Below, one piece after another: positions 1 to 64,000 of a stretch of DNA of 64,000 bases (the first letter of the stretch is position 1; each line of letters begins with the position of its first letter). Source of the stretch: Flavobacterium araucananum (GTDB taxonomy: Bacteria > Bacteroidota > Bacteroidia > Flavobacteriales > Flavobacteriaceae); assembly GCF_002222055.1 (NCBI RefSeq), contig NZ_MUGS01000021.1:1-64000 (forward strand). The letters are read 5' to 3'. The position numbers and the translations under genes are program-made. The notes under the pieces are model-generated. The model saw only the letters and a program-made list of their open reading frames with translations. It did not search any database and was not told where the DNA came from.

Positions 1-90
1 ATAAAGTTCCATAGGAACGACACCCGATTCTAACAATACTATCATCAATTACTACAAGCATTAGAAAACCTTGCAGAAAACAACAAAAAC

Positions 91-123
91 AAAAAAAGGC
101 TCAAAGTAAAACTCTGAGCCTTT
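91..123 (-). terminator. intrinsic terminator of the OmpA-like lipoprotein gene
   Basis: Inverted repeat GGCTCAAAG / CTCTGAGCC (98-106 and 112-120). Read on the minus strand it is followed by a run of T (the A-run at 91-97). It lies just past the stop codon of the minus-strand OmpA-like gene. Bases 1-90 hold no recognisable gene, only a GTTCC-ATA-GGAAC palindrome (6-18) like those of the dispersed repeat families elsewhere in the window. Confidence 0.75.
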
Positions 124-176
124 GTTCCTTTGAACCTTTGTAACTTTGTTCCTTTTTAACTTTATACCTAAAAACC

Positions 177-1121
177 TTAATTAATACTATTAAGCATTTC
201 TGCGATCTCGTCTAATCTTGGTGTTAGGATGATTTCGATTCTGCGGTTTTTAGCTTTTCCTTCCGGAGTTGCATTGCTTGCAAGCGGAGAAAACTCACTG
301 CGACCTGCTGCTGTTAATTTTTGTTTGTTGATTTTGACATTCTCACTCAAAATATTTACAATTGCTGTAGCTCTTTTTGTAGACAGATCCCAGTTGTTTG
401 CAATTGGTCCTGAACCGGCATAAGGATCATCATCTGTATGCCCTTCGATAAGAACCGAAAGATCCGGATTATCACCCAATACTTTCCCTAGTTCTACAAC
501 TGCTTTTCTACCTTCTGTTCCAACAGCCCAGCTTCCGGAGTTAAAAAGTAATTTGTTTTCCATAGAAACATATACTTTTCCGTTTTTTTGTTCGACTGTT
601 AAACCTTTACCTTCAAAACCGTTTAAGGCTTTAGACAAAGTTTCTTTTAGTTTTTTCATGGCAGCTTCTTTGGCAGCAATCATGGCTTCAAGTTCGTTTA
701 AGCGACTTGCGGTTTTGTCTAAACGTGCTTGTTCGTCGGCTAATTTTTTAGATTTTGCTTCTAGTTGTGCCAGCAATTCACGGTTTTTTGCCATGTTGCT
801 TTCTAATGCATCGTTGCTGTTTTTCTCTAATGCATTGTAAGAATCCTGCAGGACTTTATACTTTTTTTGTTGCGCGGCAAGATCTGCTTTTTGTTTCTCA
901 AGATCTGTTTTTGTAGCGTTTAGATCTTTTGTCAAAGCATCACGATCTAATTCTAACTGATTTTTTGATTTTTGCAAATCGGCATTTTGATCTGTAATCG
1001 AGCGATTTTCTTTTTTAAGATCTGAATATTTTGTCTCAAGATCATTATAAATTTTCTTGGATACACATGAAGTCATAGACATAGCGACAACTAGTAATCC
1101 GATGGAGGCCTTTTTAATCAT
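177..1121 (-). CDS. OmpA/MotB-domain lipoprotein with long coiled coil
   Basis: A 314-residue protein predicted to tie the outer membrane to peptidoglycan. It begins with a lipoprotein signal: a hydrophobic stretch ending in MTSC, with Cys19 as the lipidated residue. Residues 25-165 are highly charged with many Lys/Glu/Asp/Gln and heptad-like Leu, indicating a long coiled coil. Residues about 190-305 form an OmpA C-terminal domain with IEGHTDDDP, the NWDLSTKRA segment that normally holds the peptidoglycan-contacting Asp and Arg, and a NRRIEI end. Pal/OmpA-like anchoring is established for this domain; the specific cellular task is not known. It is followed by its own terminator and lies downstream of exonuclease III, separated by a structured repeat element, so it is probably a single-gene unit. 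Confidence 0.9.
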   Translation of the reverse strand: MIKKASIGLLVVAMSMTSCVSKKIYNDLETKYSDLKKENRSITDQNADLQKSKNQLELDRDALTKDLNATKTDLEKQKADLAAQQKKYKVLQDSYNALEKNSNDALESNMAKNRELLAQLEAKSKKLADEQARLDKTASRLNELEAMIAAKEAAMKKLKETLSKALNGFEGKGLTVEQKNGKVYVSMENKLLFNSGSWAVGTEGRKAVVELGKVLGDNPDLSVLIEGHTDDDPYAGSGPIANNWDLSTKRATAIVNILSENVKINKQKLTAAGRSEFSPLASNATPEGKAKNRRIEIILTPRLDEIAEMLNSIN

Positions 1122-1180
1122 ACTGTTTTTTATTTGGAGGGTATTAATAATTCTAAAATTTCTTGTTTAACGAAAAGTCT

Positions 1181-1262
1181 AGCCCAGATAGAAGCGGCAT
1201 CCTTTTCCTGTTCGCGGCGGCGGACAGGAAAAGATATAGCGGATAGCTGGAAACAGCTCCTG
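1181..1262. ncRNA. conserved structured element, copy 1 (candidate RNA)
   Basis: An element of about 82 bases sharing conserved blocks with 34014-34094: AGCCC-n-GATAGAAG, ATCCTTTT, AAAAGAT, CGGATAGC and AGCTCCTG. The centre is a hairpin with arms CTTTTCCTGT (1202-1211) and ACAGGAAAAG (1224-1233). In the other copy the arms differ but still pair, which is covariation rather than sequence conservation. A short AGCTG-GAAA-CAGCT hairpin follows at 1245-1258. Both flanking genes are on the minus strand. Which strand is transcribed cannot be told from the sequence. It could equally be a mobile palindromic DNA repeat. Confidence 0.5.
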
Positions 1263-1337
1263 ACAATTAAAATTCTGAGTTCTAACTGCCTCTTTGTTTT
1301 TAAAACTGCTATTCCCTCAACAAGAACAATACCACTT

Positions 1338-2099
1338 TTATTCGATCTCGACTAAAACCGGACAATGATCAGAGTGTACGGCATCCGGAAGAATCACGGC
1401 ACGTTTTAAACGATGTTGCAGTGAGTCGCTTACCAGGTTATAATCGATACGCCAGCCCTTGTTGTTTCCTCTGGCTCCGGCGCGGTAACTCCACCAGGAA
1501 TAATGATGTGCCTCTTTGTTGAAATGGCGAAAACTATCGACAAAACCAGATTTCATAAATCCGTCAAGCCAGGCCCGTTCAGCCGGAAGAAATCCGGAAA
1601 CAGTTTTGTTACGAACCGGATCATGAATGTCGATTGCTTCATGGCAAATGTTGTAATCGCCACAAATAATAAGGTTTGGAATGGTTTGTTTGAGCTCATT
1701 AATATAGGTTTGAAAATCATCCATAAACATAAATTTATGGTCTAACCTCTCTATATTAGTTCCTGACGGAAGGTACAAACTCATTACAGAACAATCATCA
1801 AAATCTGCACGAAGGTTACGCCCTTCAAAATCCATGTGCTGAATTCCTGTTCCATAAACCACATTATTGGGTTTTATTTTAGATAAAATAGCCACACCAC
1901 TATATCCTTTTTTGGTCGCCGGATAATAGTATTGATACGGATAACCCGCAGCCGTAATGTCGTCTACAGGAATTTGTTCCTGCGTTGCTTTTATTTCCTG
2001 AAGGCAAATAACATCAGGATTTGCTTGTTGCAACCAATCGATAAAGCCTTTGGTTATTGCGGCACGTATTCCGTTTACATTATAAGAAATAATTTTCAT
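1338..2099 (-). CDS. xth: exodeoxyribonuclease III
   Basis: A 253-residue member of the exonuclease III/APE1 endonuclease-phosphatase fold, acting on abasic sites and 3' blocked ends in base-excision repair. Landmarks are present in order: ISYNVNGIRA at the N-terminus (Asn7), the metal-binding Glu35 in CLQEIK, GDYNICHEAID in the middle and the catalytic SDHCPV near the C-terminus (Ser-Asp-His at 243-245). Length is normal for bacterial ExoIII. The ATG sits about 20 bases below a TACATTTG promoter element. It appears monocistronic. Confidence 0.95.
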   Translation of the reverse strand: MKIISYNVNGIRAAITKGFIDWLQQANPDVICLQEIKATQEQIPVDDITAAGYPYQYYYPATKKGYSGVAILSKIKPNNVVYGTGIQHMDFEGRNLRADFDDCSVMSLYLPSGTNIERLDHKFMFMDDFQTYINELKQTIPNLIICGDYNICHEAIDIHDPVRNKTVSGFLPAERAWLDGFMKSGFVDSFRHFNKEAHHYSWWSYRAGARGNNKGWRIDYNLVSDSLQHRLKRAVILPDAVHSDHCPVLVEIE

Positions 2100-2119
2100 C
2101 AGTGTTTTTTTTTGGATTT

Positions 2120-2127
2120 CAAATGTA
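2120..2127 (-). promoter_or_regulatory. -7 promoter element of xth
   Basis: TACATTTG on the minus strand matches the Bacteroidota TAnnTTTG -7 consensus and lies 20 bases upstream of the xth ATG. No clear -33 element was found. Confidence 0.5.
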
Positions 2128-2179
2128 ATAAAAAAGTGGAAAGTTTGTGTTTGAAACAGCGAAAAGTAGAGTTTTTTGT

Positions 2180-2187
2180 TATCTTTG
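2180..2187 (+). promoter_or_regulatory. -7 promoter element of the olsF-like gene
   Basis: TATCTTTG, an exact TAnnTTTG match, 30 bases before the ATG at 2218. It faces away from the xth promoter, so the 118-base spacer is a divergent promoter region. Confidence 0.6.
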
Positions 2188-2217
2188 TTCGCTGCTCTAA
2201 TAAATTAAAAATAGTAC

Positions 2218-4020
2218 ATGGGTTTAGTTACCGCGAAAGAAGTTGCAAAGGCAATAAATGTTGACAAGTACGGAGTTTTTGGTACTTTTTCAGGCTGGAT
2301 TCTTATGAAGGTCCTTAAGATTTCTACCCTTAATAAAATTTACGATCATAATAAACATTTAGAAGACCTGGCGTTTTTAAACGGAGTATTGGATGAATTG
2401 CAAATTAAATTTGAAATTCCCGAAGAAGATCTAAAACGTTTACCTAAAGATGGTGCTTATATTACGATTTCAAATCATCCGCTTGGAGGAATTGATGGTA
2501 TTTTGCTTTTGAAATTAATGCTTGAAAGAGAACCTAACTTCAAGATTATTGCCAACTTTTTGTTGCACCGTATTGTTCCGCTTAAAAAATACATTATGCC
2601 CGTTAATCCTTTTGAGAATCATAAGGATGCAAAATCGAGCGTGGTTGGAATTAAAGAAACATTACGTCACTTAAGCGATGGTAAACCGTTGGGTATTTTT
2701 CCTGCCGGAGAAGTTTCGACTTATAAAGACGGAAAATTAGTGGTTGATAAACCGTGGGAAGAAGGGGCTCTAAAATTGATTAGAAAAGCTAAAGTTCCGG
2801 TTGTACCGATTTATTTTCATGCCAAAAACAGTAAATTATTCTATTGGCTTTCTAAAATTGATGATACTTTAAGAACGGCAAAATTACCATCGGAATTGTT
2901 AACGCAAAAAGACCGTGTAATCAAAGTTCGTATTGGGAAACCAATTTCTGTAAACGAGCAAAATGAGTTTGAATCGTTTGAAGATTACTCAGAATTTCTG
3001 AGAAAGAAAACCTATATGTTGGCAAATCCTTTCGAAAAGGACAGCAAACTACTGGATACGGCAAGTTTAAAAATACCAAAAGCGCCTAAAAAAATCGTAA
3101 CGCCTGCAAGTGAATCCAAAATGATTGACGAGGTAAATATGCTAAGAGGCAGCGATTGTCGTTTACTGCAAAGTAAAAACTATGAGGTGTTTTTTGCCAG
3201 AGCAAAATCTATCCCTAATATTTTGCACGAAATTGGACGTTTACGCGAAATTACTTTCCGTGAAGTAGGCGAAGGAACCAATGAATCGATTGACTTAGAC
3301 AAATTTGATCAATATTATCACCACATGTTTTTATGGGATGATGAAACCAAAAAAATTGCCGGCGCTTATCGTATGGGATTGGGTTCTGAAATTTACCCAA
3401 AATACGGAATTGAAGGTTTTTATCTGAATGACTTGTTTCGATTCGAACCTGAATTGCACGACATGATGCACAAATCGATCGAAATGGGCCGTGCTTTTAT
3501 CATCAAAGAATACCAGCAAAAACCAATGCCTTTGTTCCTTTTATGGAAAGGTATTATTCATACTACGTTGCGTTATCCGGAACATAAATATTTATTGGGT
3601 GGCGTGAGTATTAGCAATCAGTTCTCAGATTTTTCGAAATCATTGATGATTGAGTTCATGAAGTCTAATTATTATGATCCTTATATTGCGCAATACATTC
3701 ACCCTAAAAAAGCGTATAAAGTAAAACTGAAAGATGCTGATAAAGATTTTATCTTTGATGAAGCAGAATCAGATTTAAACAAATTCGACAAGATCATTGA
3801 CGAGTTAGAACCGGGAAATTTACGTTTGCCTGTTTTAATTAAAAAGTACATCAAGCAAAATGCCCGTGTTGTCGCCTTCAACGTCGATCCTTTGTTCAAT
3901 AACGCAATAGATGGTTTAATGTACATTAGAATCGCAGATATTCCGGAAAGCACTATGAAACCGGTTATCGAAGAGTTTCAAATAGAATTAGAACGCAAAT
4001 TATCTGAGAAAGAAGATTAA
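2218..4020 (+). CDS. olsF: bifunctional acyltransferase for amino-acid lipids (OlsF-like)
   Basis: A 600-residue fusion of two acyltransferases. The N-terminal half resembles PlsC/OlsA O-acyltransferases: NHPLGGIDG at about 86-94 carries the catalytic His/Asp, and FPAGEVS at about 160-166 is the acceptor-binding block. The C-terminal part (about 310-510) resembles OlsB/hemolysin-type GNAT N-acyltransferases (REITFREVGEG, then GAYRMGLGSEI). In characterised OlsF proteins, including one from Flavobacterium, the C-terminal half acylates the amino group of an amino acid and the N-terminal half adds the second fatty acid, giving ornithine or related lipids without phosphorus. Which amino acid is used here cannot be read from sequence. 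Followed by a strong terminator; probably a single gene. Confidence 0.8.
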   Translation: MGLVTAKEVAKAINVDKYGVFGTFSGWILMKVLKISTLNKIYDHNKHLEDLAFLNGVLDELQIKFEIPEEDLKRLPKDGAYITISNHPLGGIDGILLLKLMLEREPNFKIIANFLLHRIVPLKKYIMPVNPFENHKDAKSSVVGIKETLRHLSDGKPLGIFPAGEVSTYKDGKLVVDKPWEEGALKLIRKAKVPVVPIYFHAKNSKLFYWLSKIDDTLRTAKLPSELLTQKDRVIKVRIGKPISVNEQNEFESFEDYSEFLRKKTYMLANPFEKDSKLLDTASLKIPKAPKKIVTPASESKMIDEVNMLRGSDCRLLQSKNYEVFFARAKSIPNILHEIGRLREITFREVGEGTNESIDLDKFDQYYHHMFLWDDETKKIAGAYRMGLGSEIYPKYGIEGFYLNDLFRFEPELHDMMHKSIEMGRAFIIKEYQQKPMPLFLLWKGIIHTTLRYPEHKYLLGGVSISNQFSDFSKSLMIEFMKSNYYDPYIAQYIHPKKAYKVKLKDADKDFIFDEAESDLNKFDKIIDELEPGNLRLPVLIKKYIKQNARVVAFNVDPLFNNAIDGLMYIRIADIPESTMKPVIEEFQIELERKLSEKED

Positions 4021-4040
4021 TTGCAACCGATATAAAATGA

Positions 4041-4070
4041 AAAAACCATTCGCCGCGGCGAATGGTTTTT
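4041..4070 (+). terminator. intrinsic terminator, identical to one at 4523-4552
   Basis: Perfect 30-base palindrome with outer arms AAAAACCATTCGCCG and its complement, ending in a T-run. It serves the olsF-like gene. The same 30 bases recur at 4523-4552, where they serve the converging TM2 gene. Confidence 0.8.
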
Positions 4071-4522
4071 CATTTTGTATAATTTTATTTAATACCTTTT
4101 AATGTAATGTAAGCAAACGTCTAGCTATTTAAAAAATGGGCTGAAAGCCCAAAAGCACAAACATAGTGCAACGCACTATGAACTAAATCAACCAGGATTA
4201 TTGTCCTGAAAGGGCAAAAGCAAATTTATTCTAAATTCATAGAAGAACTTTTGTCTTTGTTACAATAAATAATATAAGGAACATATACTTTGGGGATATC
4301 CTTTCGCCCCTACAGGGCTAAAACAAAAATCACTCTTTATTTCATGGCGCTGCGCACCATGCTATTGCCAAAGCTCTTTCAGAGCGCGTTTCGAACAATA
4401 TTCTGCTCATGAACCAAAGATTGCATTAAAATAAAAACAGCTGCAAAAATGTTCTTGCAGCTGTTTAATTAATTATTTTTATCTCATAATCTGTATCGCT
4501 TTCAGGACGAGCCATAAATAAA
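4071..4522. repeat. non-coding spacer with a cluster of small palindromes
   Basis: No gene seen. The 452 bases lie between two identical terminators and hold several short hairpins: GGGCTGAAAGCCC (4138-4150), CATAGTGCAACGCACTATG (4162-4180), GCCCCTACAGGGC (4306-4318), ATGGCGCTGCGCACCAT (4344-4360) and CTCTTTCAGAGCG. They look like eroded copies of dispersed palindromic repeats. A GCAGCTG-containing hairpin follows near 4440-4464. Confidence 0.5.
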
Positions 4523-4552
4523 AAAAACCATTCGCCGCGGCGAATGGTTTTT
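4523..4552 (-). terminator. intrinsic terminator of the DUF805-TM2 pair
   Basis: Second perfect copy of the 30-base palindrome at 4041-4070, placed 9 bases after the stop codon of the minus-strand TM2 gene. Being palindromic, it can work in both directions. Confidence 0.75.
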
Positions 4553-4560
4553 AGTATGAT

Positions 4561-4839
4561 TTAGAACCAGCCTTTTTTACCCACCTGATAGGTTTGATAA
4601 AACTCTTCGTCGGTTTTTGTCAAATAAATTATTCCTTCTATAAAACCTATTATACCTGCAACACCGCAGGTAACAATACTTAAAACAAGTTGAATTACGC
4701 CTTCTTTTGTGTATCCTAAAACAAATTTATGGATTCCTAAGTATCCAAAAATAATCCCTAATACACCCGCAATAATTTTTTTGTTTTCCGGTTGCACACT
4801 TGGTGGTGTGTTCCAGGTTTCCGGTTTTGAATTCTCCAT
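4561..4839 (-). CDS. TM2 domain membrane protein
   Basis: A 92-residue protein with a polar N-terminus and two hydrophobic helices (about 25-45 and 50-72), joined by the GYLGIHKFVLGYTKEG segment typical of TM2 domains. TM2 proteins are small integral membrane proteins with no agreed biochemical role. The gene follows the DUF805 gene on the same strand by 19 bases, so the two probably form an operon of small inner-membrane proteins. Confidence 0.8.
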   Translation of the reverse strand: MENSKPETWNTPPSVQPENKKIIAGVLGIIFGYLGIHKFVLGYTKEGVIQLVLSIVTCGVAGIIGFIEGIIYLTKTDEEFYQTYQVGKKGWF

Positions 4840-4858
4840 CTTTTTTTAAATTTAAATA

Positions 4859-5230
4859 TTATGATTCAACGTTTCCGATTTCGTTGATTTCATTAAATTC
4901 ATTCTTAGGATCCGGACCGTATACGTTTGCTCCTTTATCTCCTTCTGTACAAGCTAAGATAATGTTGTAAATTGGGATCAATAAAAACCATCCGCTTTTT
5001 CCAACATCATGCATTCTTCTAACACCTACTGCAATTCCAGGAATTAATACTGCTAAACTATAAAGATTTCCAAATAATGCTACACCAGGTGAAATTAGTC
5101 CAAGTACGAAACCTAAGACAAAACTGATTATAATGTTTGTTAAAAAAAACAACCAATATTCTTTTCTTCTTGCTCTTCCGTCAAAATTTGCGTAGTTCTC
5201 AAAAACCACTTTTTTGTACCATTCAATCAT
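4859..5230 (-). CDS. DUF805 family membrane protein
   Basis: A 123-residue protein. The N-terminal YKKVVFENYANFDGRARRKEYW and the later VRRMHDVGKSGWFLLIP are the hallmark DUF805 segments. There are about three to four membrane helices between residues 25 and 105 and an acidic C-terminal tail. Function is unknown for the family. It is the first gene of a likely two-gene operon with the TM2 protein; no clear TAnnTTTG element was found in the AT-rich 180-base leader. Confidence 0.85.
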   Translation of the reverse strand: MIEWYKKVVFENYANFDGRARRKEYWLFFLTNIIISFVLGFVLGLISPGVALFGNLYSLAVLIPGIAVGVRRMHDVGKSGWFLLIPIYNIILACTEGDKGANVYGPDPKNEFNEINEIGNVES

Positions 5231-5412
5231 AATAAATAAAATTAATTAGTTAACGCCTACTCTTTTAGGATTTTCGGCTACTCCTTTATTGTCTAAAATT
5301 TTGTTAAAATTTGAAACAATATTAAAAAAAAATACTTATAAAAACTAATTCTAAATAACTTTATTCTACAGAAAAGACTTGTTATTAATATCCAAACAAA
5401 TTCTGAAATATT

Positions 5413-6357
5413 TTAAAGAAAGATTACCTTGATTTTATCGACGATTACCTGCGCCAGTCTTTCGTGACTTTCAAACGTCCAACCGGCAATATGCGGCGTG
5501 AGCAGCACGTTTTGAGCTTGCAGTAAATACTGAAAAGCTTCTGGTGTGTTATTATCCTGAAACAGGGTCTCAAAAGATAATTTCTCATACTCTAAAACAT
5601 CCAGACCTGCCCCAAGAACCTTTTTAGCCTTCATGGCTTCGACCAAATCTGCTGTAACGATATTTTTACCACGCGAAGTATTTATAATCCAAAATGGCTT
5701 AGAAAACGCATTTATAAAATCAGCATTAACCATTTTATCTGTTTCCGGAGTCCACGGAAGATGCAAACTTAAAACATCTGCTTTTTGTTGTAATTCTTCC
5801 AATGAAACTTGTCTGGCATTTTCGTCCCCAATATTTTCTAAGATATCATGAAACAAAACTTCTACATCGAAACCACGAAGTTTTTTGGCAAAAGCTTTCC
5901 CCATGTTTCCGTAACCAATAATCCCAACTGTTTTTCCGTCGAGCTCATGACCACGATTGCTCTCGCGATTCCAGTGTCCGGCTTTTATTTCGGCATCGGC
6001 CTGATTTAAATTATTAAAAAGTGACAGAATTACACCAAGCGAATGTTCTGCAACAGCGTTGCGATTACCTTCGGGAGCAGCAATAAGGTGTATTCCTTTT
6101 GTCTCGGCATAATCACAATCAATACTTTCTAAACCCGCACCAACTCTGGCAATAAACTGCAAATTGACAGCTTTGTCCAGAAAGGTTTTATCGATTTTAA
6201 AACGACTTCTGATTACGATTCCGTTATAATCCTGAATTTTGGCTTCGATCTCTTCTTTTGAAGATTTAAAGTCAGCGTGATTTTCAAAACCAGCCTCTTC
6301 CAGTTGTTCCCAAAGAATGGGATGATTGCTGTCGATATGAAGAATTTTTATGCTCAT
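5413..6357 (-). CDS. D-2-hydroxyacid dehydrogenase (phosphoglycerate dehydrogenase-like)
   Basis: A 314-residue NAD-dependent dehydrogenase. The Rossmann motif is GIIGYGNMG (about 145-153). The catalytic trio of the family is visible: Arg in INTSRGKNI, a Glu near LEYEKLSF, and His in TPHIAGWT. The ADGVAEHSLG-like segment (NAVAEHSLG) also fits. It could be a short SerA lacking the ACT domain, as is common in Bacteroidota, or a broader hydroxypyruvate/glyoxylate reductase; no serC lies nearby, so I leave the substrate open. Its minus-strand promoter element is at 6379-6386. Confidence 0.85.
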   Translation of the reverse strand: MSIKILHIDSNHPILWEQLEEAGFENHADFKSSKEEIEAKIQDYNGIVIRSRFKIDKTFLDKAVNLQFIARVGAGLESIDCDYAETKGIHLIAAPEGNRNAVAEHSLGVILSLFNNLNQADAEIKAGHWNRESNRGHELDGKTVGIIGYGNMGKAFAKKLRGFDVEVLFHDILENIGDENARQVSLEELQQKADVLSLHLPWTPETDKMVNADFINAFSKPFWIINTSRGKNIVTADLVEAMKAKKVLGAGLDVLEYEKLSFETLFQDNNTPEAFQYLLQAQNVLLTPHIAGWTFESHERLAQVIVDKIKVIFL

Positions 6358-6378
6358 TCCTTTTAAATTTTATAAAAA

Positions 6379-6386
6379 CAAAAATA
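6379..6386 (-). promoter_or_regulatory. -7 promoter element of the hydroxyacid dehydrogenase gene
   Basis: TATTTTTG on the minus strand (TAnnTTTG match), 21 bases above the start codon at 6357. Confidence 0.5.
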
Positions 6387-7103
6387 CGGTTAATTCTCTA
6401 TGGTATGTTGCAAAAAATTTCAACACATAGAGACATAGCTTTTAGGCATCAAAAAAAAGAAAACAAAGAGAAACACATTTCTCTCACATATCCACCTCTG
6501 TGTATTTTAACTAAGTGAAACACGAAAAAGCGCTAAGTTTTTTTAAGCAGAGGTTTTGTAAAAACTCAAAATTCGTAATCCCGATAGATATCAGGAGCTA
6601 AGATTTATGCAAAGGTTCGCAAAGCTATAAATTAAGTTTTGCGAACCTTTTTGCATATAATTTTATAAGCATTGCCCGAGATTTCAACCTTGGGGCGCAA
6701 TATATGATCGCATATACTTTGTGTCCCAAGGCTGAAACCTCGGGCTATGTTTAAATGCGGTTATAATTTTAGAGATTGAAACTTTGCGAACCTTTGCGTA
6801 AATCTTAGCGTGTGGTTAAATAGATCAAGAGAAAATGTTGTGGAGAAATATGTAAACGCGAAATCGCAAAGTTTTTGTTTTCAATTACCTTCTGCTTTAG
6901 CTCAATGTCATTAAGTTAAGCTTTCTTTAGATAATTATGACTGAAAAAATTTCACACAAAGCCGCCAAGTTTAAACACAATATCGTCATTTCTGACAAAA
7001 CCTTTGCGCCTCTGCTCCCGATAACTATCGGGATTGCGAGATTAAAAAAAGGAACAAAAGCAAAACCAACAAGTTCAAAATTTTTTATTGCTCAGATTTT
7101 CTT
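6387..7103. repeat. non-coding spacer: microrepeats and a long imperfect hairpin
   Basis: No gene supported. The stretch is built from recurring words such as GCAAAG, TTTGCGAACC and CACAAAG. Bases 6674-6745 form a long imperfect inverted repeat (GCCCGAGATTTCAACCTTGG against CCAAGGCTGAAACCTCGGGC). A dispersed palindrome TCCCGATA-n-TATCGGGA occurs at 7016-7033 and a decayed copy at 6579-6596. Confidence 0.5.
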
Positions 7104-7111
7104 TAACTTTG
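7104..7111 (+). promoter_or_regulatory. -7 promoter element of nhaA
   Basis: TAACTTTG (TAnnTTTG match) 67 bases upstream of the nhaA ATG. No -33 element is obvious. Confidence 0.5.
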
Positions 7112-7178
7112 AAAATACTAAGCTTCATCCTCTTTCGATGAATTTCTGTCTTTTGAACTCTTCAGAAACCTTTCTAAA

Positions 7179-8321
7179 ATGAAATTAACCAAGACTTTTA
7201 AATCCTTTTTTAATAACGAAAAATCAGGCGGATTGCTCCTGCTCTTTGTCACGATCCTATCGCTGTATCTCGCCAATTCTTCCTTTCAGACAGAGTACAT
7301 TGCTTTTTGGGAAAAAGACATCAACGGACATTCGATCACACACTGGATTAATGACGGTTTAATGACGATTTTCTTTTTGTTGATTGGTCTTGAACTGGAA
7401 CGTGAAATTTATCACGGCGAATTATCGAGCATCAAAAATGCTTCTTTACCTATTATGGCTGCCTTTGGCGGAATGCTGGTTCCGGCTGCCATTTTTCTGG
7501 CTTTAAATTTTGGAACCGCCACTCAAAACGGGGCGGGGATTCCAATGGCGACGGACATTGCTTTTGCAATAGGTATTTTGTCGCTTTTAGGCAAAAAAGT
7601 TCCATCATCGCTCAAAGTGTTTCTAACGGCATTGGCAGTTATCGACGATCTGGGTGCGATTATCGTAATTGCCATTTTTTATACCACTTCGATCGCATTT
7701 ACAAATCTTGCGATTGCTCTTGGAATCTGGGTATTCTTATTTATTTTGAATCGAATGAAAGTTCAAAACCTTATTCCCTATTTAATTGGAGGCGTTGTCA
7801 TGTGGTATTTCATGCTAAACTCTGGCGTTCATGCTACAATTACCGGAGTTATACTGGCTTTTGTTATTCCGTTTGGCGATGGCGGCGAAAACTCTTCTTC
7901 GTACAAATTGCAGCACTTTTTGCACAAACCTGTTGCTTTCTTTATTTTACCATTGTTTGCCATTGCAAATACGTGCATTGCTATTGAATCTGACTGGCAC
8001 GAAGGGCTGAATCATCCTAATACATTTGGAATCATCTTGGGTTTAGTGGTTGGAAAACCTCTGGGAATTTTACTTTTTTCTTCTATTGGAGTAAGTGCCG
8101 GATTATGTTCTTTACCCAAAAGCCTGAAATGGGCGCATATTCTGGGCGCAGGAATGTTGGGCGGCATTGGTTTTACCATGTCAATCTTTATCACGATTCT
8201 GGCGTTTAAAGATCCTGAAACTATTGTGTTTTCTAAAATCGCCATTTTGATCGCTTCTGTCCTTTCCGGAATTTTTGGCTTTGTTTATCTCAAATATATT
8301 CTTGATCGTACCAAAACTTAA
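7179..8321 (+). CDS. nhaA: Na+/H+ antiporter NhaA
   Basis: A 380-residue inner-membrane antiporter exchanging Na+ for H+ in pH and sodium homeostasis. The profile is about a dozen hydrophobic helices. The family's signatures are intact: NEKSGGLLLL at the N-terminus, MATDIAFAIGIL (unwound helix IV) and AVIDDLGAI, which contains the ion-binding Asp pair of NhaA (Asp163/164 in E. coli numbering). A HATITGVILAF segment and the C-terminal GGIGFTMSIFI also match. Single gene with its own promoter. Confidence 0.95.
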   Translation: MKLTKTFKSFFNNEKSGGLLLLFVTILSLYLANSSFQTEYIAFWEKDINGHSITHWINDGLMTIFFLLIGLELEREIYHGELSSIKNASLPIMAAFGGMLVPAAIFLALNFGTATQNGAGIPMATDIAFAIGILSLLGKKVPSSLKVFLTALAVIDDLGAIIVIAIFYTTSIAFTNLAIALGIWVFLFILNRMKVQNLIPYLIGGVVMWYFMLNSGVHATITGVILAFVIPFGDGGENSSSYKLQHFLHKPVAFFILPLFAIANTCIAIESDWHEGLNHPNTFGIILGLVVGKPLGILLFSSIGVSAGLCSLPKSLKWAHILGAGMLGGIGFTMSIFITILAFKDPETIVFSKIAILIASVLSGIFGFVYLKYILDRTKT

Positions 8322-8440
8322 CCCGGATAAAACATATTATTTGACATAGCAAGCATTCTATGCGTTAAAAAAAATTAAGTACCACTTGATAAACTTTACT
8401 ATAAACTTGTATCCCTTAACTCGCAAAAAAAATCAGGTAC

Positions 8441-8472
8441 AAAAAAAGGCAGGAGTTTTGAGCTCCTGCCTT
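8441..8472 (-). terminator. intrinsic terminator of the FISUMP gene
   Basis: GGCAGGAG-TTTTGAG-CTCCTGCC hairpin (8448-8470) followed on the minus strand by seven T. It lies 28 bases beyond the FISUMP stop codon, in the space shared with converging nhaA. Confidence 0.85.
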
Positions 8473-8499
8473 GATTGTTATATTTTAAAATGTTCAATA

Positions 8500-11400
8500 T
8501 TAGTTTTCTGACATACAACGTACTGCATAAGCCGCATTTTGATAGCCTGTGGATCCCGGATACACCTTGCTGACATAAGTACTTGAAATAGTAGCCAATC
8601 CATTATTGAGCCATACTCCCCCATAATTTGCCTGATTATTAAAGGAAGACATTCCATTCATCGGAATTCGTGAGCCATTTAAAGGAAAAAAAAGTGATCC
8701 TCCATAATTATATCCGGCATTACCTGCTAAAACTCCATTAAAATCAAAATAATTAGAATCGCTAGAACTACGCTTTCCAATTCCCGTAATTACATTATTT
8801 GCATTCAATCCGTTAAATTCTTCCTGCGAAGGAATACGAAAACCTGATGGGCATGGATCATTTGCTTTTTTGGGCGCAGGTCCCCAGTTGCTTACTGGTC
8901 TGTCTGCAGGAACAGTAGAAGTCCATCCTGAAACGGCATCAGTACTAGCTCCTTGTTTTAGTCTAGGCGTTAATTGCCCCCATTGATAATAATCTCCCCC
9001 TATAGCCGCCGATGGTGTAAAAGGATCCTTAGTCACATCGGCACCAAGGTTATGACACATAAAAACTCTAAACGTATTAGGTGCAATGTAAGCACCACAA
9101 CAGCTGCAATCTTTAATAGAGACTGTCAATTTTTGTTGTACATCTACTCCGGTTCCTGCTGCATTATTATTATATATTACAAATACATCCAATGTAAATG
9201 CATTTGTAGTACTCTTGCCATTGGCAGTACCCACTATACCATTAGCAGAACTTAAATTGCTTTTATAAACTATTGTAGCAGTAACAGGTGTAGAGATGTT
9301 TACTGCTGCTGGATCACCATTATTTACAAACGACGAAACAATACTACCACCCAAAGATTCTACATACACAAAACGCACTTTGCTTACGGTACCATTTGGT
9401 GTAAAAGTATAGGTTTGTGTATTGGTGGCTGTCTGATTAAAATCAGCCATCGTTACCAGGGCTTTACGCATGGTCAGCAAACCGCAACCTGCGTTGTCAT
9501 TGCTCTCTGCAACATCAAAACAAGTCCTGCCTGCCAATACCCCGGTACCAATAGGCAAAACCGCAGGATTGGCAGTAACAATAGCTGTAAATACAGGCGA
9601 AACGGCTGTAAAATTACCTGCACAACCATTGGTCACGATGCAATATAAATAATAAGTACCGGCTACTGTAGGACTAAAAGCATAAGAAGCAAGTGTCGCA
9701 CTCGGCAGCACAGTACCACCGGTAGTACTGGCTGTGGTATTAAGGTACCATTGGTACGTTGGGGTATTAAGTTTTGTTCCGGTTACTGCTACCGTAATAC
9801 TTGAACCTGCGGTGACGTTTTGCGATAGAGCAGATTGCGCTGCAAGTGCAGGTGCAGGACACGCATTATTAAGCACGATAGGCAATGACAAGACCTCAGA
9901 TTTGCCGCAATTGTTAGTGGCAGATACCGTTACATTTACAGTAACTCCATCTGTACCACTTGCTGGCATTTGTATGGTAACACTGCTAGTTGACCCCACA
10001 ATAGTAGCACCATTATCAGCCGCCCACGTATAGGTTAGTGCAGGACCAAACTCGATAGCGGTTTGCAGAGTAACCTTTGCCCCAAAAGTTGCCGTAGTGG
10101 TTTGCGACTGCCACGTAAGTTTAGGGATACTCGATACATTTGCCGCAATTACTTTTACTGCCATCTCACTCACGCAACCTGTAGCATTGGTAACCGTAGC
10201 AGTATAGACAACCCCCGGTGTGTTTACCGTAATCGTAGGTGTTGTATCCGGCATTTTTGCATTGTCCTTGTACCACGTATACGTATAGGTACCTGCTACT
10301 GCCGGTACAATAGTAAGATCTGTAGTACCATCGCACAAAGTGCTGTTACCCGTAATATTAGGTTGAGCAGGGGCAGTACCGCCTGTAATTGCTTTTTCTA
10401 CTACACTTGCTTCTGCCGGGCAATTGACCCCGCTATTATCCGCAGCAATCATACGCAACGAAATATTACTTTGTGTATTGGGTACCACAAACGGGTTACT
10501 GCTAATAACTTCGTTCCCGTTGTACCATGTATAAGTAACACCGGGTAGTTTGTTGTTTACCACCAGATCCAGTAACCCGCCCATACAAAACGAATTAAAG
10601 GTATTTAAGGGAACCCCATTTACCAGAACATCGTTCGGGTTAACAGCTACTTGTCCTGTAGCACCACTTTTGGTTACCAAAACACTGTTGGATGGCATAG
10701 AGTAACAGGTACCATCTTTGCTTACAGCAAACCATTCGCCTACACTATTATCACCTGTTAAAACTACTGTAGCTCCTGTTCTTCCATCCTCTTTTCCGTC
10801 ATGAAACCAGGACACAGTACCGGTACTGCCAGTTGCAGTGAGCGTAACAGAGTTGGTACCACAGAGTATACCATTATTACTGGAAAATATCGAAGTACTA
10901 CTTGATATAGTAGAACCGGAATCTGTAACATTGCGTTCATTGGCAATATTTACATTACAACCCGCCGCTGCCATAGACACATTATATTTCCCTCTGATAG
11001 TAGCTGTAAACTTAGAAACACCACGGGCTACCTCGACACCATTACGGGTCCAGATCAATTGATCCAGATTTGGCGTGTTTGCCGGAACTGATAAATATAC
11101 TGCACCACCGGCGCACAAACCTAAATTTGCCGTAGCCGGGCTAATAGTTGGTACTGCATAAGTAAGAGCAGTACAGTCGACCCCTTTCTGGCTGAACAAA
11201 AATTCTTTGTACATCGCAGTACAAGAACTCGTAACACGTATTAGTACCGTATGTTCGTTTATTGAGCTATTTTCGTTAAATACAATCCCAAAAGAACCAT
11301 TGGCATAATCTACATTAGACAATGTTGCATATTCACTTCCGGTTACGATAGCAATATCATACGGCCCGTTGGGGCAATCGATATCTGTAGCGGTAAAAGT

Positions 11401-11757
11401 CGACGCACAACCCGTACCATCTGCATTTACGGTTGTACAAGGTGCAGGTGACAGTACCGTTTGCGAGGTTCCGTCGCATAAACTTACCCAACGAACGCTG
11501 TCCCAGTATTCGATACAGGTAGTGGTGGTGTTATAAATAAATAGACCATGACTTTTGGCATCAAGTGCCGTAGCGCCCAGAGCGTTACGCTGTGCCGTGG
11601 TCATTTGCGGCAGTCGCAGACCGCCTTTGTTGGCTAACTCTAAAACCGAGTATGGCTCCGGGGCTTTCTTGCCCCCTATGGTCATTTGCGCCTCGATGTT
11701 TATCGAGAATAATAGGGCTATCAAAATAAGCCCCTTACAAAATAAATTTTTCTTCAT
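8500..11757 (-). CDS. large exported protein: Ig-like repeats plus C-terminal FISUMP domain
   Basis: A 1085-residue protein with a signal peptide ending near INIEAQ. Residues about 30-95 (GGLRLPQMTTAQRNA ... GLFIYNTTT) resemble the N-terminal module of many Bacteroidota surface proteins. The middle contains at least five Ig/PKD-like units recognisable by a repeated W-x-(N/D)-G core (LIWTRNG, VSWFHDG, TYTWYNG, TYTWYKDN, YQWYLN). The C-terminal 180 residues are a FISUMP domain (Fibrobacter succinogenes major paralogous domain): VFMCHNLGAD, YQWGQ, CPSGFRIPSQEEF and a terminal AVRCMSEN. No T9SS sorting domain is visible at the C-terminus. Probably cell surface or extracellular; ligand unknown. 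Its leader region is triplicated (11758-12460). Confidence 0.85.
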   Translation of the reverse strand: MKKNLFCKGLILIALLFSINIEAQMTIGGKKAPEPYSVLELANKGGLRLPQMTTAQRNALGATALDAKSHGLFIYNTTTTCIEYWDSVRWVSLCDGTSQTVLSPAPCTTVNADGTGCASTFTATDIDCPNGPYDIAIVTGSEYATLSNVDYANGSFGIVFNENSSINEHTVLIRVTSSCTAMYKEFLFSQKGVDCTALTYAVPTISPATANLGLCAGGAVYLSVPANTPNLDQLIWTRNGVEVARGVSKFTATIRGKYNVSMAAAGCNVNIANERNVTDSGSTISSSTSIFSSNNGILCGTNSVTLTATGSTGTVSWFHDGKEDGRTGATVVLTGDNSVGEWFAVSKDGTCYSMPSNSVLVTKSGATGQVAVNPNDVLVNGVPLNTFNSFCMGGLLDLVVNNKLPGVTYTWYNGNEVISSNPFVVPNTQSNISLRMIAADNSGVNCPAEASVVEKAITGGTAPAQPNITGNSTLCDGTTDLTIVPAVAGTYTYTWYKDNAKMPDTTPTITVNTPGVVYTATVTNATGCVSEMAVKVIAANVSSIPKLTWQSQTTTATFGAKVTLQTAIEFGPALTYTWAADNGATIVGSTSSVTIQMPASGTDGVTVNVTVSATNNCGKSEVLSLPIVLNNACPAPALAAQSALSQNVTAGSSITVAVTGTKLNTPTYQWYLNTTASTTGGTVLPSATLASYAFSPTVAGTYYLYCIVTNGCAGNFTAVSPVFTAIVTANPAVLPIGTGVLAGRTCFDVAESNDNAGCGLLTMRKALVTMADFNQTATNTQTYTFTPNGTVSKVRFVYVESLGGSIVSSFVNNGDPAAVNISTPVTATIVYKSNLSSANGIVGTANGKSTTNAFTLDVFVIYNNNAAGTGVDVQQKLTVSIKDCSCCGAYIAPNTFRVFMCHNLGADVTKDPFTPSAAIGGDYYQWGQLTPRLKQGASTDAVSGWTSTVPADRPVSNWGPAPKKANDPCPSGFRIPSQEEFNGLNANNVITGIGKRSSSDSNYFDFNGVLAGNAGYNYGGSLFFPLNGSRIPMNGMSSFNNQANYGGVWLNNGLATISSTYVSKVYPGSTGYQNAAYAVRCMSEN

Positions 11758-12460
11758 TGTTTCAAATTTTTAAATGATTTCAAATCGCATTTTTTTAATT
11801 CCGTGTCAAAAAAAGGACTCCTCAAAAAAATACCTCATGAATAACCTGCTTTAGGTATTCGATTGTATGGTTACTGTTTTAATTGTCGAAAAAATACAGC
11901 GCAGACAAAACAGCAACTGTATTTTATCTTATGGTTATGTATTTTTAGGTGTTCAAATAAATTCTGGTTTGTTGTTTCAAATTCTGGTTTATTATTTCAA
12001 ATTTCTCCTCATTGTTTCAATTTTTTAAAGGGTTGAAAATCATATTTTTCTAATCCTGCGCAAAAGCACAGCATTCCGGATTAAAAAAATACCTCCTGAA
12101 TACCTTGCTATAGGTATTCGCTTATACAGTACCTGTTTCAATTGTTACAAAATACGGCATTGACAAAACAGCCGCTGTGTTTTGTCTTATTGTGTTTTTG
12201 TATTTTTATTCCTTAAAATAAATCATCCTTTATAGTTTCAAATTCCTTCTCAATAGTTTCAAATTATGCGTTATTGTTTCAAATTTTTAAATGATTTAAA
12301 AATCAAACTGTCTTACTATTGAGACAAAAAAATCCATTAAAAAACACCTCAAGAATACTTTTTTTTAGGTATTCGATTGTGATGTTAATGCTTAAATTGT
12401 AGAAAAATACAGCACAGGCAAAACAGCAGTTGTGTTTTGTCTTGTTGCAAAATGTTTTAT
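11758..12460 (-). promoter_or_regulatory. three diverged tandem copies of a two-hairpin leader
   Basis: Three related blocks of about 190-250 bases begin at 11755, 12010 and 12272, each with ATTGTTTCAA (complement of the sequence around the start codon). On the minus strand each block has hairpin A (arms GACAAAACA/TGTTTTGTC in the middle copy; at 11904-11928, 12162-12186 and 12417-12441), then hairpin B (GAATACC ... GGTATTC; at 11839-11860, 12098-12119 and 12353-12374), then AGG-n-GTATTTTTTT or similar. Stems are kept by wobble or compensatory changes, for instance GATAAAATA against TGTTTTGTC in copy 1. Only copy 1 joins the FISUMP start codon. This may be a regulatory leader; its function is unknown. 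Confidence 0.55.
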
Positions 12461-12738
12461 GGGTGTCTTGGGCTGGTAGTAGAATAAAAGGGCACCAAAA
12501 GATCTTTTTTTTAAAACGTGCCTGATAGGATTATAAGGGTAGGAACCTAGTAGTATACGAGCGTCAGAATAAATAAGTTACTTATATGCAGGATATTTGT
12601 ATTGGTGTAAAAGGCAAATAGTTGTAACTTTTTCCGGGCAGGTGTAATCAGCGTTTTGTTGTGGTATTTAAAAAGCTTTTTTGTTGTGCATCACTAATAA
12701 TAGATCGTCTGCTTCATATTGCTTTTAGGTATTAATAA
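12461..12738. other. spacer with nothing recognised
   Basis: About 280 bases between the triplicated leader and the 71-residue gene. No coding frame, terminator or known motif was recognised. The bias towards G and T on the plus strand differs from other spacers. Confidence 0.4.
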
Positions 12739-12954
12739 TTAATGGAGCGTTTCCTGAATAAGGTTAAACACCGTATTCTTATTCGCTCTTTCCATTATCA
12801 GATAATCTCTTTTGATGTTATCCGGTGTGGTTCCTTGTACTGATCCGTTTATGCTTTGTCTTATGTAGTATTTCGAAACTGCATGTTTTAAAAACAATGC
12901 CTCCAAAATGTTTGGATCATAGGATTTATAATATTTTGTTTTACTTTTATCCAT
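12739..12954 (-). CDS. small protein of unknown function, divergent from S24 regulator
   Basis: A 71-residue soluble, basic protein starting at ATG 12954 (MDKSKTKYYK). A longer reading is possible from 13035, but it would cross a good promoter, so I chose the shorter. No family recognised. Helical with KHAVSKYYIRQSINGS and TPDNIKRDYLIMER, suggestive of a small helical or DNA-binding fold, but no HTH can be claimed. It is divergently transcribed from the S24-type regulator across a 92-base spacer, so joint regulation is plausible. Promoter: TTG (13012-13010), 20-base gap, TATCTTTG (12989-12982) on the minus strand. Confidence 0.6.
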   Translation of the reverse strand: MDKSKTKYYKSYDPNILEALFLKHAVSKYYIRQSINGSVQGTTPDNIKRDYLIMERANKNTVFNLIQETLH

Positions 12955-12981
12955 AGCCTGAATTATTTTAAACAATTTGGG

Positions 12982-13012
12982 CAAAGATATAAACAAGTTT
13001 ATAATAAAACAA
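12982..13012 (-). promoter_or_regulatory. promoter of the 71-residue gene
   Basis: TATCTTTG at 12982-12989 (minus strand) with TTG 20 bases upstream (13010-13012), close to the Bacteroidota -33/-7 arrangement. The spacer with 13047 also contains AT-rich inverted sequences that could be operators for the neighbouring regulator. Confidence 0.6.
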
Positions 13013-13046
13013 GAAAAATAGAAAATTTCGCACAATAAAGACAGAA

Positions 13047-13754
13047 ATGGCTGATTTACAAAGGGTTAAAATAGCTCTAAAAGCGTTAATAAGCTTAGGT
13101 GTCGCAAAGAATCAGGAGGAGGTTGGAAAACTATTAGGATATTCAAATAAATCATCATTTTCTCAAGTAATCAACGGAATAGTAAACCTGCCTGCCGATT
13201 TTGTTGACCGCCTGTGCCGTTTAAATTCTACCTTAAACAAAGACTGGATCAAAACCGGAAACGGAAATCTTTTAGAAAACAGCCCTGATACTAATCAAGG
13301 TTATAATACAGATAATACTTACCATAACCCAAAAGAAAGCATCAATACGGGTTATTTTAGAGATCATGGACTGTCATTAATATCACCAGAGACCATGACT
13401 GCCTATAATACTGGCACTAAAGAAATTACAGAAAATACCGCTACACAATTCCTGATCCCAACCTTCAAAGGATCAGATTACCTGATTACAGTAATAGGCA
13501 GCTCGATGTACCCCAAGTACAACAACGGCGATATTGTTGCCTGCAAACATCTCTCGCTAAATACGTTTTTTCAATGGAACAAAGTGTATGTTATTAATAC
13601 AGAACAAGGCATATTGGTCAAACGCATTTGCAAGTCTGACAAGGATGATTTTGTAACAATTGTAAGCGACAATAAAGATTACGACTCCTTTGAACTTGCA
13701 AAAACCGAACTGCTTTCTATTGCCATTGTTACCGGAGTTATACGACTGGAATAA
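13047..13754 (+). CDS. S24/LexA-like transcriptional regulator with N-terminal HTH
   Basis: A 235-residue protein. Residues about 5-75 form an XRE-like helix-turn-helix (NQEEVGKLLGYSNKSSFSQVINGI). A linker of 60 residues is followed by a peptidase S24 fold from about 140: GSSMYPKYNNGDIV holds the candidate catalytic Ser153 and ILVKRI the candidate Lys192. A cleavage-site Ala-Gly pair is not evident in the linker, so self-cleavage as in LexA/CI is uncertain. Such proteins are common repressors in Flavobacteria and are not by themselves evidence of a prophage; no phage genes are nearby. Likely controls itself and the divergent small gene. Confidence 0.85.
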   Translation: MADLQRVKIALKALISLGVAKNQEEVGKLLGYSNKSSFSQVINGIVNLPADFVDRLCRLNSTLNKDWIKTGNGNLLENSPDTNQGYNTDNTYHNPKESINTGYFRDHGLSLISPETMTAYNTGTKEITENTATQFLIPTFKGSDYLITVIGSSMYPKYNNGDIVACKHLSLNTFFQWNKVYVINTEQGILVKRICKSDKDDFVTIVSDNKDYDSFELAKTELLSIAIVTGVIRLE

Positions 13755-13779
13755 AAACCCAAAAAAAGAATTTTTAAGG

Positions 13780-13809
13780 TTTTAATTATAAACTTTGTTA
13801 TAATTAAAA
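13780..13809 (+). terminator. AT-only hairpin after the S24 regulator
   Basis: TTTTAATTATAA and TTATAATTAAAA (13780-13791, 13798-13809) form a 12-bp stem with a 6-base loop. The T-run comes a few bases later. It may be a weak terminator. Confidence 0.4.
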
Positions 13810-13811
13810 AG

Positions 13812-14149
13812 TCGTTTTTTTGAGTCAGAATCATGCTTTTTTCACATTTTTTCGAAAAAAAATTAAAAAATTTAGACGAATTTCATTATCACGAAAACTT
13901 TAACACAATAATTGAGAGAAAAAAGACACAAAAAAGCAAAATAAATAAATACCAAAATCTTACACGGGTTTTGGTAATCAAAATTGCGATTTTCGCTTTT
14001 TAGCTGTAAGCTATTACGAAAGTTATTACAAGATGTTTTGTTTGCTTTTTTTGCGCAGGATTATTTTTAACGCATAGATACATAGATTTTGTTTGCTTAC
14101 AAAAAAGACGTTTCACTTCGTTATACCTAAGTTCGATTGTTTTTAATAT
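13812..14149. other. AT-rich spacer without a recognised gene
   Basis: Holds long A-runs, a small hairpin ACCAAAA ... TTTTGGT (about 13950-13975) and microrepeat words (CACATAGAGACATAG-like). Nothing coding was supported. Confidence 0.4.
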
Positions 14150-14315
14150 TAAGTCCCAACGGGACGACATATTTATAGCAATATTGCATTTTTATTTTTC
14201 AAAACCCCAGCGGGGTGATATTTTTATAAATAATGCGAAAACATATCGCTCCACTGGAGCTTTATTTATCAAATTATCTATTGACTATAAATATTATGCT
14301 CCGCCGGAGCTTATG
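14150..14315. repeat. cluster of four palindromic repeats (CTATAAATAT family)
   Basis: Four short palindromes, GTCCCAACGGGAC (14153-14165), CCCCAGCGGGG (14205-14215), GCTCCACTGGAGC (14248-14260) and GCTCCGCCGGAGC (14298-14310), each linked to a TATTTATAG/CTATAAATAT word. The first two are in one orientation and the last is inverted. Same family as 24190-24402 and 56999-57410. Confidence 0.65.
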
Positions 14316-14398
14316 ATAAGACATCATTTTATAATCGAGTTCAGGTTTATAAAAAACATAGCGAGCGATGTTAGAGAAATGCATTTCTTTAAAACAAC

Positions 14399-14431
14399 AA
14401 ACCCGACAGGTTTTAAAAACCTGTCGGGTTT
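14399..14431. terminator. bidirectional terminator-like hairpin (CCCGACAGG type)
   Basis: AAACCCGACAGG (14399-14410) and CCTGTCGGGTTT (14420-14431) form a 12-bp stem. A nearly identical stem occurs at 46686-46717. Confidence 0.6.
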
Positions 14432-14440
14432 AGGAACTAC

Positions 14441-14490
14441 AAAAAATCCCAAACTCCGGTTTTACAATAATTGGAATTTGGGATTTTTAT
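14441..14490 (-). terminator. intrinsic terminator of proC
   Basis: AAATCCCAAA ... TTTGGGATTT arms with T-run on the minus strand, starting 19 bases after the proC stop codon. Confidence 0.7.
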
Positions 14491-14508
14491 ATTAAAATTT
14501 CTTTAGCA

Positions 14509-15285
14509 TTATCCTTTAATCTGTTTCAAGGAAGTTTTGATTCCTTTTATCAGGGAAGAACTGAAACCATTATGTTCCATTTCGTTCAAACCAACTATTG
14601 TACAGCCCTGAGGTGTTGTTACACGGTCGATTAATTGTTCCGGATGCACTTTTTCCTCGAGCAACATTTTGGCGGCTCCTTTTACGGTTTGTGCAGCGAT
14701 TGCCAGAGCCGTTTGAGAATCAAACCCTATCTCAATCCCGGCTTGCATCGAAGCACGAATATATCTTAAAGCATACGCTGTTCCGCAGGCACCAAGAACG
14801 GTTGCAGCGTCCATTAATTTTTCGTCGATAACGGGGGCTGTTCCTAAATCCTGAAATAAATCTACGATTGGCAAGGCTTTTTCACGGTCTTTTTCAGGAA
14901 AAGAAATACAGGTTGCCGATTCTCCAAATTGTGCCGCAATATTAGGCATAATCCTAATTACGGGATATTCGTTGTTTGTTTTTTCCTGAAGCATATCGAG
15001 CGATAATCCGCTTACTGCAGATGCAATTGTTTTACCTTTTATTACCGGCAAAATTTCAGCAAAAACAGTATCGACCTGATACGGTTTTATGGTTAAAATC
15101 ACCACATCGGCATCCTGAATGTTGTGTTTATTGTCTGATGAAACCGTGATTCCGTATTCTGATAAATATTGAATACTGGCTGTGTTTCTTCTGGTAACCG
15201 TAACCTGATTACTTTTAGAGAATTTTGCAATTCCCAGGGCAATAGAAACCCCTAGATTTCCTCCTCCTATGATGTGTACTTTCAT
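14509..15285 (-). CDS. proC: pyrroline-5-carboxylate reductase
   Basis: A 258-residue enzyme reducing pyrroline-5-carboxylate to proline, the last step of proline synthesis. The N-terminal VHIIGGGNLGVSIA is the dinucleotide-binding motif. The middle contains VILTIKPYQV and the C-terminal dimer domain has TVLGACGTAYALRYI, an AAQTVKGAAKMLLE helix and RVTTPQGCTIVGLNEME, the conserved ProC signature with its Thr-Pro-x-Gly turn. It is the most downstream gene of a minus-strand block but separated from mgtE by about 180 bases, so it likely has its own promoter. Confidence 0.93.
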   Translation of the reverse strand: MKVHIIGGGNLGVSIALGIAKFSKSNQVTVTRRNTASIQYLSEYGITVSSDNKHNIQDADVVILTIKPYQVDTVFAEILPVIKGKTIASAVSGLSLDMLQEKTNNEYPVIRIMPNIAAQFGESATCISFPEKDREKALPIVDLFQDLGTAPVIDEKLMDAATVLGACGTAYALRYIRASMQAGIEIGFDSQTALAIAAQTVKGAAKMLLEEKVHPEQLIDRVTTPQGCTIVGLNEMEHNGFSSSLIKGIKTSLKQIKG

Positions 15286-15463
15286 TACTGGTTGGTTTTT
15301 TGATTTATTTTTGGTTGTTTAATAGCTTCAAATATTTTATATCGCGCAATTATTTTTAACACATAGAGACATAGCTTTTGTTTACGTATAAAAAAGGCGT
15401 TTCACTTGTTTTAAATACACATAGCCGACTATGTTAGAGAAATATATTTCTTTTTGTCTTGTT

Positions 15464-16870
15464 TTAGAGTAGTTTTCCTTTTAATAATAAAGAGGCAATT
15501 GTAAAATAGATTACTAATCCGGTTACATCGACCAAAGTTGCCACAAATGGCGCAGATGATGTTGCGGGATCGAGTTTAAGTCTTTTTAATAAAAAAGGGA
15601 TCATAGATCCGGAAAGTGTTCCCCATAAAACAATAAAAACTAACGAAAGCGAAACTGTCGCCCCTATCGCTAACCAGTGTTCTCCATATTCGTAAAGTCC
15701 GGTTTGCTGCCAAACCATAATCCTGATAAAACCAACAATACCCAAAATAGCACCCAATAAAAAACCTGATGCAATTTCTTTTTTCATTACATACCACCAG
15801 TCTTTTAGGGTAAGCTCTTTCAATGCCATGGCACGAATGATCAAAGTCGCTGCCTGAGAACCGGAATTCCCTCCACTCGAAATAATAAGCGGAACAAACA
15901 AGGCTAAAACCACGGCTTTCTCAATTTCTCCTTCAAAAAATCCCATTGCCGATGCGGTAAACATTTCGCCAATAAATAAAACAACCAACCAGGTGGCTCT
16001 TTTTTTGACCATCTCACCCAAACGGGTTTGCACGTATGGTAATTCTAAGGCTTCCAATCCCCCGAATTTCTGAATATCTTCAGTATCTCTTTTTTCTATT
16101 TCATCTTTGATTACGTCGATAATATCATCGATGGTAATGCGACCTACCAAACGTCCTAATTCATCGACAACCGGAATAGCTTCCAGATCGTATTTGTCCA
16201 TTATCCGACCTACCTCGACATCCGGTGTTTCGACATTTACATGGTATAACTTTCGAATATAGATATCAGAGATTTGTGTTTTGGTCGAAGTCGTCAATAA
16301 ATCCTTAAGCGACAATCTGCCTTTAAGTCTGTTTTCGTCATCGACAACATAAATAGAATGTACTCTTGAAACATTTTCTGCCTGAATGCGCATTTCTTTC
16401 ACGCAGGTAAGCACGTTCCAGTTTTCGTTGACTTTCACCAACTCTTTGTGCATAATACCACCGGCAGTATCTTCGTCGTAACGCAATAAATCAACAATTC
16501 CTTTTGCGTGTTCTACGTCCTGAAGTTCAGAGATTACTTCGGCTTTTCGGTCTTTAGACAGTTCACCAATGATATCTGCCGCATCATTGGTTTCCAGTTC
16601 GTCCAGCTCTTCGGCAATTTCTTTAGGCGAAAGTCGGTTTAAGATTTGTTCCCGCAAATCGTCTTCTAATTCCAGAAGGATTTCGGCTGTTTTTTCGCTG
16701 TCTAAAACCTTAAATATATAAGTTGCTTCATCAATGTCAATTTCATCAAGGATTTCAGCGAAATCCGCGTGATGCATGTCATTTAATAAAATTTCAAGCT
16801 CTTTGTTGTTTTTAGCTTGGATGAGTTGAGCTATTTGTTTAATAAGCTCTTTGCTGATTTTAAACTCCAT
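15464..16870 (-). CDS. mgtE: magnesium transporter MgtE
   Basis: A 468-residue Mg2+ channel. Residues about 1-140 are the acidic helical N domain ([18 protein letters not shown]). Two CBS domains follow (about 140-265, e.g. [11 protein letters not shown] and [22 protein letters not shown]), which sense cytosolic Mg2+ in this family. The last 180 residues hold about five membrane helices, including [20 protein letters not shown], the pore signature. Its ATG at 16870 overlaps the end of rsmA by 11 bases, indicating co-transcription and translational coupling with rsmA. Confidence 0.93.
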
Positions 16871-17639
16871 CGGCTTCTATTTTTTGAGTCAAAACAATAA
16901 ATTCCTCCACGCTTAATTGCTCCGGACGCTTATCAAAGATAGTGTCTAATCGCAATTCATCTGATAAATTTAATGTTTTCAAACTGTTACGTAATGTTTT
17001 TCGTCTTTGCTGAAAAGCCGTTTTTACAACCGTAAAAAACAACTTTTCACCGCATGGAAGGCTATAATCTTCCTTTCGGGTCATTTTCATCACACCCGAC
17101 TTGACCTTGGGCGGAGGAATAAAAACGTTTTCATCTACCGTAAACAGATACTCCGTAACATAGAAAGCCTGTGCTAATACAGATAAGATTCCGTACGCTT
17201 TTGAGCCTTTTTTCTCGCAGATTCTTTGGGCCACTTCTTTTTGAAACATCCCCGAAAATTCCGGAATCTGATGTTTAAATTCTAAAGTCCTAAAAACAAT
17301 TTGCGTCGAAATGTTATAAGGAAAATTCCCAATAATAGCGAATTGTTTATTTTCGTAAACCTCGTTTATATTGTATTTCAGGAAATCCTGAGAGATAATC
17401 TTATCTTTTAGTTTTGGATAATTTTCACCCAAATACACCACAGATTCTGTGTCAATCTCGATCACGTGGGTATTAATTGGTTTGTCAAGCAAATACTTAG
17501 TCAACACACCCATTCCCGGTCCTATTTCTAAAACCTCATCGTATCCTTTTAAGCTCAGGGTATCTGCAATTGCTTTTGCAATACTTTCGTCTTTCAGGAA
17601 ATGTTGTCCTAAATGTTTTTTGGCTTTTACTTTTTCCAT
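16860..17639 (-). CDS. rsmA: 16S rRNA dimethyladenosine transferase (RsmA/KsgA)
   Basis: A 259-residue SAM-dependent methyltransferase that dimethylates two adjacent adenines near the 3' end of 16S rRNA. Motifs: [11 protein letters not shown] at the N-terminus, SAM-binding [12 protein letters not shown], and the catalytic NFPY (IGNFPYNIS). I start it at ATG 17639 ([11 protein letters not shown]), where the family alignment begins, rather than at an upstream in-frame start at 17666. It overlaps the mgtE start by 11 bases. Confidence 0.94.
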
Positions 17640-17822
17640 TTTCTTTTTTATTAGCCACAAAGGCACTAAGCTATTTTTGCCACGAAGGCACGAAAACGCA
17701 AAGCGTTATTTTTATTTTTGTTCCGTCAAATTTGCCACAAAGACGCGAAGGTACAAAGTTTTTATTTTTTCTGTTTTGCCACAAATCACACAAATTATCC
17801 CAAATTTTAAAAATCTAATAAT
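17640..17822. repeat. spacer made of GCCACGAAGGCAC-like microrepeats
   Basis: Contains recurring words (GCCACAAAGGCAC, GCCACGAAGGCAC, GCCACAAAGACGCG) and no gene. Confidence 0.4.
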
Positions 17823-18122
17823 TTACCGCTTATTTATTTCACGAAGTTGCTGAATATCTAGCAAATCTTTAGCTCTATTTGCTTTAATCTTACTTGTAAT
17901 CAAATCTTCTAAAGACAAAACATTCCATCTCAAAAATGTTTCATCATTTACAGTAATCTCTTCACTATCAATATATGCCTCTTCAAAACTTTTATTTACT
18001 GAAAATTTCGTTATCAGTTCCAGATCTAAATCAACTGGCGAAAACTTTATTGATATATTTTGTTGTTGTTGTTTTACATTTTCAGGAAAATCATCAATAT
18101 TTTGATCCCACAACTTTGACAT
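17823..18122 (-). CDS. nucleotidyltransferase-like protein lacking its catalytic half
   Basis: A 99-residue protein. The N-terminus (MSKLWDQNIDDF) and C-terminus (LSLEDLITSKIKANRAKDLLDIQQL) resemble the two ends of small antitoxin/AbiEii-like nucleotidyltransferases, in which K-x-x-x-R-x-K-D-x-x-D-I-x-x-L ends the fold. The Gly-Ser and double Asp active-site region expected between them is absent; in its place is a KQQQQN run encoded by CAA repeats. It may be an internally deleted remnant or a small binding partner. The gene begins one base after the stop of the 62-residue gene, so the two are co-transcribed. Confidence 0.55.
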   Translation of the reverse strand: MSKLWDQNIDDFPENVKQQQQNISIKFSPVDLDLELITKFSVNKSFEEAYIDSEEITVNDETFLRWNVLSLEDLITSKIKANRAKDLLDIQQLREINKR

Positions 18123-18123
18123 T

Positions 18124-18312
18124 TTATTCTGATTTTATAACAATTACAAAATTGTCTTTGTTTTTATCTGCTTTATTTTTTACAGGAAATCTGCTTATAC
18201 GCTCACTTAATCGTAAAAAACTATAAAACCTTTCAACCTTAGACAACTTCAAAAAATCTTGTTGTTGTTGTTGTTTATTACTTTCTTCTTTGGTTTGAAA
18301 TCGAATTTCCAT
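18124..18312 (-). CDS. small protein preceding the nucleotidyltransferase-like gene
   Basis: A 62-residue charged protein (MEIRFQTKEESNKQQQQQDF ... LSKVERFYSFLRLSERISRFP). No domain recognised. A Gln run at residues 14-18 is encoded by (CAA)5 and mirrors the Gln run in the next gene. The one-base gap to the next gene suggests a two-gene module of the toxin-antitoxin kind, but that is inference. Confidence 0.55.
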   Translation of the reverse strand: MEIRFQTKEESNKQQQQQDFLKLSKVERFYSFLRLSERISRFPVKNKADKNKDNFVIVIKSE

Positions 18313-18425
18313 AATTTCCTTTTTTAGATTATTAGATCCATAGACTATTAGATTCTTGGCCTTCTTAGATTATCAGATCTTCGAAAAATCTAATAATCCA
18401 ATATCAAAATATCGAACAATCTGTT

Positions 18426-18737
18426 TTAATGTTCTGAAATCACTTCTAATTCTGTTCTGAAAGAAAGCATTTTATCTGCAAATAATCCTAACGCTTCCTG
18501 ATGAAATCCAGGTTCGTCTTCGATATAATACTGGTCTAAGGTTTCTTTGCTATCGGTAACATATTGCACAGAATAGGTGATTCCGCCCATTTCTTCTTCG
18601 ATCAGAACCCTGACAATTCTTGCCGAAGAGAACTTTTGTGTCGCCAGAATTTCTGGTATGTGTTTTTCCTGCATCCATTTTAACCATTGGTCATGAACGC
18701 TCTCGTGTATATTGGTAGTAACGTTGTAAATAATCAT
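18426..18737 (-). CDS. DUF4286 family protein
   Basis: A 103-residue protein with a ferredoxin-like/ABM fold suggested by its start, MIIYNVTTNIHESVHDQWLKWMQEKHIPEIL, and a later TYSVQYVTDSKETLDQYY. DUF4286 is widespread in Bacteroidota, typically in this position near rsmA and a TPR gene; its function is unknown. About 150 bases of spacer separate it from the TPR gene upstream. Confidence 0.85.
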   Translation of the reverse strand: MIIYNVTTNIHESVHDQWLKWMQEKHIPEILATQKFSSARIVRVLIEEEMGGITYSVQYVTDSKETLDQYYIEDEPGFHQEALGLFADKMLSFRTELEVISEH

Positions 18738-18890
18738 TTTTTTTCAAGGTTCTGAGATTCTAAGGTTCTATCCCGATAGCTATTGGGACTGAGTTTTTTT
18801 TCAAACTCTTAGAAACAAATCATCATATTTGTAATTCTTGTTTAATCTTTTTTCGGTTAATCGGTTAAACAAATAACCAATTAAACCAAC

Positions 18891-20672
18891 TTATAAATTC
18901 TTGTCTCCTCTTAACTCCCGGTATTTTTTTCTGGCATCAACAAAGTAAATACTGTCCTGATGGTTAAAAATTACCTTTTCATACAAAGGCTTTGCCTTTT
19001 CTATATCGTGTAATTCGTCGTTGTAAATTTCTGCCGAAAAAAACAGCGCTTCGTCTACATAAATTCCGTCGCTATGATTGTCAATAATCTGCTGATATTG
19101 GCTCAAAGCGGAGTTATACTCTTTCAGGCTCTCGTATATTTTTCCTAATCGCAACAAGGTTACAGCCTCTATTTCTTGTCCTTTATAGGTTTTTAAAATA
19201 CTTTGAAACTGTGCAATTGCTTCGGGTTTTTTATTTTGATAGATCAAAAAGTCCCCTTTTGCAAATTGTTTTAATGCCGTTTGTGTCGAATCTGCAACGG
19301 TATTGTCGTTTATCAATAAAAAATATTCAAGAGCGTCATTTGCAATCAATTGTGTATTGGCTGCTTTCAATTCCTTAAACTGTTTCAAAGCCCACTCAAA
19401 ATCGCCTTTGTAATAACTTGTTTTTGCTGCTTTTAAACTTGCTTCGTGCGCCATGACATCATTTTGTAAATCCAACTGAATTTGCGAATAATAAATCAAC
19501 GCCTGATTGAACTTTTCTTCTAAAAGCAAGATATCTGCCAACTCCATCTTGGCATCTGCTTTTTGATAATCATTCAAATTCAATTCCAAAGCTTTTTTAA
19601 CTATTGCCTTGGCTTCTTCCGTCTTTTTTAGATTGAAAGCCAGGAAATGCGCCTGAATTATTTGCAAAGATAAGGTAAAAGGAGTTATTTCATAGGTTGT
19701 GAGCAATTGTTGTAACTGCGCATTTATCGTGGGATAGTCTTTTTCCTGCGCTTTATCGATTTTAATTTGCATTAAATACGAATTGGTCTGCACCAATAAA
19801 CCTAAATCCTTGGTGTTTAGCAATATATAATTCAAAATTTCTTCTGCCGTATCTGTATCATCTTCGTTGAGTGCAAACTGACTCAGGTTTACAATGCTCG
19901 AAAGCGATTCCGGATCCCGTTTATAAATGGCTTTTTCCTGAATAAAGGCTTTTCCAAATTCTTTTTGCTGCACATAAAACCAACTTAAGTAATGGTTCCA
20001 GAATACATCCTGATCTTTTTGGGTTCGCAGGATCAAAGCTTTGCGCATTGCATCTTTAAAAGCCGTATTATCCGTTTCACCATTCATGAAACGCGACAAT
20101 TGTGTCTGAATTAAATTAGCGTTTTGCTGGTTGTTATACGATTCGGTCAATAAAAGATCAATCATCTGATCTGTCTTGCCTAACTGTCCGTACAACATTC
20201 CGATTTGAAAATTGAAATTGTAATTGGGCTGAATCTGCATGGCTGTCTGATACGCTTTTAACGCATATTCGAGCAATACTTTTTTCTCAAACGAATTTCC
20301 AATTCCGTAAACATCATTGGGACTGGTTTTTATTCTTTCGATCGCTTCTTCGTAGTAATTTTTGGCTTTGGATTCATTTTTTTGCAATTGAAAATTATAA
20401 CCCAATTCTACCAAAAAAACGCCTTGTTTGTATCTGCTGTACCGATCCTGAATCACTTTTTGTGCAACATCAAATTGCTGCAATTGCTGATAACAGTCGA
20501 TCGTCCTTAGAAAATATTGTGTATTGGATGGTGAACTTTTTAAAAGCTCTTCGTAACTGATTTTCGCTTTTTCGAAATCACCTTTATCATAGTAATATTG
20601 AGCCAATTGCTCATTTTGTGCCAATGCAACAGTAGACCACAATAAAACGATATAGACAAAGATATTTTTCAT
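18891..20672 (-). CDS. exported tetratricopeptide-repeat protein
   Basis: A 593-residue protein with a signal peptide (FVYIVLLWSTVALAQ) and TPR-like helical pairs along its whole length (for example YYDKGDFEKAKISYEELLKS at about 27-46 and LRLGKIYESLKEYNSALSQY near the C-terminus). Probably a periplasmic scaffold. The partner is unknown. Position between lgt and DUF4286 is the usual one in Flavobacteria, which suggests a conserved but uncharacterised envelope role. Confidence 0.85.
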   Translation of the reverse strand: MKNIFVYIVLLWSTVALAQNEQLAQYYYDKGDFEKAKISYEELLKSSPSNTQYFLRTIDCYQQLQQFDVAQKVIQDRYSRYKQGVFLVELGYNFQLQKNESKAKNYYEEAIERIKTSPNDVYGIGNSFEKKVLLEYALKAYQTAMQIQPNYNFNFQIGMLYGQLGKTDQMIDLLLTESYNNQQNANLIQTQLSRFMNGETDNTAFKDAMRKALILRTQKDQDVFWNHYLSWFYVQQKEFGKAFIQEKAIYKRDPESLSSIVNLSQFALNEDDTDTAEEILNYILLNTKDLGLLVQTNSYLMQIKIDKAQEKDYPTINAQLQQLLTTYEITPFTLSLQIIQAHFLAFNLKKTEEAKAIVKKALELNLNDYQKADAKMELADILLLEEKFNQALIYYSQIQLDLQNDVMAHEASLKAAKTSYYKGDFEWALKQFKELKAANTQLIANDALEYFLLINDNTVADSTQTALKQFAKGDFLIYQNKKPEAIAQFQSILKTYKGQEIEAVTLLRLGKIYESLKEYNSALSQYQQIIDNHSDGIYVDEALFFSAEIYNDELHDIEKAKPLYEKVIFNHQDSIYFVDARKKYRELRGDKNL

Positions 20673-20890
20673 AATTCAGTCTTTTTTTTTCAGTATTCAG
20701 TCGCAGTTCTCAGTGCTCGGTCGCAGTCTCTCCCGATAGCTATCGGGATCAGTCTCAGTGCTCAGTGCTCGGTCGCAGTCTCAGTATTCAGTATTCAGTA
20801 CAATCTAAATGCAAACTGAGACTGAGACTGAGACTGTAAACTTATTTTCATCACAATCCAAACTGTAAACTGAGACTGAAAACTGTAAAC
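20673..20890. repeat. CAGTCTCAGT microrepeat spacer with TCCCGATA palindrome
   Basis: Repeats of CAGTATTCAGT, CAGTCTCAGT, CTCGGTCGCAG and ACTGAGACTGAG in both orientations, allowing long foldback. A perfect TCCCGATAGCTATCGGGA palindrome lies at 20731-20748. The same words return in the next spacer (21719-21860). Confidence 0.6.
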
Positions 20891-21718
20891 TTATATCACC
20901 ACCTGTTTCTTAGATTTCCAGATTATCAAAGTTAAACCAATTAAAATAAAAGGAATACTTAATATTTGCCCCATATTTATAGGCATACTATTTTCCCAGG
21001 CTTCCTGATTTTCTTTAAAAAATTCGATTATAAACCGCGCTACAAACATTAACGTCAGGAAATATCCAAAAATTAGTCCGTCGGCTTTTTTAACTTTTTC
21101 TGAATTGTACAAATAAAGCACCATTGCAAAAATCAGCAAGTATGCAAATGCTTCGTACAATTGTGTAGGATGTCTCGGGATCATGTCGTCTCTCTCGAAA
21201 ACCACACCCCAGTTTCCGTTGGTTGGTTTTCCGTAGATTTCAGAATTCATAAAATTTCCAAATCTGATAAAAGCTCCTGTAACGGGAACGCCTATCGCCA
21301 TTTTATCTAAAATCCATAAGAATTTGACTTTGTATTTTCGGCAATATAAAATCATTGCGATCAAAACTCCTATCGATCCTCCGTGACTTGCTAATCCCTG
21401 ATAACCAACAAACTTATAAACTCCTGCTATTTTCTGAATTGGTAAAAGGATTTCTATTGGGTGTTTCAGGAAATAAGCCGGCTCATAGAAAAAGCAATGT
21501 CCTAATCGTGCTCCCAGAATTGTTCCCACGATAACATATACGAGCAAACTATCGAGATTATCCAGCGAAAGATGTTCTTTTTTGTAAATACTTCTTACGA
21601 TATAATAACCCAGTAAAAGCCCGCAAGCAAAAAGAGCACCATAATATTTTAAAGGAAAACTATCTGTTATCATTACAATAACCGGATCTACATTCCAGTT
21701 TAAAATTGCTTTACTCAT
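20891..21718 (-). CDS. lgt: prolipoprotein diacylglyceryl transferase
   Basis: A 275-residue polytopic inner-membrane enzyme moving diacylglycerol from phosphatidylglycerol to the lipobox Cys, the first step of lipoprotein maturation. Seven hydrophobic helices are visible. Motifs: GLASHGGSIG (catalytic His region), GNFMNSEIYGKPTN with the Lgt signature and IPRHPTQLYEA. I use ATG 21718 (MSKAILNWNVDP); an upstream start at 21751 would add residues without similarity to the family. It serves lipoproteins such as those at 177-1121 and 61146-61874. Confidence 0.93.
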   Translation of the reverse strand: MSKAILNWNVDPVIVMITDSFPLKYYGALFACGLLLGYYIVRSIYKKEHLSLDNLDSLLVYVIVGTILGARLGHCFFYEPAYFLKHPIEILLPIQKIAGVYKFVGYQGLASHGGSIGVLIAMILYCRKYKVKFLWILDKMAIGVPVTGAFIRFGNFMNSEIYGKPTNGNWGVVFERDDMIPRHPTQLYEAFAYLLIFAMVLYLYNSEKVKKADGLIFGYFLTLMFVARFIIEFFKENQEAWENSMPINMGQILSIPFILIGLTLIIWKSKKQVVI

Positions 21719-21863
21719 AATTGCTTCTTTTATTAAAGTATTCAGTCGCAATGTTTAGTCCCGGTTTTCAGTCGCAGTTTGTAGTCTCACTATAATGTGT
21801 AACCTAAAACTGAAAACTATCACCGTTAACTGAATACTGCGACTGTAAACTTTATTTTTATTC

Positions 21864-23135
21864 TTAATTTATAATATCAAATCCGCAGTATGGTCGTAAA
21901 ACTTCTGGGATTACGATTCCTTCCGGAGTTTGGTAATTTTCTAATATTCCTGCCAAAACTCGTGGCAATGCCAATGAACTTCCGTTAAGGGTGTGTGCCA
22001 ATTGGTTTTTTCCGTCTTTGTCTTTAAAACGTAATTTCAAGCGATTTGCCTGAAAAGTTTCGAAGTTAGAAACTGAACTAATTTCTAACCAGCGATCCTG
22101 CGCTGTAGAAAACACTTCAAAATCATACGTCAAAGCCGATGTGAAACCCATATCGCCGCCACATAAACGTAAAACCCTGTATGGCAATTTTAATTCTTTC
22201 AAAATATCTTTTACGTGTTCTACCATTCCGTCAAGCGCTTCATAAGACTTATCTGGATGTTCTACACGCACGATTTCTACTTTATCAAATTGGTGCAAAC
22301 GGTTTAATCCGCGAACATGCGCACCGTAAGAACCTGCCTCACGACGAAAACAGGGTGTATAAGCCGTATATAAAACCGGCAACTCAGTCTCGCTCAATAA
22401 AACGTCACGGAACAAGTTGGTAACAGGAACCTCAGCGGTTGGAATCAAATACAAATCGTCGATTGTAGAGTGATACATTTGTCCCTCTTTATCTGGCAAT
22501 TGTCCTGTTCCGTAACCTGAAGCTTCGTTTACCAAATGTGGCACTTGTACTTCGTTATATCCTGCGGCAGTATTTTTATCCAGAAAATAATTGATCAAAG
22601 CACGTTGCAAACGGGCCCCTTTTCCTTTGTAAACCGGGAATCCTGCTCCGGTAATTTTTACTCCCAACTCAAAATCGATGATATCGTATTTCTTTACCAA
22701 TTCCCAATGTGGTTGTGCGCCTTCATGCAAAACCGGAATAGCACCTTCTTCAAAAACATTCAAATTGTCGTCCGGCGTTTTTCCTTCGGGAACAATATCT
22801 GCAGGAAGATTGGGTAATGTGTATAATTTATGGGTCAATTCGACAGCCAAAGCTTCTGCTTTTTCGCCTAATTCTTTACTTTTTTCTTTTAATGAAACGG
22901 TTTTTTCTTTTAAGATTGCGGCTTTAGATTTCTCACCCGCTTTCATTAATTCGCCTATATCTTTGGACAATTTATTAGATTCGGCTAAAGTGTTATCTAA
23001 TTCAACTTGAGTTGCACGACGGTTTTCGTCTAGTTGCACCACTTCTTCAACAACGCTTTTAGCATCGATATTTCGTTTTGCTAAAGCCTTGATTACTTTC
23101 TCCTGATTCTCTCTAATAAATGCGATTTGTAACAT
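21864..23135 (-). CDS. serS: seryl-tRNA synthetase
   Basis: A 423-residue class II synthetase charging tRNA-Ser. The N-terminal 105 residues are the coiled-coil arm that contacts the long variable arm of tRNA-Ser. Class II motifs 2 (CFRREAGSYGAHVRGLNRLH) and 3 (NGSSLALPRVLAGILENYQ) are intact, as is the TAEVPVTNL serine-binding stretch. Single gene; a -7 element TAAATTTG lies at 23177-23184. Confidence 0.97.
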   Translation of the reverse strand: MLQIAFIRENQEKVIKALAKRNIDAKSVVEEVVQLDENRRATQVELDNTLAESNKLSKDIGELMKAGEKSKAAILKEKTVSLKEKSKELGEKAEALAVELTHKLYTLPNLPADIVPEGKTPDDNLNVFEEGAIPVLHEGAQPHWELVKKYDIIDFELGVKITGAGFPVYKGKGARLQRALINYFLDKNTAAGYNEVQVPHLVNEASGYGTGQLPDKEGQMYHSTIDDLYLIPTAEVPVTNLFRDVLLSETELPVLYTAYTPCFRREAGSYGAHVRGLNRLHQFDKVEIVRVEHPDKSYEALDGMVEHVKDILKELKLPYRVLRLCGGDMGFTSALTYDFEVFSTAQDRWLEISSVSNFETFQANRLKLRFKDKDGKNQLAHTLNGSSLALPRVLAGILENYQTPEGIVIPEVLRPYCGFDIIN

Positions 23136-23176
23136 AGCTTGATTTTTATAACTATTGTATTTTTTTATAACGGAAG

Positions 23177-23184
23177 CAAATTTA
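23177..23184 (-). promoter_or_regulatory. -7 promoter element of serS
   Basis: TAAATTTG (TAnnTTTG) on the minus strand, 41 bases upstream of the serS ATG. Confidence 0.5.
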
Positions 23185-23270
23185 AGGAAATGTTTCCTAA
23201 GATCACGACAAAGTTGATTCTAAAGTTATTTAGGGGTTTTTCTGTAAATGAGGTTTCACAAAGATACACG

Positions 23271-23290
23271 ATCCCGATAGCTATCGGGAT
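23271..23290. repeat. perfect palindrome of the TCCCGATA family
   Basis: ATCCCGATAGCTATCGGGAT, a perfect 20-base palindrome in the serS upstream spacer, surrounded by GATTCACAGAGAT microrepeats. Other copies: 20731-20748, 7016-7033 (one centre change), 18771-18788 and 6579-6596 (decayed). Confidence 0.7.
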
Positions 23291-23422
23291 TCACAGAGAT
23301 GCACAAAAATTTTAAATATTACTTCGTGAAGCTTCATTAAAATCTCCGTGGATCTCTGTGGAATAACGTGCAAAATCCCTTTTTCGAAAATAAAAAATCA
23401 GTAAATTGCCATTAAAAACACC

Positions 23423-24034
23423 ATGATAGTAATTGATCATTTTATCGAAGATTTCTCAAAGACCTTTAATACTCTTTCTACATCAGAACCCTGGAATATT
23501 ACGAACGACCTTAAAAACATAATCGAAAAAATGATTTTAAATCTGGGAGACGATTATACTATTCAGGACGGTATTGCGATTCATAAAACAGCTACTATAG
23601 AAAATAATGTAACGATACAAAAACCGGCAATCATTGGTGAGAACTGTTATATTGGGGCAAATGCGTATTTTAGAGAAGGTGTTTATTTAGATCAATCGGT
23701 AAAAATTGGTCCGGGTTGCGAAATAAAAAGCAGCATTATTTGCTCTAATACTGCAATTGCGCATTTTAATTATATTGGAAACAGCATCGTAGGCCGAAAC
23801 ATCAATTTTGAAGCAGGTTCGATTGCCGCAAATCATTATAACGAAAGAGCGGTAAAAAAAATAGCGGTGCTTTATGATCATAAAATTATCGAGACCAACT
23901 CAGATAAATTTGGTTCCCTGGTTGGCGACAATTCCAGAGTTGGAGCAAATGCCGTATTATCGCCCGGAACTATATTGCTTAAAAATTCTATTGTAAAAAG
24001 ATTGGAATTAATTGAACAAGTGATCCCGGAATAA
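23423..24034 (+). CDS. left-handed beta-helix (hexapeptide) acyltransferase-like protein
   Basis: A 203-residue protein. From about residue 45 on it is built of hexapeptide repeats (IHKTATIENNVTI, PAIIGENCYIGANAYFREGV, LVGDNSRVGANAVLSPGTIL), the LbH fold of LpxA/GlmU/DapH-type acyl- and nucleotidyltransferases. The first 45 residues form a helical cap. A catalytic His candidate lies in NTAIAHFNYIGNS. Its substrate cannot be assigned, and no sugar-nucleotide genes are adjacent. It stands alone between serS and a repeat-rich spacer. Confidence 0.75.
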   Translation: MIVIDHFIEDFSKTFNTLSTSEPWNITNDLKNIIEKMILNLGDDYTIQDGIAIHKTATIENNVTIQKPAIIGENCYIGANAYFREGVYLDQSVKIGPGCEIKSSIICSNTAIAHFNYIGNSIVGRNINFEAGSIAANHYNERAVKKIAVLYDHKIIETNSDKFGSLVGDNSRVGANAVLSPGTILLKNSIVKRLELIEQVIPE

Positions 24035-24189
24035 CGTAATCGTTATTTTGCGATCAAAAAGGAAGATGGGCGATTACATCGGGAATTTTAAATAAAACAA
24101 CAACTTCATTGTGGTCTGTATTTATAGCAATAAAAATTAATTGAATCCAGAAATCCTGTGGGGTAAAATCCTTGACGTATTGATATTTC

Positions 24190-24402
24190 GCTCCGCTGGA
24201 GCTTAAACACAAAATCAATAAAATTTTCTATAAATATGATGCTCCGCTGGAGCTTTATTTTGATTATTCTAAAAAATTTCTGTCGAATTTGCTTTTTCTA
24301 TAAATATGATGCTTCAATGGGGCTTTATTTTGATGATTCTTTAATTACTCTGAAAATTTCTGCTGAATTTGATTTTCTATAAATATAATGCTTCACCGGA
24401 GC
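24190..24402. repeat. REP-like palindromes tandemly joined to copies of a gene end
   Basis: Palindromes GCTCCGCTGGAGC (24190-24202 and 24241-24253), GCTTCAATGGGGC (24311-24323) and GCTTCACCGGAGC (24390-24402), each preceded by CTATAAATATGATG or close. Between them lie partial copies of the 3' end of the adjacent gene: 24325-24371 reads, on the minus strand, NSAEIFRVIKESSK-stop, against NSTEVFRVIKESSK-stop in the real gene. A shorter decayed copy is at 24255-24291. Offsets are 79 and 70 bases. Confidence 0.75.
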
Positions 24403-24403
24403 T

Positions 24404-25819
24404 TTATTTTGATGATTCTTTAATTACTCTAAAAACTTCTGTTGAATTTGCTGCAACAATTTTTAGCAGATAAAAACCGGATGGTAAAGTAGATACATCG
24501 ATTTTACTATTGGTACTTTTCCCTTTTAAAACGCTTTTTTGTTCGAAATCGAAAAACTCATAATCAAAATTGGTATCAAAATTGGCAATCGAGACAATCG
24601 TAGCAACAGGATTTGGAAAAACAAAAGGCTTTTTTTGGGCTACAATTTCGGGGTCCGTTTTATTGCAGGCACTTTCTAATAATCCTGATAAATCTGTCTC
24701 TTCATAAACTAACGTATAATCGAGTTCTTTAGCTTTTTGAAACAGCTCGCATGCTTTTTTGTATTTGTGCTGATCGAGGTAAATAATTCCGAGATTTTTC
24801 ATCGCATACGAATTGTTTTTATCCATTTTCAATGCTTCTTTCAAATCCGCGATTCCTTTGTCTGATGCTCCTAACTTATGATATAGCAAACCACGGGTTG
24901 TTCTTAAATCTCTGCCACCATAGACCGCATTTCTTTCTATGATCGCCTTTTCTAATTGAAAAGCGACCTCAACATTCTCCATCGCTTTTTGATATTCGCC
25001 TGTGTCACTATACAACTTGGCAAGTGCAAATCTTGCAGAAGCATGATCCGGTTTTGCGGTTATAATTTTTTCTAAATAAAAAGCAGCCAGATCATACGCT
25101 TTTCGGTTTTGCAGTACTGCGGCAAAGTTGAATATAATGTGCAGATCATCAGGAGCATTTTTTACAGCTTTAAAAAAATAATTACAAGCAAAATTGTCCA
25201 TTTCGAGCGAGGCATAAATACTGGCTAGTCGATCATAGAGCTTGCTCCTGAAAGCATCTTTCTTTTTGGTTAAAGAATCTGCCGTTGCAATGTTTTTATT
25301 TTTTGGGTCTATATCTACAGAATATTCTACCTTTTTTAAATCTTCAAGAGCCAGAGTCGTGTTGCCCAGCGTAATACTTAAAACGCCACGATTGAATAAA
25401 TCATTGACCTTGGTGGGATTGTAGTTGGTTTTTGTATTGATTTCTGTTAATAGTTTCAGGGCTTTTTTGACTGCTTCTTCTCTGTCTTTGCCAAAAGGCA
25501 ATTTGTGATCTGTCCTGCTTACTAATTTTCCGTGCGAGAAATTCCAGGTTACGAGCTTTTCGCCGTTACTATTGTACTGAAAACCATTGGAGTCTTTGAT
25601 TCCTTTATCGTCATAAAAGAAAATCTCGTTCAGTTTTCCGTTGGGATAATAGGTTTTGGTACTGTCCGGCTTTTTATCCGGTCCGTACCAAACCTCTACA
25701 GACACAGTATGATTTTCATAAAAATATCGGGAAACATTATCTGTTGCAGCATCACTTTTTGTCTGACCGGATACAAAAACAGGCACCAACAATAAGGCAA
25801 ACAGTATTTTTTTATACAA
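24404..25819 (-). CDS. TPR protein with MORN-like N-terminus and T9SS sorting domain
   Basis: About 471 residues. No ATG is available at the 5' end; TTG 25819 gives a good signal peptide (YKKILFALLLVPVFVSGQ), and a second TTG at 25837 is possible. Residues about 45-95 (PDSTKTYYPNGKLNEIFFYDDKG) resemble MORN/YwqK-type repeats; about 110-370 are TPR units (ASARFALAKLYSDTGEYQKA; NSYAMKNLGIIYLDQHKYKKA). The last 75 residues (FPNPVATIVSI ... LPSGFYLLKI) are a type A T9SS C-terminal signal, so the protein is expected to be exported across the outer membrane. Its 3' end has been copied into the downstream repeat cluster. Confidence 0.85.
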   Translation of the reverse strand: MYKKILFALLLVPVFVSGQTKSDAATDNVSRYFYENHTVSVEVWYGPDKKPDSTKTYYPNGKLNEIFFYDDKGIKDSNGFQYNSNGEKLVTWNFSHGKLVSRTDHKLPFGKDREEAVKKALKLLTEINTKTNYNPTKVNDLFNRGVLSITLGNTTLALEDLKKVEYSVDIDPKNKNIATADSLTKKKDAFRSKLYDRLASIYASLEMDNFACNYFFKAVKNAPDDLHIIFNFAAVLQNRKAYDLAAFYLEKIITAKPDHASARFALAKLYSDTGEYQKAMENVEVAFQLEKAIIERNAVYGGRDLRTTRGLLYHKLGASDKGIADLKEALKMDKNNSYAMKNLGIIYLDQHKYKKACELFQKAKELDYTLVYEETDLSGLLESACNKTDPEIVAQKKPFVFPNPVATIVSIANFDTNFDYEFFDFEQKSVLKGKSTNSKIDVSTLPSGFYLLKIVAANSTEVFRVIKESSK

Positions 25820-25872
25820 GTTAACGGGGTTTGTCAAAATTGTAAGGATTAAAGATGAAATTAGTTTTGGGA

Positions 25873-25880
25873 CAAAATTA
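25873..25880 (-). promoter_or_regulatory. -7 element upstream of the TPR-T9SS gene
   Basis: TAATTTTG on the minus strand, overlapping the stop codon of the patatin gene, 36-54 bases above the two candidate TTG starts. Confidence 0.4.
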
Positions 25881-27422
25881 CTTATGTTCTACCAATAAAT
25901 CCTTTAATTCACTGGTTTTTAAATAGGCTGCAAAGCGTCCGGAAAGCAACAAAACTTCTCTTTCTTCGGGTGTAATCCTAAGCTTAGTTTCGACATGGGA
26001 GGCATATTCGTACAACATTAAAACTTGTCTGGCAGACAGGTCCTTAAATTTATCTTTGTCTAAAGTTGCAACGATTACCTCGCCGTCTTTATCTTTTTTG
26101 AAGGAATCTTCTCCAAACTTATCTATTAGATCCAGTTTAAAACTAACAAACAATTTGACCCAACTGCTCGATTCGTCATTGGTGTTTTTTAGCTCGAGAA
26201 CCAAATCTTCGTAATTCTGATTTTTTTGCATCCGGATCAAATAATCGCGAATCGTCGTGAAACCAATAATCTGATAATTTGAAACCGGTATTTTGTAACG
26301 CTCAAAAGTGTTTTCGATATCCTTATCAAAAGTCATATATCGTGTTTGAACGGTATATAACGAAGCGGTTTCAAACAACGAAATCAATCTTATTTTGGCA
26401 TCATTTATATAAGGCGTTTTTTTTCCCTGCCCCAGACAATCTATAAAAAGTGCTTTTTTGTTTTTATCATTTACCCTAGTATCATCGTGAAGCAATTCGA
26501 CCAGCGTTTTATACCCCATATTGTCTGATGCGCCACCATCGACAATACACAATATTTTCTCCTGATTTTTTACGCCAAATTTCACTTTTGGCAATACACC
26601 CGGAAAAGCAGAACTCGCCGTGATGGCATACGTAAGCGGAAAATTGTAACCATCGTTAACTTCATTTTCGTTCAGGGCAATCGAAGCTTTATTGGGAGCC
26701 AAAGACGAATTAAGATTTAATCCCCTAATAATATGTGGCATAAAAGGGATGCGCTCGCCATTATTAAAAGCCGTTCCGTTTGCCACAAACATAGGCAAAG
26801 ACGGAGTTGTCTTACTGTCTTTGGGAACAAAAAAATCCGACAACATCATTTGAGAGTTAAACTTATTGATGTTGCCGGGATCTGTAGCGTCGTATTGCAA
26901 AATATCCGAATCGATTCGTTGCGTCATCGATATTTTGTCCCCTTTTTCGTTTCGGCTGTTATTGAGCAGCGACAATATATTGGCCGATTTATCGACATAA
27001 TCTTTGAAAGCATCGGCTTTAGAGAAATAAAACTCGTTGAAGGAACAATTGTCGTAAAACAGTTTGTTTTTAAGAATGGTGAGATAATATCCAGCAGAGA
27101 AACATCCTCCGGAAACGGCAGAGAAATAGTCGATTTCGTTCAAAAAATTACGCTGCGAATTGTCTTCCTGAATTTCCTCCAGCCCTAAAAGTACGCCCAT
27201 ACTAAAAAATTGTGCCCTCGAACCTCCGCCCGAAATGCCAATTCCTAAAGCAATATTAGGGTTCTGAAACTTTTTGTCGCGATCCTGAACTGACTTGTAA
27301 TCGCTTAATGAAACTGATGGAATCGAACTATAATTAATTTCTGAAAAAAGGTTTATTTTGTTCTGAGAAAATCCTATTTGAAGAAAAAGAAAAAACAATA
27401 TCTGGCAGTATCTGTATCTCAT
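25878..27422 (-). CDS. patatin-like phospholipase
   Basis: A 514-residue protein with a signal peptide (ILFFLFLQIGFSQ). The patatin Ser/Asp dyad is visible: oxyanion motif SGGGSRAQFF (about 55-64), nucleophile region AVSGGCFSAGYY and catalytic DGGASDN (Asp-Gly-Gly). Patatins hydrolyse phospholipid or lipid acyl esters; Bacteroidota members are often periplasmic or outer-membrane. The C-terminal 150 residues are not recognised. It lies directly upstream of the TPR-T9SS gene (about 40-60 bases) and the two may be co-transcribed. Confidence 0.85.
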   Translation of the reverse strand: MRYRYCQILFFLFLQIGFSQNKINLFSEINYSSIPSVSLSDYKSVQDRDKKFQNPNIALGIGISGGGSRAQFFSMGVLLGLEEIQEDNSQRNFLNEIDYFSAVSGGCFSAGYYLTILKNKLFYDNCSFNEFYFSKADAFKDYVDKSANILSLLNNSRNEKGDKISMTQRIDSDILQYDATDPGNINKFNSQMMLSDFFVPKDSKTTPSLPMFVANGTAFNNGERIPFMPHIIRGLNLNSSLAPNKASIALNENEVNDGYNFPLTYAITASSAFPGVLPKVKFGVKNQEKILCIVDGGASDNMGYKTLVELLHDDTRVNDKNKKALFIDCLGQGKKTPYINDAKIRLISLFETASLYTVQTRYMTFDKDIENTFERYKIPVSNYQIIGFTTIRDYLIRMQKNQNYEDLVLELKNTNDESSSWVKLFVSFKLDLIDKFGEDSFKKDKDGEVIVATLDKDKFKDLSARQVLMLYEYASHVETKLRITPEEREVLLLSGRFAAYLKTSELKDLLVEHK

Positions 27423-27826
27423 TTTTTGACTTTTATAAGCACTAAATCATTAAGGGCTAAATTAATAAAGTTATTTCAGAAAGTTACTTGAACGCTTCAC
27501 AAAGATTCGCCAAGTTTTCTTTAAAAAAGTTTGAAATTAATCCTGTGAAAATATATTAATCGCGCAAAGACGCAGAGTCGCAAAGAAAACAAAACTTAGC
27601 GCCTCTGCGTCTTTGCGCGAGAATTCCAAGATATTCAATCAAAAAAACTTTGTGATTCTTTACGAAAAACCTTAGGATGGATTAAAATCCATCCCTACAA
27701 TATAAATCGAGCCGAAGGCTCTTTCTAAAAGAACTTTGCGAATCTTTGCGAAAAACCTTAGCGAACTTTGCGGTAAAAAACCTTTGAACCTATACCCCTC
27801 TGAATCTTTGAACCTTCAAAAAAAAA
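27423..27826. repeat. spacer of CTTTGCG microrepeats with one GTAG-type palindrome
   Basis: No gene. The words CGCAAAGACGCAGAG, TTTGCGAATC and CTTTGAACC recur. At 27675-27722 lies a single member of the GTAG family: GGATGGATTAAAATCCATCC followed by CTAC (GTAG on the other strand) and a small hairpin GAGCCGAAGGCTC. Its stem differs from the copies at 33.9 and 59.6-61 kb but still pairs. Confidence 0.65.
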
Positions 27827-28369
27827 CTAAGCTCTCTTTATCTCATGCCCCACATATTCCTCTAAAGTAGCAAACATATCATCTACAGATAACACTTCGA
27901 AGTCTGGATGATTTTTTAAGAAATCAGCATTTAGCGTCACCAGATTTTCTTCCAATTCAAAAAAAGTATCATTGTTTAGCAAATCACGAGTTGGGTTTAC
28001 ACCTTCCAATTTTCCGCTTACAAATTTATTCAGCTTTACGCTGCTCATTAATTTCACCTTTTTACTTTGTTGCTGAAACAATTCAAGATGTTTTTCGGCA
28101 CCAATTAGCGCCAGACCTTCTTCTATTAGTTCGTTTAATTCTTTATTCCAACCGGATTTATAGACAAACTGAGCAAAATTACCCTCGGCATATTGCGAAT
28201 AGTAATAATCGAGATAGTAACTCATTAAAGCATCTTCATGAATAAATTCGTCATCGACCCCTTCTTCACGCATTAAATTGATTACCGAAATATTGGAGTG
28301 AATCACATCCTGAAGATTTTCACTATTCATTGCCGTTTCAGAAACTATTATTCTACCAAATTTCTCCAT
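27827..28369 (-). CDS. DUF4375/DMP19-like protein
   Basis: A 180-residue acidic, helical protein starting at ATG 28369 (MEKFGRIIVSE); an upstream extension to 28453 has no similarity to anything I know. The segment YYLDYYYSQYAEGNFAQFVYKSGWNKELNELIEEGLALIGAEKH matches the core of the DUF4375 family (GGF-x-Q-x-x-x-N-x-G type). DMP19 of Neisseria in this family is a DNA mimic that blocks a repressor; whether this protein does so is unknown. It appears to be a single gene in a repeat-rich neighbourhood. Confidence 0.65.
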   Translation of the reverse strand: MEKFGRIIVSETAMNSENLQDVIHSNISVINLMREEGVDDEFIHEDALMSYYLDYYYSQYAEGNFAQFVYKSGWNKELNELIEEGLALIGAEKHLELFQQQSKKVKLMSSVKLNKFVSGKLEGVNPTRDLLNNDTFFELEENLVTLNADFLKNHPDFEVLSVDDMFATLEEYVGHEIKRA

Positions 28370-28582
28370 TTTGTTTTTGTTTTGAGATTGTGTTGCAAAT
28401 TTCGGCGAAATAACAATAAGAACATAACTATTTTTTTTTGCGTTTTGTCTCATGATGGATTGGTTATTTGCTGCATTTTTTTTAGAATCTACCCTATTTT
28501 AATGGTTTAATGACGTATGTAGGCCTATCTTAAAACAATCTAGACTTTATATTTACTCTAATGTAAAATAAAAAACAGCAAA

Positions 28583-29371
28583 ATGGATTGGTTTAACAAA
28601 ATTTCCAGAGGATTGATCCTGTCTAATTACGACGTGATATTCAGTGAACAAAGAGGTAAAAAACTCAAAAACAAAATTCAGATTATAAAAATCAGTTTTA
28701 TTTCTATTATTATAATTTTTGTAACCTCTTGTAAAGTCACCACTAAAGATTATTTAATTATTCACTCAATTGATAATATGGTTCAAACACGTCATTATTT
28801 TCATAAAAACGATCAAGAATTTGCGAGGGTCTTCGGTAATGATGAAAAAAGTGATTCTATCACATTTACCAGAATAAATGACGATTTGTTAATTACCACT
28901 TTTAGTTATGACAATGAACATAGAATAAGAATTGAGGACGGAAATGTATATATTGGTACCGAACGCATTAAATATTCCAAACATGGGATAAATCATATAT
29001 ATGTTTACCCTATAGAATCCCTTTCGCAAAACGATGAAGATATAGAACATGTCATGAATAAAATGTGTGGCTCTTGTAAAAGCAACAATAATAAATTTTA
29101 TTACAGAGACTGTCCTTTTATCGGACCTGAATCTCTTGATATCCAATATATGGCTACTGGTTCAATCATAACTTCAGGTCAAATAATAAAAAACAAAAGA
29201 AATAAGTTTAAACAAATCAATGTAGAAATAGAACATTTTGACTCCATATTTTCTTATAGAAGACTATACTATTACAAACACAACACCCTTTCAAAAATAA
29301 AGACTATAGTGAGTGATAGCAATTCAACCAATTATTACTTAGATTCTTATGTAAAAATTAATTTGAAGTAA
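28583..29371 (+). CDS. unknown protein, likely membrane anchored or lipoprotein
   Basis: A 262-residue protein without a recognised family. A hydrophobic stretch IKISFISIIIIFVTSC at about residues 35-50 ends in a lipobox-like VTSC, but it is preceded by 34 polar residues, unusual for a lipoprotein. Either the true start is further in at a non-ATG codon or the protein is a single-pass membrane protein. The rest is rich in Tyr, Asn, Asp and Ile, with a CGSCKS pair (about 159-164). Base composition is more AT-rich than neighbours. Confidence 0.55.
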   Translation: MDWFNKISRGLILSNYDVIFSEQRGKKLKNKIQIIKISFISIIIIFVTSCKVTTKDYLIIHSIDNMVQTRHYFHKNDQEFARVFGNDEKSDSITFTRINDDLLITTFSYDNEHRIRIEDGNVYIGTERIKYSKHGINHIYVYPIESLSQNDEDIEHVMNKMCGSCKSNNNKFYYRDCPFIGPESLDIQYMATGSIITSGQIIKNKRNKFKQINVEIEHFDSIFSYRRLYYYKHNTLSKIKTIVSDSNSTNYYLDSYVKINLK

Positions 29372-29455
29372 AGATGAAGCCCAATAGCGCGAATTTGTAA
29401 TCCGTACCTGCAAAGAAATTTACCACAAAGAACTTAATGAATACAGAGATACAAG

Positions 29456-29629
29456 TTATACACTATCAGATTCGTCACTACTCTTCTTTTGCTCATTCAT
29501 TTTTGTAACCAGAGCTTTCAACCGCAATGCATGTTCTTTTTTTTCGGCTTGAATTTTAGCCTTTTTCTTATTGAGCAATTTGGTATGCAAAGCCTTATTT
29601 TTGGTGTTTTTTTCGGGTCCTTTTGCCAT
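29456..29629 (-). CDS. 57-residue lysine-rich basic protein
   Basis: Short frame from ATG 29629 to TAA 29456: MAKGPEKNTKNKALHTKLLN then KKKAKIQAEKKEHALRLKAL and an acidic SSDESDSV end. It is one amphipathic basic helix with an acidic tail. A TATCTTTG -7 element sits 27 bases upstream. I believe similar small basic proteins exist in other Flavobacteria but cannot name a family. Nucleic-acid or ribosome binding is possible on charge alone. Confidence 0.6.
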   Translation of the reverse strand: MAKGPEKNTKNKALHTKLLNKKKAKIQAEKKEHALRLKALVTKMNEQKKSSDESDSV

Positions 29630-29655
29630 GATTTACTTTTCTTTCATTACGTTTA

Positions 29656-29663
29656 CAAAGATA
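29656..29663 (-). promoter_or_regulatory. -7 promoter element of the 57-residue gene
   Basis: TATCTTTG on the minus strand, an exact TAnnTTTG match, 27 bases above ATG 29629; it supports the reality of this short gene. Confidence 0.5.
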
Positions 29664-29711
29664 AAGAACTATTAACAAAAATGATTATTTATAAGAATTA
29701 AGCGCTGAAAT

Positions 29712-29797
29712 GTGCCGTTAGCACTAAATATTGGTAGCGATTATAGTTAGAAATTCCTATTCCCGTTTTTCTACCAACATTTAGTGCCTAACGGCAC
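29712..29797. repeat. inverted palindrome doublet (GTGCC family), copy 1
   Basis: Left member GTGCCGTTAGCAC-TAAATATTGGTAG (29712-29737) and right member in inverse orientation (29771-29797). Each contains its own GTGCC/GGCAC hairpin and ends in GTAG, and the two pair with each other over about 26 bases. This is the REPIN arrangement. The related nested copy is at 37287-37528. Confidence 0.7.
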
Positions 29798-29917
29798 AAA
29801 TTGCAGATTTTCAACCCTTGATTCGTCCGAGTGTCTTTTGTAAATAGGGACGAAATTATTTTAACACATAGAATAAGTTTTTTTATATCTTCACTCAACA
29901 TACTAACTTAACCCAAA

Positions 29918-30475
29918 ATGACCCCAACCTTCTTCGCAACCCAAGAACAATTTAGAGAATGGTTAGAAAAACATTACCAGAAAGAAACCGAACTTTTGGT
30001 AGGTTTCTATAAAGTGAGTAGTAAAAAACCATCAATGTCGTGGTCAGAATCTGTAGATCAGGCGCTTTGTTTTGGCTGGATCGATGGCGTTCGAAGATCT
30101 ATAGACGAAGAAAGTTATTCGATACGATTTACGCCAAGAAAGAAATCCAGTATTTGGAGCGCGATCAACATTAAAAAAATCGAAGTACTTACAAAAGCCG
30201 GATTGATGAAAGAAGCCGGAATAAAAGCTTTCGAATTCAGGTCTGAAGAAAGATCTAAAATTTACTCGCATGAAAATGAAGCGTATATTCTTGATCCTGA
30301 ACTCGAAAAGCAATTTAAAGCTAATAAAATAGCTTGGGAATATTTCAACAATCAGGCACCATCGTATAAAAAGGTAATAATTCACGTAATTATGAGCGCC
30401 AAACAAGAAAAAACAAGAATTGCAAGATTGGAAAAAGCAATAAAGTTTAGTGCTGAACAAAAACGAATGTTGTAA
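29918..30475 (+). CDS. YdeI/OmpD-associated family protein
   Basis: A 185-residue protein. The N-terminal FREWLEKHYQKETELLVGFYKVSSKKPSMSW and ALCFGWIDGVRRSID, then RFTPRKKSSIWSAINIKKI, are the conserved core of the YdeI/OmpD-associated (bacteriocin-protection) family. The C-terminus (SYKKVIIHVIMSAKQEKTRIARLEKAI) is the helical cap usual in these proteins. E. coli YdeI is linked to polymyxin tolerance; the biochemical role is unknown. Single gene. Confidence 0.85.
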   Translation: MTPTFFATQEQFREWLEKHYQKETELLVGFYKVSSKKPSMSWSESVDQALCFGWIDGVRRSIDEESYSIRFTPRKKSSIWSAINIKKIEVLTKAGLMKEAGIKAFEFRSEERSKIYSHENEAYILDPELEKQFKANKIAWEYFNNQAPSYKKVIIHVIMSAKQEKTRIARLEKAIKFSAEQKRML

Positions 30476-30500
30476 AAGAAAAACGATTGATTGTAACGTT

Positions 30501-30798
30501 GATCTAAGAACAAACAGTAACTTTATTCTATCGAAAAAATGAAGCAAACGTAAATTATAGGTCAATTTGTTGGCTATTTTTTCTCGCAGATTTTGCAGAT
30601 CAAACAGATTTTTTTTAACCTATTGAATCTTTGAACTTGATTTAAGTAACCCAGATCAAAAAACAAACAGTAACTTTATTGTATCGGAAAAATTAAGCAA
30701 ACGAAAGTTATAGGTCTGTTTGTTAGCTGTTTTTTCTCGCAGATTTTGCAGATCGAGCAGATTTTTTTTAACCTATTGAATCTTTGAACTTGATTTAA
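30501..30798. repeat. tandem duplication, period 153 bases
   Basis: Two copies, 30501-30645 and 30654-30798, about 90% alike by eye, beginning GATC(T/A)A-n-ACAAACAGTAACTTTATT and ending TTTGAACTTGATTTA. They include the TTTTTCTCGCAGATTTTGCAG word also found at 40.2-40.7 kb. Non-coding; the rest of the spacer up to 31148 holds only microrepeats. Confidence 0.75.
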
Positions 30799-31148
30799 AA
30801 TACAGAAGAAAAAGTAGCTTTTAACCCGTTGGGTGTAATTACTTCGTCAGTCAGGCTATGTGCATTTTAAATAAGTGAAACGCCTTTTTTTAAAGGTTCA
30901 AAAGCTATGTTTCTATGTGTTAAAATTAATAACATCCAACGGGCAATGATATTAAGTAAAGAAAAAACAGATAAAATGATTACTGATTTTTGAGTAACGA
31001 TCTTTGATTTCAGATTTTTGGAACCCGGAAAACAGGTGATATTAGTATTTAGTAACCCCAAATCAGAAATCGTTAATCTTCAATGTAAAACCTCTTAACT
31101 TAATGATAATGCCCAACAGGTCACTTTTTATGAACTTACTTCACTTAT

Positions 31149-32075
31149 ATGGTGAAAAAAACAACTATAATAATGAAAGACAGAACCGCATTAGAATACT
31201 ACGTTTTGGATGTATTCTCTAATAAAAGTTACAAAGGAAATCCGTTGTCTGTTGTTTTTACAGCTGGCAATCTGGAATTAGAAACATATCAAAATATCGC
31301 AAAGGAATTTGGTTATTCTGAGACTTCGTTTGTTTATTATTCTGTGGCACAAAAAGCGCTCCATGTTCGCTCTTTTACGCCTACAGGTTTTGAAGTCGAT
31401 GGCGCAGGGCATAATTTATTAGGGGCAGTTTGTGCTGCATTACTCAAAAAAATCCCCGTATTTGAGGAGCAAAACCCGACCAATCGTTTTGTAATTATGA
31501 AAGACAGCCCTATACAACTAACGGTGAGTTTTGATCCGGTTACAGAATATCCGGTGGTACAAATGCATCAAAAACCCGCTGTGGTTATCCGGGAAGTTCC
31601 TGCTTCGACCATTGCCAAAGCACTTGGTCTGGCGATCGACGACCTCACGGTTGGCGAATTGCTGCCCACTGTAGTACAAACCGAAGTTGCACATATTATG
31701 GTCCCTATAAAAAACAGACGATTCCTGCACGATTCGATCCCGGATAACAAAAGGCTCATCGAGATTTCGAAAGAATACAAGTTCGAAGGGTTTTATTGTT
31801 TTACGATTTTTGATGAAAATCATGAAAACAGAGTCGAAGCCCGATTCTTTAATCCGCTTATAGGGATTGACGAAGATGCAGCTACCGGAACCGCCGCCGG
31901 ACCCTTAATTGGTTTTCTGACCCAAAAAAAATACACAAAACCCAATACCGAATATAAAATCCTGCAAGGCGTAAAACTAAACCAGCCTTCGCTAATTGAG
32001 GTTATGTACAGAGACAACGATATCCTCGTGGGTGGTTCTGCCGTTATAACAATGAAAGGGGAACTATATCTATAA
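31149..32075 (+). CDS. PhzF family isomerase/epimerase-like protein
   Basis: A 308-residue protein of the diaminopimelate-epimerase fold. The N-terminal YYVLDVFSNKSYKGNPLSVVF, the catalytic Glu in FGYSETSFVY, VDGAGHNLLGA and GIDEDAATGTAAGPL are the PhzF landmarks. There are no phenazine genes nearby, so a housekeeping or unknown isomerase role is more likely than phenazine synthesis. ATG 31149 and ATG 31173 (MKDRTALEYYVLDVF) are both possible; the latter is closer to the family start. A shared terminator follows. Confidence 0.88.
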   Translation: MVKKTTIIMKDRTALEYYVLDVFSNKSYKGNPLSVVFTAGNLELETYQNIAKEFGYSETSFVYYSVAQKALHVRSFTPTGFEVDGAGHNLLGAVCAALLKKIPVFEEQNPTNRFVIMKDSPIQLTVSFDPVTEYPVVQMHQKPAVVIREVPASTIAKALGLAIDDLTVGELLPTVVQTEVAHIMVPIKNRRFLHDSIPDNKRLIEISKEYKFEGFYCFTIFDENHENRVEARFFNPLIGIDEDAATGTAAGPLIGFLTQKKYTKPNTEYKILQGVKLNQPSLIEVMYRDNDILVGGSAVITMKGELYL

Positions 32076-32103
32076 AAAAAAGCTGCATGATGCAGCTTTT
32101 TTT
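32074..32103. terminator. bidirectional terminator between phzF-like and dinB-like genes
   Basis: AGCTGCA-TGA-TGCAGCT hairpin flanked by A-run and T-run. It lies between converging genes and can serve both. The same AGCTGCAT stem is reused at 33332-33362. Confidence 0.85.
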
Positions 32104-32108
32104 ATGTT

Positions 32109-33239
32109 CTATTTCTTAATTTCTTGTGGTAATGTCTGTTTTTGCTGTGGCGGAATACGTTTCTTTAAAAACAAAATCTGTCCCAAATGGCTCGACTGAT
32201 GCTCCATAACGTGAAACCAGCAATATTGATTCGTCCAATCGTATCTTTGTTGCACTTCTGCAAACCAGGCATCATCCCTTTTCTTTAATTCCTCAATAGT
32301 TTTGGCTCTTACCTCATTATAAATATCCAAATAATATTGTACATCATGTCCCTTAAACTCATCTCGCCCGCCTTGATCTAAGTTTAAAGCAGCATTCCAC
32401 TTTTTCTTTTCTTCTTCGTTAAATTCTCTGTTTTCGAAAGTAAAAACCTGATAGTATTTTTCGGCAGCAGCCAGGTGCATTACCAATGCGCCAATTCTAT
32501 TTGCTTCGGCATCATGCAAATAATCAATTTCGTATTGGTTCATGTTCTTCACCGTTCTTTCGACACGGTCTTTCAGATCTTCGAGCATCGAGATCATATC
32601 GCCAATTTTTGGCGAAGCGCCATCAACATTTCCAATCTTTGCTTCCAGTCTTGGTTTAATACCGGTTCCTTCGAGTAATAAACTGGTTTTGCCGTCGGCA
32701 CTCGATTTGTCTAAAGTAATTTTATACTCTTTTACTTTTACAATCGCATCTTTTGAAATTCCGAAATCCCATTTTGCAATATCCCCGTTTTTTAAAGGGG
32801 TTTCAAATCCTGAATTCAAAATCGTAATGGGTTCAAAAACACCTTTTTCATTTTCGATCAGCAATTCGAATTTATCAAAATAAAATTTACCGTTATTAAG
32901 GCACAAACCACCAAAACTTAATGATTTGCTGTTATTATCAAGCGTACCTTCTACGGTATACGATTTCCACTCGTTTATTTTTACGGGTCTGTCTCTCATA
33001 TTATCAAAAAAACCATCTTCGTCATTTTTAGTATCTACTCTTGCCCAAACTCCTGCCCAGGCTTTAGGATCTGAAGCTTCTACTTTTACAGACGCAATGA
33101 CTTTAAATTTTTTCTTGACCGAAGTCTGGATCGCAATAGTTTGATTGAAAGCGGTCCAATCGCTCGAAACCGTCTTTTGTGTTTGAGCCTGAGCCCCAAC
33201 AAAGGTTAAAAATAAGAATAGGATAGTGAGTTTTTTCAT
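32109..33239 (-). CDS. exported DinB-family protein with N-terminal beta-rich domain
   Basis: A 376-residue protein with a signal peptide (LTILFLFLTFVGAQAQ). Residues about 22-180 are beta-rich and jelly-roll-like (SYTVEGTLDNNSKSLSFGGLCLNNGKFYFDKFELLI). Residues about 200-365 are a DinB/YfiT four-helix bundle with candidate metal-binding His residues: His in LHDAEANRIGALVMHLAAAE and WFHVMEHQSSHLGQI. DinB proteins are usually cytoplasmic thiol transferases or metal enzymes, so an exported version joined to a ligand-binding-like domain is unusual. Function unknown. Single gene between two near-identical terminators. Confidence 0.8.
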   Translation of the reverse strand: MKKLTILFLFLTFVGAQAQTQKTVSSDWTAFNQTIAIQTSVKKKFKVIASVKVEASDPKAWAGVWARVDTKNDEDGFFDNMRDRPVKINEWKSYTVEGTLDNNSKSLSFGGLCLNNGKFYFDKFELLIENEKGVFEPITILNSGFETPLKNGDIAKWDFGISKDAIVKVKEYKITLDKSSADGKTSLLLEGTGIKPRLEAKIGNVDGASPKIGDMISMLEDLKDRVERTVKNMNQYEIDYLHDAEANRIGALVMHLAAAEKYYQVFTFENREFNEEEKKKWNAALNLDQGGRDEFKGHDVQYYLDIYNEVRAKTIEELKKRDDAWFAEVQQRYDWTNQYCWFHVMEHQSSHLGQILFLKKRIPPQQKQTLPQEIKK

Positions 33240-33331
33240 TCTTTTGGTTTTTGAAAATTTTGGTAAATATAATATAGTTTTTTAAGGAAATAACTTATTA
33301 TTATGCAGAAATTATTCTAAAAATAGAGCAT

Positions 33332-33362
33332 AAAAAAAAGCTGCATCATAAATGCAGCTTTT
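33332..33362 (-). terminator. intrinsic terminator of the CDGSH gene
   Basis: AAGCTGCAT-cataa-ATGCAGCTT hairpin with eight T on the minus strand, 27 bases past the CDGSH stop codon. Confidence 0.8.
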
Positions 33363-33388
33363 ATAGTATAACCAAAAAACGAGGTTTT

Positions 33389-33616
33389 TTAGTTGGTTTT
33401 CATTGGTGGCAAATCGAATGCGATAGAATCGTGTTCGAAATTATTACGGTGTCCTCCATCGCAAAAAGGCTTGTTTGCAGATAATCCGCAACGGCAAAGT
33501 CCTAAAGCGGCTCTTCCTTGCAGTCCGTAAACGGTTCCCTCAGAATCCATGATTTCAAAATCGCCTTCGATCTTGATAGATCCGTTTTTATTGATGATTA
33601 ATTTTGTCTTGCTCAT
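33389..33616 (-). CDS. CDGSH iron-sulfur protein
   Basis: A 75-residue protein with one complete CDGSH motif, CRCGLSANKPFCDGGH (about 42-57): three Cys and one His that bind a [2Fe-2S] cluster in the MitoNEET family. The preceding beta segment (KTKLIINKNGSIKIEGDFEI) is typical of bacterial single-motif members. It may act in iron-sulfur or redox handling; the partner is unknown. Single gene. Confidence 0.92.
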   Translation of the reverse strand: MSKTKLIINKNGSIKIEGDFEIMDSEGTVYGLQGRAALGLCRCGLSANKPFCDGGHRNNFEHDSIAFDLPPMKTN

Positions 33617-33839
33617 AACTTGTTTTTGTTTTTTGAAGGCAAAGGTTGCAAAATATATTTTGAAGATTTTAATCGGGATGCTAGTTTAAACTGGTTCTAT
33701 TTTATGGATTAAAATAATCGCGCAGAGGCGCAAAAGTTTTATAGATTGTGTTGAAATAATCTCGCAAAGTCGCGGAGGCGCAAAGTTTTAAAATTATATG
33801 TGTCGCCCCTACGGGACTTTTGTTTGTGGTCGTATTTCA

Positions 33840-33949
33840 TTTTCAACGGATTAAAATCCGTTGCTACAATATGTCACGAACCGAAGGCTCTCTTCAAAGT
33901 TCCGGAGGAACGATTTATTTTGTAGCAACGGATTTTAATCCGTTGAAAA
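33840..33949. repeat. inverted doublet of the GTAG palindrome (REPIN-like)
   Basis: Two arms of 30 bases, 33840-33869 and 33920-33949, are perfect reverse complements. Each contains its own palindrome (AACGGATTAAAATCCGTT or the same inverted) next to CTAC/GTAG. The 50-base centre holds GAACCGAAGGCTC and the palindrome GTTCCGGAGGAAC. The same parts in the same order make up the array at 59.6-61.1 kb. Confidence 0.8.
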
Positions 33950-34013
33950 ATGTGCGATATTGTCATTTCGATCCCGAGGTTTCAGAATCGAAATGACAAA
34001 ATTGGTGTTTTTT

Positions 34014-34094
34014 AGCCCCGATAGAAGTGGAAATCCTTTTGTGTCCGCCGCGGCGGACACAAAAGATTGTAACGGATAGCGGGATTAGCTCCTG
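34014..34094. ncRNA. conserved structured element, copy 2 (candidate RNA)
   Basis: Second copy of the element at 1181-1262, with AGCCC-n-GATAGAAG, ATCCTTTT, AAAAGAT, CGGATAGC and AGCTCCTG. Its central hairpin is a perfect 30-base palindrome (34036-34065; arm CTTTTGTGTCCGCCG), whose sequence differs from copy 1 while pairing is kept. It lies about 220 bases upstream of metG, outside the likely metG transcript. Confidence 0.5.
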
Positions 34095-34288
34095 AAAAAA
34101 CTACTAAGAAAAATCAAATCTTTGTCGAGTTTCTAGTTTGATTGCTTCGTTCCTCGCAATGACAAACAATGAGAAAAAACTTTGAGACTCTGCGCCTTTG
34201 CGAGATTAATTCACATTCTTTAAAACAAAAACTCAGTGCTTTTTCTTTGCGAAACTCCACGGAATAACAAAATCTCAATTCTATTGCT

Positions 34289-34296
34289 TATTTTTG
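34289..34296 (+). promoter_or_regulatory. -7 promoter element of metG
   Basis: TATTTTTG (TAnnTTTG) 19 bases before the ATG. A small inverted repeat CTCAAT-AAA-ATTGAG (34299-34313) lies between it and the start codon, so it would cover the mRNA 5' end and could limit initiation. Confidence 0.55.
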
Positions 34297-34315
34297 CACT
34301 CAATAAAATTGAGTT

Positions 34316-36373
34316 ATGATACAAAATCCAAAGAGATATACTATTACGGCGGCATTGCCTTATACCAACGGACCTATACATATTGGGCATTTGGCGGGGG
34401 TTTACGTGCCTGCGGATATTTATTCGAGATATTTACGTTTGCAAGGAAGAGACGTTGCGTTTATTTGCGGAAGCGATGAACACGGGGTTGCGATTTCGAT
34501 GAAAGCCAAAAAAGAAGGAATTACACCACAAGAAGTTATTGATAAATATGACGGAATTATCAGAAAATCATTTGCTGATTTCGGGATTTCGTTTGATAAT
34601 TATTCCAGAACTTCGGCAAAAATTCATCATGATACGGCTTCGGAATTCTTTAGAACGTTGTATGATAAAGGCGATTTTATTGAAGAAGTAACGGAGCAAT
34701 TGTACGATGCAAAAGCAAATCAGTTTCTTGCAGATCGTTTTGTGGTTGGAACCTGCCCTAAATGTGGCAATGAAGGAGCTTATGGCGATCAGTGCGAAAA
34801 TTGCGGATCGACTTTGAACGCTACGGATTTAATAAACCCAAAATCGACAATTACGGGAGAAACTCCCATTTTGAAAGCTACAAAACACTGGTTTTTACCT
34901 CTTGACCGTTATACTGAATTTTTGACAGAATGGATTCTTGTTGGACATAAAAACGACTGGAAACCTAATGTTTACGGACAAGTAAAATCTTGGGTCGATG
35001 GCGGATTGGAACCTCGTGCGGTAACGCGTGACCTGGATTGGGGAATTGATGTTCCGGTTGAAGGTGCCGAAGGAAAAAAATTATATGTTTGGTTTGATGC
35101 GCCTATCGGGTACATTTCATCTACCAAAGAATGGGCTTTGCGCGAAGGAAAAGACTGGGAACCATATTGGAAAGATGAAGACACGAAGTTGGTTCATTTT
35201 ATTGGGAAAGACAATATTGTTTTTCACTGTATTATTTTTCCAGCGATGCTTAAAGCCGAAGGAAGCTATATTTTGCCGGACAATGTTCCTGCAAATGAGT
35301 TTTTGAATCTGGAAGGAAACAAACTTTCGACTTCGAAAAACTGGGCAGTTTGGTTGCACGAATATCTGGAAGAATTTCCGGAGAAACAAGATGTTTTGCG
35401 TTATGCATTGACATCAAACGCACCGGAAACTAAGGATAATGATTTTACCTGGAAAGATTTTCAGGCGAGAAATAACAATGAATTAGTGGCAATTTTTGGT
35501 AATTTCATTAATCGTGTGGTGGTTTTAACCAATAAATATTACGACGGATTTGTTCCAACTCCTAATGAACTGTCTGAGGTTGACGAAGCTGCTTTGGCAG
35601 AATTAAAAGCGTATCCTGCCGTGATTGCAAGTTCGGTTGAGCGTTACAGATTCCGTGAAGCTCTTGGCGAATTGATGAATGTGGCACGTTTAGGAAATAA
35701 ATATCTTGCCGATGAAGAGCCTTGGAAAGTGATGAAAGACAATCCGGAGCGTGTAAAAACTCAAATGTATGTTGCCTTGCAAATTGCTGCTGCATTGAGC
35801 ATTTTGGCAGAACCATTCTTGCCATTTACTGCGGCTAAATTGTCAGGAATCCTGAAAAATGAAGGTAAACTGAAATGGAATGACGTGTCTGAAATATCGG
35901 AATTGATTCCTGACGGTCATCAAATTGGTGAAGCCGAATTGTTATTCGCAAAAATAGAAGACGAAGAAATACAAAAACAAATAGATAAATTGGAAGCTAC
36001 AAAAACGGCTAATCTTGCCGAAAACAAACAACCGGAACCACAGAAAGATTTAATTCAATATGATGATTTCGCTAAAATGGATTTACGTGTAGGAACCATT
36101 ATCGAGGCCGAAAAAATGCCAAAAGCCAACAAACTTCTGATCTTGAAAATTGATACCGGAATTGATGTTCGCACCATAGTTTCCGGAATTGCCGAAAGTT
36201 TTTCGCCAGAAGAAATCATTGGTAAACGTGTTACAGTTTTGGCAAATTTAGCGCCAAGAGCTTTACGCGGAGTCGAAAGTCAGGGAATGATCTTAATGAC
36301 CACAAACGCCGAAGAAAAATTAGTATTCGTAAATCCTGATACTGATGCGCCAAATGGCGAAACGATAAACTAA
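34316..36373 (+). CDS. metG: methionyl-tRNA synthetase
   Basis: A 685-residue class I synthetase charging tRNA-Met. In order: [13 protein letters not shown] (HIGH motif), a zinc knuckle [18 protein letters not shown], the KMSKS-equivalent KLSTSKN, an anticodon-binding helical domain and, from about 575, a C-terminal EMAP/Trbp111-like tRNA-binding domain ([22 protein letters not shown]). Length fits dimeric bacterial MetRS with the appended domain. Single gene with promoter and terminator. Confidence 0.97.
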
Positions 36374-36391
36374 TTGTTTCGATAAAATAAT

Positions 36392-36445
36392 AAATAAGAG
36401 AAAGTTATCAGCCTAAAATATCTGGCAGATAACTTTCTTTATTTA
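36392..36445 (+). terminator. terminator hairpin of metG
   Basis: AGAAAGTTATC (36399-36409) and GATAACTTTCT (36428-36438) form a stem followed by TTATTT. It is a plausible terminator with an 18-base loop. Confidence 0.6.
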
Positions 36446-36467
36446 GATGACATTCGATAAATAATTA

Positions 36468-36475
36468 TAATTTTG
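36468..36475 (+). promoter_or_regulatory. -7 element of the antitoxin-like gene
   Basis: TAATTTTG (TAnnTTTG), 18 bases before ATG 36494. Confidence 0.45.
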
Positions 36476-36493
36476 ATTACATCAAGTAATATT

Positions 36494-36676
36494 ATGGATT
36501 TGAATTTTATAAATGCATCTCAGAATCTTTCTGATTCTTCAGGAAACGAACTTTATGAAATTTCTAACAATCAAGAGACAGCAATTACAAATAGTCGAAT
36601 AGAGATTGAAAATGGGTATTTTCATAAAAATGAAGATGTGATTTCAGAAATGAGAAAATGGCTAAAAAAGAAATAA
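36494..36676 (+). CDS. antitoxin-like small protein
   Basis: A 60-residue acidic protein from ATG 36494 (MDLNFINASQ). An in-frame TTG upstream would overlap the promoter. The C-terminal pattern IEIENGYFHKNEDVISEMRKWLKKK resembles the end of ParD/RelB/Phd-like antitoxins (E-I-E-x-G-x-x-x-x-x-E-x-V-x-x-x-x-x-x-W). The expected toxin start overlaps its last 19 bases in another frame (36658), as in many type II pairs. It appears to be the surviving half of a decayed pair. Confidence 0.5.
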   Translation: MDLNFINASQNLSDSSGNELYEISNNQETAITNSRIEIENGYFHKNEDVISEMRKWLKKK

Positions 36677-36708
36677 TTTGGTCTTCTTTGGCTAAACTTA
36701 AAATATGA
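36658..36708 (+). pseudogene. remnant of a ParE/RelE-like toxin gene
   Basis: ATG 36658 opens MAKKEIIWSSLAKLKI and then hits TGA at 36706-36708. The start is what I would expect of Bacteroidota ParE-like toxins (basic, then IIWS-x-x-A). A shifted frame from 36708 continues 23 residues to TGA 36779, ending KNQNVKIRNFFLI, which vaguely recalls a later ParE segment. I read this as a frameshifted and internally deleted toxin gene. No sequence between 36780 and 36968 looks coding. Confidence 0.45.
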
Positions 36709-36968
36709 GATTTCTAAAAACCTTAATTAAAGATCTCAAAAACCAAAACGTTAAAATAAGAAATTTCTTTCTTATTTGACACTTTAATAATTTTATAGTC
36801 GTACGTTTGCTTTGCAAAAATACAGTAAGGAGCAATCCTTGAAACTTTTAAAATTAACATAAGCGAATCCCTCGCCATGATGTCCCTGAGGAAACAATGG
36901 GAAACCTATCCTTACGGGTATTTTTGCACATCTAAAGCGGGGGTTTCGTGCGTTTATATTTTTTCGGT

Positions 36969-37244
36969 ATGCAAAAAGAAAATGAAAAAACAGTAGAGCC
37001 AGATGTAATGATTGCAATGGCAAAATTTCTCTCAGACATTTGGTTTGAAGTCGAAGTTAGGAAACAACCAGACGACATGTCCGAAATTTTTGACGCTATT
37101 CTGGCAAGCGAAGTAGGAGATTATCTGGATCTCCGGGTTAAAATGATTAATTGCATTCGAACCGTAAAAACTCTTGCAAAAGCACTTGAACCTTTTTCTG
37201 ACATGGAGATCAAGAAAGCTTACCAGAAAGCGCTTAGCGCATAA
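36969..37244 (+). CDS. small helical protein of unknown function
   Basis: A 91-residue protein from ATG 36969 (MQKENEKTVEPDVMIAMAKF); an in-frame upstream start at 36948 is less likely. All-helical prediction with VMIAMAKFLSDIWFEVEV and SDMEIKKAYQKALSA. No known domain, signal peptide or membrane segment. Followed by a large inverted-repeat element. Confidence 0.6.
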   Translation: MQKENEKTVEPDVMIAMAKFLSDIWFEVEVRKQPDDMSEIFDAILASEVGDYLDLRVKMINCIRTVKTLAKALEPFSDMEIKKAYQKALSA

Positions 37245-37286
37245 TACCACACAAAAACAAGTTTAGTCCTAAATTTTTATTGCAAA

Positions 37287-37528
37287 TGCCAATCAAGGAT
37301 CAAAAGTCTATAAGTTGTGCCGCCAGGCACCAACTATTGATAGAAACCATAAGTGCCGCCAGGTACTAAATGTTGGTAAAAAACATGAGGTGGAAATGAA
37401 ATTGCGTGCCGTAGGTACGCAATACAGAACGTTTTGTTGCGTACCTACGGCACGCCAACGAATTTTGAACCTAAATTTTCTACCAACATTTAGTGCCTGA
37501 CGGCACATTTTGACTCTTGATTGGTATT
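37287..37528. repeat. nested inverted-repeat element (GTGCC family), copy 2
   Basis: Outer arms CCAATCAAGGATCAAAA (37289-37305) and TTTTGACTCTTGATTGG (37508-37524). Inside are two GTGCCGCCAGG palindromes in direct order (37317-37343, 37353-37378) and one inverted (37480-37506). In the centre a perfect 19-base inverted repeat GCGTGCCGTAGGTACGCAA occurs (37404-37422 with 37437-37455). The whole 240 bases fold back on themselves. A simpler relative is at 29712-29797. Confidence 0.7.
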
Positions 37529-37602
37529 ACTAAATCAAACATCCTGCATTTTCTTTTTTGTCCAAGAAAAAAATAAGATCTTCGCCAAAAATTAAATCAC
37601 AC

Positions 37603-37610
37603 TAAGTTTG
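37603..37610 (+). promoter_or_regulatory. -7 element almost touching the start codon
   Basis: TAAGTTTG is followed by only TAT before ATGATG (37614 and 37617). If transcription starts about 5-7 bases downstream, as for this promoter type, the mRNA is essentially leaderless. Confidence 0.5.
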
Positions 37611-37613
37611 TAT

Positions 37614-39065
37614 ATGATGCTAAAAAAATTATTTCTGACATTTCTATTTTTAAATACTTTATACTCTTTTTCGCAAGAAATTGTAAGTTCTACTCCTTTG
37701 GAATTAAAAAAGAACCGAGACGTTTTTCAAACCGTAAATGATGCAACTAAAAAAGTTACGGTATTTGTTAGTGACAAGATAAAAGTAAAAGCTCTTGAGC
37801 TTAACGAAAAAATGCAGGTTACAGATAGTATTTCTACAGAAAGACCAGATCCTAAAGTCTACAAAAACATGATTGGTTATAATATTAGCAACAACAGCAC
37901 TAGACTTTTTTGGTCTTCTGGTGATTATGATGCTATTTTTGGTCAGTTATTCGATTTTAGTTCCCGAAAAGTAGTCACCAAACAATATCCTTTAGTATTA
38001 AAAAACGAAAAAGTATTACAACAATTTAGTGAGAACGATAATTTCTATATTTTAACTGTTACCAAAAAAAGCAACAATCTAAATCTTCATATTTTTGATA
38101 AAAATGGCGATTATACAACCAAAGTAATTTCGCTAGACGGATTTCATTTCTTTAAATTAAATTATATCAAATCAGATTTATATGGTGTTTTAGAGCAAAA
38201 TTTACTTGCCTTTGAACCTCCTTTCTCCTTACCGGCTATTAATGTTAATAATCCAACATCGTTAAACGATGCCGCAAAAAGAAGAAAATGTTATTTTGAC
38301 AAAAAACAACTTGTCATAACGATTGACCTCAATGTAGATTTTACTCAGGTTATTTTAATTGATCTGGAGAAATTTACTGCTATAGAAAAAATTATAAAAT
38401 CTACGTCTATTTCAAAATTGAGCAGTTCGGGATTTCAAATAAGTATTAGCTCAAATTCTTTTTTCATCGACAATAAGCTTTATCAGATCAAAACCTCATC
38501 AGACGAGTTTTATTTTACCATAAGAAATCTTGATGGTACAGTAATAAAGGAATACACAACAACGTCTGACACTACAATTGATTTTAAAAATTCTGAAATT
38601 TCTCAGCAAGGTGGTGATTTTGGCGGAAACAGAACCCTGGAAACCAGTTCGCAGTTTCTTCGCAAAATAAACAATTTGAACACTGGTATTTCCTGCTATC
38701 CTATTGGCGAAAATACCTTGGCAACGATTGGAGGGATTTCCGGGCCACAGCAATCGGGAGGACAAGCCGTAATGGGTCAGTTTGGCTTTATAGGTGCAAT
38801 AATGGGAGAGATATTTTTTAATCCTACCATGAACAACTTCAATTCGTATGCAAATAGAAAAGTGGTCAAAATCGATGGTGTTTTTGATAAAGATGGCAAT
38901 CATATCAAAGGCGATTTGCAACCTCTGGCATTTGATAAGATTAGAACCTTTTTTGATAAAAACAATGATGTATCATCACAAATCTTATTCAAAATAAAGG
39001 ATTATTATCTGGGGTATTACGACAACAAAACCAAAGAATACATTATTAGAAAGTTTAACGATTAA
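37614..39065 (+). CDS. exported protein of unknown function, paralogue of 43576-45018
   Basis: About 483 residues with a signal peptide (KLFLTFLFLNTLYSFSQ). No known domain recognised. Repeated short beta-strand segments around residues 30-330 (for example LNLHIFDKNGDYTTKVISLDGF) suggest a beta-propeller. A Gly-rich hydrophobic insert (GGQAVMGQFGFIGAIMG) near 385-400 is not shared with the paralogue. The last 60 residues align well with the paralogue: QPLA-x-D-x-I-x-x-F ... YYLGYYDNKTKEYIIRKF. Likely periplasmic or surface. Start at ATG 37614 or 37617. Confidence 0.75.
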   Translation: MMLKKLFLTFLFLNTLYSFSQEIVSSTPLELKKNRDVFQTVNDATKKVTVFVSDKIKVKALELNEKMQVTDSISTERPDPKVYKNMIGYNISNNSTRLFWSSGDYDAIFGQLFDFSSRKVVTKQYPLVLKNEKVLQQFSENDNFYILTVTKKSNNLNLHIFDKNGDYTTKVISLDGFHFFKLNYIKSDLYGVLEQNLLAFEPPFSLPAINVNNPTSLNDAAKRRKCYFDKKQLVITIDLNVDFTQVILIDLEKFTAIEKIIKSTSISKLSSSGFQISISSNSFFIDNKLYQIKTSSDEFYFTIRNLDGTVIKEYTTTSDTTIDFKNSEISQQGGDFGGNRTLETSSQFLRKINNLNTGISCYPIGENTLATIGGISGPQQSGGQAVMGQFGFIGAIMGEIFFNPTMNNFNSYANRKVVKIDGVFDKDGNHIKGDLQPLAFDKIRTFFDKNNDVSSQILFKIKDYYLGYYDNKTKEYIIRKFND

Positions 39066-39076
39066 ATAATTTACCA

Positions 39077-39106
39077 AAATTCCCGAGCTAAAATTCGGGA
39101 ATTTTT
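39077..39106 (+). terminator. intrinsic terminator
   Basis: AAATTCCCGA-gctaaaa-TTCGGGAATTT hairpin with T-run, 12 bases after the preceding stop codon. Confidence 0.85.
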
Positions 39107-39285
39107 GTCTTCTTATAATTCCTTTTTAGATTGCTGTAGCATAATTCTATTAAGCTGGAAAACGTATAAAAATAAAAAATATCAAATTTTTAGCTTTTCT
39201 GAATAATAACTATCGTAAAATATAAGTTTCCTTATAAAAACTGGAGCTTTCAAATGAGTGGTTTCAAAAGCATAACTAAAATAAT

Positions 39286-40173
39286 ATGAAAATCACCAAA
39301 CCAAGATTAGCCTTAATCTGCGGAATACTCTGTATTTCGATTTTCCCTATACTGGTAAAACTAAAATTAGCCCCGGGATTAATCTCGGCATTTTATCGCA
39401 TGTTTTTTGCTGTAATCTTGTTATTGCCTTATGTAGTACTTACCAAAAATTTTAAACTCCCAAAGACAAAATTCGTACTATTGGCAGTACTTTGCGGTGT
39501 TTTATTTTCATCTGATGTTGCGGTTTGGAATATTGCGATTCAGGATTCGAGTGCAACGCAGGCTTCATTATTAACAAATTTATCTCCGGTTTGGGTTGGA
39601 ATTGGTTCTTTCTTTTTTTTGAAATCAAAACCCGCCACCAATTTCTGGATTGGGACTGTGGTTTCGTTATTTGGGATGATTACTTTGGTTGGCTTTAGCT
39701 TTTTTCTGGAGTTAAATTTTAATCAGGCATTTCTTTTTGCCGTGCTATCCGGAATTTTATATTCGATTTATCTTTTGGTGAGCAAAAATGTCCTTTCACA
39801 AGTTGATGTTTTATCGTTTATGACCATTAGTTTATTTGCTTCGAGTATTTACTTAGGAATACTTTGTTATTGCTTAGATCAGCCTTTTACGGGATTCTCA
39901 GACACAGGTTGGTTTGTGTTGGTTTTGCAAGCCGTAATTTGTCAATTGTGTGCGTGGCTTTCTATAAGTTATGCTACACAACACATGCGCGCCACAAGGG
40001 TTTCGTTAAGTTTATTGAGTCAGGCAGTAATTACTTCTATATTAGCTTGGTTGTTTTTGGAAGAACAAATAACTTTACAAATGGTTTTGGGCGGAATCAT
40101 TTTGCTATTCGGAATCAGAATTACATTTTACGATAAAGCTATTTCTTTTAAGGGATTGTTTTCTAAGAATTAG
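39286..40173 (+). CDS. EamA/DMT-family transporter
   Basis: A 295-residue inner-membrane protein with ten hydrophobic helices in two EamA halves (about 5-135 and 145-285). The conserved LISAFYRMFFA and NLSPVWVGIGSFFFLK segments and the C-terminal SLLSQAVITSILAWLFLEEQITLQMVLGGIILLFGI match the drug/metabolite exporter superfamily. The substrate is unknown; relatives export amino acids, nucleosides or drugs. Single gene followed by a repeat array. Confidence 0.88.
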   Translation: MKITKPRLALICGILCISIFPILVKLKLAPGLISAFYRMFFAVILLLPYVVLTKNFKLPKTKFVLLAVLCGVLFSSDVAVWNIAIQDSSATQASLLTNLSPVWVGIGSFFFLKSKPATNFWIGTVVSLFGMITLVGFSFFLELNFNQAFLFAVLSGILYSIYLLVSKNVLSQVDVLSFMTISLFASSIYLGILCYCLDQPFTGFSDTGWFVLVLQAVICQLCAWLSISYATQHMRATRVSLSLLSQAVITSILAWLFLEEQITLQMVLGGIILLFGIRITFYDKAISFKGLFSKN

Positions 40174-40776
40174 CATTGAGAATTGGCACGCGGATTTTTA
40201 CTGATTGAACGGGTTTACGCAGATTGCTTTTAATTTATTGCGAAAAAAGTTTCACGCAGATAAAGCAGATTTAAGCAGATTTAAAAAAATCCTTTTAATC
40301 TTTTTAATCTGTGGCTAAAAAGTTCTCTCGCAGATTTGGCAGATTAAGCAGATTCTTTTTAATTCTTTGTAATTACATAATCTGTGGCAAAAAAAATTAG
40401 TGACCATTCGTGTAATTCGTGGCGAAAAAAGTTTCTCACAGATTTGGCAGATAAAGCAGATTGTTTTTGAAAATCTTTATAATCATCTGAATCTGTTGCG
40501 AAAAGATTAGTACAATTCGTGTAATTCGTGGCGAAAAAGTTCTCTCGCAGATAAAGCAGATAAAGCAGATATTTAAAAATCTTTGTAATCATTTGAATCT
40601 GTGGCAAAAAAATTAGTGACCATTCGTGTAATTCGTGGCGAAAAAGTTCTCTCGCAGATAAAGCAGATATTTAAAAATCTTTGAAATCATCTGAATCTGT
40701 GGCAAAAAAAATCGCGATTATTTGTGTAATTCGTGGCAAAAAACCTAAAACAAAACAAACTTGAAATAATTTTTCT
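40174..40776. repeat. degenerate tandem array, period about 100-110 bases
   Basis: Non-coding. Four to five diverged units, each with GTGTAATTCGTGGCGAAAA, CTCTCGCAGATAAAGCAGAT, AATCTTTGTAATCAT and GAATCTGTGGCAAAAA; the GTAATTCGTGGC core recurs near 40412, 40521, 40627 and 40725. Related words occur at 30501-30798 and 54921-55034. Units are contiguous and variable in length, so this is not a CRISPR. Confidence 0.7.
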
Positions 40777-41484
40777 ATGTTACATAAAAACAAAATACCA
40801 AATTTAAAAGTAATCGCATTTGATGCCGATGATACTTTGTTTGTCAACGAACCCTACTTTGAAGAAACGGAGCATAAATTTTGTGCTTTGATGGAAGATT
40901 ACCTTTCGCATCAGGGGATTTCGCAGGAATTATTCAAGATCGAAATCGAGAATTTGCCGTTGTACGGTTACGGGATCAAAGGTTATATCTTGTCGATGAT
41001 CGAAGCTGCGATGAACATCTCGAACCATACAATCCCGATTGAGGCTATATCAAAAATCATTCAGTACGGAAAAGAATTACTCGAAAAACCAATCGAACTT
41101 CTGGATGGCGTCGAAGAAACCCTAAAATCTTTGCACGGAAAATACAAATTGGTCGTTGCCACAAAAGGCGACCTAAAAGACCAGCACAGTAAATTGCACC
41201 GTTCTGGTCTGGGCCATTATTTTCATCATATTGAGGTAATGTCAGACAAACAAGAAATAGATTATGAAAAACTATTGGGTCGTCTGGACATTCAGCCGCA
41301 TGAGTTTTTAATGATCGGGAATTCCTTAAAATCAGATGTTTTGCCGGTTTTGGGCATTGGAGGTTACGCTGTTCATATTCCGTTTCATACCACTTGGGAG
41401 CACGAAAAAATTAGTCACAAAGTAGAACATGAACATTTTAGTTCATTCGAAAAAATTACTCAAGTAGTTGAGAACTTATCATAA
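40777..41484 (+). CDS. HAD-family hydrolase
   Basis: A 235-residue haloacid-dehalogenase phosphatase-like protein. Motif I is FDADDTLF (about 15-22), with nucleophile and acid/base Asp. A helical cap covers about 25-100. Motif II is ATKGDL and motifs III/IV lie in MIGNSLKSDVLPVLGIGG. Probably a small-molecule phosphatase; substrate unknown. Its TAA shares a base with the next ATG (TAATG), so the two genes are translationally coupled. Confidence 0.88.
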   Translation: MLHKNKIPNLKVIAFDADDTLFVNEPYFEETEHKFCALMEDYLSHQGISQELFKIEIENLPLYGYGIKGYILSMIEAAMNISNHTIPIEAISKIIQYGKELLEKPIELLDGVEETLKSLHGKYKLVVATKGDLKDQHSKLHRSGLGHYFHHIEVMSDKQEIDYEKLLGRLDIQPHEFLMIGNSLKSDVLPVLGIGGYAVHIPFHTTWEHEKISHKVEHEHFSSFEKITQVVENLS

Positions 41485-42113
41485 TGAAAACACTTTTAGA
41501 TTTAGAAAACTGGAATAGAAAAGAACATTTCGAGCATTTTAGTAAAATGGAAGAGCCTTTTTTTGGTGCAACCGTCGAAATAGATTGTACCAAAGCCTAT
41601 CAAACGGCAAAAAGCCTTAAAGCTTCCTTCTTTATTTACTACTTGCACAAAACACTGGTTGCCGTAAATACAATCGAAAATTTTAGATACAGAATCGATA
41701 ATGACAAAATCTATATCAACGATCGCATCGATGCATCGGCAACAATTGGTCGGGAGGACGGTACTTTTGGGTTTTCATTTATAGCATATAATCCGGATTT
41801 TAAAATCTTCGAACAAAATGCCCTGACCGAGATAGAACGCATTCAAACCACATCCGGACTTTTTACAAGAACATTCGACGATGATAACCTGATTCATTTT
41901 TCGGCAATTCCGTGGTTAAATTTTACCTCGCTTTCTCATGCCCGCAGTTACACCTTTCCGGACAGTTGTCCTAAAATTTCTTTTGGAAAAATGATCACTT
42001 CGGCAAGCGGCAAAAAAACCATTGCCATGTCAGTACATGTGCATCATGGCTTGATGGATGGTTTGCATTTGGGACAATTTGTAGATTATTTTCAGGATTT
42101 AATGAATGGCTAG
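41484..42113 (+). CDS. chloramphenicol acetyltransferase-like protein
   Basis: A 209-residue CAT-fold protein. The catalytic HHGLMDGLHLGQF motif (HHxxxDG) is at the C-terminus (about residues 187-199), the early part has the DxxxWxRKEHFEHF signature (LENWNRKEHFEHF), and PWLNFTSLSHA with FPKISFGK-like CPKISFGK also fits. True CAT enzymes O-acetylate chloramphenicol; chromosomal relatives without drug selection may act on other substrates, so resistance should not be assumed. Coupled to the HAD gene. Confidence 0.85.
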   Translation: MKTLLDLENWNRKEHFEHFSKMEEPFFGATVEIDCTKAYQTAKSLKASFFIYYLHKTLVAVNTIENFRYRIDNDKIYINDRIDASATIGREDGTFGFSFIAYNPDFKIFEQNALTEIERIQTTSGLFTRTFDDDNLIHFSAIPWLNFTSLSHARSYTFPDSCPKISFGKMITSASGKKTIAMSVHVHHGLMDGLHLGQFVDYFQDLMNG

Positions 42114-42214
42114 AATAGATTTAACCTTATTCTGTTGTGTTTATAACTTTTAATGGGTAGACAATTCTTACAATAAATTGTTTGTTTGACGAGAATTTAA
42201 ATCTCAAAATAACA

Positions 42215-43351
42215 ATGAAAAAAATTGTAACTATTCTAGCGCTATCACTGGGTTTAACAAACCTACAGGCGCAAACAGAAGCAGAAAAAAACACACGGAA
42301 TGACTATAACAAATGGTCGATCGAGTTAGATGGTGGTTTTAATAAACCGCAACGCCCAATGGCAGGTGATTATTATACCGCAAAAATTAGCCCGTTTACT
42401 GCTGATCTGGGTGTAAGGTACATGATGAACAACAAATTTGGTCTTAAAGCTGACTTTGGATATAACAGCTTCACGGATCATGGAAATTCTCTTGATTTTG
42501 ATTCTAAATATTACAGAGTTGATCTGCAAGGTGTGGCCAACTTAGGACGAATCATGAATTTTGAAACATGGACCAGAACTATTGGTCTTTTGGGTCATGC
42601 TGGTGTTGGAGTTGCTCAATTAGAGAACAAAGACTTACATGTAAAAGACAGAATGGGTAACTTTATTGCAGGTATTACAGGTCAAATTAGATTATCTGAC
42701 CGTTTTGCTTTAACAGGCGATGTTACTACAATTGTAAATGCTTTTCAGGATGCCACTTTTGACGGAGCGGGTCGTACCAATTCAAGAGGTCTGTCAGGAG
42801 TTATGTTCAACGGAACTGTAGGGTTAAACTATTACTTAGGTAAAAACACTAAACATGCTGACTGGGTTGTTATCTCACAAGAATTTGATGCTTCGCCATT
42901 AGAAAACAAAATAGCAGAACTTGAAGCTTTGGTTAAAAAAACACCAGAAAAACAAGTAATTATCGAGAAAACAGTTAGTGCTCCGGTAGTTAGCGACAGA
43001 GATATTATTAAAGACATGATCAATGACAAATACTATAGCGTATATTTTGACTTTAATAAATCGACTCCTATCGAAAATTCTACTGCTGCAATTGATGTTG
43101 TTTTAACGTATTTAAGAAAAAACCCTTCGGCTTCAATCAATATTATTGGTTATGCAGATCAGGTTGGCAGTTCAGAGTACAACGAGAAACTATCAGATGC
43201 AAGAGCGAACAATGTTAAAACCATTTTCGAAAAAGCAGGTATTGCATCTTCAAGATTAAATGTTGTTGCAAACGGAGCAGACACCTCTATCCAAAAAGAT
43301 TCAGAAGAAGCGAGAAGATTAGCAAGAAGAGTTACTTTTAAAGTGAACTAA
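42215..43351 (+). CDS. OmpA-family outer membrane protein
   Basis: A 378-residue protein from ATG 42215 with a signal peptide (KKIVTILALSLGLTNLQAQ). Residues about 25-205 are a beta-barrel with alternating aromatic strands (KFGLKADFGYNSFTDHG, YRVDLQGVANLG). A short Pro/Lys linker follows (KTPEKQVIIEKTVSAPV), then an OmpA C-terminal domain (about 265-378) with VYFDFNKSTP, IIGYADQVGSSEYNEKLSDARANNVK and ARRLARRVTF. It is a structural porin-like protein binding peptidoglycan. Confidence 0.92.
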   Translation: MKKIVTILALSLGLTNLQAQTEAEKNTRNDYNKWSIELDGGFNKPQRPMAGDYYTAKISPFTADLGVRYMMNNKFGLKADFGYNSFTDHGNSLDFDSKYYRVDLQGVANLGRIMNFETWTRTIGLLGHAGVGVAQLENKDLHVKDRMGNFIAGITGQIRLSDRFALTGDVTTIVNAFQDATFDGAGRTNSRGLSGVMFNGTVGLNYYLGKNTKHADWVVISQEFDASPLENKIAELEALVKKTPEKQVIIEKTVSAPVVSDRDIIKDMINDKYYSVYFDFNKSTPIENSTAAIDVVLTYLRKNPSASINIIGYADQVGSSEYNEKLSDARANNVKTIFEKAGIASSRLNVVANGADTSIQKDSEEARRLARRVTFKVN

Positions 43352-43373
43352 TCTTTTGTCATAATCAAAAATC

Positions 43374-43408
43374 AGGTCCTAAAGAAAATATTCTTTAGGA
43401 CTTTTTTT
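43374..43408 (+). terminator. intrinsic terminator of the OmpA-family gene
   Basis: GTCCTAAAGAA-aata-TTCTTTAGGAC hairpin followed by seven T. Confidence 0.88.
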
Positions 43409-43542
43409 ATACCTTTAATCCAGATCCTGAAACCATATTGGCAATAATTTTAATTTATGCTGATAAAAACAACTGTGTACTTTAAGCACAAAAATGAGTT
43501 TCTTTTATAAATTCATCAACAGTGATCTATAAAATAAAGAGA

Positions 43543-43550
43543 TAAATTTG
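43543..43550 (+). promoter_or_regulatory. -7 promoter element of the 43576 gene
   Basis: TAAATTTG (TAnnTTTG), 25 bases before ATG 43576. Confidence 0.5.
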
Positions 43551-43575
43551 GAATGATTATTGTCGATAAAAACAC

Positions 43576-45018
43576 ATGAAAAAATTATTAATTTTCTTTC
43601 TTCTCCTTTATAAATCAGTACTTCTGGGGCAAACGGTATTGAACTCCTATCCCTTGGATTTAAAAAAATATGATCAGGCAAATCAAGTTCTCAATGTCGA
43701 AAACACAATAACAAACGATGTTTTTGTATTTGCAACAAACACAGAAAACGTTACAGTCTTAAAATACAACAGCGCTTTGTTCCTAAAAAGCGAACTTACC
43801 GTTGCGCGTGCCAATCTCGAAGGTTATTCGATCATTGGATACAGTTTTAGCGAAGACGAAAACCCAACTTTATACTGGGCAACAGAAGATTATAAAAGTA
43901 TTATAGTGGCTAAATATTACCTGGAAGACAAAACCTATAAAATGCTAAGTTTTAAATTTCCTGCTTTGAGCCAGTCTGTCATTACAACATTTCAAAAAAA
44001 CAATTTATTCTACATCCTGACCAAAGATAAAGTGCAGCCCATATTAATTGCTTATATTTTTAAAAATGGAGTTGTAGAAGAAAAAGCATTTGATTTTGCG
44101 GGCTTTACATTTCAAAATCGCAAGACACAGTTCTTAACTTTCAATGATATTATCAAAGAAAACCCAATCGAAAAAATAGAATCAGACGACTACAATCCTT
44201 TGTACAAAAGTGCACAAAGAAGTAAAGTATATATGTTAGACAATCACATTGTTTTGTCATTGGACTATAATCCCAAAAAAACACAGGTCTTTGATATGAA
44301 TCTTGAAAATCATGATTTGATCGAAAAAAACTTTGATCAATCTGAAACTCAAAGCCCAAGAAAATCAAGTAACTCTTTTTTATATCAGGACAAAATATAC
44401 CAGATCAATGCTACTCAGGACGAACTTATATTTGATGTAAAAAATTATAATTCGGGAGAAATCCTAAAAAGCTTTAAAGTCACAAAAAATGACACCATCC
44501 GTTTCAAAAGCTCTCCTTTGTTAATGCAGGGAGAAACGGAAAGAACGCGGGAAATAAAAAAAACAAGTAAGTTCTTACAACGTCTTTCATACTTAGATAT
44601 AGGCTTATCTGTTTTTAAAAGCGGTCAAACTACGATGGTAACTTTGGGCGGAGTCCCAAGACCTGAAAGAATGTATTATACTGTAAATGATGAGTTATTC
44701 TCTTTTGATTATACACAAACTTTTCATTCTGAGAGTGTGTTTTTTGAAAGCACATTAGATCGCAATAATGAATTCTTTAAACGCATACAGCAGCCCCTTG
44801 CCCTTGATAACATTAACTACTTTTTAAATCAGAATAAAAAAGCAACATTCCCAAATATCTTAAAATTCAGGGATTTCTATATTCTGGGATATTTTGACAG
44901 TGGTACAAAACAATATATTATGCGCAAATTTACAGACGGTTTTGCCCCCGAAGAACCTTTAAATCCTATTATAAACAAAGCTATTTTCTCGAAATCGTTT
45001 CCTGTAGACAAACCTTAA
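43576..45018 (+). CDS. exported protein of unknown function, paralogue of 37614-39065
   Basis: A 480-residue protein with a signal peptide (KKLLIFFLLLYKSVLLGQ). It aligns end to end with the protein at 37614: an early S-x-P-L-(E/D)-L-K-K motif, a central NPLYKSAQRSKVY against LNDAAKRRKCY, SNSFLYQDKIYQI against SNSFFIDNKLYQI, and a shared end LGYFDSGTKQYIMRKF. The Gly-rich insert of the paralogue is missing and the C-terminus is 30 residues longer. No domain recognised; beta-propeller-like. Role unknown. Confidence 0.75.
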   Translation: MKKLLIFFLLLYKSVLLGQTVLNSYPLDLKKYDQANQVLNVENTITNDVFVFATNTENVTVLKYNSALFLKSELTVARANLEGYSIIGYSFSEDENPTLYWATEDYKSIIVAKYYLEDKTYKMLSFKFPALSQSVITTFQKNNLFYILTKDKVQPILIAYIFKNGVVEEKAFDFAGFTFQNRKTQFLTFNDIIKENPIEKIESDDYNPLYKSAQRSKVYMLDNHIVLSLDYNPKKTQVFDMNLENHDLIEKNFDQSETQSPRKSSNSFLYQDKIYQINATQDELIFDVKNYNSGEILKSFKVTKNDTIRFKSSPLLMQGETERTREIKKTSKFLQRLSYLDIGLSVFKSGQTTMVTLGGVPRPERMYYTVNDELFSFDYTQTFHSESVFFESTLDRNNEFFKRIQQPLALDNINYFLNQNKKATFPNILKFRDFYILGYFDSGTKQYIMRKFTDGFAPEEPLNPIINKAIFSKSFPVDKP

Positions 45019-45111
45019 ATTTATTGAGAATTAATCCAAATGGCTCCTGTTTGTTAATTTGAAAAAAGCGTTTTGAAATATTTTTTCTAACTTTACAAAA
45101 AAGTCAACATT

Positions 45112-45630
45112 ATGTTATCGAAAAATATTGAAACCGCTTTAAATAAGCAAATTCGCATAGAAGCCGAATCTTCTCAAACATACCTTTCTATGGCTTGCTG
45201 GGCAGAAGTTCACGGATTAGAAGGAATCGCACAATTTATGTACACACAATCAGACGAAGAGCGTGCACACATGCTTAAACTGGTAAAGTATATAAACGAA
45301 CGCGGAGGCCACGCACAAATTACAGATCTAAAAGCGCCAAAAACATCTTATTCTACTTTTAAAGAAATGTTTGAAGCACTTTATAACCATGAGATTTTTG
45401 TTTCAGAGTCTATCAATGAACTGGTACACATTACTTTTTCTGAAAAAGATTATGCAACACATAATTTCTTACAATGGTATGTAGCAGAACAAATCGAGGA
45501 AGAAGCAACAGCAAAATCTATCCTGGACAAAATTAACTTAATTGGAGATGATAAAGGCGGACTTTACTTGTTCGACCGTGATATCCAGCAATTAACAGTG
45601 ACAAGCTCTATTGCTATCAACCCAAAATAA
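45112..45630 (+). CDS. ferritin
   Basis: A 172-residue four-helix-bundle iron-storage protein. Ferroxidase ligands are in place: Glu in IRIEAESSQTYLSM, E-x-x-H in QSDEERAHMLKL, and later EQIEEEATAKSILDKI. Length and the C-terminal GLYLFDRDIQQL fit bacterial ferritin (FtnA type) rather than haem-binding bacterioferritin. A TAACTTTA sequence at 45088-45095 is a near match to the -7 consensus. The Lys/Cys-rich small gene follows with its own promoter. Confidence 0.93.
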   Translation: MLSKNIETALNKQIRIEAESSQTYLSMACWAEVHGLEGIAQFMYTQSDEERAHMLKLVKYINERGGHAQITDLKAPKTSYSTFKEMFEALYNHEIFVSESINELVHITFSEKDYATHNFLQWYVAEQIEEEATAKSILDKINLIGDDKGGLYLFDRDIQQLTVTSSIAINPK

Positions 45631-45677
45631 AAAAAGTTAAAGTTTATTTAGAATATATAAAAATAACTATTTTCTTT

Positions 45678-45685
45678 TATATTTG
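45678..45685 (+). promoter_or_regulatory. -7 promoter element of the small Lys/Cys-rich gene
   Basis: TATATTTG (TAnnTTTG), 26 bases before the TTG start at 45712. Confidence 0.5.
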
Positions 45686-45702
45686 CTTCTGTTTTTAAAT
45701 AC

Positions 45703-45714
45703 GGAGGAAAATTG
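45703..45714 (+). promoter_or_regulatory. Shine-Dalgarno GGAGG before a TTG start
   Basis: GGAGG (45703-45707), four A, then TTG (45712-45714). A full Shine-Dalgarno sequence is unusual in this phylum. It fixes the non-ATG start of the small gene. Confidence 0.55.
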
Positions 45715-45897
45715 AGCAAGAAAGAAAAAGATAAGGACAAAAAAAAGGATAAAAAGAAAAAGAAGAAAGAAGCTATCCTTGACAAGATTAAAAAGTTGGA
45801 AAACTGCAAATCTTCTTGCTGTGAGAAATATAAAAAAAGTGAAAAGAAACGCTGCTCACGATGTCCTATGTTTGATTTATTCAAAAAAACTGCTTAA
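45712..45897 (+). CDS. 61-residue lysine-rich protein with C-terminal cysteine cluster
   Basis: It begins at TTG 45712 (MSKKEKDKDKKKDKKKKKKE). Residues 1-28 are nearly all Lys/Asp/Glu. The C-terminal half, LENCKSSCCEKYKKSEKKRC, continues with SRCPMFDLF and has five Cys in C-x3-CC and C-x2-C spacing, a likely metal site. I recognise this RC-x-RCPMFDL pattern as recurrent in small Flavobacterial proteins but know of no assigned function. It lies between ferritin and DUF2461 with its own promoter and terminator. A link to iron is suggested only by position. Confidence 0.65.
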   Translation: MSKKEKDKDKKKDKKKKKKEAILDKIKKLENCKSSCCEKYKKSEKKRCSRCPMFDLFKKTA

Positions 45898-45907
45898 CAC
45901 ACATATA

Positions 45908-45938
45908 CAAAACCCACCAAACTTTTTGGTGGGTTTTT
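45908..45938 (+). terminator. intrinsic terminator
   Basis: AAAACCCACCAAA-ctt-TTTGGTGGGTTTT hairpin with T-run, 11 bases after the small gene. Confidence 0.88.
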
Positions 45939-45988
45939 AGTTTAAACCACACTTGTCTTTTGATTTTAAAGAGACTCAAAACTTACTT

Positions 45989-46681
45989 ATGAAAAACAAC
46001 ATTATCATACCCAAATCCAGTCTTGATTTTTTGCTTAAGCTTAAAGAAAACAATAACAAACCCTGGTTTGAAGCCAATAAGCCAAATTACTTAAAAGAAC
46101 TAAATCATATTGAAACCTTTGCGGGTGCTTTGCTTGAAGAACTTTCTAAAACGGATGTCCTGGAAACATCATCCGGCAAAAAAAGTGTATACCGAATTTA
46201 TCGTGACATTCGTTTTTCTAACGACAAAACTCCTTTTAAAACCTTTTGGGGAGGCAGTTTTACCAGAGCAACCAATCAAAGACGCGGTGGTTACTATTTT
46301 CATCTCGAAAAAGGAAACAGTTTTTTTGCAGGGGGTTTTTGGGGACCAAATGCCGCAGATTTAAAACGCATAAGAAGCGAATTTGCACATGATTCTGAAA
46401 CCATGCAAAAAATATTGAAGTCAAAAGCTTTTGTAAGCACGTTTGGCACTTTGCAGGGCGAACAGCTCAAAACCGCACCAAAAGGTTACGATGTAAATCA
46501 TAAGGCCATTGATTTACTGCGTTACAAACAGTTTTTGATCATCAAACGTTTTACGGATGAAGAAGTATTAAGTCCGCTTTTTTTAGAAAAAGCTTTAGAA
46601 ACATGCCAAAACATGCGACCTTTTTTTGATTATATGAGCGAAATACTTTCAACAGATATAAATGGCGGTTCGGTTCTATAA
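45989..46681 (+). CDS. DUF2461 family protein
   Basis: A 230-residue protein from ATG 45989 (MKNNIIIPKSSLDFLLKLKENN). The N-terminal FL-x-x-LK-x-NNNKPWFEANK, the central VYRIYRDIRFSNDKTPFKT and the GGYYFHLEKGNSFFAGGFWGP segment define DUF2461 (TIGR02453). The family is widespread and functionally unassigned. Single gene. Confidence 0.92.
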   Translation: MKNNIIIPKSSLDFLLKLKENNNKPWFEANKPNYLKELNHIETFAGALLEELSKTDVLETSSGKKSVYRIYRDIRFSNDKTPFKTFWGGSFTRATNQRRGGYYFHLEKGNSFFAGGFWGPNAADLKRIRSEFAHDSETMQKILKSKAFVSTFGTLQGEQLKTAPKGYDVNHKAIDLLRYKQFLIIKRFTDEEVLSPLFLEKALETCQNMRPFFDYMSEILSTDINGGSVL

Positions 46682-46685
46682 AAAC

Positions 46686-46717
46686 AAAACCCGACAGGTA
46701 TAAAGCCTGTCGGGTTT
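46686..46717. terminator. bidirectional terminator (CCCGACAGG type)
   Basis: AAAACCCGACAGG and CCTGTCGGGTTT arms between converging genes. The stem is the same as at 14399-14431, so this hairpin is a reused terminator. Confidence 0.75.
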
Positions 46718-46739
46718 GAATCTCAAATATTGTTAAGCT

Positions 46740-47072
46740 TTATTTACTGAGCAACAAAATCTCATTGACCACAACTTCGGTCACATATTTCTTTTCTCCG
46801 TTTTTATCGTCATAACTTCTGTGTGTAAGTTTTCCTTCTATGGCAATCTCCTTGCCTTTTACCACATATTTTTCGATAATATCGGCTGTTTTACCCCAAG
46901 CTGTAACACGGTGCCACTCTGTTTGCTCGACCTTTTCGCCTTTGTCGTTGGTGTATTTGTCATTGGTTGCGATCGTTAAGTGAGCAAGCTTTCTTCCGTT
47001 TTCTAATGTTTTAATTTCCGGATCGTTTCCAACGTTCCCTATTAATTGTACTCTGTTTTTCATTGCATTCAT
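46740..47072 (-). CDS. ssb: single-stranded DNA-binding protein, short form
   Basis: A 110-residue OB-fold protein: NRVQLIGNVGNDPEIKTLENGRKLAHLTIATN, then TEWHRVTAWGKTADIIEKYVVKGKEIAIEGKL, matching bacterial SSB. It ends right after the OB fold (VVVNEILLLSK), so the disordered linker and the acidic Asp-Asp-Asp-Ile-Pro-Phe-type tail that recruits repair partners are absent. This is therefore probably an accessory SSB rather than the replication one. Start at ATG 47072 or 47063 (MKNRVQL). Confidence 0.92.
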   Translation of the reverse strand: MNAMKNRVQLIGNVGNDPEIKTLENGRKLAHLTIATNDKYTNDKGEKVEQTEWHRVTAWGKTADIIEKYVVKGKEIAIEGKLTHRSYDDKNGEKKYVTEVVVNEILLLSK

Positions 47073-47200
47073 GGCTTATAATTTTTAAATGTTCGTATAA
47101 AAGAATTCGTTTATCAAATTCAACAAGGCAAAGATGCGACCCGCTTCAACACTTATTCGGTTGCAAACTATTTACTTTCGGTTGTAACTATTTGTAAGCG

Positions 47201-47232
47201 TTTGTAAATGGAAATGTTTTTTTGTATATTTA
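47201..47232 (+). promoter_or_regulatory. promoter of the GNAT-nitrilase operon
   Basis: TTTG (47201-47204), 20-base gap, TATATTTA (47225-47232; last base differs from TAnnTTTG), then 16 bases to ATG 47249. Confidence 0.5.
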
Positions 47233-47248
47233 GCATAAATCTTACAAT

Positions 47249-48778
47249 ATGCAGACAAAAATTAATAAAGTTGAATTAAGAAACTTAGAGTTTGACGATT
47301 ATCAGCAATTAAAAAACTCAATGGTCGAATCGTATCCTGAAATGGCCAATTCGTACTGGAGAGCAGCTGATATTAAAAGACTACTTTCGATTTTTCCTGA
47401 AGGTCAACTGGTTATATTAGTTGACGGCATCGTTGTAGGATCTGCATTGTCCTTGATTGTCGACGAGAAACTGGTAGACAAAAGACACAATTATAAACAG
47501 ATTCTTGGCGATTATACCTTCTCGACTCACAATAAAAACGGGGAAATTTTGTACGGTATAGACGTTTTTATCCACCCTAACTATCGCGGCTTGCGTTTAG
47601 GGCGACGTTTATATGACGCGAGAAAAGAATTATGCGAACAATTAAACCTAAAAGCCATTGTTTTTGCAGGAAGGATTCCCAACTACAACCAACATTCTAA
47701 AAAACTCACTCCAAAAACGTATATTGACAAAGTAAAACACAAAGAATTACATGATCCTGTACTGTCGTTTCAATTAAGCAATGATTTTCACGTGTTGCGA
47801 ATCATCAAAAACTATCTGGAGGGCGATGAAGAATCAAAGGAATTTGCTGTTCTTCTGGAATGGAATAATGTGTATTACGACGAAAGTCCAAAACTTATTA
47901 ATCTCGAAAAAAGCGTTATTCGTTTAGGATTAGTGCAATGGCAAATGCGCCAATTAAACAATCTTGAAGAATTTTTTGAGCAGGCAGAGTTTTTTATCGA
48001 TGTCGTTTCCGGTTACGGAAGTGATTTTGCCTTATTTCCGGAACTTTTTATTGCGCCTTTAATGGCAGATTACAATCATTTGTCTGAGGCAGAAGCCATT
48101 CGTGAACTTGCCCGATATTCTGACCCTATCAGAAAACGTTTTCAGGAATTTGCCATCTCCTACAACATCAATATTATTACCGGGAGCATGCCTTATTTAG
48201 AGAACAATAACTTGTATAATGTTGGCTTTTTATGCAAAAGAGACGGAACTTCAGAAATGTACACTAAAATTCACGTGACCCCAAACGAAGTACAACATTG
48301 GGGCATGAAAGGCGGATCTCAATTTAAAACCTTTGATACGGATTGTGGCAAAATTGGAATCTTAATTTGTTATGATGTTGAGTTTCCGGAGCTTTCGAGA
48401 ATTTTGGCCAACGAGGGAATGAATATATTATTTGTTCCGTTTTTAACCGATACTCAAAATGCATATACTCGCGTAAAACATTGCTCGCAAGCCCGCGCCA
48501 TCGAAAACGAATGTTATGTCGCAATCGCCGGTTGTGTAGGTAACTTACCAAAGGTCAACAACATGGACATTCAATATGCACAGGCATCTGTGTTTACACC
48601 ATCAGATTTTGCTTTTCCGAGTAATGGAATAAAAGCTGAGGCAACACCCAATACAGAAATGACTTTGATTGTTGATGTTGATTTAAATTTACTAAAACAG
48701 TTGCACGAACATGGAAGTGTTCGAATTTTGAAAGATCGAAGAACTGATTTATACGAAATTAAAAAAATCGAACCATGA
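47249..48778 (+). CDS. GNAT acetyltransferase fused to carbon-nitrogen hydrolase
   Basis: A 509-residue fusion. Residues about 1-200 are a GNAT fold (VIVGSALSLIVDEK-like core and FIHPNYRGLRLGRRLYDARKEL, the acetyl-CoA loop). Residues about 225-505 are a nitrilase-superfamily amidohydrolase with the Glu-Lys-Cys triad: Glu in LFPELFIAP, Lys in MYTKIHVTP and Cys in IGILICYDVEFPEL. This two-domain arrangement is known in many bacteria, but its substrate is not. It overlaps the next gene by four bases (ATGA), indicating an operon. Confidence 0.9.
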   Translation: MQTKINKVELRNLEFDDYQQLKNSMVESYPEMANSYWRAADIKRLLSIFPEGQLVILVDGIVVGSALSLIVDEKLVDKRHNYKQILGDYTFSTHNKNGEILYGIDVFIHPNYRGLRLGRRLYDARKELCEQLNLKAIVFAGRIPNYNQHSKKLTPKTYIDKVKHKELHDPVLSFQLSNDFHVLRIIKNYLEGDEESKEFAVLLEWNNVYYDESPKLINLEKSVIRLGLVQWQMRQLNNLEEFFEQAEFFIDVVSGYGSDFALFPELFIAPLMADYNHLSEAEAIRELARYSDPIRKRFQEFAISYNINIITGSMPYLENNNLYNVGFLCKRDGTSEMYTKIHVTPNEVQHWGMKGGSQFKTFDTDCGKIGILICYDVEFPELSRILANEGMNILFVPFLTDTQNAYTRVKHCSQARAIENECYVAIAGCVGNLPKVNNMDIQYAQASVFTPSDFAFPSNGIKAEATPNTEMTLIVDVDLNLLKQLHEHGSVRILKDRRTDLYEIKKIEP

Positions 48779-49122
48779 AAACATGCCTTGAATGCTCCGA
48801 AAAAATTGTAGGCAGAGAGGACAAAAAGTTTTGTTCTGACAGTTGTCGAAATGCTTACAATAATAAAATAAATAAGGATAGCACCAATTTCATGCGCAAT
48901 GTAAACAACAAATTACGAAAAAATTATCGTATTTTGTCCGAATTAAATATTGATGGAAAATCTAAAGCAACTCGCGAAAAAATGATAAACAAAGGCTTTG
49001 ATTTCGACTTCTTTACCAATATCTTGCAAACCAAAACAGGAAATACCTACTATTTCTTGTACGATCAAGGATATCGCTCTCTGGACAATGATTATTTTAT
49101 GCTTGTTAAAAAAGAAATATAG
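48775..49122 (+). CDS. small protein with N-terminal zinc ribbon
   Basis: A 115-residue protein. The N-terminus MKTCLECSEKIVGREDKKFCSDSCRNAYNNKI has a C-x2-C ... C-x3-C treble-clef zinc site like DUF2116/MYM-type ribbons. The remainder is basic and helical, then beta (GNTYYFLYDQGYRSLDNDYFMLV). It could bind nucleic acid, but no family function is known. Start overlaps the GNAT-nitrilase stop by four bases; the next gene begins 12 bases after its stop. Confidence 0.8.
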   Translation: MKTCLECSEKIVGREDKKFCSDSCRNAYNNKINKDSTNFMRNVNNKLRKNYRILSELNIDGKSKATREKMINKGFDFDFFTNILQTKTGNTYYFLYDQGYRSLDNDYFMLVKKEI

Positions 49123-49134
49123 TACGTATTCATC

Positions 49135-51528
49135 ATGAAAAAAAACCCTACCTCAATTCTGGCCGTAGTCTGCATTTTAGCAATTCTTGGCATCATATAC
49201 GCCTCGATGATGCCGCAATGGATTTCGAAAAATGAAGAAGCTCTTGCTGAATTCTCGACCGAAAGAGCCCTCAATCAAGTCGAAATTATTGCACAAAAAC
49301 CGCATTACGTGGGTTCTACCAATCACGAGCTGGTTGCCAATTATCTAAAACTTGAGCTTAATCGGATAGGTCTGGAAACCTCAGTTCAGGAAGGATTTAC
49401 CCTTAACGACAAAGGTCTTTTGGTAAAATCTAAAAACATTCTGGCCCGGATAAAAGGAACCAACAACTCAAAAGCTCTTTTATTGCTGTCGCATTATGAT
49501 AGTGCCCCACATTCATTTTCTAAAGGTGCAAGCGACGATGCCTCAGGAGTAGCAACTATATTAGAAGGAATTCGTGCTTTTTTATACGCAAAACAACCCC
49601 ATAAAAATGACATTATTATTCTGTTTTCTGATGCCGAAGAACTGGGCTTAAACGGAGCCGCTCTTTTTGTAAACAAACATCCGTGGGCAAAAGACGTAGG
49701 TTTGGTCATTAATTTTGAAGCAAGAGGTTCGTCCGGTCCAAGTTATATGTTAATGGAAACCAATAAAGGAAATGAAGCCCTTGTAAAAGAATTCGCAAAT
49801 GCAAAAGCTAAATATCCCGTCTCAAACTCTTTGATGTACAGCATCTATAAAATGCTGCCAAACGATACTGATTTAACCGTTTTTAGACAACAAGGAAACA
49901 TTCAGGGTTTCAATTTTGCCTTTATAGACGGACATTATAATTATCACACCCAACAAGACGACGTTCAGCATCTAAATAAAACTACATTGGCGCATCAGGG
50001 AACCTATTTGATGCCATTGCTAAAATACTTCTCAAATGTTGATTTAAACACAACCAATTCGACTTCAGATGATGTTTATTTTAGCGTTCCTTTCTCTTTT
50101 ATAAGTTATCCGTTTTCTTGGGTATTACCAATGACCATCATTGCTTTGGGTTTATTAATCCTTTTTATATTTATTGGAAAAATTAAACTGGTCATTACTT
50201 TCAGGGAAATTCTCAGAGGATTTGTTCCGCTTTTAGGATCCATTGTTGTTTCTGGATTGGTGACCTTTTTAGGCTGGAAAATTCTACTGCAAATCTATCC
50301 TCAATATTCAGATTTACTAAACGGGTTTACCTACAATGGTCATGCCTACATTGGTGCTTTTGTAACGTTGAGTATTGCCATTTCGTTTGCTTTCTACCAT
50401 CATTTTTCGGAAGCAAAAATTACAATGAACCATTTTGTAGCGCCATTGTTATTATGGATTATCATCAATGCCTTTTTGGCCAATAGCTTAACCGGAGCAG
50501 GTTTCCTGATTATTCCGGTTTATTTTGGCATTCTCTTATTCGGAATTTTTGTCATCACACAACATTACAGCCTGGGTTTAAACTTATTGTTTAGCATTCC
50601 TGCCCTGATCATTGTAGCGCCTTTTATAGTTATGTTCCCGATTGGTTTAGGACTTAAAATTCTTTTTGGAAGTGCCATTCTAACCGTCTTGCTTTTTGGA
50701 TTATTACTTCCTGTTTTTGGTTCTTTCTTTAAAAAGGGAGCCTGGACGATGTTCTTTTTTGCGGTTTCGATTGGCTTCTTTATTTCTGCAGGATATCATT
50801 CCGGTTACGAGCGTGGAGAAGCAAAATCAAACAGTTTACTTTATGTTTATAACGCCAATACAAATTCTGCGGTCTGGACCACTTATGACGTAAATCTGGA
50901 CGATTGGACGAAGAGTTATTTAGGAGAAAAAAATCAGAAAGCCGTAGGATTAAACGATCTTCCGTTGGCCAGCAAATACAATTCAGGTTTTACATACAGT
51001 GCAATTGCTCCTGTAGTTGATATTCCAAAACCAACCATTACATTTATAAAAGATAGTGTTGTAGGGAATAACAGGTATCTAAAAATTAAAATTGCGCCAA
51101 ACCGAAAGGTAAACCGTTACGACATTTATGCCAATCCAAAAATGACGTTTTTCAACTTTAAAGCTAATGGTGTTGCAACTGCCGGCGAAAAAGGAAATCG
51201 TCTGGAACGTGATGGCTCAAAAATTTTATGTTATTATGTTGTAGGCAATGAACCTCTGGTAATGGATTTCTACATCAATAAATCATCTCTTTTTGATATG
51301 GATTTAATCGAAAGTTCTTTCGATTTAATGACAAATCCTTTATTGCAAATAAAACCAAGAAGCGACTGGATGATGCCAACGCCTTTTGTTTTAAATGATG
51401 CTGTTTTAATTCAGCAAAAAATAAAGAAATATACCGCTCCGGTAGTTCCTCTAAAACCAGCAACTACGGCAAAAGATAGTATTAACATTGCAAAAGACAG
51501 TTTGAAAAAGGTTATAAAACCAGAATAA
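49135..51528 (+). CDS. membrane-anchored M28-family metallopeptidase
   Basis: A 797-residue protein. One N-terminal helix (TSILAVVCILAILGIIYAS), then an M28 aminopeptidase domain (about 45-305) with zinc/catalytic residues in SHYDSAPHS, GASDDASGVATI, FSDAEELGLNGA and DGHYNYHTQQDD. About eight membrane helices follow (about 325-560), then a beta-rich C-terminal domain of 230 residues. The layout resembles ER/vacuolar-type M28 peptidases (Fxna/Pff1 group). The catalytic domain is probably outside the cytoplasm. It is likely the third gene of an operon. Confidence 0.88.
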   Translation: MKKNPTSILAVVCILAILGIIYASMMPQWISKNEEALAEFSTERALNQVEIIAQKPHYVGSTNHELVANYLKLELNRIGLETSVQEGFTLNDKGLLVKSKNILARIKGTNNSKALLLLSHYDSAPHSFSKGASDDASGVATILEGIRAFLYAKQPHKNDIIILFSDAEELGLNGAALFVNKHPWAKDVGLVINFEARGSSGPSYMLMETNKGNEALVKEFANAKAKYPVSNSLMYSIYKMLPNDTDLTVFRQQGNIQGFNFAFIDGHYNYHTQQDDVQHLNKTTLAHQGTYLMPLLKYFSNVDLNTTNSTSDDVYFSVPFSFISYPFSWVLPMTIIALGLLILFIFIGKIKLVITFREILRGFVPLLGSIVVSGLVTFLGWKILLQIYPQYSDLLNGFTYNGHAYIGAFVTLSIAISFAFYHHFSEAKITMNHFVAPLLLWIIINAFLANSLTGAGFLIIPVYFGILLFGIFVITQHYSLGLNLLFSIPALIIVAPFIVMFPIGLGLKILFGSAILTVLLFGLLLPVFGSFFKKGAWTMFFFAVSIGFFISAGYHSGYERGEAKSNSLLYVYNANTNSAVWTTYDVNLDDWTKSYLGEKNQKAVGLNDLPLASKYNSGFTYSAIAPVVDIPKPTITFIKDSVVGNNRYLKIKIAPNRKVNRYDIYANPKMTFFNFKANGVATAGEKGNRLERDGSKILCYYVVGNEPLVMDFYINKSSLFDMDLIESSFDLMTNPLLQIKPRSDWMMPTPFVLNDAVLIQQKIKKYTAPVVPLKPATTAKDSINIAKDSLKKVIKPE

Positions 51529-51535
51529 AAACAAA

Positions 51536-51565
51536 GGGCAAACTTAACCAGAGTTTGCCCTTTTA
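51536..51565. terminator. bidirectional terminator
   Basis: GGGCAAAC-ttaaccaga-GTTTGCCC hairpin with A-rich and T-rich flanks between the converging peptidase and rhodanese genes. Confidence 0.85.
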
Positions 51566-51566
51566 T

Positions 51567-51962
51567 TTAACAAGCACATTCAAATTTCAACCCGGTTTTT
51601 ACACCGTTTGATCCTTCGGTAGCATAACCGTCAAACTTCCACCACTCGATTCCACCTATTAACTCTTTTACTTTAAACCCCAGTTTTGCCATATTCAAAG
51701 CCCCTTTTGTTGAGGCATTGCAACCAATTCCGTCACAATACGTAACGTACAAAACCTCCTTATCCAAATGTTTTGTAGTTTCGACCGTCATTTCGCGATG
51801 CGGAATATTGATCGCTGTTGGTATATGTTCTGCTTCAAAACCAAAGGCTTTTCGGGCATCAATTGCAATCACCTTCTCTGAGCTGTTTAAGGCATCAAAC
51901 AAATCAGACGGATCCATTTCGAAGGCTAATTTGTTTTCGTAGTGTTTAATTTGTTCTTCCAT
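51567..51962 (-). CDS. rhodanese-domain protein
   Basis: A 131-residue single-domain sulfurtransferase from ATG 51962 (MEEQIKHYENKL). Segments VIAIDARKAFGFEAEHIPTAINIPH and GALNMAKLGFKVKELIGGIEWWKFDGY are typical rhodanese. The active-site loop is YCDGIGCNAS, longer than the classical C-x4-R loop, with Cys in place. Divergent from a MetR-like regulator across 147 bases, suggesting control by it. Confidence 0.9.
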   Translation of the reverse strand: MEEQIKHYENKLAFEMDPSDLFDALNSSEKVIAIDARKAFGFEAEHIPTAINIPHREMTVETTKHLDKEVLYVTYCDGIGCNASTKGALNMAKLGFKVKELIGGIEWWKFDGYATEGSNGVKTGLKFECAC

Positions 51963-52109
51963 TTTTATGCTGATTTTTGATTTTTGTTTATCCAAAAGTA
52001 AGCGAACACCAAGTCTCATAAAAACGAAAAGAATTCATCAAGTAGATTACTTTTTTTCATAGAAAAACCATCCTGAAATTTTGTTACTTTGTATTCTAAT
52101 TCCCAAAAA

Positions 52110-53012
52110 ATGGAAATACGTCATTTACGATTAATAAAAGCAATTGTTGAAGAAGGAAGTATCACCAAGGCAATTGACAAATTGCATTTGACACAATCGG
52201 CTTTGAGTCATCAACTTAAAGAAGCCGAATATCAATTGGGAACTGCCATTTTTTTGAGAACGAACAAAAAGTTGGTCCTGACTAAAGCCGGAGAAAAAAT
52301 CTATGATCTTGCCAACGAAATTCTGGAAAAGCTTTTGCAAACCGAATCTCAAATCAAGCAAATGGTATACGGTGAATATGGCGAAATAAGAATTAGTACC
52401 GAGTGTTTTTCCAGTTATCACTGGCTGCCACCGGTCTTAAAACAATTTCATCTTTTATATCCCAATGTAGATTTAAAAATTGTGACCGAAGCAACGCATA
52501 TTCCGTTACAAAAATTATTAGAAAATGTAATTGATATTGCCATAATCAGTGATCAGATCAAAGACAATAATATAAAATATATAGAGCTTTTTCAGGATGA
52601 AGTTGTTATGGCAGTTTCTGAAAATCATGCGTGGGCGAATAAAAAGTACGTCGTTGCCGAAGATTTTGTCAACGAACATTTACTGATTCACTCTTTGCCT
52701 ATGGAAACCGTTACGATTCATCAGTTTATTTTGGCCCCGGCAAAAGTTACACCTAAAAAAGTTACACCTTTGCCCTTGACCGAAGCATCTCTGGAAATGG
52801 TTAAGGCTGATATGGGTGTCATGTCTATGGCAAAATGGGCGTTACTGCCACATTTAAAAAACAGCCCCATAAAGGCTATTAAAATTGGGAAAAATGGTTT
52901 AAAGAGAAAACATTTCATTGCCATTCGCGAAAACGAGCAATATCCGGATTACTTTTATCACTTTATTACCTTTTTACAAAACGAGATCAACCTTCAATGG
53001 AATATTCAATAA
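52110..53012 (+). CDS. LysR-family regulator, MetR-like
   Basis: A 300-residue regulator from ATG 52110 (MEIRHLRLIKAIVEEGSITK). The N-terminal winged HTH has LHLTQSALSHQLKEAEYQLG. The effector domain begins RISTECFSSYHWLPPVLKQFHLLYPNVDL, resembling the homocysteine-responsive domain of MetR (TEC ... WL-x-P-x-L-x-x-F). Methionine or sulfur control is therefore likely but inferred, and fits the divergent rhodanese gene. The next gene starts 16 bases before its stop codon. Confidence 0.87.
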   Translation: MEIRHLRLIKAIVEEGSITKAIDKLHLTQSALSHQLKEAEYQLGTAIFLRTNKKLVLTKAGEKIYDLANEILEKLLQTESQIKQMVYGEYGEIRISTECFSSYHWLPPVLKQFHLLYPNVDLKIVTEATHIPLQKLLENVIDIAIISDQIKDNNIKYIELFQDEVVMAVSENHAWANKKYVVAEDFVNEHLLIHSLPMETVTIHQFILAPAKVTPKKVTPLPLTEASLEMVKADMGVMSMAKWALLPHLKNSPIKAIKIGKNGLKRKHFIAIRENEQYPDYFYHFITFLQNEINLQWNIQ

Positions 53013-53446
53013 GAAGCTGCGAAAGATCTGACTTGCCTAAATTGGTTGTTTTATGTCAAAAACATGCCGAATATGAGAAAGCTGCTTATTCTGCAGAAGG
53101 GAAACAAGAAAAATTGCAAGATGCTTTGTTTCGGGAACAGCCTAGATTATTCTGTTTAGTTGTTGCCACAAAAGAAACCATTGTAGGATATCTATCGTAT
53201 ACTTTTGATTTTTCGACCTGGGATGCAGGAACTTTCATTTATATGGATTGTTTATTTTTGGAACCAGAAGCCCGAAGTTTTGGCATTGGCGAAGTTTTAA
53301 TCGACAAACTAAAACAAATCGCAATCAAGAAAAACTGCATCAATATACAATGGCAAACACCTGAATTTAACGAAAGAGCCATTAAATTCTACAACAGAAT
53401 TGGCGCAAAAGGAAAAGACAAAGTTCGATTTACATTAGATTTGTAA
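52997..53446 (+). CDS. GNAT-family N-acetyltransferase
   Basis: A 149-residue GNAT: YSIRSCERSDLPKLVVLCQKH at the N-terminus, IYMDCLFLEPEARSFGIGEVLIDKLKQIA as the acetyl-CoA-binding motif A (here R-x-F-G-I-G), and FYNRIGAKGKDKVRFTL at the end. It resembles spermidine/diamine N-acetyltransferase-like sequences. It overlaps the LysR gene by 16 bases, so it is co-transcribed with it. Confidence 0.87.
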   Translation: MEYSIRSCERSDLPKLVVLCQKHAEYEKAAYSAEGKQEKLQDALFREQPRLFCLVVATKETIVGYLSYTFDFSTWDAGTFIYMDCLFLEPEARSFGIGEVLIDKLKQIAIKKNCINIQWQTPEFNERAIKFYNRIGAKGKDKVRFTLDL

Positions 53447-53480
53447 TGTAATTGAAGCTAAAGTTATTTAATATTATAAA

Positions 53481-53516
53481 TTGAATAGGCTCCAGTTTCA
53501 GCTGGAGCCTATTCAA
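53481..53516. repeat. perfect 15-bp hairpin
   Basis: TTGAATAGGCTCCAG (53481-53495) and its exact complement (53502-53516) with a 6-base loop. It is followed by A rather than T on the plus strand, so it is not a standard terminator for the GNAT gene. The GGCTCCAG core recalls the GCTCC...GGAGC repeat family. Confidence 0.6.
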
Positions 53517-53566
53517 AAAAACTTTGTGTCTTTGCGAAATTATCTTTCAAAGCAAACTTTTAAAAA

Positions 53567-54391
53567 ATGAAAAAAATAAGCATATTAGGCTGCGGATGGT
53601 TAGGTTTGCCTTTAGCAAAAAAACTAATCGAAAAAGGACATTCGGTAAACGGATCTACAACTTCTCAAAATAAACTTTCAATTTTAGAAAATGCTGGAAT
53701 AAATCCTTTTTTGCTGGCGCTTGAAAGCGAAAGTATTTCAGAAAGCATCAATGAGTTTCTAGATAAAAGTCAAATCTTAATTATCGATATTCCGCCTAAA
53801 TTGCGAGGAAAAAATGCCGATTCATCTCCTTCTTTGAGGAAGGTTTTTGTAGAAAAAATCGAAAACCTGATTCCGTTTATTGAAAAATCAACAGTAAAAA
53901 AGGTGCTTTTTGTAAGTTCAACTTCTGTTTATGGAGACGAAAACGACATTATCACCGAAGAAACAAATCCAAATCCAGAGACCGAAAGCGGCAAACAATT
54001 ACTTCTTGCCGAAGCAACTCTGCAAAACAATCAAAACTTTGAAACTACTATTTTGCGCTTTGGCGGATTAATAGGCGAAGATCGCCATCCGGTAAAATTT
54101 CTGGCGGGAAGAGAAAACCTCGAAAATCCGGACGCACCCGTAAACCTGATTCATCAAAATGATTGCATTGGTATCATCGAAGAAATCATAAACCAATCAA
54201 AATGGAACGAAGTTTTTAATGCCGTTGCCCCGTTTCACCCTACAAGAGAGAAATATTATACACAACAAGCAAAAGAGCAAAACTTGATTTTGCCTAAGTT
54301 TAGTCCGGAAAAATCAAATATCAAAAAGGTTATCTCGAGCGAAAAAGTTGAAAATAGTCTAAGTTACCCGTTTAAACTTGAAAATTATTAA
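53567..54391 (+). CDS. NAD-dependent epimerase/dehydratase-like protein (YeeZ-like)
   Basis: A 274-residue extended SDR. Nucleotide-binding motif SILGCGWLGLPLAKKL at the N-terminus, SSTSVYGDE in the position of the SDR active-site Ser/Tyr strand, and a LIHQNDCIGIIEEII late helix. YeeZ relatives lack the classical Y-x3-K and have no firm function. Single gene or first of a run with ogt (44 bases apart). Confidence 0.83.
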   Translation: MKKISILGCGWLGLPLAKKLIEKGHSVNGSTTSQNKLSILENAGINPFLLALESESISESINEFLDKSQILIIDIPPKLRGKNADSSPSLRKVFVEKIENLIPFIEKSTVKKVLFVSSTSVYGDENDIITEETNPNPETESGKQLLLAEATLQNNQNFETTILRFGGLIGEDRHPVKFLAGRENLENPDAPVNLIHQNDCIGIIEEIINQSKWNEVFNAVAPFHPTREKYYTQQAKEQNLILPKFSPEKSNIKKVISSEKVENSLSYPFKLENY

Positions 54392-54435
54392 ACTGTTTTA
54401 AAAACTTTGCGAACTTTGTGGTTCAATCAAAATCT

Positions 54436-54912
54436 ATGGAAACAGCCTATATCAATTCGCCTTTAGGAATTACCAAAATTATTGGCGACGAAGATGGCGT
54501 TTCTGTAATTTCTGTTTCTGATGTTGGTACTAAAGAAATTTCTTTAGAAATTCCGGAAGTATTAAAAGAAGCCGTTTCGCAACTACAAGAATATTTCGAT
54601 AAAAAAAGAACCGGTTTCGATTTCAAACTTAACCCAAAAGGAACTGAATTTCAGCAAAAAGTATGGCAATCACTATTAGAAATCCCATACGGAAAAACCA
54701 TAAGTTATATGGATCAGACCAAGAAACTAGGTGATATAAAAGCGATACGTGCCGTGGCATCTGCCAATGGCAAAAATCCGTTATGGATTGTCGTTCCCTG
54801 TCATCGGGTTATTGGCACAAATGGTTCTCTAACAGGTTATGCCGGCGGATTGTCCCGCAAAAAATGGCTTCTTGAACACGAAAACCCAACAACACAGCAA
54901 AGTTTGTTTTAA
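54436..54912 (+). CDS. ogt: methylated-DNA-protein cysteine methyltransferase
   Basis: A 158-residue suicide repair protein removing the methyl group from O6-methylguanine. The active-site VVPCHRVIG is intact, followed by LTGYAGGLSRKKWLLEHE. The helix-turn-helix segment GDIKAIRAVASANGKNP carries the Arg finger. No AdaA-type domain, so it is Ogt-like. Start chosen at ATG 54436 (METAYINSPLG). The mRNA would end in the foldback repeat at 54921-55034. Confidence 0.93.
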   Translation: METAYINSPLGITKIIGDEDGVSVISVSDVGTKEISLEIPEVLKEAVSQLQEYFDKKRTGFDFKLNPKGTEFQQKVWQSLLEIPYGKTISYMDQTKKLGDIKAIRAVASANGKNPLWIVVPCHRVIGTNGSLTGYAGGLSRKKWLLEHENPTTQQSLF

Positions 54913-54920
54913 AAAAGTTA

Positions 54921-55034
54921 GCCACGACCCGAGCGATAGCGAACTGGCGAAGCAATTTCACGAATTAGCACTAATTCCTGGTTTATTAGATTGCTAACTA
55001 TTTTTAATTTGTGCTAATTCGTGAAATTCGTGGC
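54921..55034. repeat. long inverted repeat after ogt
   Basis: TTTCACGAATTAGCACTAATT (54956-54976) pairs with AATTTGTGCTAATTCGTGAAA (55006-55026), with one mismatch, and outer GCCACGA pairs with TCGTGGC (54921-54927, 55028-55034). The AATTCGTGGC words match those of the 40.2 kb array, here inverted. Confidence 0.65.
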
Positions 55035-55136
55035 AAAGAATCCTTGTTTCTAAATCATAAGTTATTTCTTATTTTAAATTCAATTTTGCGTACATTTATA
55101 AATCTAAGATGTCTAATATCTAAGAAGTCTTAAAAA

Positions 55137-55850
55137 ATGATAGAAAAAATAAACCTCAACAACATTTTATTTCTGGACATAGAGACTGTTCCGGAAGAAG
55201 AGAATTTTAATTCGCTGGACACAGAAATGCAGTCGCTTTGGGATCATAAAACACAATACCAGCGAAAAGACGATTTTACGCCGGAAGAATTTTATGATCG
55301 CGCCGGAATCTGGGCAGAGTTTGGAAAGATTGTTTGTATTTCGGTTGGTTACTTTACAATCAAAGGCGACATTCGAAATTTTAGGGTAACCTCCTTTTTT
55401 GGGGAAGAAAAAAAGATCCTTCATGACTTTAATAATTTATTGAACAATCACTTTAATCAGCCGCAACATGTTTTATGCGGACATAACGCTAAGGAATTTG
55501 ATATTCCGTTTATAGCAAGAAGAATGATTATCAATCAGGTTGCGATTCCGGAGAAACTGAATCTTTTTGGAAAAAAACCATGGGAAATTGCGCATTTGGA
55601 TACTTTAGAATTATGGAAGTTTGGAGATTATAAACACTTTACATCACTAAAACTATTAACCAAGATTCTGGGGATACCATCGCCAAAAGGCGATATTGAC
55701 GGAAGTCAGGTGGCACATGTTTTTTATGTCGAGAAAGATATTGACCGTATTGTAACCTATTGCGAAAAAGATACGATTGCCGTAGCACAGATTTTTCTTC
55801 GTTTGCGCCGTGAAGACTTATTGATTGATGAAGAAATTATTCATGTGTAG
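55137..55850 (+). CDS. 3'-5' exonuclease of the PolB-like family
   Basis: A 237-residue RNase H-like exonuclease. DEDD residues are visible: FLDIETVPEE (Asp and Glu), CGHNAKEFDIPFIARR (Asp) and VTYCEKDTIAVAQ (Tyr-x3-Asp, DEDDy type). The family is described as predicted exonuclease related to the proofreading domain of polymerase B, here without a polymerase. It is probably a DNA repair nuclease. Its neighbours ogt and the AlkZ-like gene support that. Confidence 0.85.
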   Translation: MIEKINLNNILFLDIETVPEEENFNSLDTEMQSLWDHKTQYQRKDDFTPEEFYDRAGIWAEFGKIVCISVGYFTIKGDIRNFRVTSFFGEEKKILHDFNNLLNNHFNQPQHVLCGHNAKEFDIPFIARRMIINQVAIPEKLNLFGKKPWEIAHLDTLELWKFGDYKHFTSLKLLTKILGIPSPKGDIDGSQVAHVFYVEKDIDRIVTYCEKDTIAVAQIFLRLRREDLLIDEEIIHV

Positions 55851-55900
55851 ATTTTTTAAGGTGCAAAGGTACAGACACACAGAGTAACAAAGTTTAGAAA

Positions 55901-56974
55901 ATGACACATCACGAAATCTCCCATCATAGACTTGTTTCTCAAAAACTGTATCAAACAAGTCTAAACTCTCCGCAGGAAATTGTAAAACATTTAGGTGCAA
56001 TGCAGGCTCAGGATTACAATATGGCAAAATGGGCAATTGGAGCAAGAGGTAATGCTACCGAAAAAGAGATCGAAGAGGCTATAAATGCTGCCCAAATTAT
56101 TCGTACTCATATTCTACGTCCCACCTGGCATTTTGTTGCTGCCGATGATATTTATTGGATGTTGGATCTCTCTGCGCCACAAGTCAAAAGATTTACTGCT
56201 TCTGCCGCAAAGAAATATGGTTTTGATGCTAAAAAATTAGATCAGACAAATTCTGTTATCGAAAAGATATTAAGCGGAAATAACTATTTGACAAGAGATG
56301 AAATTATGCAGGAACTTAATATCAAGAAAACTTCCAGCGAAGATTTTTTAAGTGCCGCAATTATGATGAATGCTGAACTGGATGGTTTGGTTTGTAATGG
56401 TAAAATGAAAGGCAAACAAATTACCTATGCCCTACTTCAGGAAAGGGTATCAAGACCCAAAACAAAACTAACCAAAGACGAGGCTCTCGCAAAATTAGCC
56501 CTCCGATATTTCGAAAGTCACGGGCCTGCAACACTACTTGACTTCTCGTGGTGGTGCGGTTTTCCTCCAACTAGCTGCAAATTGGCAATTAATGCAATTG
56601 AGTTGCAACTGAATTCTGTTGACATTGAAAATCAAACGTATTGGTTTAAAAATGATTTTTCTGAAGTCGCTAATTTCCGAGAAAGCATACATTTTCTTCC
56701 TGCATTCGATGAAATTCTGATCTCGTATAAAACCCGTGAAGCTTCAATTTTATTAGAACATCAATCTAAAGCTTTTACCAATAATGGCATTTTTAAACCC
56801 ATTATTCTGGAAAACTCAAAAGTTATTGGAACCTGGAAACGAACCATGAAAAAAGATCATGCAAAAATAGAAACACAATTTTTTACTGAAACCAAAACAT
56901 CAAAAAAGGAAATTTTGTTTGAAGGCATTCAAGCTTTTGAAAATTATCTTGAAACCAAAATTATTATTGAATAA
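55901..56974 (+). CDS. winged-helix DNA-binding protein, AlkZ/YcaQ-like
   Basis: A 357-residue protein of the HTH_42 family. N-terminal HLGAMQAQDYNMAKWAIGARG contains a Q-x-Q motif resembling the catalytic Q-x-Q of AlkZ-type glycosylases. IIRTHILRPTWHFVAADDIYWML, FESHGPATLLDFSWWCG and HFLPAFDEILISYK are the other conserved blocks. AlkZ/YcaQ enzymes unhook interstrand crosslinks or remove bulky alkylated bases. That this protein does so is inference. It starts 50 bases after the exonuclease gene. Confidence 0.83.
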   Translation: MTHHEISHHRLVSQKLYQTSLNSPQEIVKHLGAMQAQDYNMAKWAIGARGNATEKEIEEAINAAQIIRTHILRPTWHFVAADDIYWMLDLSAPQVKRFTASAAKKYGFDAKKLDQTNSVIEKILSGNNYLTRDEIMQELNIKKTSSEDFLSAAIMMNAELDGLVCNGKMKGKQITYALLQERVSRPKTKLTKDEALAKLALRYFESHGPATLLDFSWWCGFPPTSCKLAINAIELQLNSVDIENQTYWFKNDFSEVANFRESIHFLPAFDEILISYKTREASILLEHQSKAFTNNGIFKPIILENSKVIGTWKRTMKKDHAKIETQFFTETKTSKKEILFEGIQAFENYLETKIIIE

Positions 56975-56998
56975 AGAATTATTTCTTAATTTTTATAT

Positions 56999-57410
56999 CG
57001 TTCCTACGGAGCTTAGAACTAACTGCTCGTAATTTTCTATAAATATTTTGCTCCTATGGAGCTAGCATAATAATATCCCTTGATTTTCTTAAATATTTGC
57101 TTCCAAGGAAATAGAGCGACTAAATGAATTTTGATATTTTATAAAAAATTTATTCCACCGAGCTAGAACAACAAAATGTATCCTAATCTTTTTAAATGTT
57201 TGCTTTCACAGTGTTAGAGCGACTAAATCTATAGCAATCTTTTATAAATATATTGCCCATTAGAATTATTAAAACCGGCACACGATATTTTCTATAAATG
57301 TATTGCTACAATTGGTATGAATAAACTCCGTCAGGAGTGCTATGTTTATAGCAATGCAAATTTAAAATATCCATTTGTAGCCCCAGCGGGGCGGCATATT
57401 ATCTTAAGCA
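56999..57410. repeat. series of eroded palindromic repeats (CTATAAATAT family)
   Basis: No gene in this 547-base spacer. About eight decaying units each combine a TATAAATAT-like word with a GCTCC...GGAGC-like palindrome: TTCTATAAATATTTTGCTCC near 57035, then increasingly degraded ones near 57086, 57140, 57190, 57241 and 57289. Two inverted units follow (ACTCCGTCAGGAGT at 57325-57338; CCCCAGCGGGG at 57381-57391). Confidence 0.6.
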
Positions 57411-57521
57411 ACACATTCTAATCTCTGAGAAACTGTGTTTTCTAAAAACACTTATCTGTTCAACAATAAAATCTTTATGCATTTTATTGTTAAATAATTA
57501 CATTTACAAAAAAATAGCATT

Positions 57522-58961
57522 ATGGTATTAAGCAGATTCTGGTTAACGATTTTTATTTCTTCGATTGTCTTTATTGTTGTCAGTTTATTTACTGCCAACA
57601 CTTATACGATTGATTCTATAATAAACGGAAAGAAAGACGATCCTATTCTGGTCTCTGAGAAATACATCGATCAACTTCCTGCTTTTATCAAAGACAGTAT
57701 AAAAAAAGCACCGGATCAAAGCATGATCATTAATCGTGATACGCTTAATGCTGATACTACTTATGTTTATAAAAATAAAACCGTAAAAATTTTCAGCGGT
57801 CTTCAAAAATCTGATGGTTTATTGCCTACTTGCAAGAGTACTTTAGTCGATCTTATCCTGCCGCTTATTGCCTATCTGGCTTTTTTCTGCGGATTAATGG
57901 AACTTCTGATTATTTCCGGAGCATCTGGAAAATTGGCAAAAATATTGAGTCCGGTATTTGTAAAGGTCTTTCCGAGTATTCCTGAAAACCATCCTTCAAT
58001 ATCGTACATGACCTTAAACTTTGCTGCTAATTTCTTAGGATTAGATTCGGCTGCAACCCCATTTGGACTTAAAGCTATGGAAAGTTTACAGGAAATAAAC
58101 CCCGACAAAGACAAAGCGAGTGATGCCCAAATTATGTTTATGTGTCTTCACGCTTCTGGTCTGACCTTGATTGCAACCTCTATTATTGGATATCGTGCTG
58201 CTGCAAATGCCAGTAATCCTGCCGATGTTATGCTGCCGTGTATCATCACTTCTTTCATTGGTACTATTGCTGCTTTTTTAATTGTGGGAATTAAACAAAA
58301 AATCAATTTTAAAAGTGCTTCTCTTCTCATCGTATTAATGGGATTAATTGCCGCCATTGTTGGTCTGCTGATGTATGTAAACCATTTGGATCTAATTGGT
58401 AAAAATTATTTTACTTCGAATCTTTCAGGATTGATATTGATTGGAATTATTGCCTTTACATTGATTTTTGCTTTTAAAAATGAAAAGAAATTCATTGAGG
58501 CAAATACAACTCCTTTCGACACCTTTGTGGTTGGAGCAAATAATGGGCTTAAAACAGGGGTTACTATTTTTCCTTATGTCCTTGGAATGTTGGTAGCGAT
58601 CTCTCTTTTTAGAAACAGTGGTTTATTTGAAATTATAAGTAACGGAATTGCATTTGTTTTCTCGAATATGGGAGTGAGTAAAGAAATCACAAATGCGTTA
58701 CCTGTAGCGATGCTTCGCCCTTTTAGCTCTGCCGGATCCCGCGGATTTTTGATAGATTCAATGAATACCTTTGGAGCAGATTCTTTGACTGCCAGACTAA
58801 GCAGTATTTTTCAGTGTAGCGCCGAAAGTACTTTTTATGTAATTGCCGTTTATTTTGGTTCAATCAATATCAAAAATACCCGTTATGCTTTGGGAACAAT
58901 GCTTTTGGTAGATCTTATTTGTGTGATCACAGCAATTTTTGTGGCAACATGGTTTTTTTAA
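57522..58961 (+). CDS. SpmA/SpmB-like nucleoside-recognition (Gate) membrane protein
   Basis: A 479-residue polytopic membrane protein with about ten helices in two Gate domains, corresponding to SpmA and SpmB joined in one chain as is usual in Bacteroidota. Recognisable segments: NFAANFLGLDSAATPFGLKAMESLQEINPDKDKASDAQIMF (SpmA-like) and PVAMLRPFSSAGSRGFLIDSMNTFGADS ... STFYVIAVYFGS (SpmB-like). The spore-maturation name is historical; a transport role is likely. Loop 35-100 faces outward. Single gene. Confidence 0.88.
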   Translation: MVLSRFWLTIFISSIVFIVVSLFTANTYTIDSIINGKKDDPILVSEKYIDQLPAFIKDSIKKAPDQSMIINRDTLNADTTYVYKNKTVKIFSGLQKSDGLLPTCKSTLVDLILPLIAYLAFFCGLMELLIISGASGKLAKILSPVFVKVFPSIPENHPSISYMTLNFAANFLGLDSAATPFGLKAMESLQEINPDKDKASDAQIMFMCLHASGLTLIATSIIGYRAAANASNPADVMLPCIITSFIGTIAAFLIVGIKQKINFKSASLLIVLMGLIAAIVGLLMYVNHLDLIGKNYFTSNLSGLILIGIIAFTLIFAFKNEKKFIEANTTPFDTFVVGANNGLKTGVTIFPYVLGMLVAISLFRNSGLFEIISNGIAFVFSNMGVSKEITNALPVAMLRPFSSAGSRGFLIDSMNTFGADSLTARLSSIFQCSAESTFYVIAVYFGSINIKNTRYALGTMLLVDLICVITAIFVATWFF

Positions 58962-59010
58962 ATCATTATATAATTTAAACCCTATTAAAATACGAATTCA
59001 TTTTATGTTA

Positions 59011-59030
59011 ACCGGATTTTAATTCGGTTT
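59011..59030. repeat. GTAG-family palindrome upstream of the transposase
   Basis: AACCGGATTTTAATTCGGTT, an imperfect palindrome related to those of the downstream array but without an adjacent GTAG. With the array at 59581-61120, the transposase gene is flanked on both sides by this family. Confidence 0.55.
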
Positions 59031-59110
59031 AAACGTAAGAATAAATTCAATATTTTGTAAGAATATTTTGTATTATTGTAATCCATTAAATCATTACAAA
59101 TAAACAAAAT

Positions 59111-59572
59111 ATGGCAAATACATATCATCAAATTTATATTCAGGCAATTTTTGCTGTAAAATATAGAGAAGCAATTATTACTGATGAGTTTAAATCTAAA
59201 ATATTGGGTGTAATTGGAAATTTAATAAATGAGACTGGTTGTAAAACGATAATCATAAATGGGACTGAAGACCATATTCATTGCTTTTTAGCATTAAAAC
59301 CTTCCATTTCTATCTCTGACTTAATGAAAATTGTAAAATCAAAATCATCAAAATACATTAATGATCATCGATTAACAAAACACAGATTTGAATGGCAAGA
59401 GGGATTTGGGGCTTTTTCTTATAGTAAATCTCATATCAATGCTGTTTATAAATACATTCAAAATCAAGAAGAGCATCATAAAAAGCATAATTTCAAAGAG
59501 GAATATTTATCTATTTTGGAGAAATTCAACGTTTCCTTTGACGAAAGATATATTTTTCAAAATCTAATGTAA
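59111..59572 (+). CDS. IS200/REP-associated (RAYT-type) Y1 transposase
   Basis: A 153-residue single-strand HUH nuclease. EDHIHCFLAL carries the metal-binding His55-x-His57. The helix AVYKYIQNQEEHH has the candidate nucleophile Tyr115 and nearby Gln119. YHQIYIQAIFAVKYRE at the start and FEWQEGFGAFSYSKSHI before the Tyr helix are typical of TnpA/RAYT. There is no tnpB and no obvious IS200 ends. Instead the gene is followed directly by a 1.5 kb palindrome array, which fits a domesticated REP-associated transposase. It appears intact, so it may be active. Confidence 0.9.
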   Translation: MANTYHQIYIQAIFAVKYREAIITDEFKSKILGVIGNLINETGCKTIIINGTEDHIHCFLALKPSISISDLMKIVKSKSSKYINDHRLTKHRFEWQEGFGAFSYSKSHINAVYKYIQNQEEHHKKHNFKEEYLSILEKFNVSFDERYIFQNLM

Positions 59573-59580
59573 CATATTAT

Positions 59581-61120
59581 AGAAAAGCTCTCCAATATAA
59601 ATCGAGCCTACAGCTCTTTATCTTAATTCTTTTTATGTAAACCGGATTAAAATCCGGCCCTACAATATGTGATAAGCCTACGGCTCTTTATCTTAATTCC
59701 TTTTATGCAAACCGGATTAAAATCCGGCCCTACAATATGTGTCAAGCCAACGGCTCTTTATCTTAATTCTTTTTATGTAAACCGGATTAAAATCCGGCCT
59801 TACAATATATGCCAAGCCAACGGCTCTTTTTTAAAATTCTTTATAAAATTCCGTAGGAATGCTTTATTTTGTAGCAACGGATTTTAATCCGTTGAAAATA
59901 TTAATCCCGATTTTAAAGTTCCGGAGGAAAGAAACATATTAAATTTAGATTTTGTATTAAATGCATATAAAGCAAATTTTAAAATCATGAAAAGACCTTG
60001 TTCACATTAAAATATAGCTCTACAATATGTGCCAAGCCTACAGCTCTTTATCTTAATTCCTTTTATGAAGACCGGATTAAAATCCGGCCCTACAATATGT
60101 GATAAGCCTACGGGTCTTTTTTAAAATTCTTTATAAAATTCCGTAGGAATGCTTTATTTTGTAGCAACGGATTTTAATCCGTTAAAAATATTAATCCTGA
60201 TTTTAAAGTTCCGGAGGAACGAAACATATTAAATTTAGATTTTGTATTAAATGCATATACAAAAAATTGCAAAATCATGAAAAAACCTTGTTCTCACTAA
60301 AATCTTGCTCTACAATATGTGCCAAGCCTACAGCTCTTTATCTTAATACTTTTTATGTAAACCGGATTAAAATCCGGCCCTACAATATGTGATAAGCCTA
60401 CGGCTCTTTTTTAAAATTCTTTATAAAATTCCGGAGGAATGCTTTATTTTGTAGCAACGGATTTTAATACGTTAAAAATATTAATCCTGATTTTAAAGTT
60501 CCGGAGGAACGAAACATATTAAATTTAGATTTTGTATTAAATGCATATACAAAAAATTGTAAAATCATGAAAAAACCTTGTTCTCACTAAAATCTTGCTC
60601 TACAATATTTGCCAAGCCTACAGCTCTTTATCTTAATACTTTTTATGTAAACCGGATCAAAATCCGGCCTTACAATATGTGATAAGCCTACGGCTCTTTA
60701 TCTTAATTCCTTTTATGCAAACCGGATTAAAATCCGGCCTTACAATATATGCCAAGCCTATGGCTCTTCTTTAAAGATTTTTATAAAATTCCGGAGGAAT
60801 GCTTTATTTTGTAGCAACGGATTTTAATCCGTTAAAAATATTAATCCCGATTTTAAAGTTCCGGAGGAACGAAACATATTAAATTTAGATTTTGTATTAA
60901 ATGCATGTAAAACAAATTTTAAAATCATGAAAAAAACTTGTTCACACTAAAATATAGCTCTACAATATGTGCAAAGCCAACAGCTCTTTTTTAAAATTCT
61001 TTATAAAATTCCGGAGGAATGCTTTATTTTGTAGCAACGGATTTTAATCCGTTGAAAATATTAATCCCAAATTTTAAAGTTCCGTAGGAACGATACATAT
61101 TAAATTTAGATTTTATAACC
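59581..61120. repeat. nested palindrome array: 70-base units within 290-base higher-order units
   Basis: Type A palindrome CCGGATTAAAATCCGG starts at 59642, 59712, 59782, 60072, 60362, 60652 (one change) and 60722; neighbouring repeats are exactly 70 bases apart where tandem. Type B, GTAG followed by CAACGGATTTTAATCCGTTG or close, has GTAG at 59871, 60161, 60451, 60811 and 61031 (spacings 290, 290, 360, 220, i.e. 290, 290, 290+70, 290-70). Type A is followed by CCCTAC or CCTTAC on the plus strand (GTAG on the other strand for the former). Each block also holds GTTCCGGAGGAAC-like palindromes and AAGCCTACGGCTC. Non-coding. Confidence 0.9.
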
Positions 61121-61145
61121 ATATCAATTGTCAATTTTAAAGACC

Positions 61146-61874
61146 ATGAAACCACAAACTCTTTTTATTTTATTTGTTTTAATTGGTTGTCAAAAACCAA
61201 AACCTGTAAATCAAGTTATTACTGCGGCTCCGGATAGCAAAACGGAAGTCATTGCGGTTAAAGAAAGTTTCTTAAAAACAGACACTATTTCTATTGCCGG
61301 AGATGGCGAAATATCGAAAGATAATTTTGTTTTGGCACATCTTGTCAATCAAAAAGCAGATAAAGACAGTATCGTAACTGCAAAATACCAACTTGATTTT
61401 TATTTGAATAAAAGCAAAACCAGTTCTTCAAAAATTACAATTACAGGAGTAGAGAAAGGATCAGAATGGGGCGGAATATGCGGATTAGGCAGAGAAAGTG
61501 TAAAAAATTCTCCCTTTATTCAAATTAGTTTTGGATATCCTGCTTGTGGTTACAACCAAAGCAACTATCTGTATTATTTAAAAAACAATGATTTGCAATT
61601 GGTTTATGAATGGTATACAATGTCTGATAGTGGTTGGGGAAATTGGGTTGAGTTCGAAAATCCAACACCAAAAGCTAATCCTGAATCTTTTTACTGCAAG
61701 ACAGTTGTTTTTGAACCGGATGATAACGACGAGAATATGGGAACAGTCAAACATTCCGATTCTATTCTATTTCGCTTAAGCGGAAATCACTGGAAAAAAC
61801 AGTTGCTCTCGGCAAAAGACAAGACTTATTTCGAGAAAAAAATGAGTTTTGATGCATTTCATAATATTAAATAA
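61146..61874 (+). CDS. lipoprotein of unknown function
   Basis: A 242-residue protein from ATG 61146 with a short signal and lipobox (TLFILFVLIGC, Cys15). The mature part begins with a Pro/Lys linker and then a beta-rich domain without a recognised family; GGICGLGRES and FGYPACGYNQSNYLYYL hold two Cys that may form a disulfide. Trp-rich segment WYTMSDSGWGNWVEF. Placed between the repeat array and fumarase; single gene. Confidence 0.7.
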   Translation: MKPQTLFILFVLIGCQKPKPVNQVITAAPDSKTEVIAVKESFLKTDTISIAGDGEISKDNFVLAHLVNQKADKDSIVTAKYQLDFYLNKSKTSSSKITITGVEKGSEWGGICGLGRESVKNSPFIQISFGYPACGYNQSNYLYYLKNNDLQLVYEWYTMSDSGWGNWVEFENPTPKANPESFYCKTVVFEPDDNDENMGTVKHSDSILFRLSGNHWKKQLLSAKDKTYFEKKMSFDAFHNIK

Positions 61875-61924
61875 TCTCCCCAAAAACAGGTCTTATTCAA
61901 ATTCTTTCTTAGGTAAATAATTTC

Positions 61925-61932
61925 TAACTTTG
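61925..61932 (+). promoter_or_regulatory. -7 promoter element of the fumarase gene
   Basis: TAACTTTG (TAnnTTTG) only 14 bases before ATG 61947, implying a very short mRNA leader. Confidence 0.55.
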
Positions 61933-61946
61933 TAAAAAACAAAGCA

Positions 61947-63551
61947 ATGATTGATTTTATATACCAAGACCCTTATCCTATTTTAAAGGATGATACACAG
62001 TACCGCAAAATTACGTCTGATTTTGTGAAAGTAGAACAATTTGGTGAGCGTGAAGTTTTGACCGTTGACCCAAAAGGACTCGAATTATTGGCAGAAGAAG
62101 CCTTGACAGATGTTTCGTTCATGTTAAGAACAACACATTTGCAAAAATTAAGAAAGATCCTTGATGATCCTGAAGCTACAGATAACGATCGTTTTGTGGC
62201 TTATAATTTATTACAAAATGCTTCTGTTGCTGCCGAAGGTCAATTGCCTAGCTGCCAGGATACCGGAACGGCAATCGTAATGGCAAAAAAGGGCGAAAGC
62301 ATCTTTACCGGTGTTGATGATGCCGAGTGGCTGAGCAGAGGGATTTTTAATACGTACCAAAAACGTAATTTACGTTATTCGCAAATTGTACCGATTTCGA
62401 TGTTTGAAGAAAAAAATTCAGGATCAAATCTTCCGGCACAAATTGATATTTATGCTAAAAAAGGAGCGTCTTATGAGTTTTTATTCATGGCAAAAGGCGG
62501 TGGATCTGCCAATAAAACATACTTATACCAACAAACAAAATCATTATTGAATGAAAAAGCTATGGATGCTTTCATTCGAACAAAAATAAAAGATTTAGGA
62601 ACTTCGGCTTGTCCTCCGTATCATTTGGCTTTAGTAATTGGAGGAACTTCTGCTGAAGCGAATCTAAGTGCTGTTAAAAAAGCATCTGCGGGATACTATG
62701 ACCACTTGCCTACTTCGGGAAATATGTCCGGTCAGGCATTTCGTGATTTAGAGTGGGAAGAAAAAGTTCAGAAAATATGTCAGGAAAGTGCCATTGGCGC
62801 TCAGTTTGGCGGAAAATACTTTACACATGATGTTCGTGTAATTCGTTTGCCACGTCACGCAGCTTCTTGTCCGGTTGGATTAGGGGTTTCCTGTTCTGCT
62901 GACAGAAATATAAAAGGTAAAATTAATAAAGACGGAATTTTCGTTGAGCAACTGGAAGTAAATCCTAAACAGTTTTTACCTGAAACAGCTCCACATCTTG
63001 AAGCTCCGGTAGAAATTGACCTGGACATGCCAATGGCTGATATTTTGGCTAAATTGACGCAATATCCAATCAAAACCCGTTTAAAACTGAACGGTACTGT
63101 AATTGTAGCCCGTGATATTGCACACGCAAAAATAATGGAACTGCTGGAAGCCGGTAAACCAATGCCGGAATACTTTAAAAATCACCCTGTTTATTATGCA
63201 GGACCTGCTAAAACTCCGGAAGGAATGGCTTCAGGAAGTTTTGGACCAACAACCGCGGGGCGTATGGATGTTTATGTTGATGAATTCCAGAAACATGGCG
63301 GAAGCATGATTATGCTGGCAAAAGGAAACCGTACCAAACAAGTTACCGATGCATGTAACAAATACGGCGGATTTTACTTAGGTTCTATTGGAGGTCCCGC
63401 TGCAATTTTAGCGCAGGACAATATCCTGAAAGTAGAAGTCGTTGATTTTGAAGAACTGGGAATGGAAGCTGTTCGTAAAATTACCGTTAAGGATTTCCCT
63501 GCTTTTATCATCACAGATGACAAAGGAAATGATTTCTTTGAAAACCTATAA
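61947..63551 (+). CDS. class I fumarate hydratase
   Basis: A 534-residue [4Fe-4S] fumarase of the citric-acid cycle, interconverting fumarate and malate. Cluster Cys candidates lie in [22 protein letters not shown] and [66 protein letters not shown] and [32 protein letters not shown] are conserved class I segments. The N- and C-terminal domains are fused in one chain, as in FumA/FumB. Oxygen-sensitive by family. Single gene with terminator. Confidence 0.95.
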
Positions 63552-63575
63552 AAAGCTCTAGCCAGAAAGGCACAA

Positions 63576-63608
63576 AGGCGCAAAGATTATTTTCTTTGCG
63601 CCTTTTTT
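63576..63608 (+). terminator. intrinsic terminator of the fumarase gene
   Basis: AAGGCGCAAAG-attatttt-CTTTGCGCCTT hairpin with T-run, 25 bases past the stop codon. Its arms are made of the same GCGCAAAG words as the spacer microrepeats. Confidence 0.85.
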
Positions 63609-63678
63609 ATATAAATTAAATATGAGAATAAAACCTTTATGTATTTGTGCCTTTACGGCAAAACCGTTGTAGTTAATC

Positions 63679-64000
63679 TTAAGCGACTTCTTTCTCGAAG
63701 GCAATAAAATGTGTTAGTTTTCCTTTTAAGTTAAAAACCGGAGCTCCATTAATTTTGCATTTATAGCTTCGGCCGTCTTTTCGATAGTTTTGCAGTGTTT
63801 TTTCAAAGGGAATCTGCAATTTGATGGCTGCTTTAATTTCTTCCAGAACAGTTTTAGAGGTTTCCGGACCCTGAAACATTCTTGGCGATTTACCTAATAC
63901 TTCAAATTCCGAATAACCTGTCATTCTCTTAATTCCGTTTGACGCAAAAACAATCTTTAAATCAAGATCTGTAATCACTACAACTTCGTCTTTAAGGCGT
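63679..64000 (-). CDS. PAS-domain protein, partial (5' end outside window)
   Basis: The frame is open to the end of the window (RLKDEVVVITDLDLKIVF ...), so the start lies beyond base 64000. The visible 107 residues are the last part of a protein: a PAS domain with ITDLDLKIVFASNGIKRMTGYSEFEVLGKSPRMFQGPET and a FEKTLQNYRKDGRSYKCKINGAPVF core, ending KLTHFIAFEKEVA. The NYRKDG region resembles flavin-binding LOV-type PAS domains, but the diagnostic Cys motif is not present. Partner domains are unseen. Confidence 0.85.
   Translation of the reverse strand, partial: RLKDEVVVITDLDLKIVFASNGIKRMTGYSEFEVLGKSPRMFQGPETSKTVLEEIKAAIKLQIPFEKTLQNYRKDGRSYKCKINGAPVFNLKGKLTHFIAFEKEVA

Follow-up and report, generated by a model that had tools for sequence, protein, structure and literature searches.

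Palindromes beside a class 1 Y1 transposase gene in Flavobacterium araucananum: a probable cognate pair resembling REP/RAYT systems

Described systems closest to the locus

The described systems nearest to the locus considered here are the REPtrons of the REP/RAYT type, with their REPINs or BIMEs, in which a mostly single, vertically inherited Y1 gene is bordered by GTAG-footed hairpins that also occur as inverted pairs, as dispersed copies and as tandem REPIN clusters by the gene (see the relevant parts of PMC3116915, PMC3733652 and PMC6006769); all of these traits recur here. Tandem clusters of this kind lie beside a RAYT gene in Pseudomonas fluorescens SBW25, where the ordered clusters repeat REPINs together with their flanks (PMC3116915, in the sections on clusters). 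According to the sections of PMC3733652 that deal with repeat types, repeats with GTAG are known from Proteobacteria, Cyanobacteria, Chloroflexi and the PVC group, possibly among others, and Bacteroidetes are named there just for CGTC repeats. The same paper (Di Nocera et al. 2013) describes the TIRYT genes of TIRtrons, which like the present gene are flanked by inverted repeats that sometimes form repeat families, although the hairpins found here are short, often follow one another at a pitch of about 50 nt, and are tagged with RTAG.

In the survey of Quentin et al. (2018, PMC6006769), as far as its class descriptions go, the rule for class-2 TnpAREP proteins is the catalytic motif Y---NP, whereas TnpA-Y1 subclass 1.2 comprises proteins of about 150 aa with DH[IV]H, WQ and YI-NQ--HH, found at low copy number in Bacteroidota; for this subclass those descriptions list no REP and report that typical IS200 end structures are generally lacking. 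A search of the open-licence literature, mostly at the level of titles and the opening lines of abstracts, gave no paper in which REPs are tied to subclass 1.2 or to Y1 genes of Flavobacterium. The RepRanger paper (PMC12306157) does, in the part concerned, count hairpin-type REPs in two Flavobacterium genomes, and the words RAYT and transposase are absent from its text.

The transposase gene and the palindromes of the window

The window, i.e. the whole stretch of 64,000 nucleotides that was analysed, contains the following features (the strand is given where one applies).

59010..59029: decayed palindrome AACCGGATTTTAATTCGGTT, upstream of the Y1 gene
59111..59572, + strand: Y1 HUH transposase gene, 153 aa, with DHIH, WQ and YIQNQEEHH; fits subclass 1.2 by motif
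59605..61117: whole palindrome array, with seven A halves, five B halves and four complete A-B pairs
59642..59657, - strand: A half, long hairpin CCGGATT(AA)AATCCGG, then CCCTAC (GTAG on the - strand)
59712..59727, - strand: A half, long hairpin
59782..59894: REPIN 1, A half 59782-59797 and B half 59875-59894
59848..59874, + strand: short hairpin ATTCC(GTA)GGAAT, 10-nt spacer and GTAG, ahead of the first B half
60072..60184: REPIN 2, A 60072-60087 and B 60165-60184
60362..60474: REPIN 3, A 60362-60377 and B 60455-60474 (one arm base altered)
60652..60667, - strand: extra A half
60722..60834: REPIN 4, A 60722-60737 and B 60815-60834
61035..61054, + strand: final B half, 220 past the preceding B
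33844..33945: complete REPIN of the array family, standing alone, A and B 82 apart
27675..27721, - strand: single variant half-element of the array family, with GAGCC hairpin, 10 nt, GTAG and ATGGATT hairpin

The open reading frame at 59111-59572 is intact and its product is a Y1_Tnp protein (PF01797, 92.1 bits against a cut-off of 23), so that an earlier reading as an intact Y1 HUH enzyme is borne out. Its class is another matter. The protein scores 25 bits with the NCBIfam RAYT model NF047646, below the curated cut-off of 80, and 74.4 bits with the IS200/IS605 model NF033573, above the cut-off of 55; the class-2 motif Y---NP is absent from it, YIQNQEEHH standing in its place, and it carries the subclass 1.2 motifs (DH[IV]H, WQ and Y---Q--HH, in about 148 aa). 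The closest structures appear to be those of IS608/ISDra2-type transposases. A phmmer search of PDB sequences with E up to 10 listed IS200/IS605 enzymes and not the TnpAREP entry 4er8, which was recovered by both fold searches (Z 10.2 over 125 residues, as against 11.6-12.6 over 105-120 residues for the IS608/ISDra2 group). The motifs, the NCBIfam models and the PDB sequences closest to it all place the protein on the IS200 side, class 1, and it would fit subclass 1.2, a placement by motif and model (the tree that was built being one of relatives of the window protein alone). A strict label of "RAYT", as used in the preliminary description, was rejected on the RAYT-model failure and the catalytic motif; what stands of the REP/RAYT reading is a Y1 enzyme beside a REP-like array, together with the GTAG foot and the enrichment described below.

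As to the array itself, seven A and five B palindromes were found, at the spacings first reported. The A cores, at 59643, 59713, 59783, 60073, 60363, 60653 and 60723, are spaced by exactly 70, 70, 290, 290, 290 and 70, and the B cores, at 59878, 60168, 60458, 60818 and 61038, by exactly 290, 290, 360 and 220, with which the periods given by TRF (70, 290 and 360) agree. On the + strand each of the five B copies is directly adjoined by GTAG, again as first reported; on the - strand the A copies have GTAG in four of seven cases and GTAA in the other three. However, A and B are not the two types they were taken for: their core is the same, and together they make up a single REPIN-like unit of which each is one half, in inverted orientation, ordered as short hairpin, 10 nt, GTAG and long hairpin, and in the four complete pairs they lie 95 apart (79-82 at other loci). 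Such pairing of two inverted REPs able to fold as one hairpin is what defines a REPIN, and the isolated copy does fold, the stretch 33838-33948 as single-stranded DNA giving -35.4 kcal/mol (z -10.1). Two features set the locus apart from REP/RAYT systems: the protein is of class 1 (Y---Q--HH, not Y---NP), and its GTAG is preceded, at a distance of 10 nt, by a short 5-bp hairpin and followed by the long one. No Rfam match was obtained within 58900-61300.

The palindrome is also enriched in the genome, as had been proposed: the core CGGATTNNAATCCG has 66 sites in 5.9 Mb, against none for a reversed control pattern, and, as in TnpAREP systems, GTAG-footed hairpins that flank the gene are repeated through the genome. 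In six relatives compared at the 33.8-kb REPIN, a similar unit is present in one, none in four, and one is unread; exact empty sites for the REPINs at 33.8 or 27.6 kb were not found in the relatives compared, where the 33.8-kb gap is too diverged for junctions to be obtained.

How the array grew is a separate matter from whether gene and palindromes belong together. Even if the pairing is real, the 70/290 array may have been made by replication slippage or unequal recombination and not by the enzyme, and we regard this as an evenly balanced question. The repeat units take in flanking sequence (the 130-nt units of family D2 being 91-94% identical to the reference copy in the other four cases), similar higher-order arrays with other periods occur elsewhere in the genome far from any Y1 gene, and the SBW25 clusters likewise include flanks; hairpin rows on both sides of the gene in some relatives, on the other hand, are not predicted by slippage alone. 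Given SBW25 and the arrays away from Y1 genes, the form of the array is not the novelty, contrary to the emphasis first placed on a higher-order array beside the gene.

Gene and element across the genus

Among 150 genomes of the genus, the 23 that have the gene or a relic of it hold 128 copies of the element and the 127 without hold 17, in line with the expectation that the palindrome would be commoner where the gene is present, the comparison being between species of the genus and not strains of one. By presence, the figures are 16/23 against 12/127 (p=2.9e-9) or, with the own genome, from which the survey pattern was derived, left out, 15/22 (p=1.1e-8), kinship between genomes being ignored in both tests; seven of the 23 gene or relic genomes have no exact match to the pattern. 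For genomes of at least 5 Mb the difference in presence is not significant (9/11 against 7/16, p=0.055), while that in copy number is (p=0.002).

At the level of loci, the spacer-GTA[GA] motif occurs at 20/21 window-clade loci, 0/9 loci of other Y1 genes and 1/12 class-2 RAYT loci (whose flanks were compared through the motif count alone). The composite element marks a single protein clade (SH-aLRT 98), where 25 of the 30 rows have it, with one long-branch row outside that clade, and in its strict form is missing at three of the 21 clade loci. In the conserved slot, read in the best 30 of the 119 genomes having the neighbour gene, the motif is present in 11/11 with the gene and 0/19 without, where G087, whose gene was missed by the regular expression, was entered by hand as present, G090, scored as lacking the gene, has a short decayed Y1 fragment, and the "intergenic" stretches of gene-minus slots include other coding sequence, the gene ends having been located crudely.

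One might instead suppose that a class-2 RAYT, since decayed here, spread the REPINs, the adjoining Y1 gene being a bystander. A 76-aa class-2 remnant does exist at C55:33536-33667, class-2 genes over the cut-off occur in 58 of the 150 genomes, and where the clade gene is lacking the element is found in 9/46 genomes with a class-2 RAYT against 3/81 (p=0.005), the same counts as for genomes with only other Y1s against the rest. Yet the effect of the clade gene persists in genomes without any class-2 gene over the cut-off (8/11 against 3/81, p=2.7e-7), two such genomes, G000 and G102, carry 31 and 21 copies, and the motif all but avoids class-2 loci; this explanation is accordingly very improbable.

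It could also be that the gene belongs to a recently active IS200-type insertion sequence, with the hairpins as its ends and the dispersed copies as MITEs. The model score, the fold and motifs shared with IS608 and ISDra2 (subclass 1.1), and a hairpin followed by a tetranucleotide, which recalls the IS right end, all agree with this. Against it, no near-identical copy of the window gene was found among the five Y1 genes of its own genome, where three others have 53, 49 and 37% identity to the window protein and the fourth 36% over part of it, with stops in its frame. The slot of the gene is the same in 15 of the 21 clade genomes (G138, which is among these 21, having a second copy elsewhere), flanking units mostly tend to be inverted between the two sides, and dN/dS is about 0.14 for G000-G113, above that of the neighbour gene, indicating purifying selection. 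Recent activity of this kind therefore seems unlikely. As with TnpAREP genes, the clade gene combines single-copy occurrence and vertical inheritance with housekeeping-like conservation, and, as in subclass 1.2, copy number is low and paralogues diverged (of the 150 genomes, 69 have Y1 matches, one to six apiece with fragments counted).

Horizontal replacement at the slot was considered for G113, where compared with the window the neighbour is 99% identical and the Y1 protein 74%, and set aside: synonymous divergence is similar (0.98 against 0.89), so that rapid change of the protein accounts for the difference more simply. In many other pairs dS of the Y1 gene exceeds that of the neighbour (being saturated in 4/45), and some exchange at the slot may have occurred.

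Other Y1 genes of the genome may have families of their own. The second has a dispersed one, with 32 sites within three mismatches and none for the control; for three other Y1 loci, narrowly drawn patterns of their families gave only two, five and four sites in this genome, and one for another clade's family just two sites in the 150 genomes. Since a better pattern yielded the 32 sites, narrow patterns can under-count, and the idea that amplification is limited to the window clade, which the low counts had first suggested, was dropped for that family. Of the C48 family, only scattered look-alike sites were seen, in a sample.

Hairpins around related genes and a proposed working

Many Bacteroidota relatives carry similar hairpins, although the subclass was reported without such repeats and generally without end hairpins. 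Over 80 loci, with 75 flanks upstream and 77 downstream, hairpin frequency is highest near -75, -20, +15 and +65 of the gene, positions shared by genes of several Bacteroidota families, with a pitch of 45-54 nt and, in some relatives, hairpin rows on both sides. Hairpins stand at two or more of these four positions at 57/79 related genes against 14/400 control genes, a contrast inflated by coding DNA on the flanks of some controls, so that density within loci is the fairer test: 8.5/kb by the Y1 gene, compared with 2.9/kb for the remaining gaps of these loci, the value by the gene being the higher one in 67/73 (p=2.6e-12). Loop orientation is biased in opposite senses on the two sides (124 to 36 upstream, 66 to 114 downstream, p=2e-14, with 96 and 87 orientation-less loops excluded). 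Relatives were also noted in Ignavibacteriota, Verrucomicrobiota and Planctomycetota.

Around related genes outside the window clade the arrangement is a short hairpin, 9 nt and RTAG. Among hairpins at the fixed positions, chosen so that their stems pair perfectly, RTAG lies at offsets 6-10 past 58/92 distal ones (53 at exactly 9; 4.7 by shuffle) and past 1/80 proximal ones; near related genes overall there are 173 sites at offset 9, 29 at offset 10, and 1-18 at each other offset. In 124 elements picked by their spacer, their GTA[GA] and a single base at the arm end, all five short-hairpin pairs are kept in 87 (10 by shuffle) and the full 7-bp long hairpin in 70 (0.1 by shuffle), and compensatory stem variants are present.

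These regularities bear on the plainest alternative, that the palindromes are hairpins of the kind usual between genes (terminators or mRNA stabilisers) in slippage-made arrays, the transposase being adjacent by chance or through shared site tolerance. Intergenic hairpins are certainly common, since even away from the Y1 gene their density exceeds the roughly 1/kb of shuffled sequence, arrays also occur where a Y1 gene is absent, and repeat units include flanks. Fixed positions across families, the opposite orientation bias and regular pitch, RTAG at a fixed offset, and a slot motif that comes and goes with the gene are nevertheless hard to reconcile with it, and it is strongly disfavoured.

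It is instead quite probable that gene and palindromes form a cognate pair, REP/RAYT-like in its working, on the class 1 Y1 branch that fits subclass 1.2; most likely another transposase subclass here serves a REP-like system whose cleavage signal is RTAG, 9-10 nt beyond the short hairpin. The short hairpin, with its 5-bp stem and a loop of 3-4 nt, would be bound by the enzyme on single-stranded DNA, probably the lagging-strand template, and the tyrosine of the enzyme (Y115 by motif) would cut at the RTAG tetranucleotide 9-10 nt 3' of the hairpin, in parallel with IS200/IS605 enzymes at the right end. The window clade would have gained a further hairpin just past GTAG, longer than the first (7-9 bp, with a loop of 2 nt), two such half-elements facing each other as a REPIN. 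By mobilising these units in trans the enzyme would disperse them, and it probably does move hairpin repeats around the genome, while the gene itself would stay mostly fixed in one chromosomal slot under vertical inheritance and purifying selection, apparently domesticated. Tandem arrays would grow through duplication of a REPIN plus flank, whether the enzyme joins units time and again or the hairpins give rise to replication slippage or recombination. We infer binding, RTAG cleavage, mobilisation and any part of the protein in array formation from the patterns above.

On a broader and less secure reading, which we hold to be somewhat favoured, class 1 has been independently domesticated into a REP-making enzyme: subclass 1.2 would be a widespread REP-type system of Bacteroidota, marked by short hairpin, 9-10 nt and RTAG, set about 50 nt apart to either side of the gene, with several gene-matched families per genome, and one clade, mainly Flavobacterium, would have evolved an E. 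coli-like GTAG-footed REPIN. For a Y1 subclass whose defining survey reported it without REPs, this offers a lead on function and predicts a definite substrate. It suggests that REP-like systems arose not in RAYTs alone but from the IS200 side too, a point of interest for the domestication of transposases. The gene-plus, relic and gene-minus genomes at the conserved slot provide a natural series on what keeps such genes.

The Y1 gene and the palindromes beside it

The gene in question and the array that adjoins it are the following:
59111-59572, + strand: intact gene for a Y1 HUH protein of 153 aa (PF01797, 92.1 bits, cut-off 23)
59605-61117, directly after the Y1 gene: 1.5-kb array of 12 long palindromes

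The intact Y1 HUH gene of the preliminary description is confirmed, and the spacings given there for the palindromes (70; 290; 290/290/360/220) are correct. Along the array the palindromes, of types A and B, run A A A B A B A B A A B B. Type A is CCGGATT-AA-AATCCGG, followed by CC and CTAC (CTTAC instead in three of seven A copies), while type B is GTAG followed by CAACGGATT-TT-AATCCGTTG; the two have one common core and are inverted halves of a single unit, an inverted A and B pair making up a REPIN. The core occurs at 66 sites in the genome, as against 0 for a reversed control pattern. A and B stand 95 nt apart in four pairs of the window array; elsewhere the distance is 81 in the array of contig C74, 79-81 at contig C53 and 82 in a lone REPIN at 33.8 kb.

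The protein carries the motifs DHIH, WQ and YIQNQEEHH. In the TnpA-Y1 classification these agree with subclass 1.2 (a branch on the IS200 side), to which the protein is assigned by motif; the relevant part of Quentin et al. 2018 (PMC6006769) describes this subclass as having Y---Q--HH, low copy number, an occurrence in Cyanobacteria and Bacteroidetes, and no REP. Against the NCBIfam models the protein scores above the cut-off for IS200/IS605 (74.4 bits vs 55) and below it for RAYT (25 bits vs 80), and its sequence relatives in the PDB are transposases of IS200/IS605 type. Fold comparison of its AlphaFold model (pLDDT 87.6, built with 56 sequences) gave Z scores of 11.6-12.6 for the IS608/ISDra2 group and 10.2 for TnpAREP (4er8). 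Among the matches listed, the nearest named ones are from F. piscis, F. cutihirudinis and F. denitrificans, which points to a Flavobacterium as the probable host.

Hairpins and RTAG at related genes

Comparison was made over 80 loci from named genomes, the top matches out of 574 confirmed relatives. In the gaps adjoining the Y1 gene there are 373 hairpins over 44.0 kb (8.5/kb), and in the remaining gaps of these loci 256 over 88.3 kb (2.9/kb), shuffled sequence giving about 1/kb; density is higher beside the gene in 67 of the 73 usable loci (p=2.6e-12). Over 75 flanks upstream and 77 downstream, the hairpins peak at about -75, -20, +15 and +65, and at least two of these four positions are occupied at 57/79 related genes vs 14/400 control genes, some of the latter being flanked by coding DNA. 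Leaving out 183 loops without orientation, the bias in loop orientation is opposite on the two sides (upstream 124:36, downstream 66:114, p=2e-14), and of the 360 listed spacings of 15-199 nt, 170 show a pitch of 45-54 nt.

RTAG, the proposed cleavage signal, lies at offsets 6-10 after 58 of 92 distal hairpins (53 of them at offset 9; shuffle expectation 4.7) and after 1 of 80 proximal hairpins (2.6 expected). When the whole set of 80 loci was scanned for a hairpin, an offset and RTAG, offset 9 gave 173 cases near the gene and offset 10 gave 29, each other offset giving 1-18; more than 700 bp from the gene the counts were 30 at offset 9 and 1-8 at each other offset. A hairpin followed by RTAG at a fixed offset recalls the right end of IS200/IS605, where, according to the pertinent passage of PMC6006769, a guide lying immediately 5' of the foot of the hairpin recognises the last tetranucleotide. 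A 464-kb sample of the window's own genome (the window plus 20 stretches at round numbers) contains 16 offset-9 and 4 offset-10 sites, other offsets having 2.1 each, and 16 of these 20 sites fall outside ORFs of at least 100 aa. Other families are represented in the window by single hairpin-9 nt-RTAG sites at 29797, 37317, 37506, 14153 and 57325, among which the GTGCC ... TAAATGTTGGTAG type resembles the flank of the Y1 gene at contig C48.

In the clade of the window gene the unit is composite: a short hairpin, 10 nt, GTAG, 0-3 nt, and a long hairpin with a 2-nt loop. Among 124 distinct elements, gathered with a search on the spacer, GTA[GA] and a single arm-end base, and not independent because the set takes in array copies and related loci, all five short-stem pairs are present in 87 (10 expected by shuffle) and the full 7-bp long stem in 70 (0.1 by shuffle), with many compensatory stem variants. 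The strict composite unit is found in 26 of 101 tree rows vs 0 of 80 shuffled flanks; 25 of the 26 group in a single 30-row clade (SH-aLRT 98, quick tree), and the remaining one is a long-branch row. Of the window clade's 21 loci in the genus, 3 lack the strict unit.

Association of element and gene across the genus

Of 150 genus genomes surveyed, 21 have a clade gene (at least 64% identity) and two more a relic, i.e. a decayed copy; one clade genome (G138) has two such genes (L125 and C1:2414981), one in the conserved chromosomal slot and the other elsewhere. The element pattern GGAAYGNNNTATNTTGTAG, derived from the window's own genome and with a control giving one match in total, is present in 16/23 genomes with gene or relic (128 copies) vs 12/127 others (17 copies), p=2.9e-9, or, with the own genome left out, in 15/22 (97 copies) vs 12/127, p=1.1e-8, the values throughout this survey being uncorrected for kinship. 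Among genomes of at least 5 Mb the pattern is present in 9/11 with gene or relic vs 7/16 without (p=0.055; for copy number p=0.002), and among those under 5 Mb in 7/12 vs 5/111.

An improbable source of this association would be the class-2 RAYTs (TnpAREP proper), which exceed the cut-off in 58 of the 150 genomes, although not in the window's own, where there is a remnant:
C55:33536-33667 (locus L210): class-2 RAYT remnant, 76-aa open frame

There is a weaker class-2 effect, in that among genomes lacking the clade gene the element occurs in 9/46 with a class-2 RAYT vs 3/81 without (p=0.005). However, where no class-2 RAYT is present the element is still found in 8/11 genomes with the clade gene vs 3/81 (p=2.7e-7), and where one is present in 8/12 vs 9/46 (p=0.003), while the motif is seen at 20/21 clade loci, 1/12 class-2 loci and 0/9 loci of other Y1s.

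The association of element with clade gene is also seen at a single chromosomal place. By coordinates, the Y1 gene in 15 of the 21 clade genomes is the next downstream of one conserved gene (57522-58961 in the window). The two relics are in this place as well. Thirty such slots were read, out of 119 genomes with the conserved neighbour: the motif is in 11/11 slots with gene or relic vs 0/19 counted as gene-minus, one of which contains a short decayed Y1 fragment. Over 45 pairs from 10 slot genomes (four pairs saturated) Y1 dN is well under dS; between the own genome and G113, for instance, Y1 dN is 0.14 and dS 0.98, the neighbour gene having 0.01 and 0.89. Y1 dS exceeds that of the neighbour in many of the 45 pairs.

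Other families and relation to known systems

The PF01797 search found five Y1 genes in the window's own genome, and the remaining four have small palindromes alongside, different ones. The family of the gene at C54:120191 is dispersed, with 32 genome sites at up to 3 mismatches (control 0; an earlier, narrower pattern gave 2), and includes an array in the window:
24188-24440: 79-bp array, hairpins of type GCTCC(nnn)GGAGC, ATAG at offset 9

Narrow patterns for two further Y1 families gave 5 sites (all local) and 4 (2 local). Upstream of the C13 Y1, whose match has three stops in frame, lies a long array of AGTGC(TCC)GCACT and GCTCTTTCAGAGC hairpins (L025 6400-7170), local only. Higher-order arrays also occur at L026, L027 and L028 (contigs C53, C64 and C74; periods about 392, 174 and 258-265), that of C74 holding seven REPINs; these three contigs gave no PF01797 match. 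The tandem arrays at 40311-40743 and 30501-30798 in the window (98-bp and 153-bp units, TCGCAGATTT-type repeats) are not members of the hairpin families here.

RAYT genes with tandem REPIN clusters alongside are already known (PMC3116915), and PMC6006769 reports canonical REPs next to genes of subclass 2.4, which are abundant in Bacteroidetes; the relevant passage of a 2013 survey (PMC3733652) does not name Bacteroidetes for GTAG repeats. The evidence throughout is comparative; that the Y1 protein cleaves and mobilises these elements is an inference, as is any cause assigned to the tandem array. What is new, as far as literature searches show, is that subclass-1.2-like genes are paired with hairpin-9/10-RTAG elements and with matching dispersed families.
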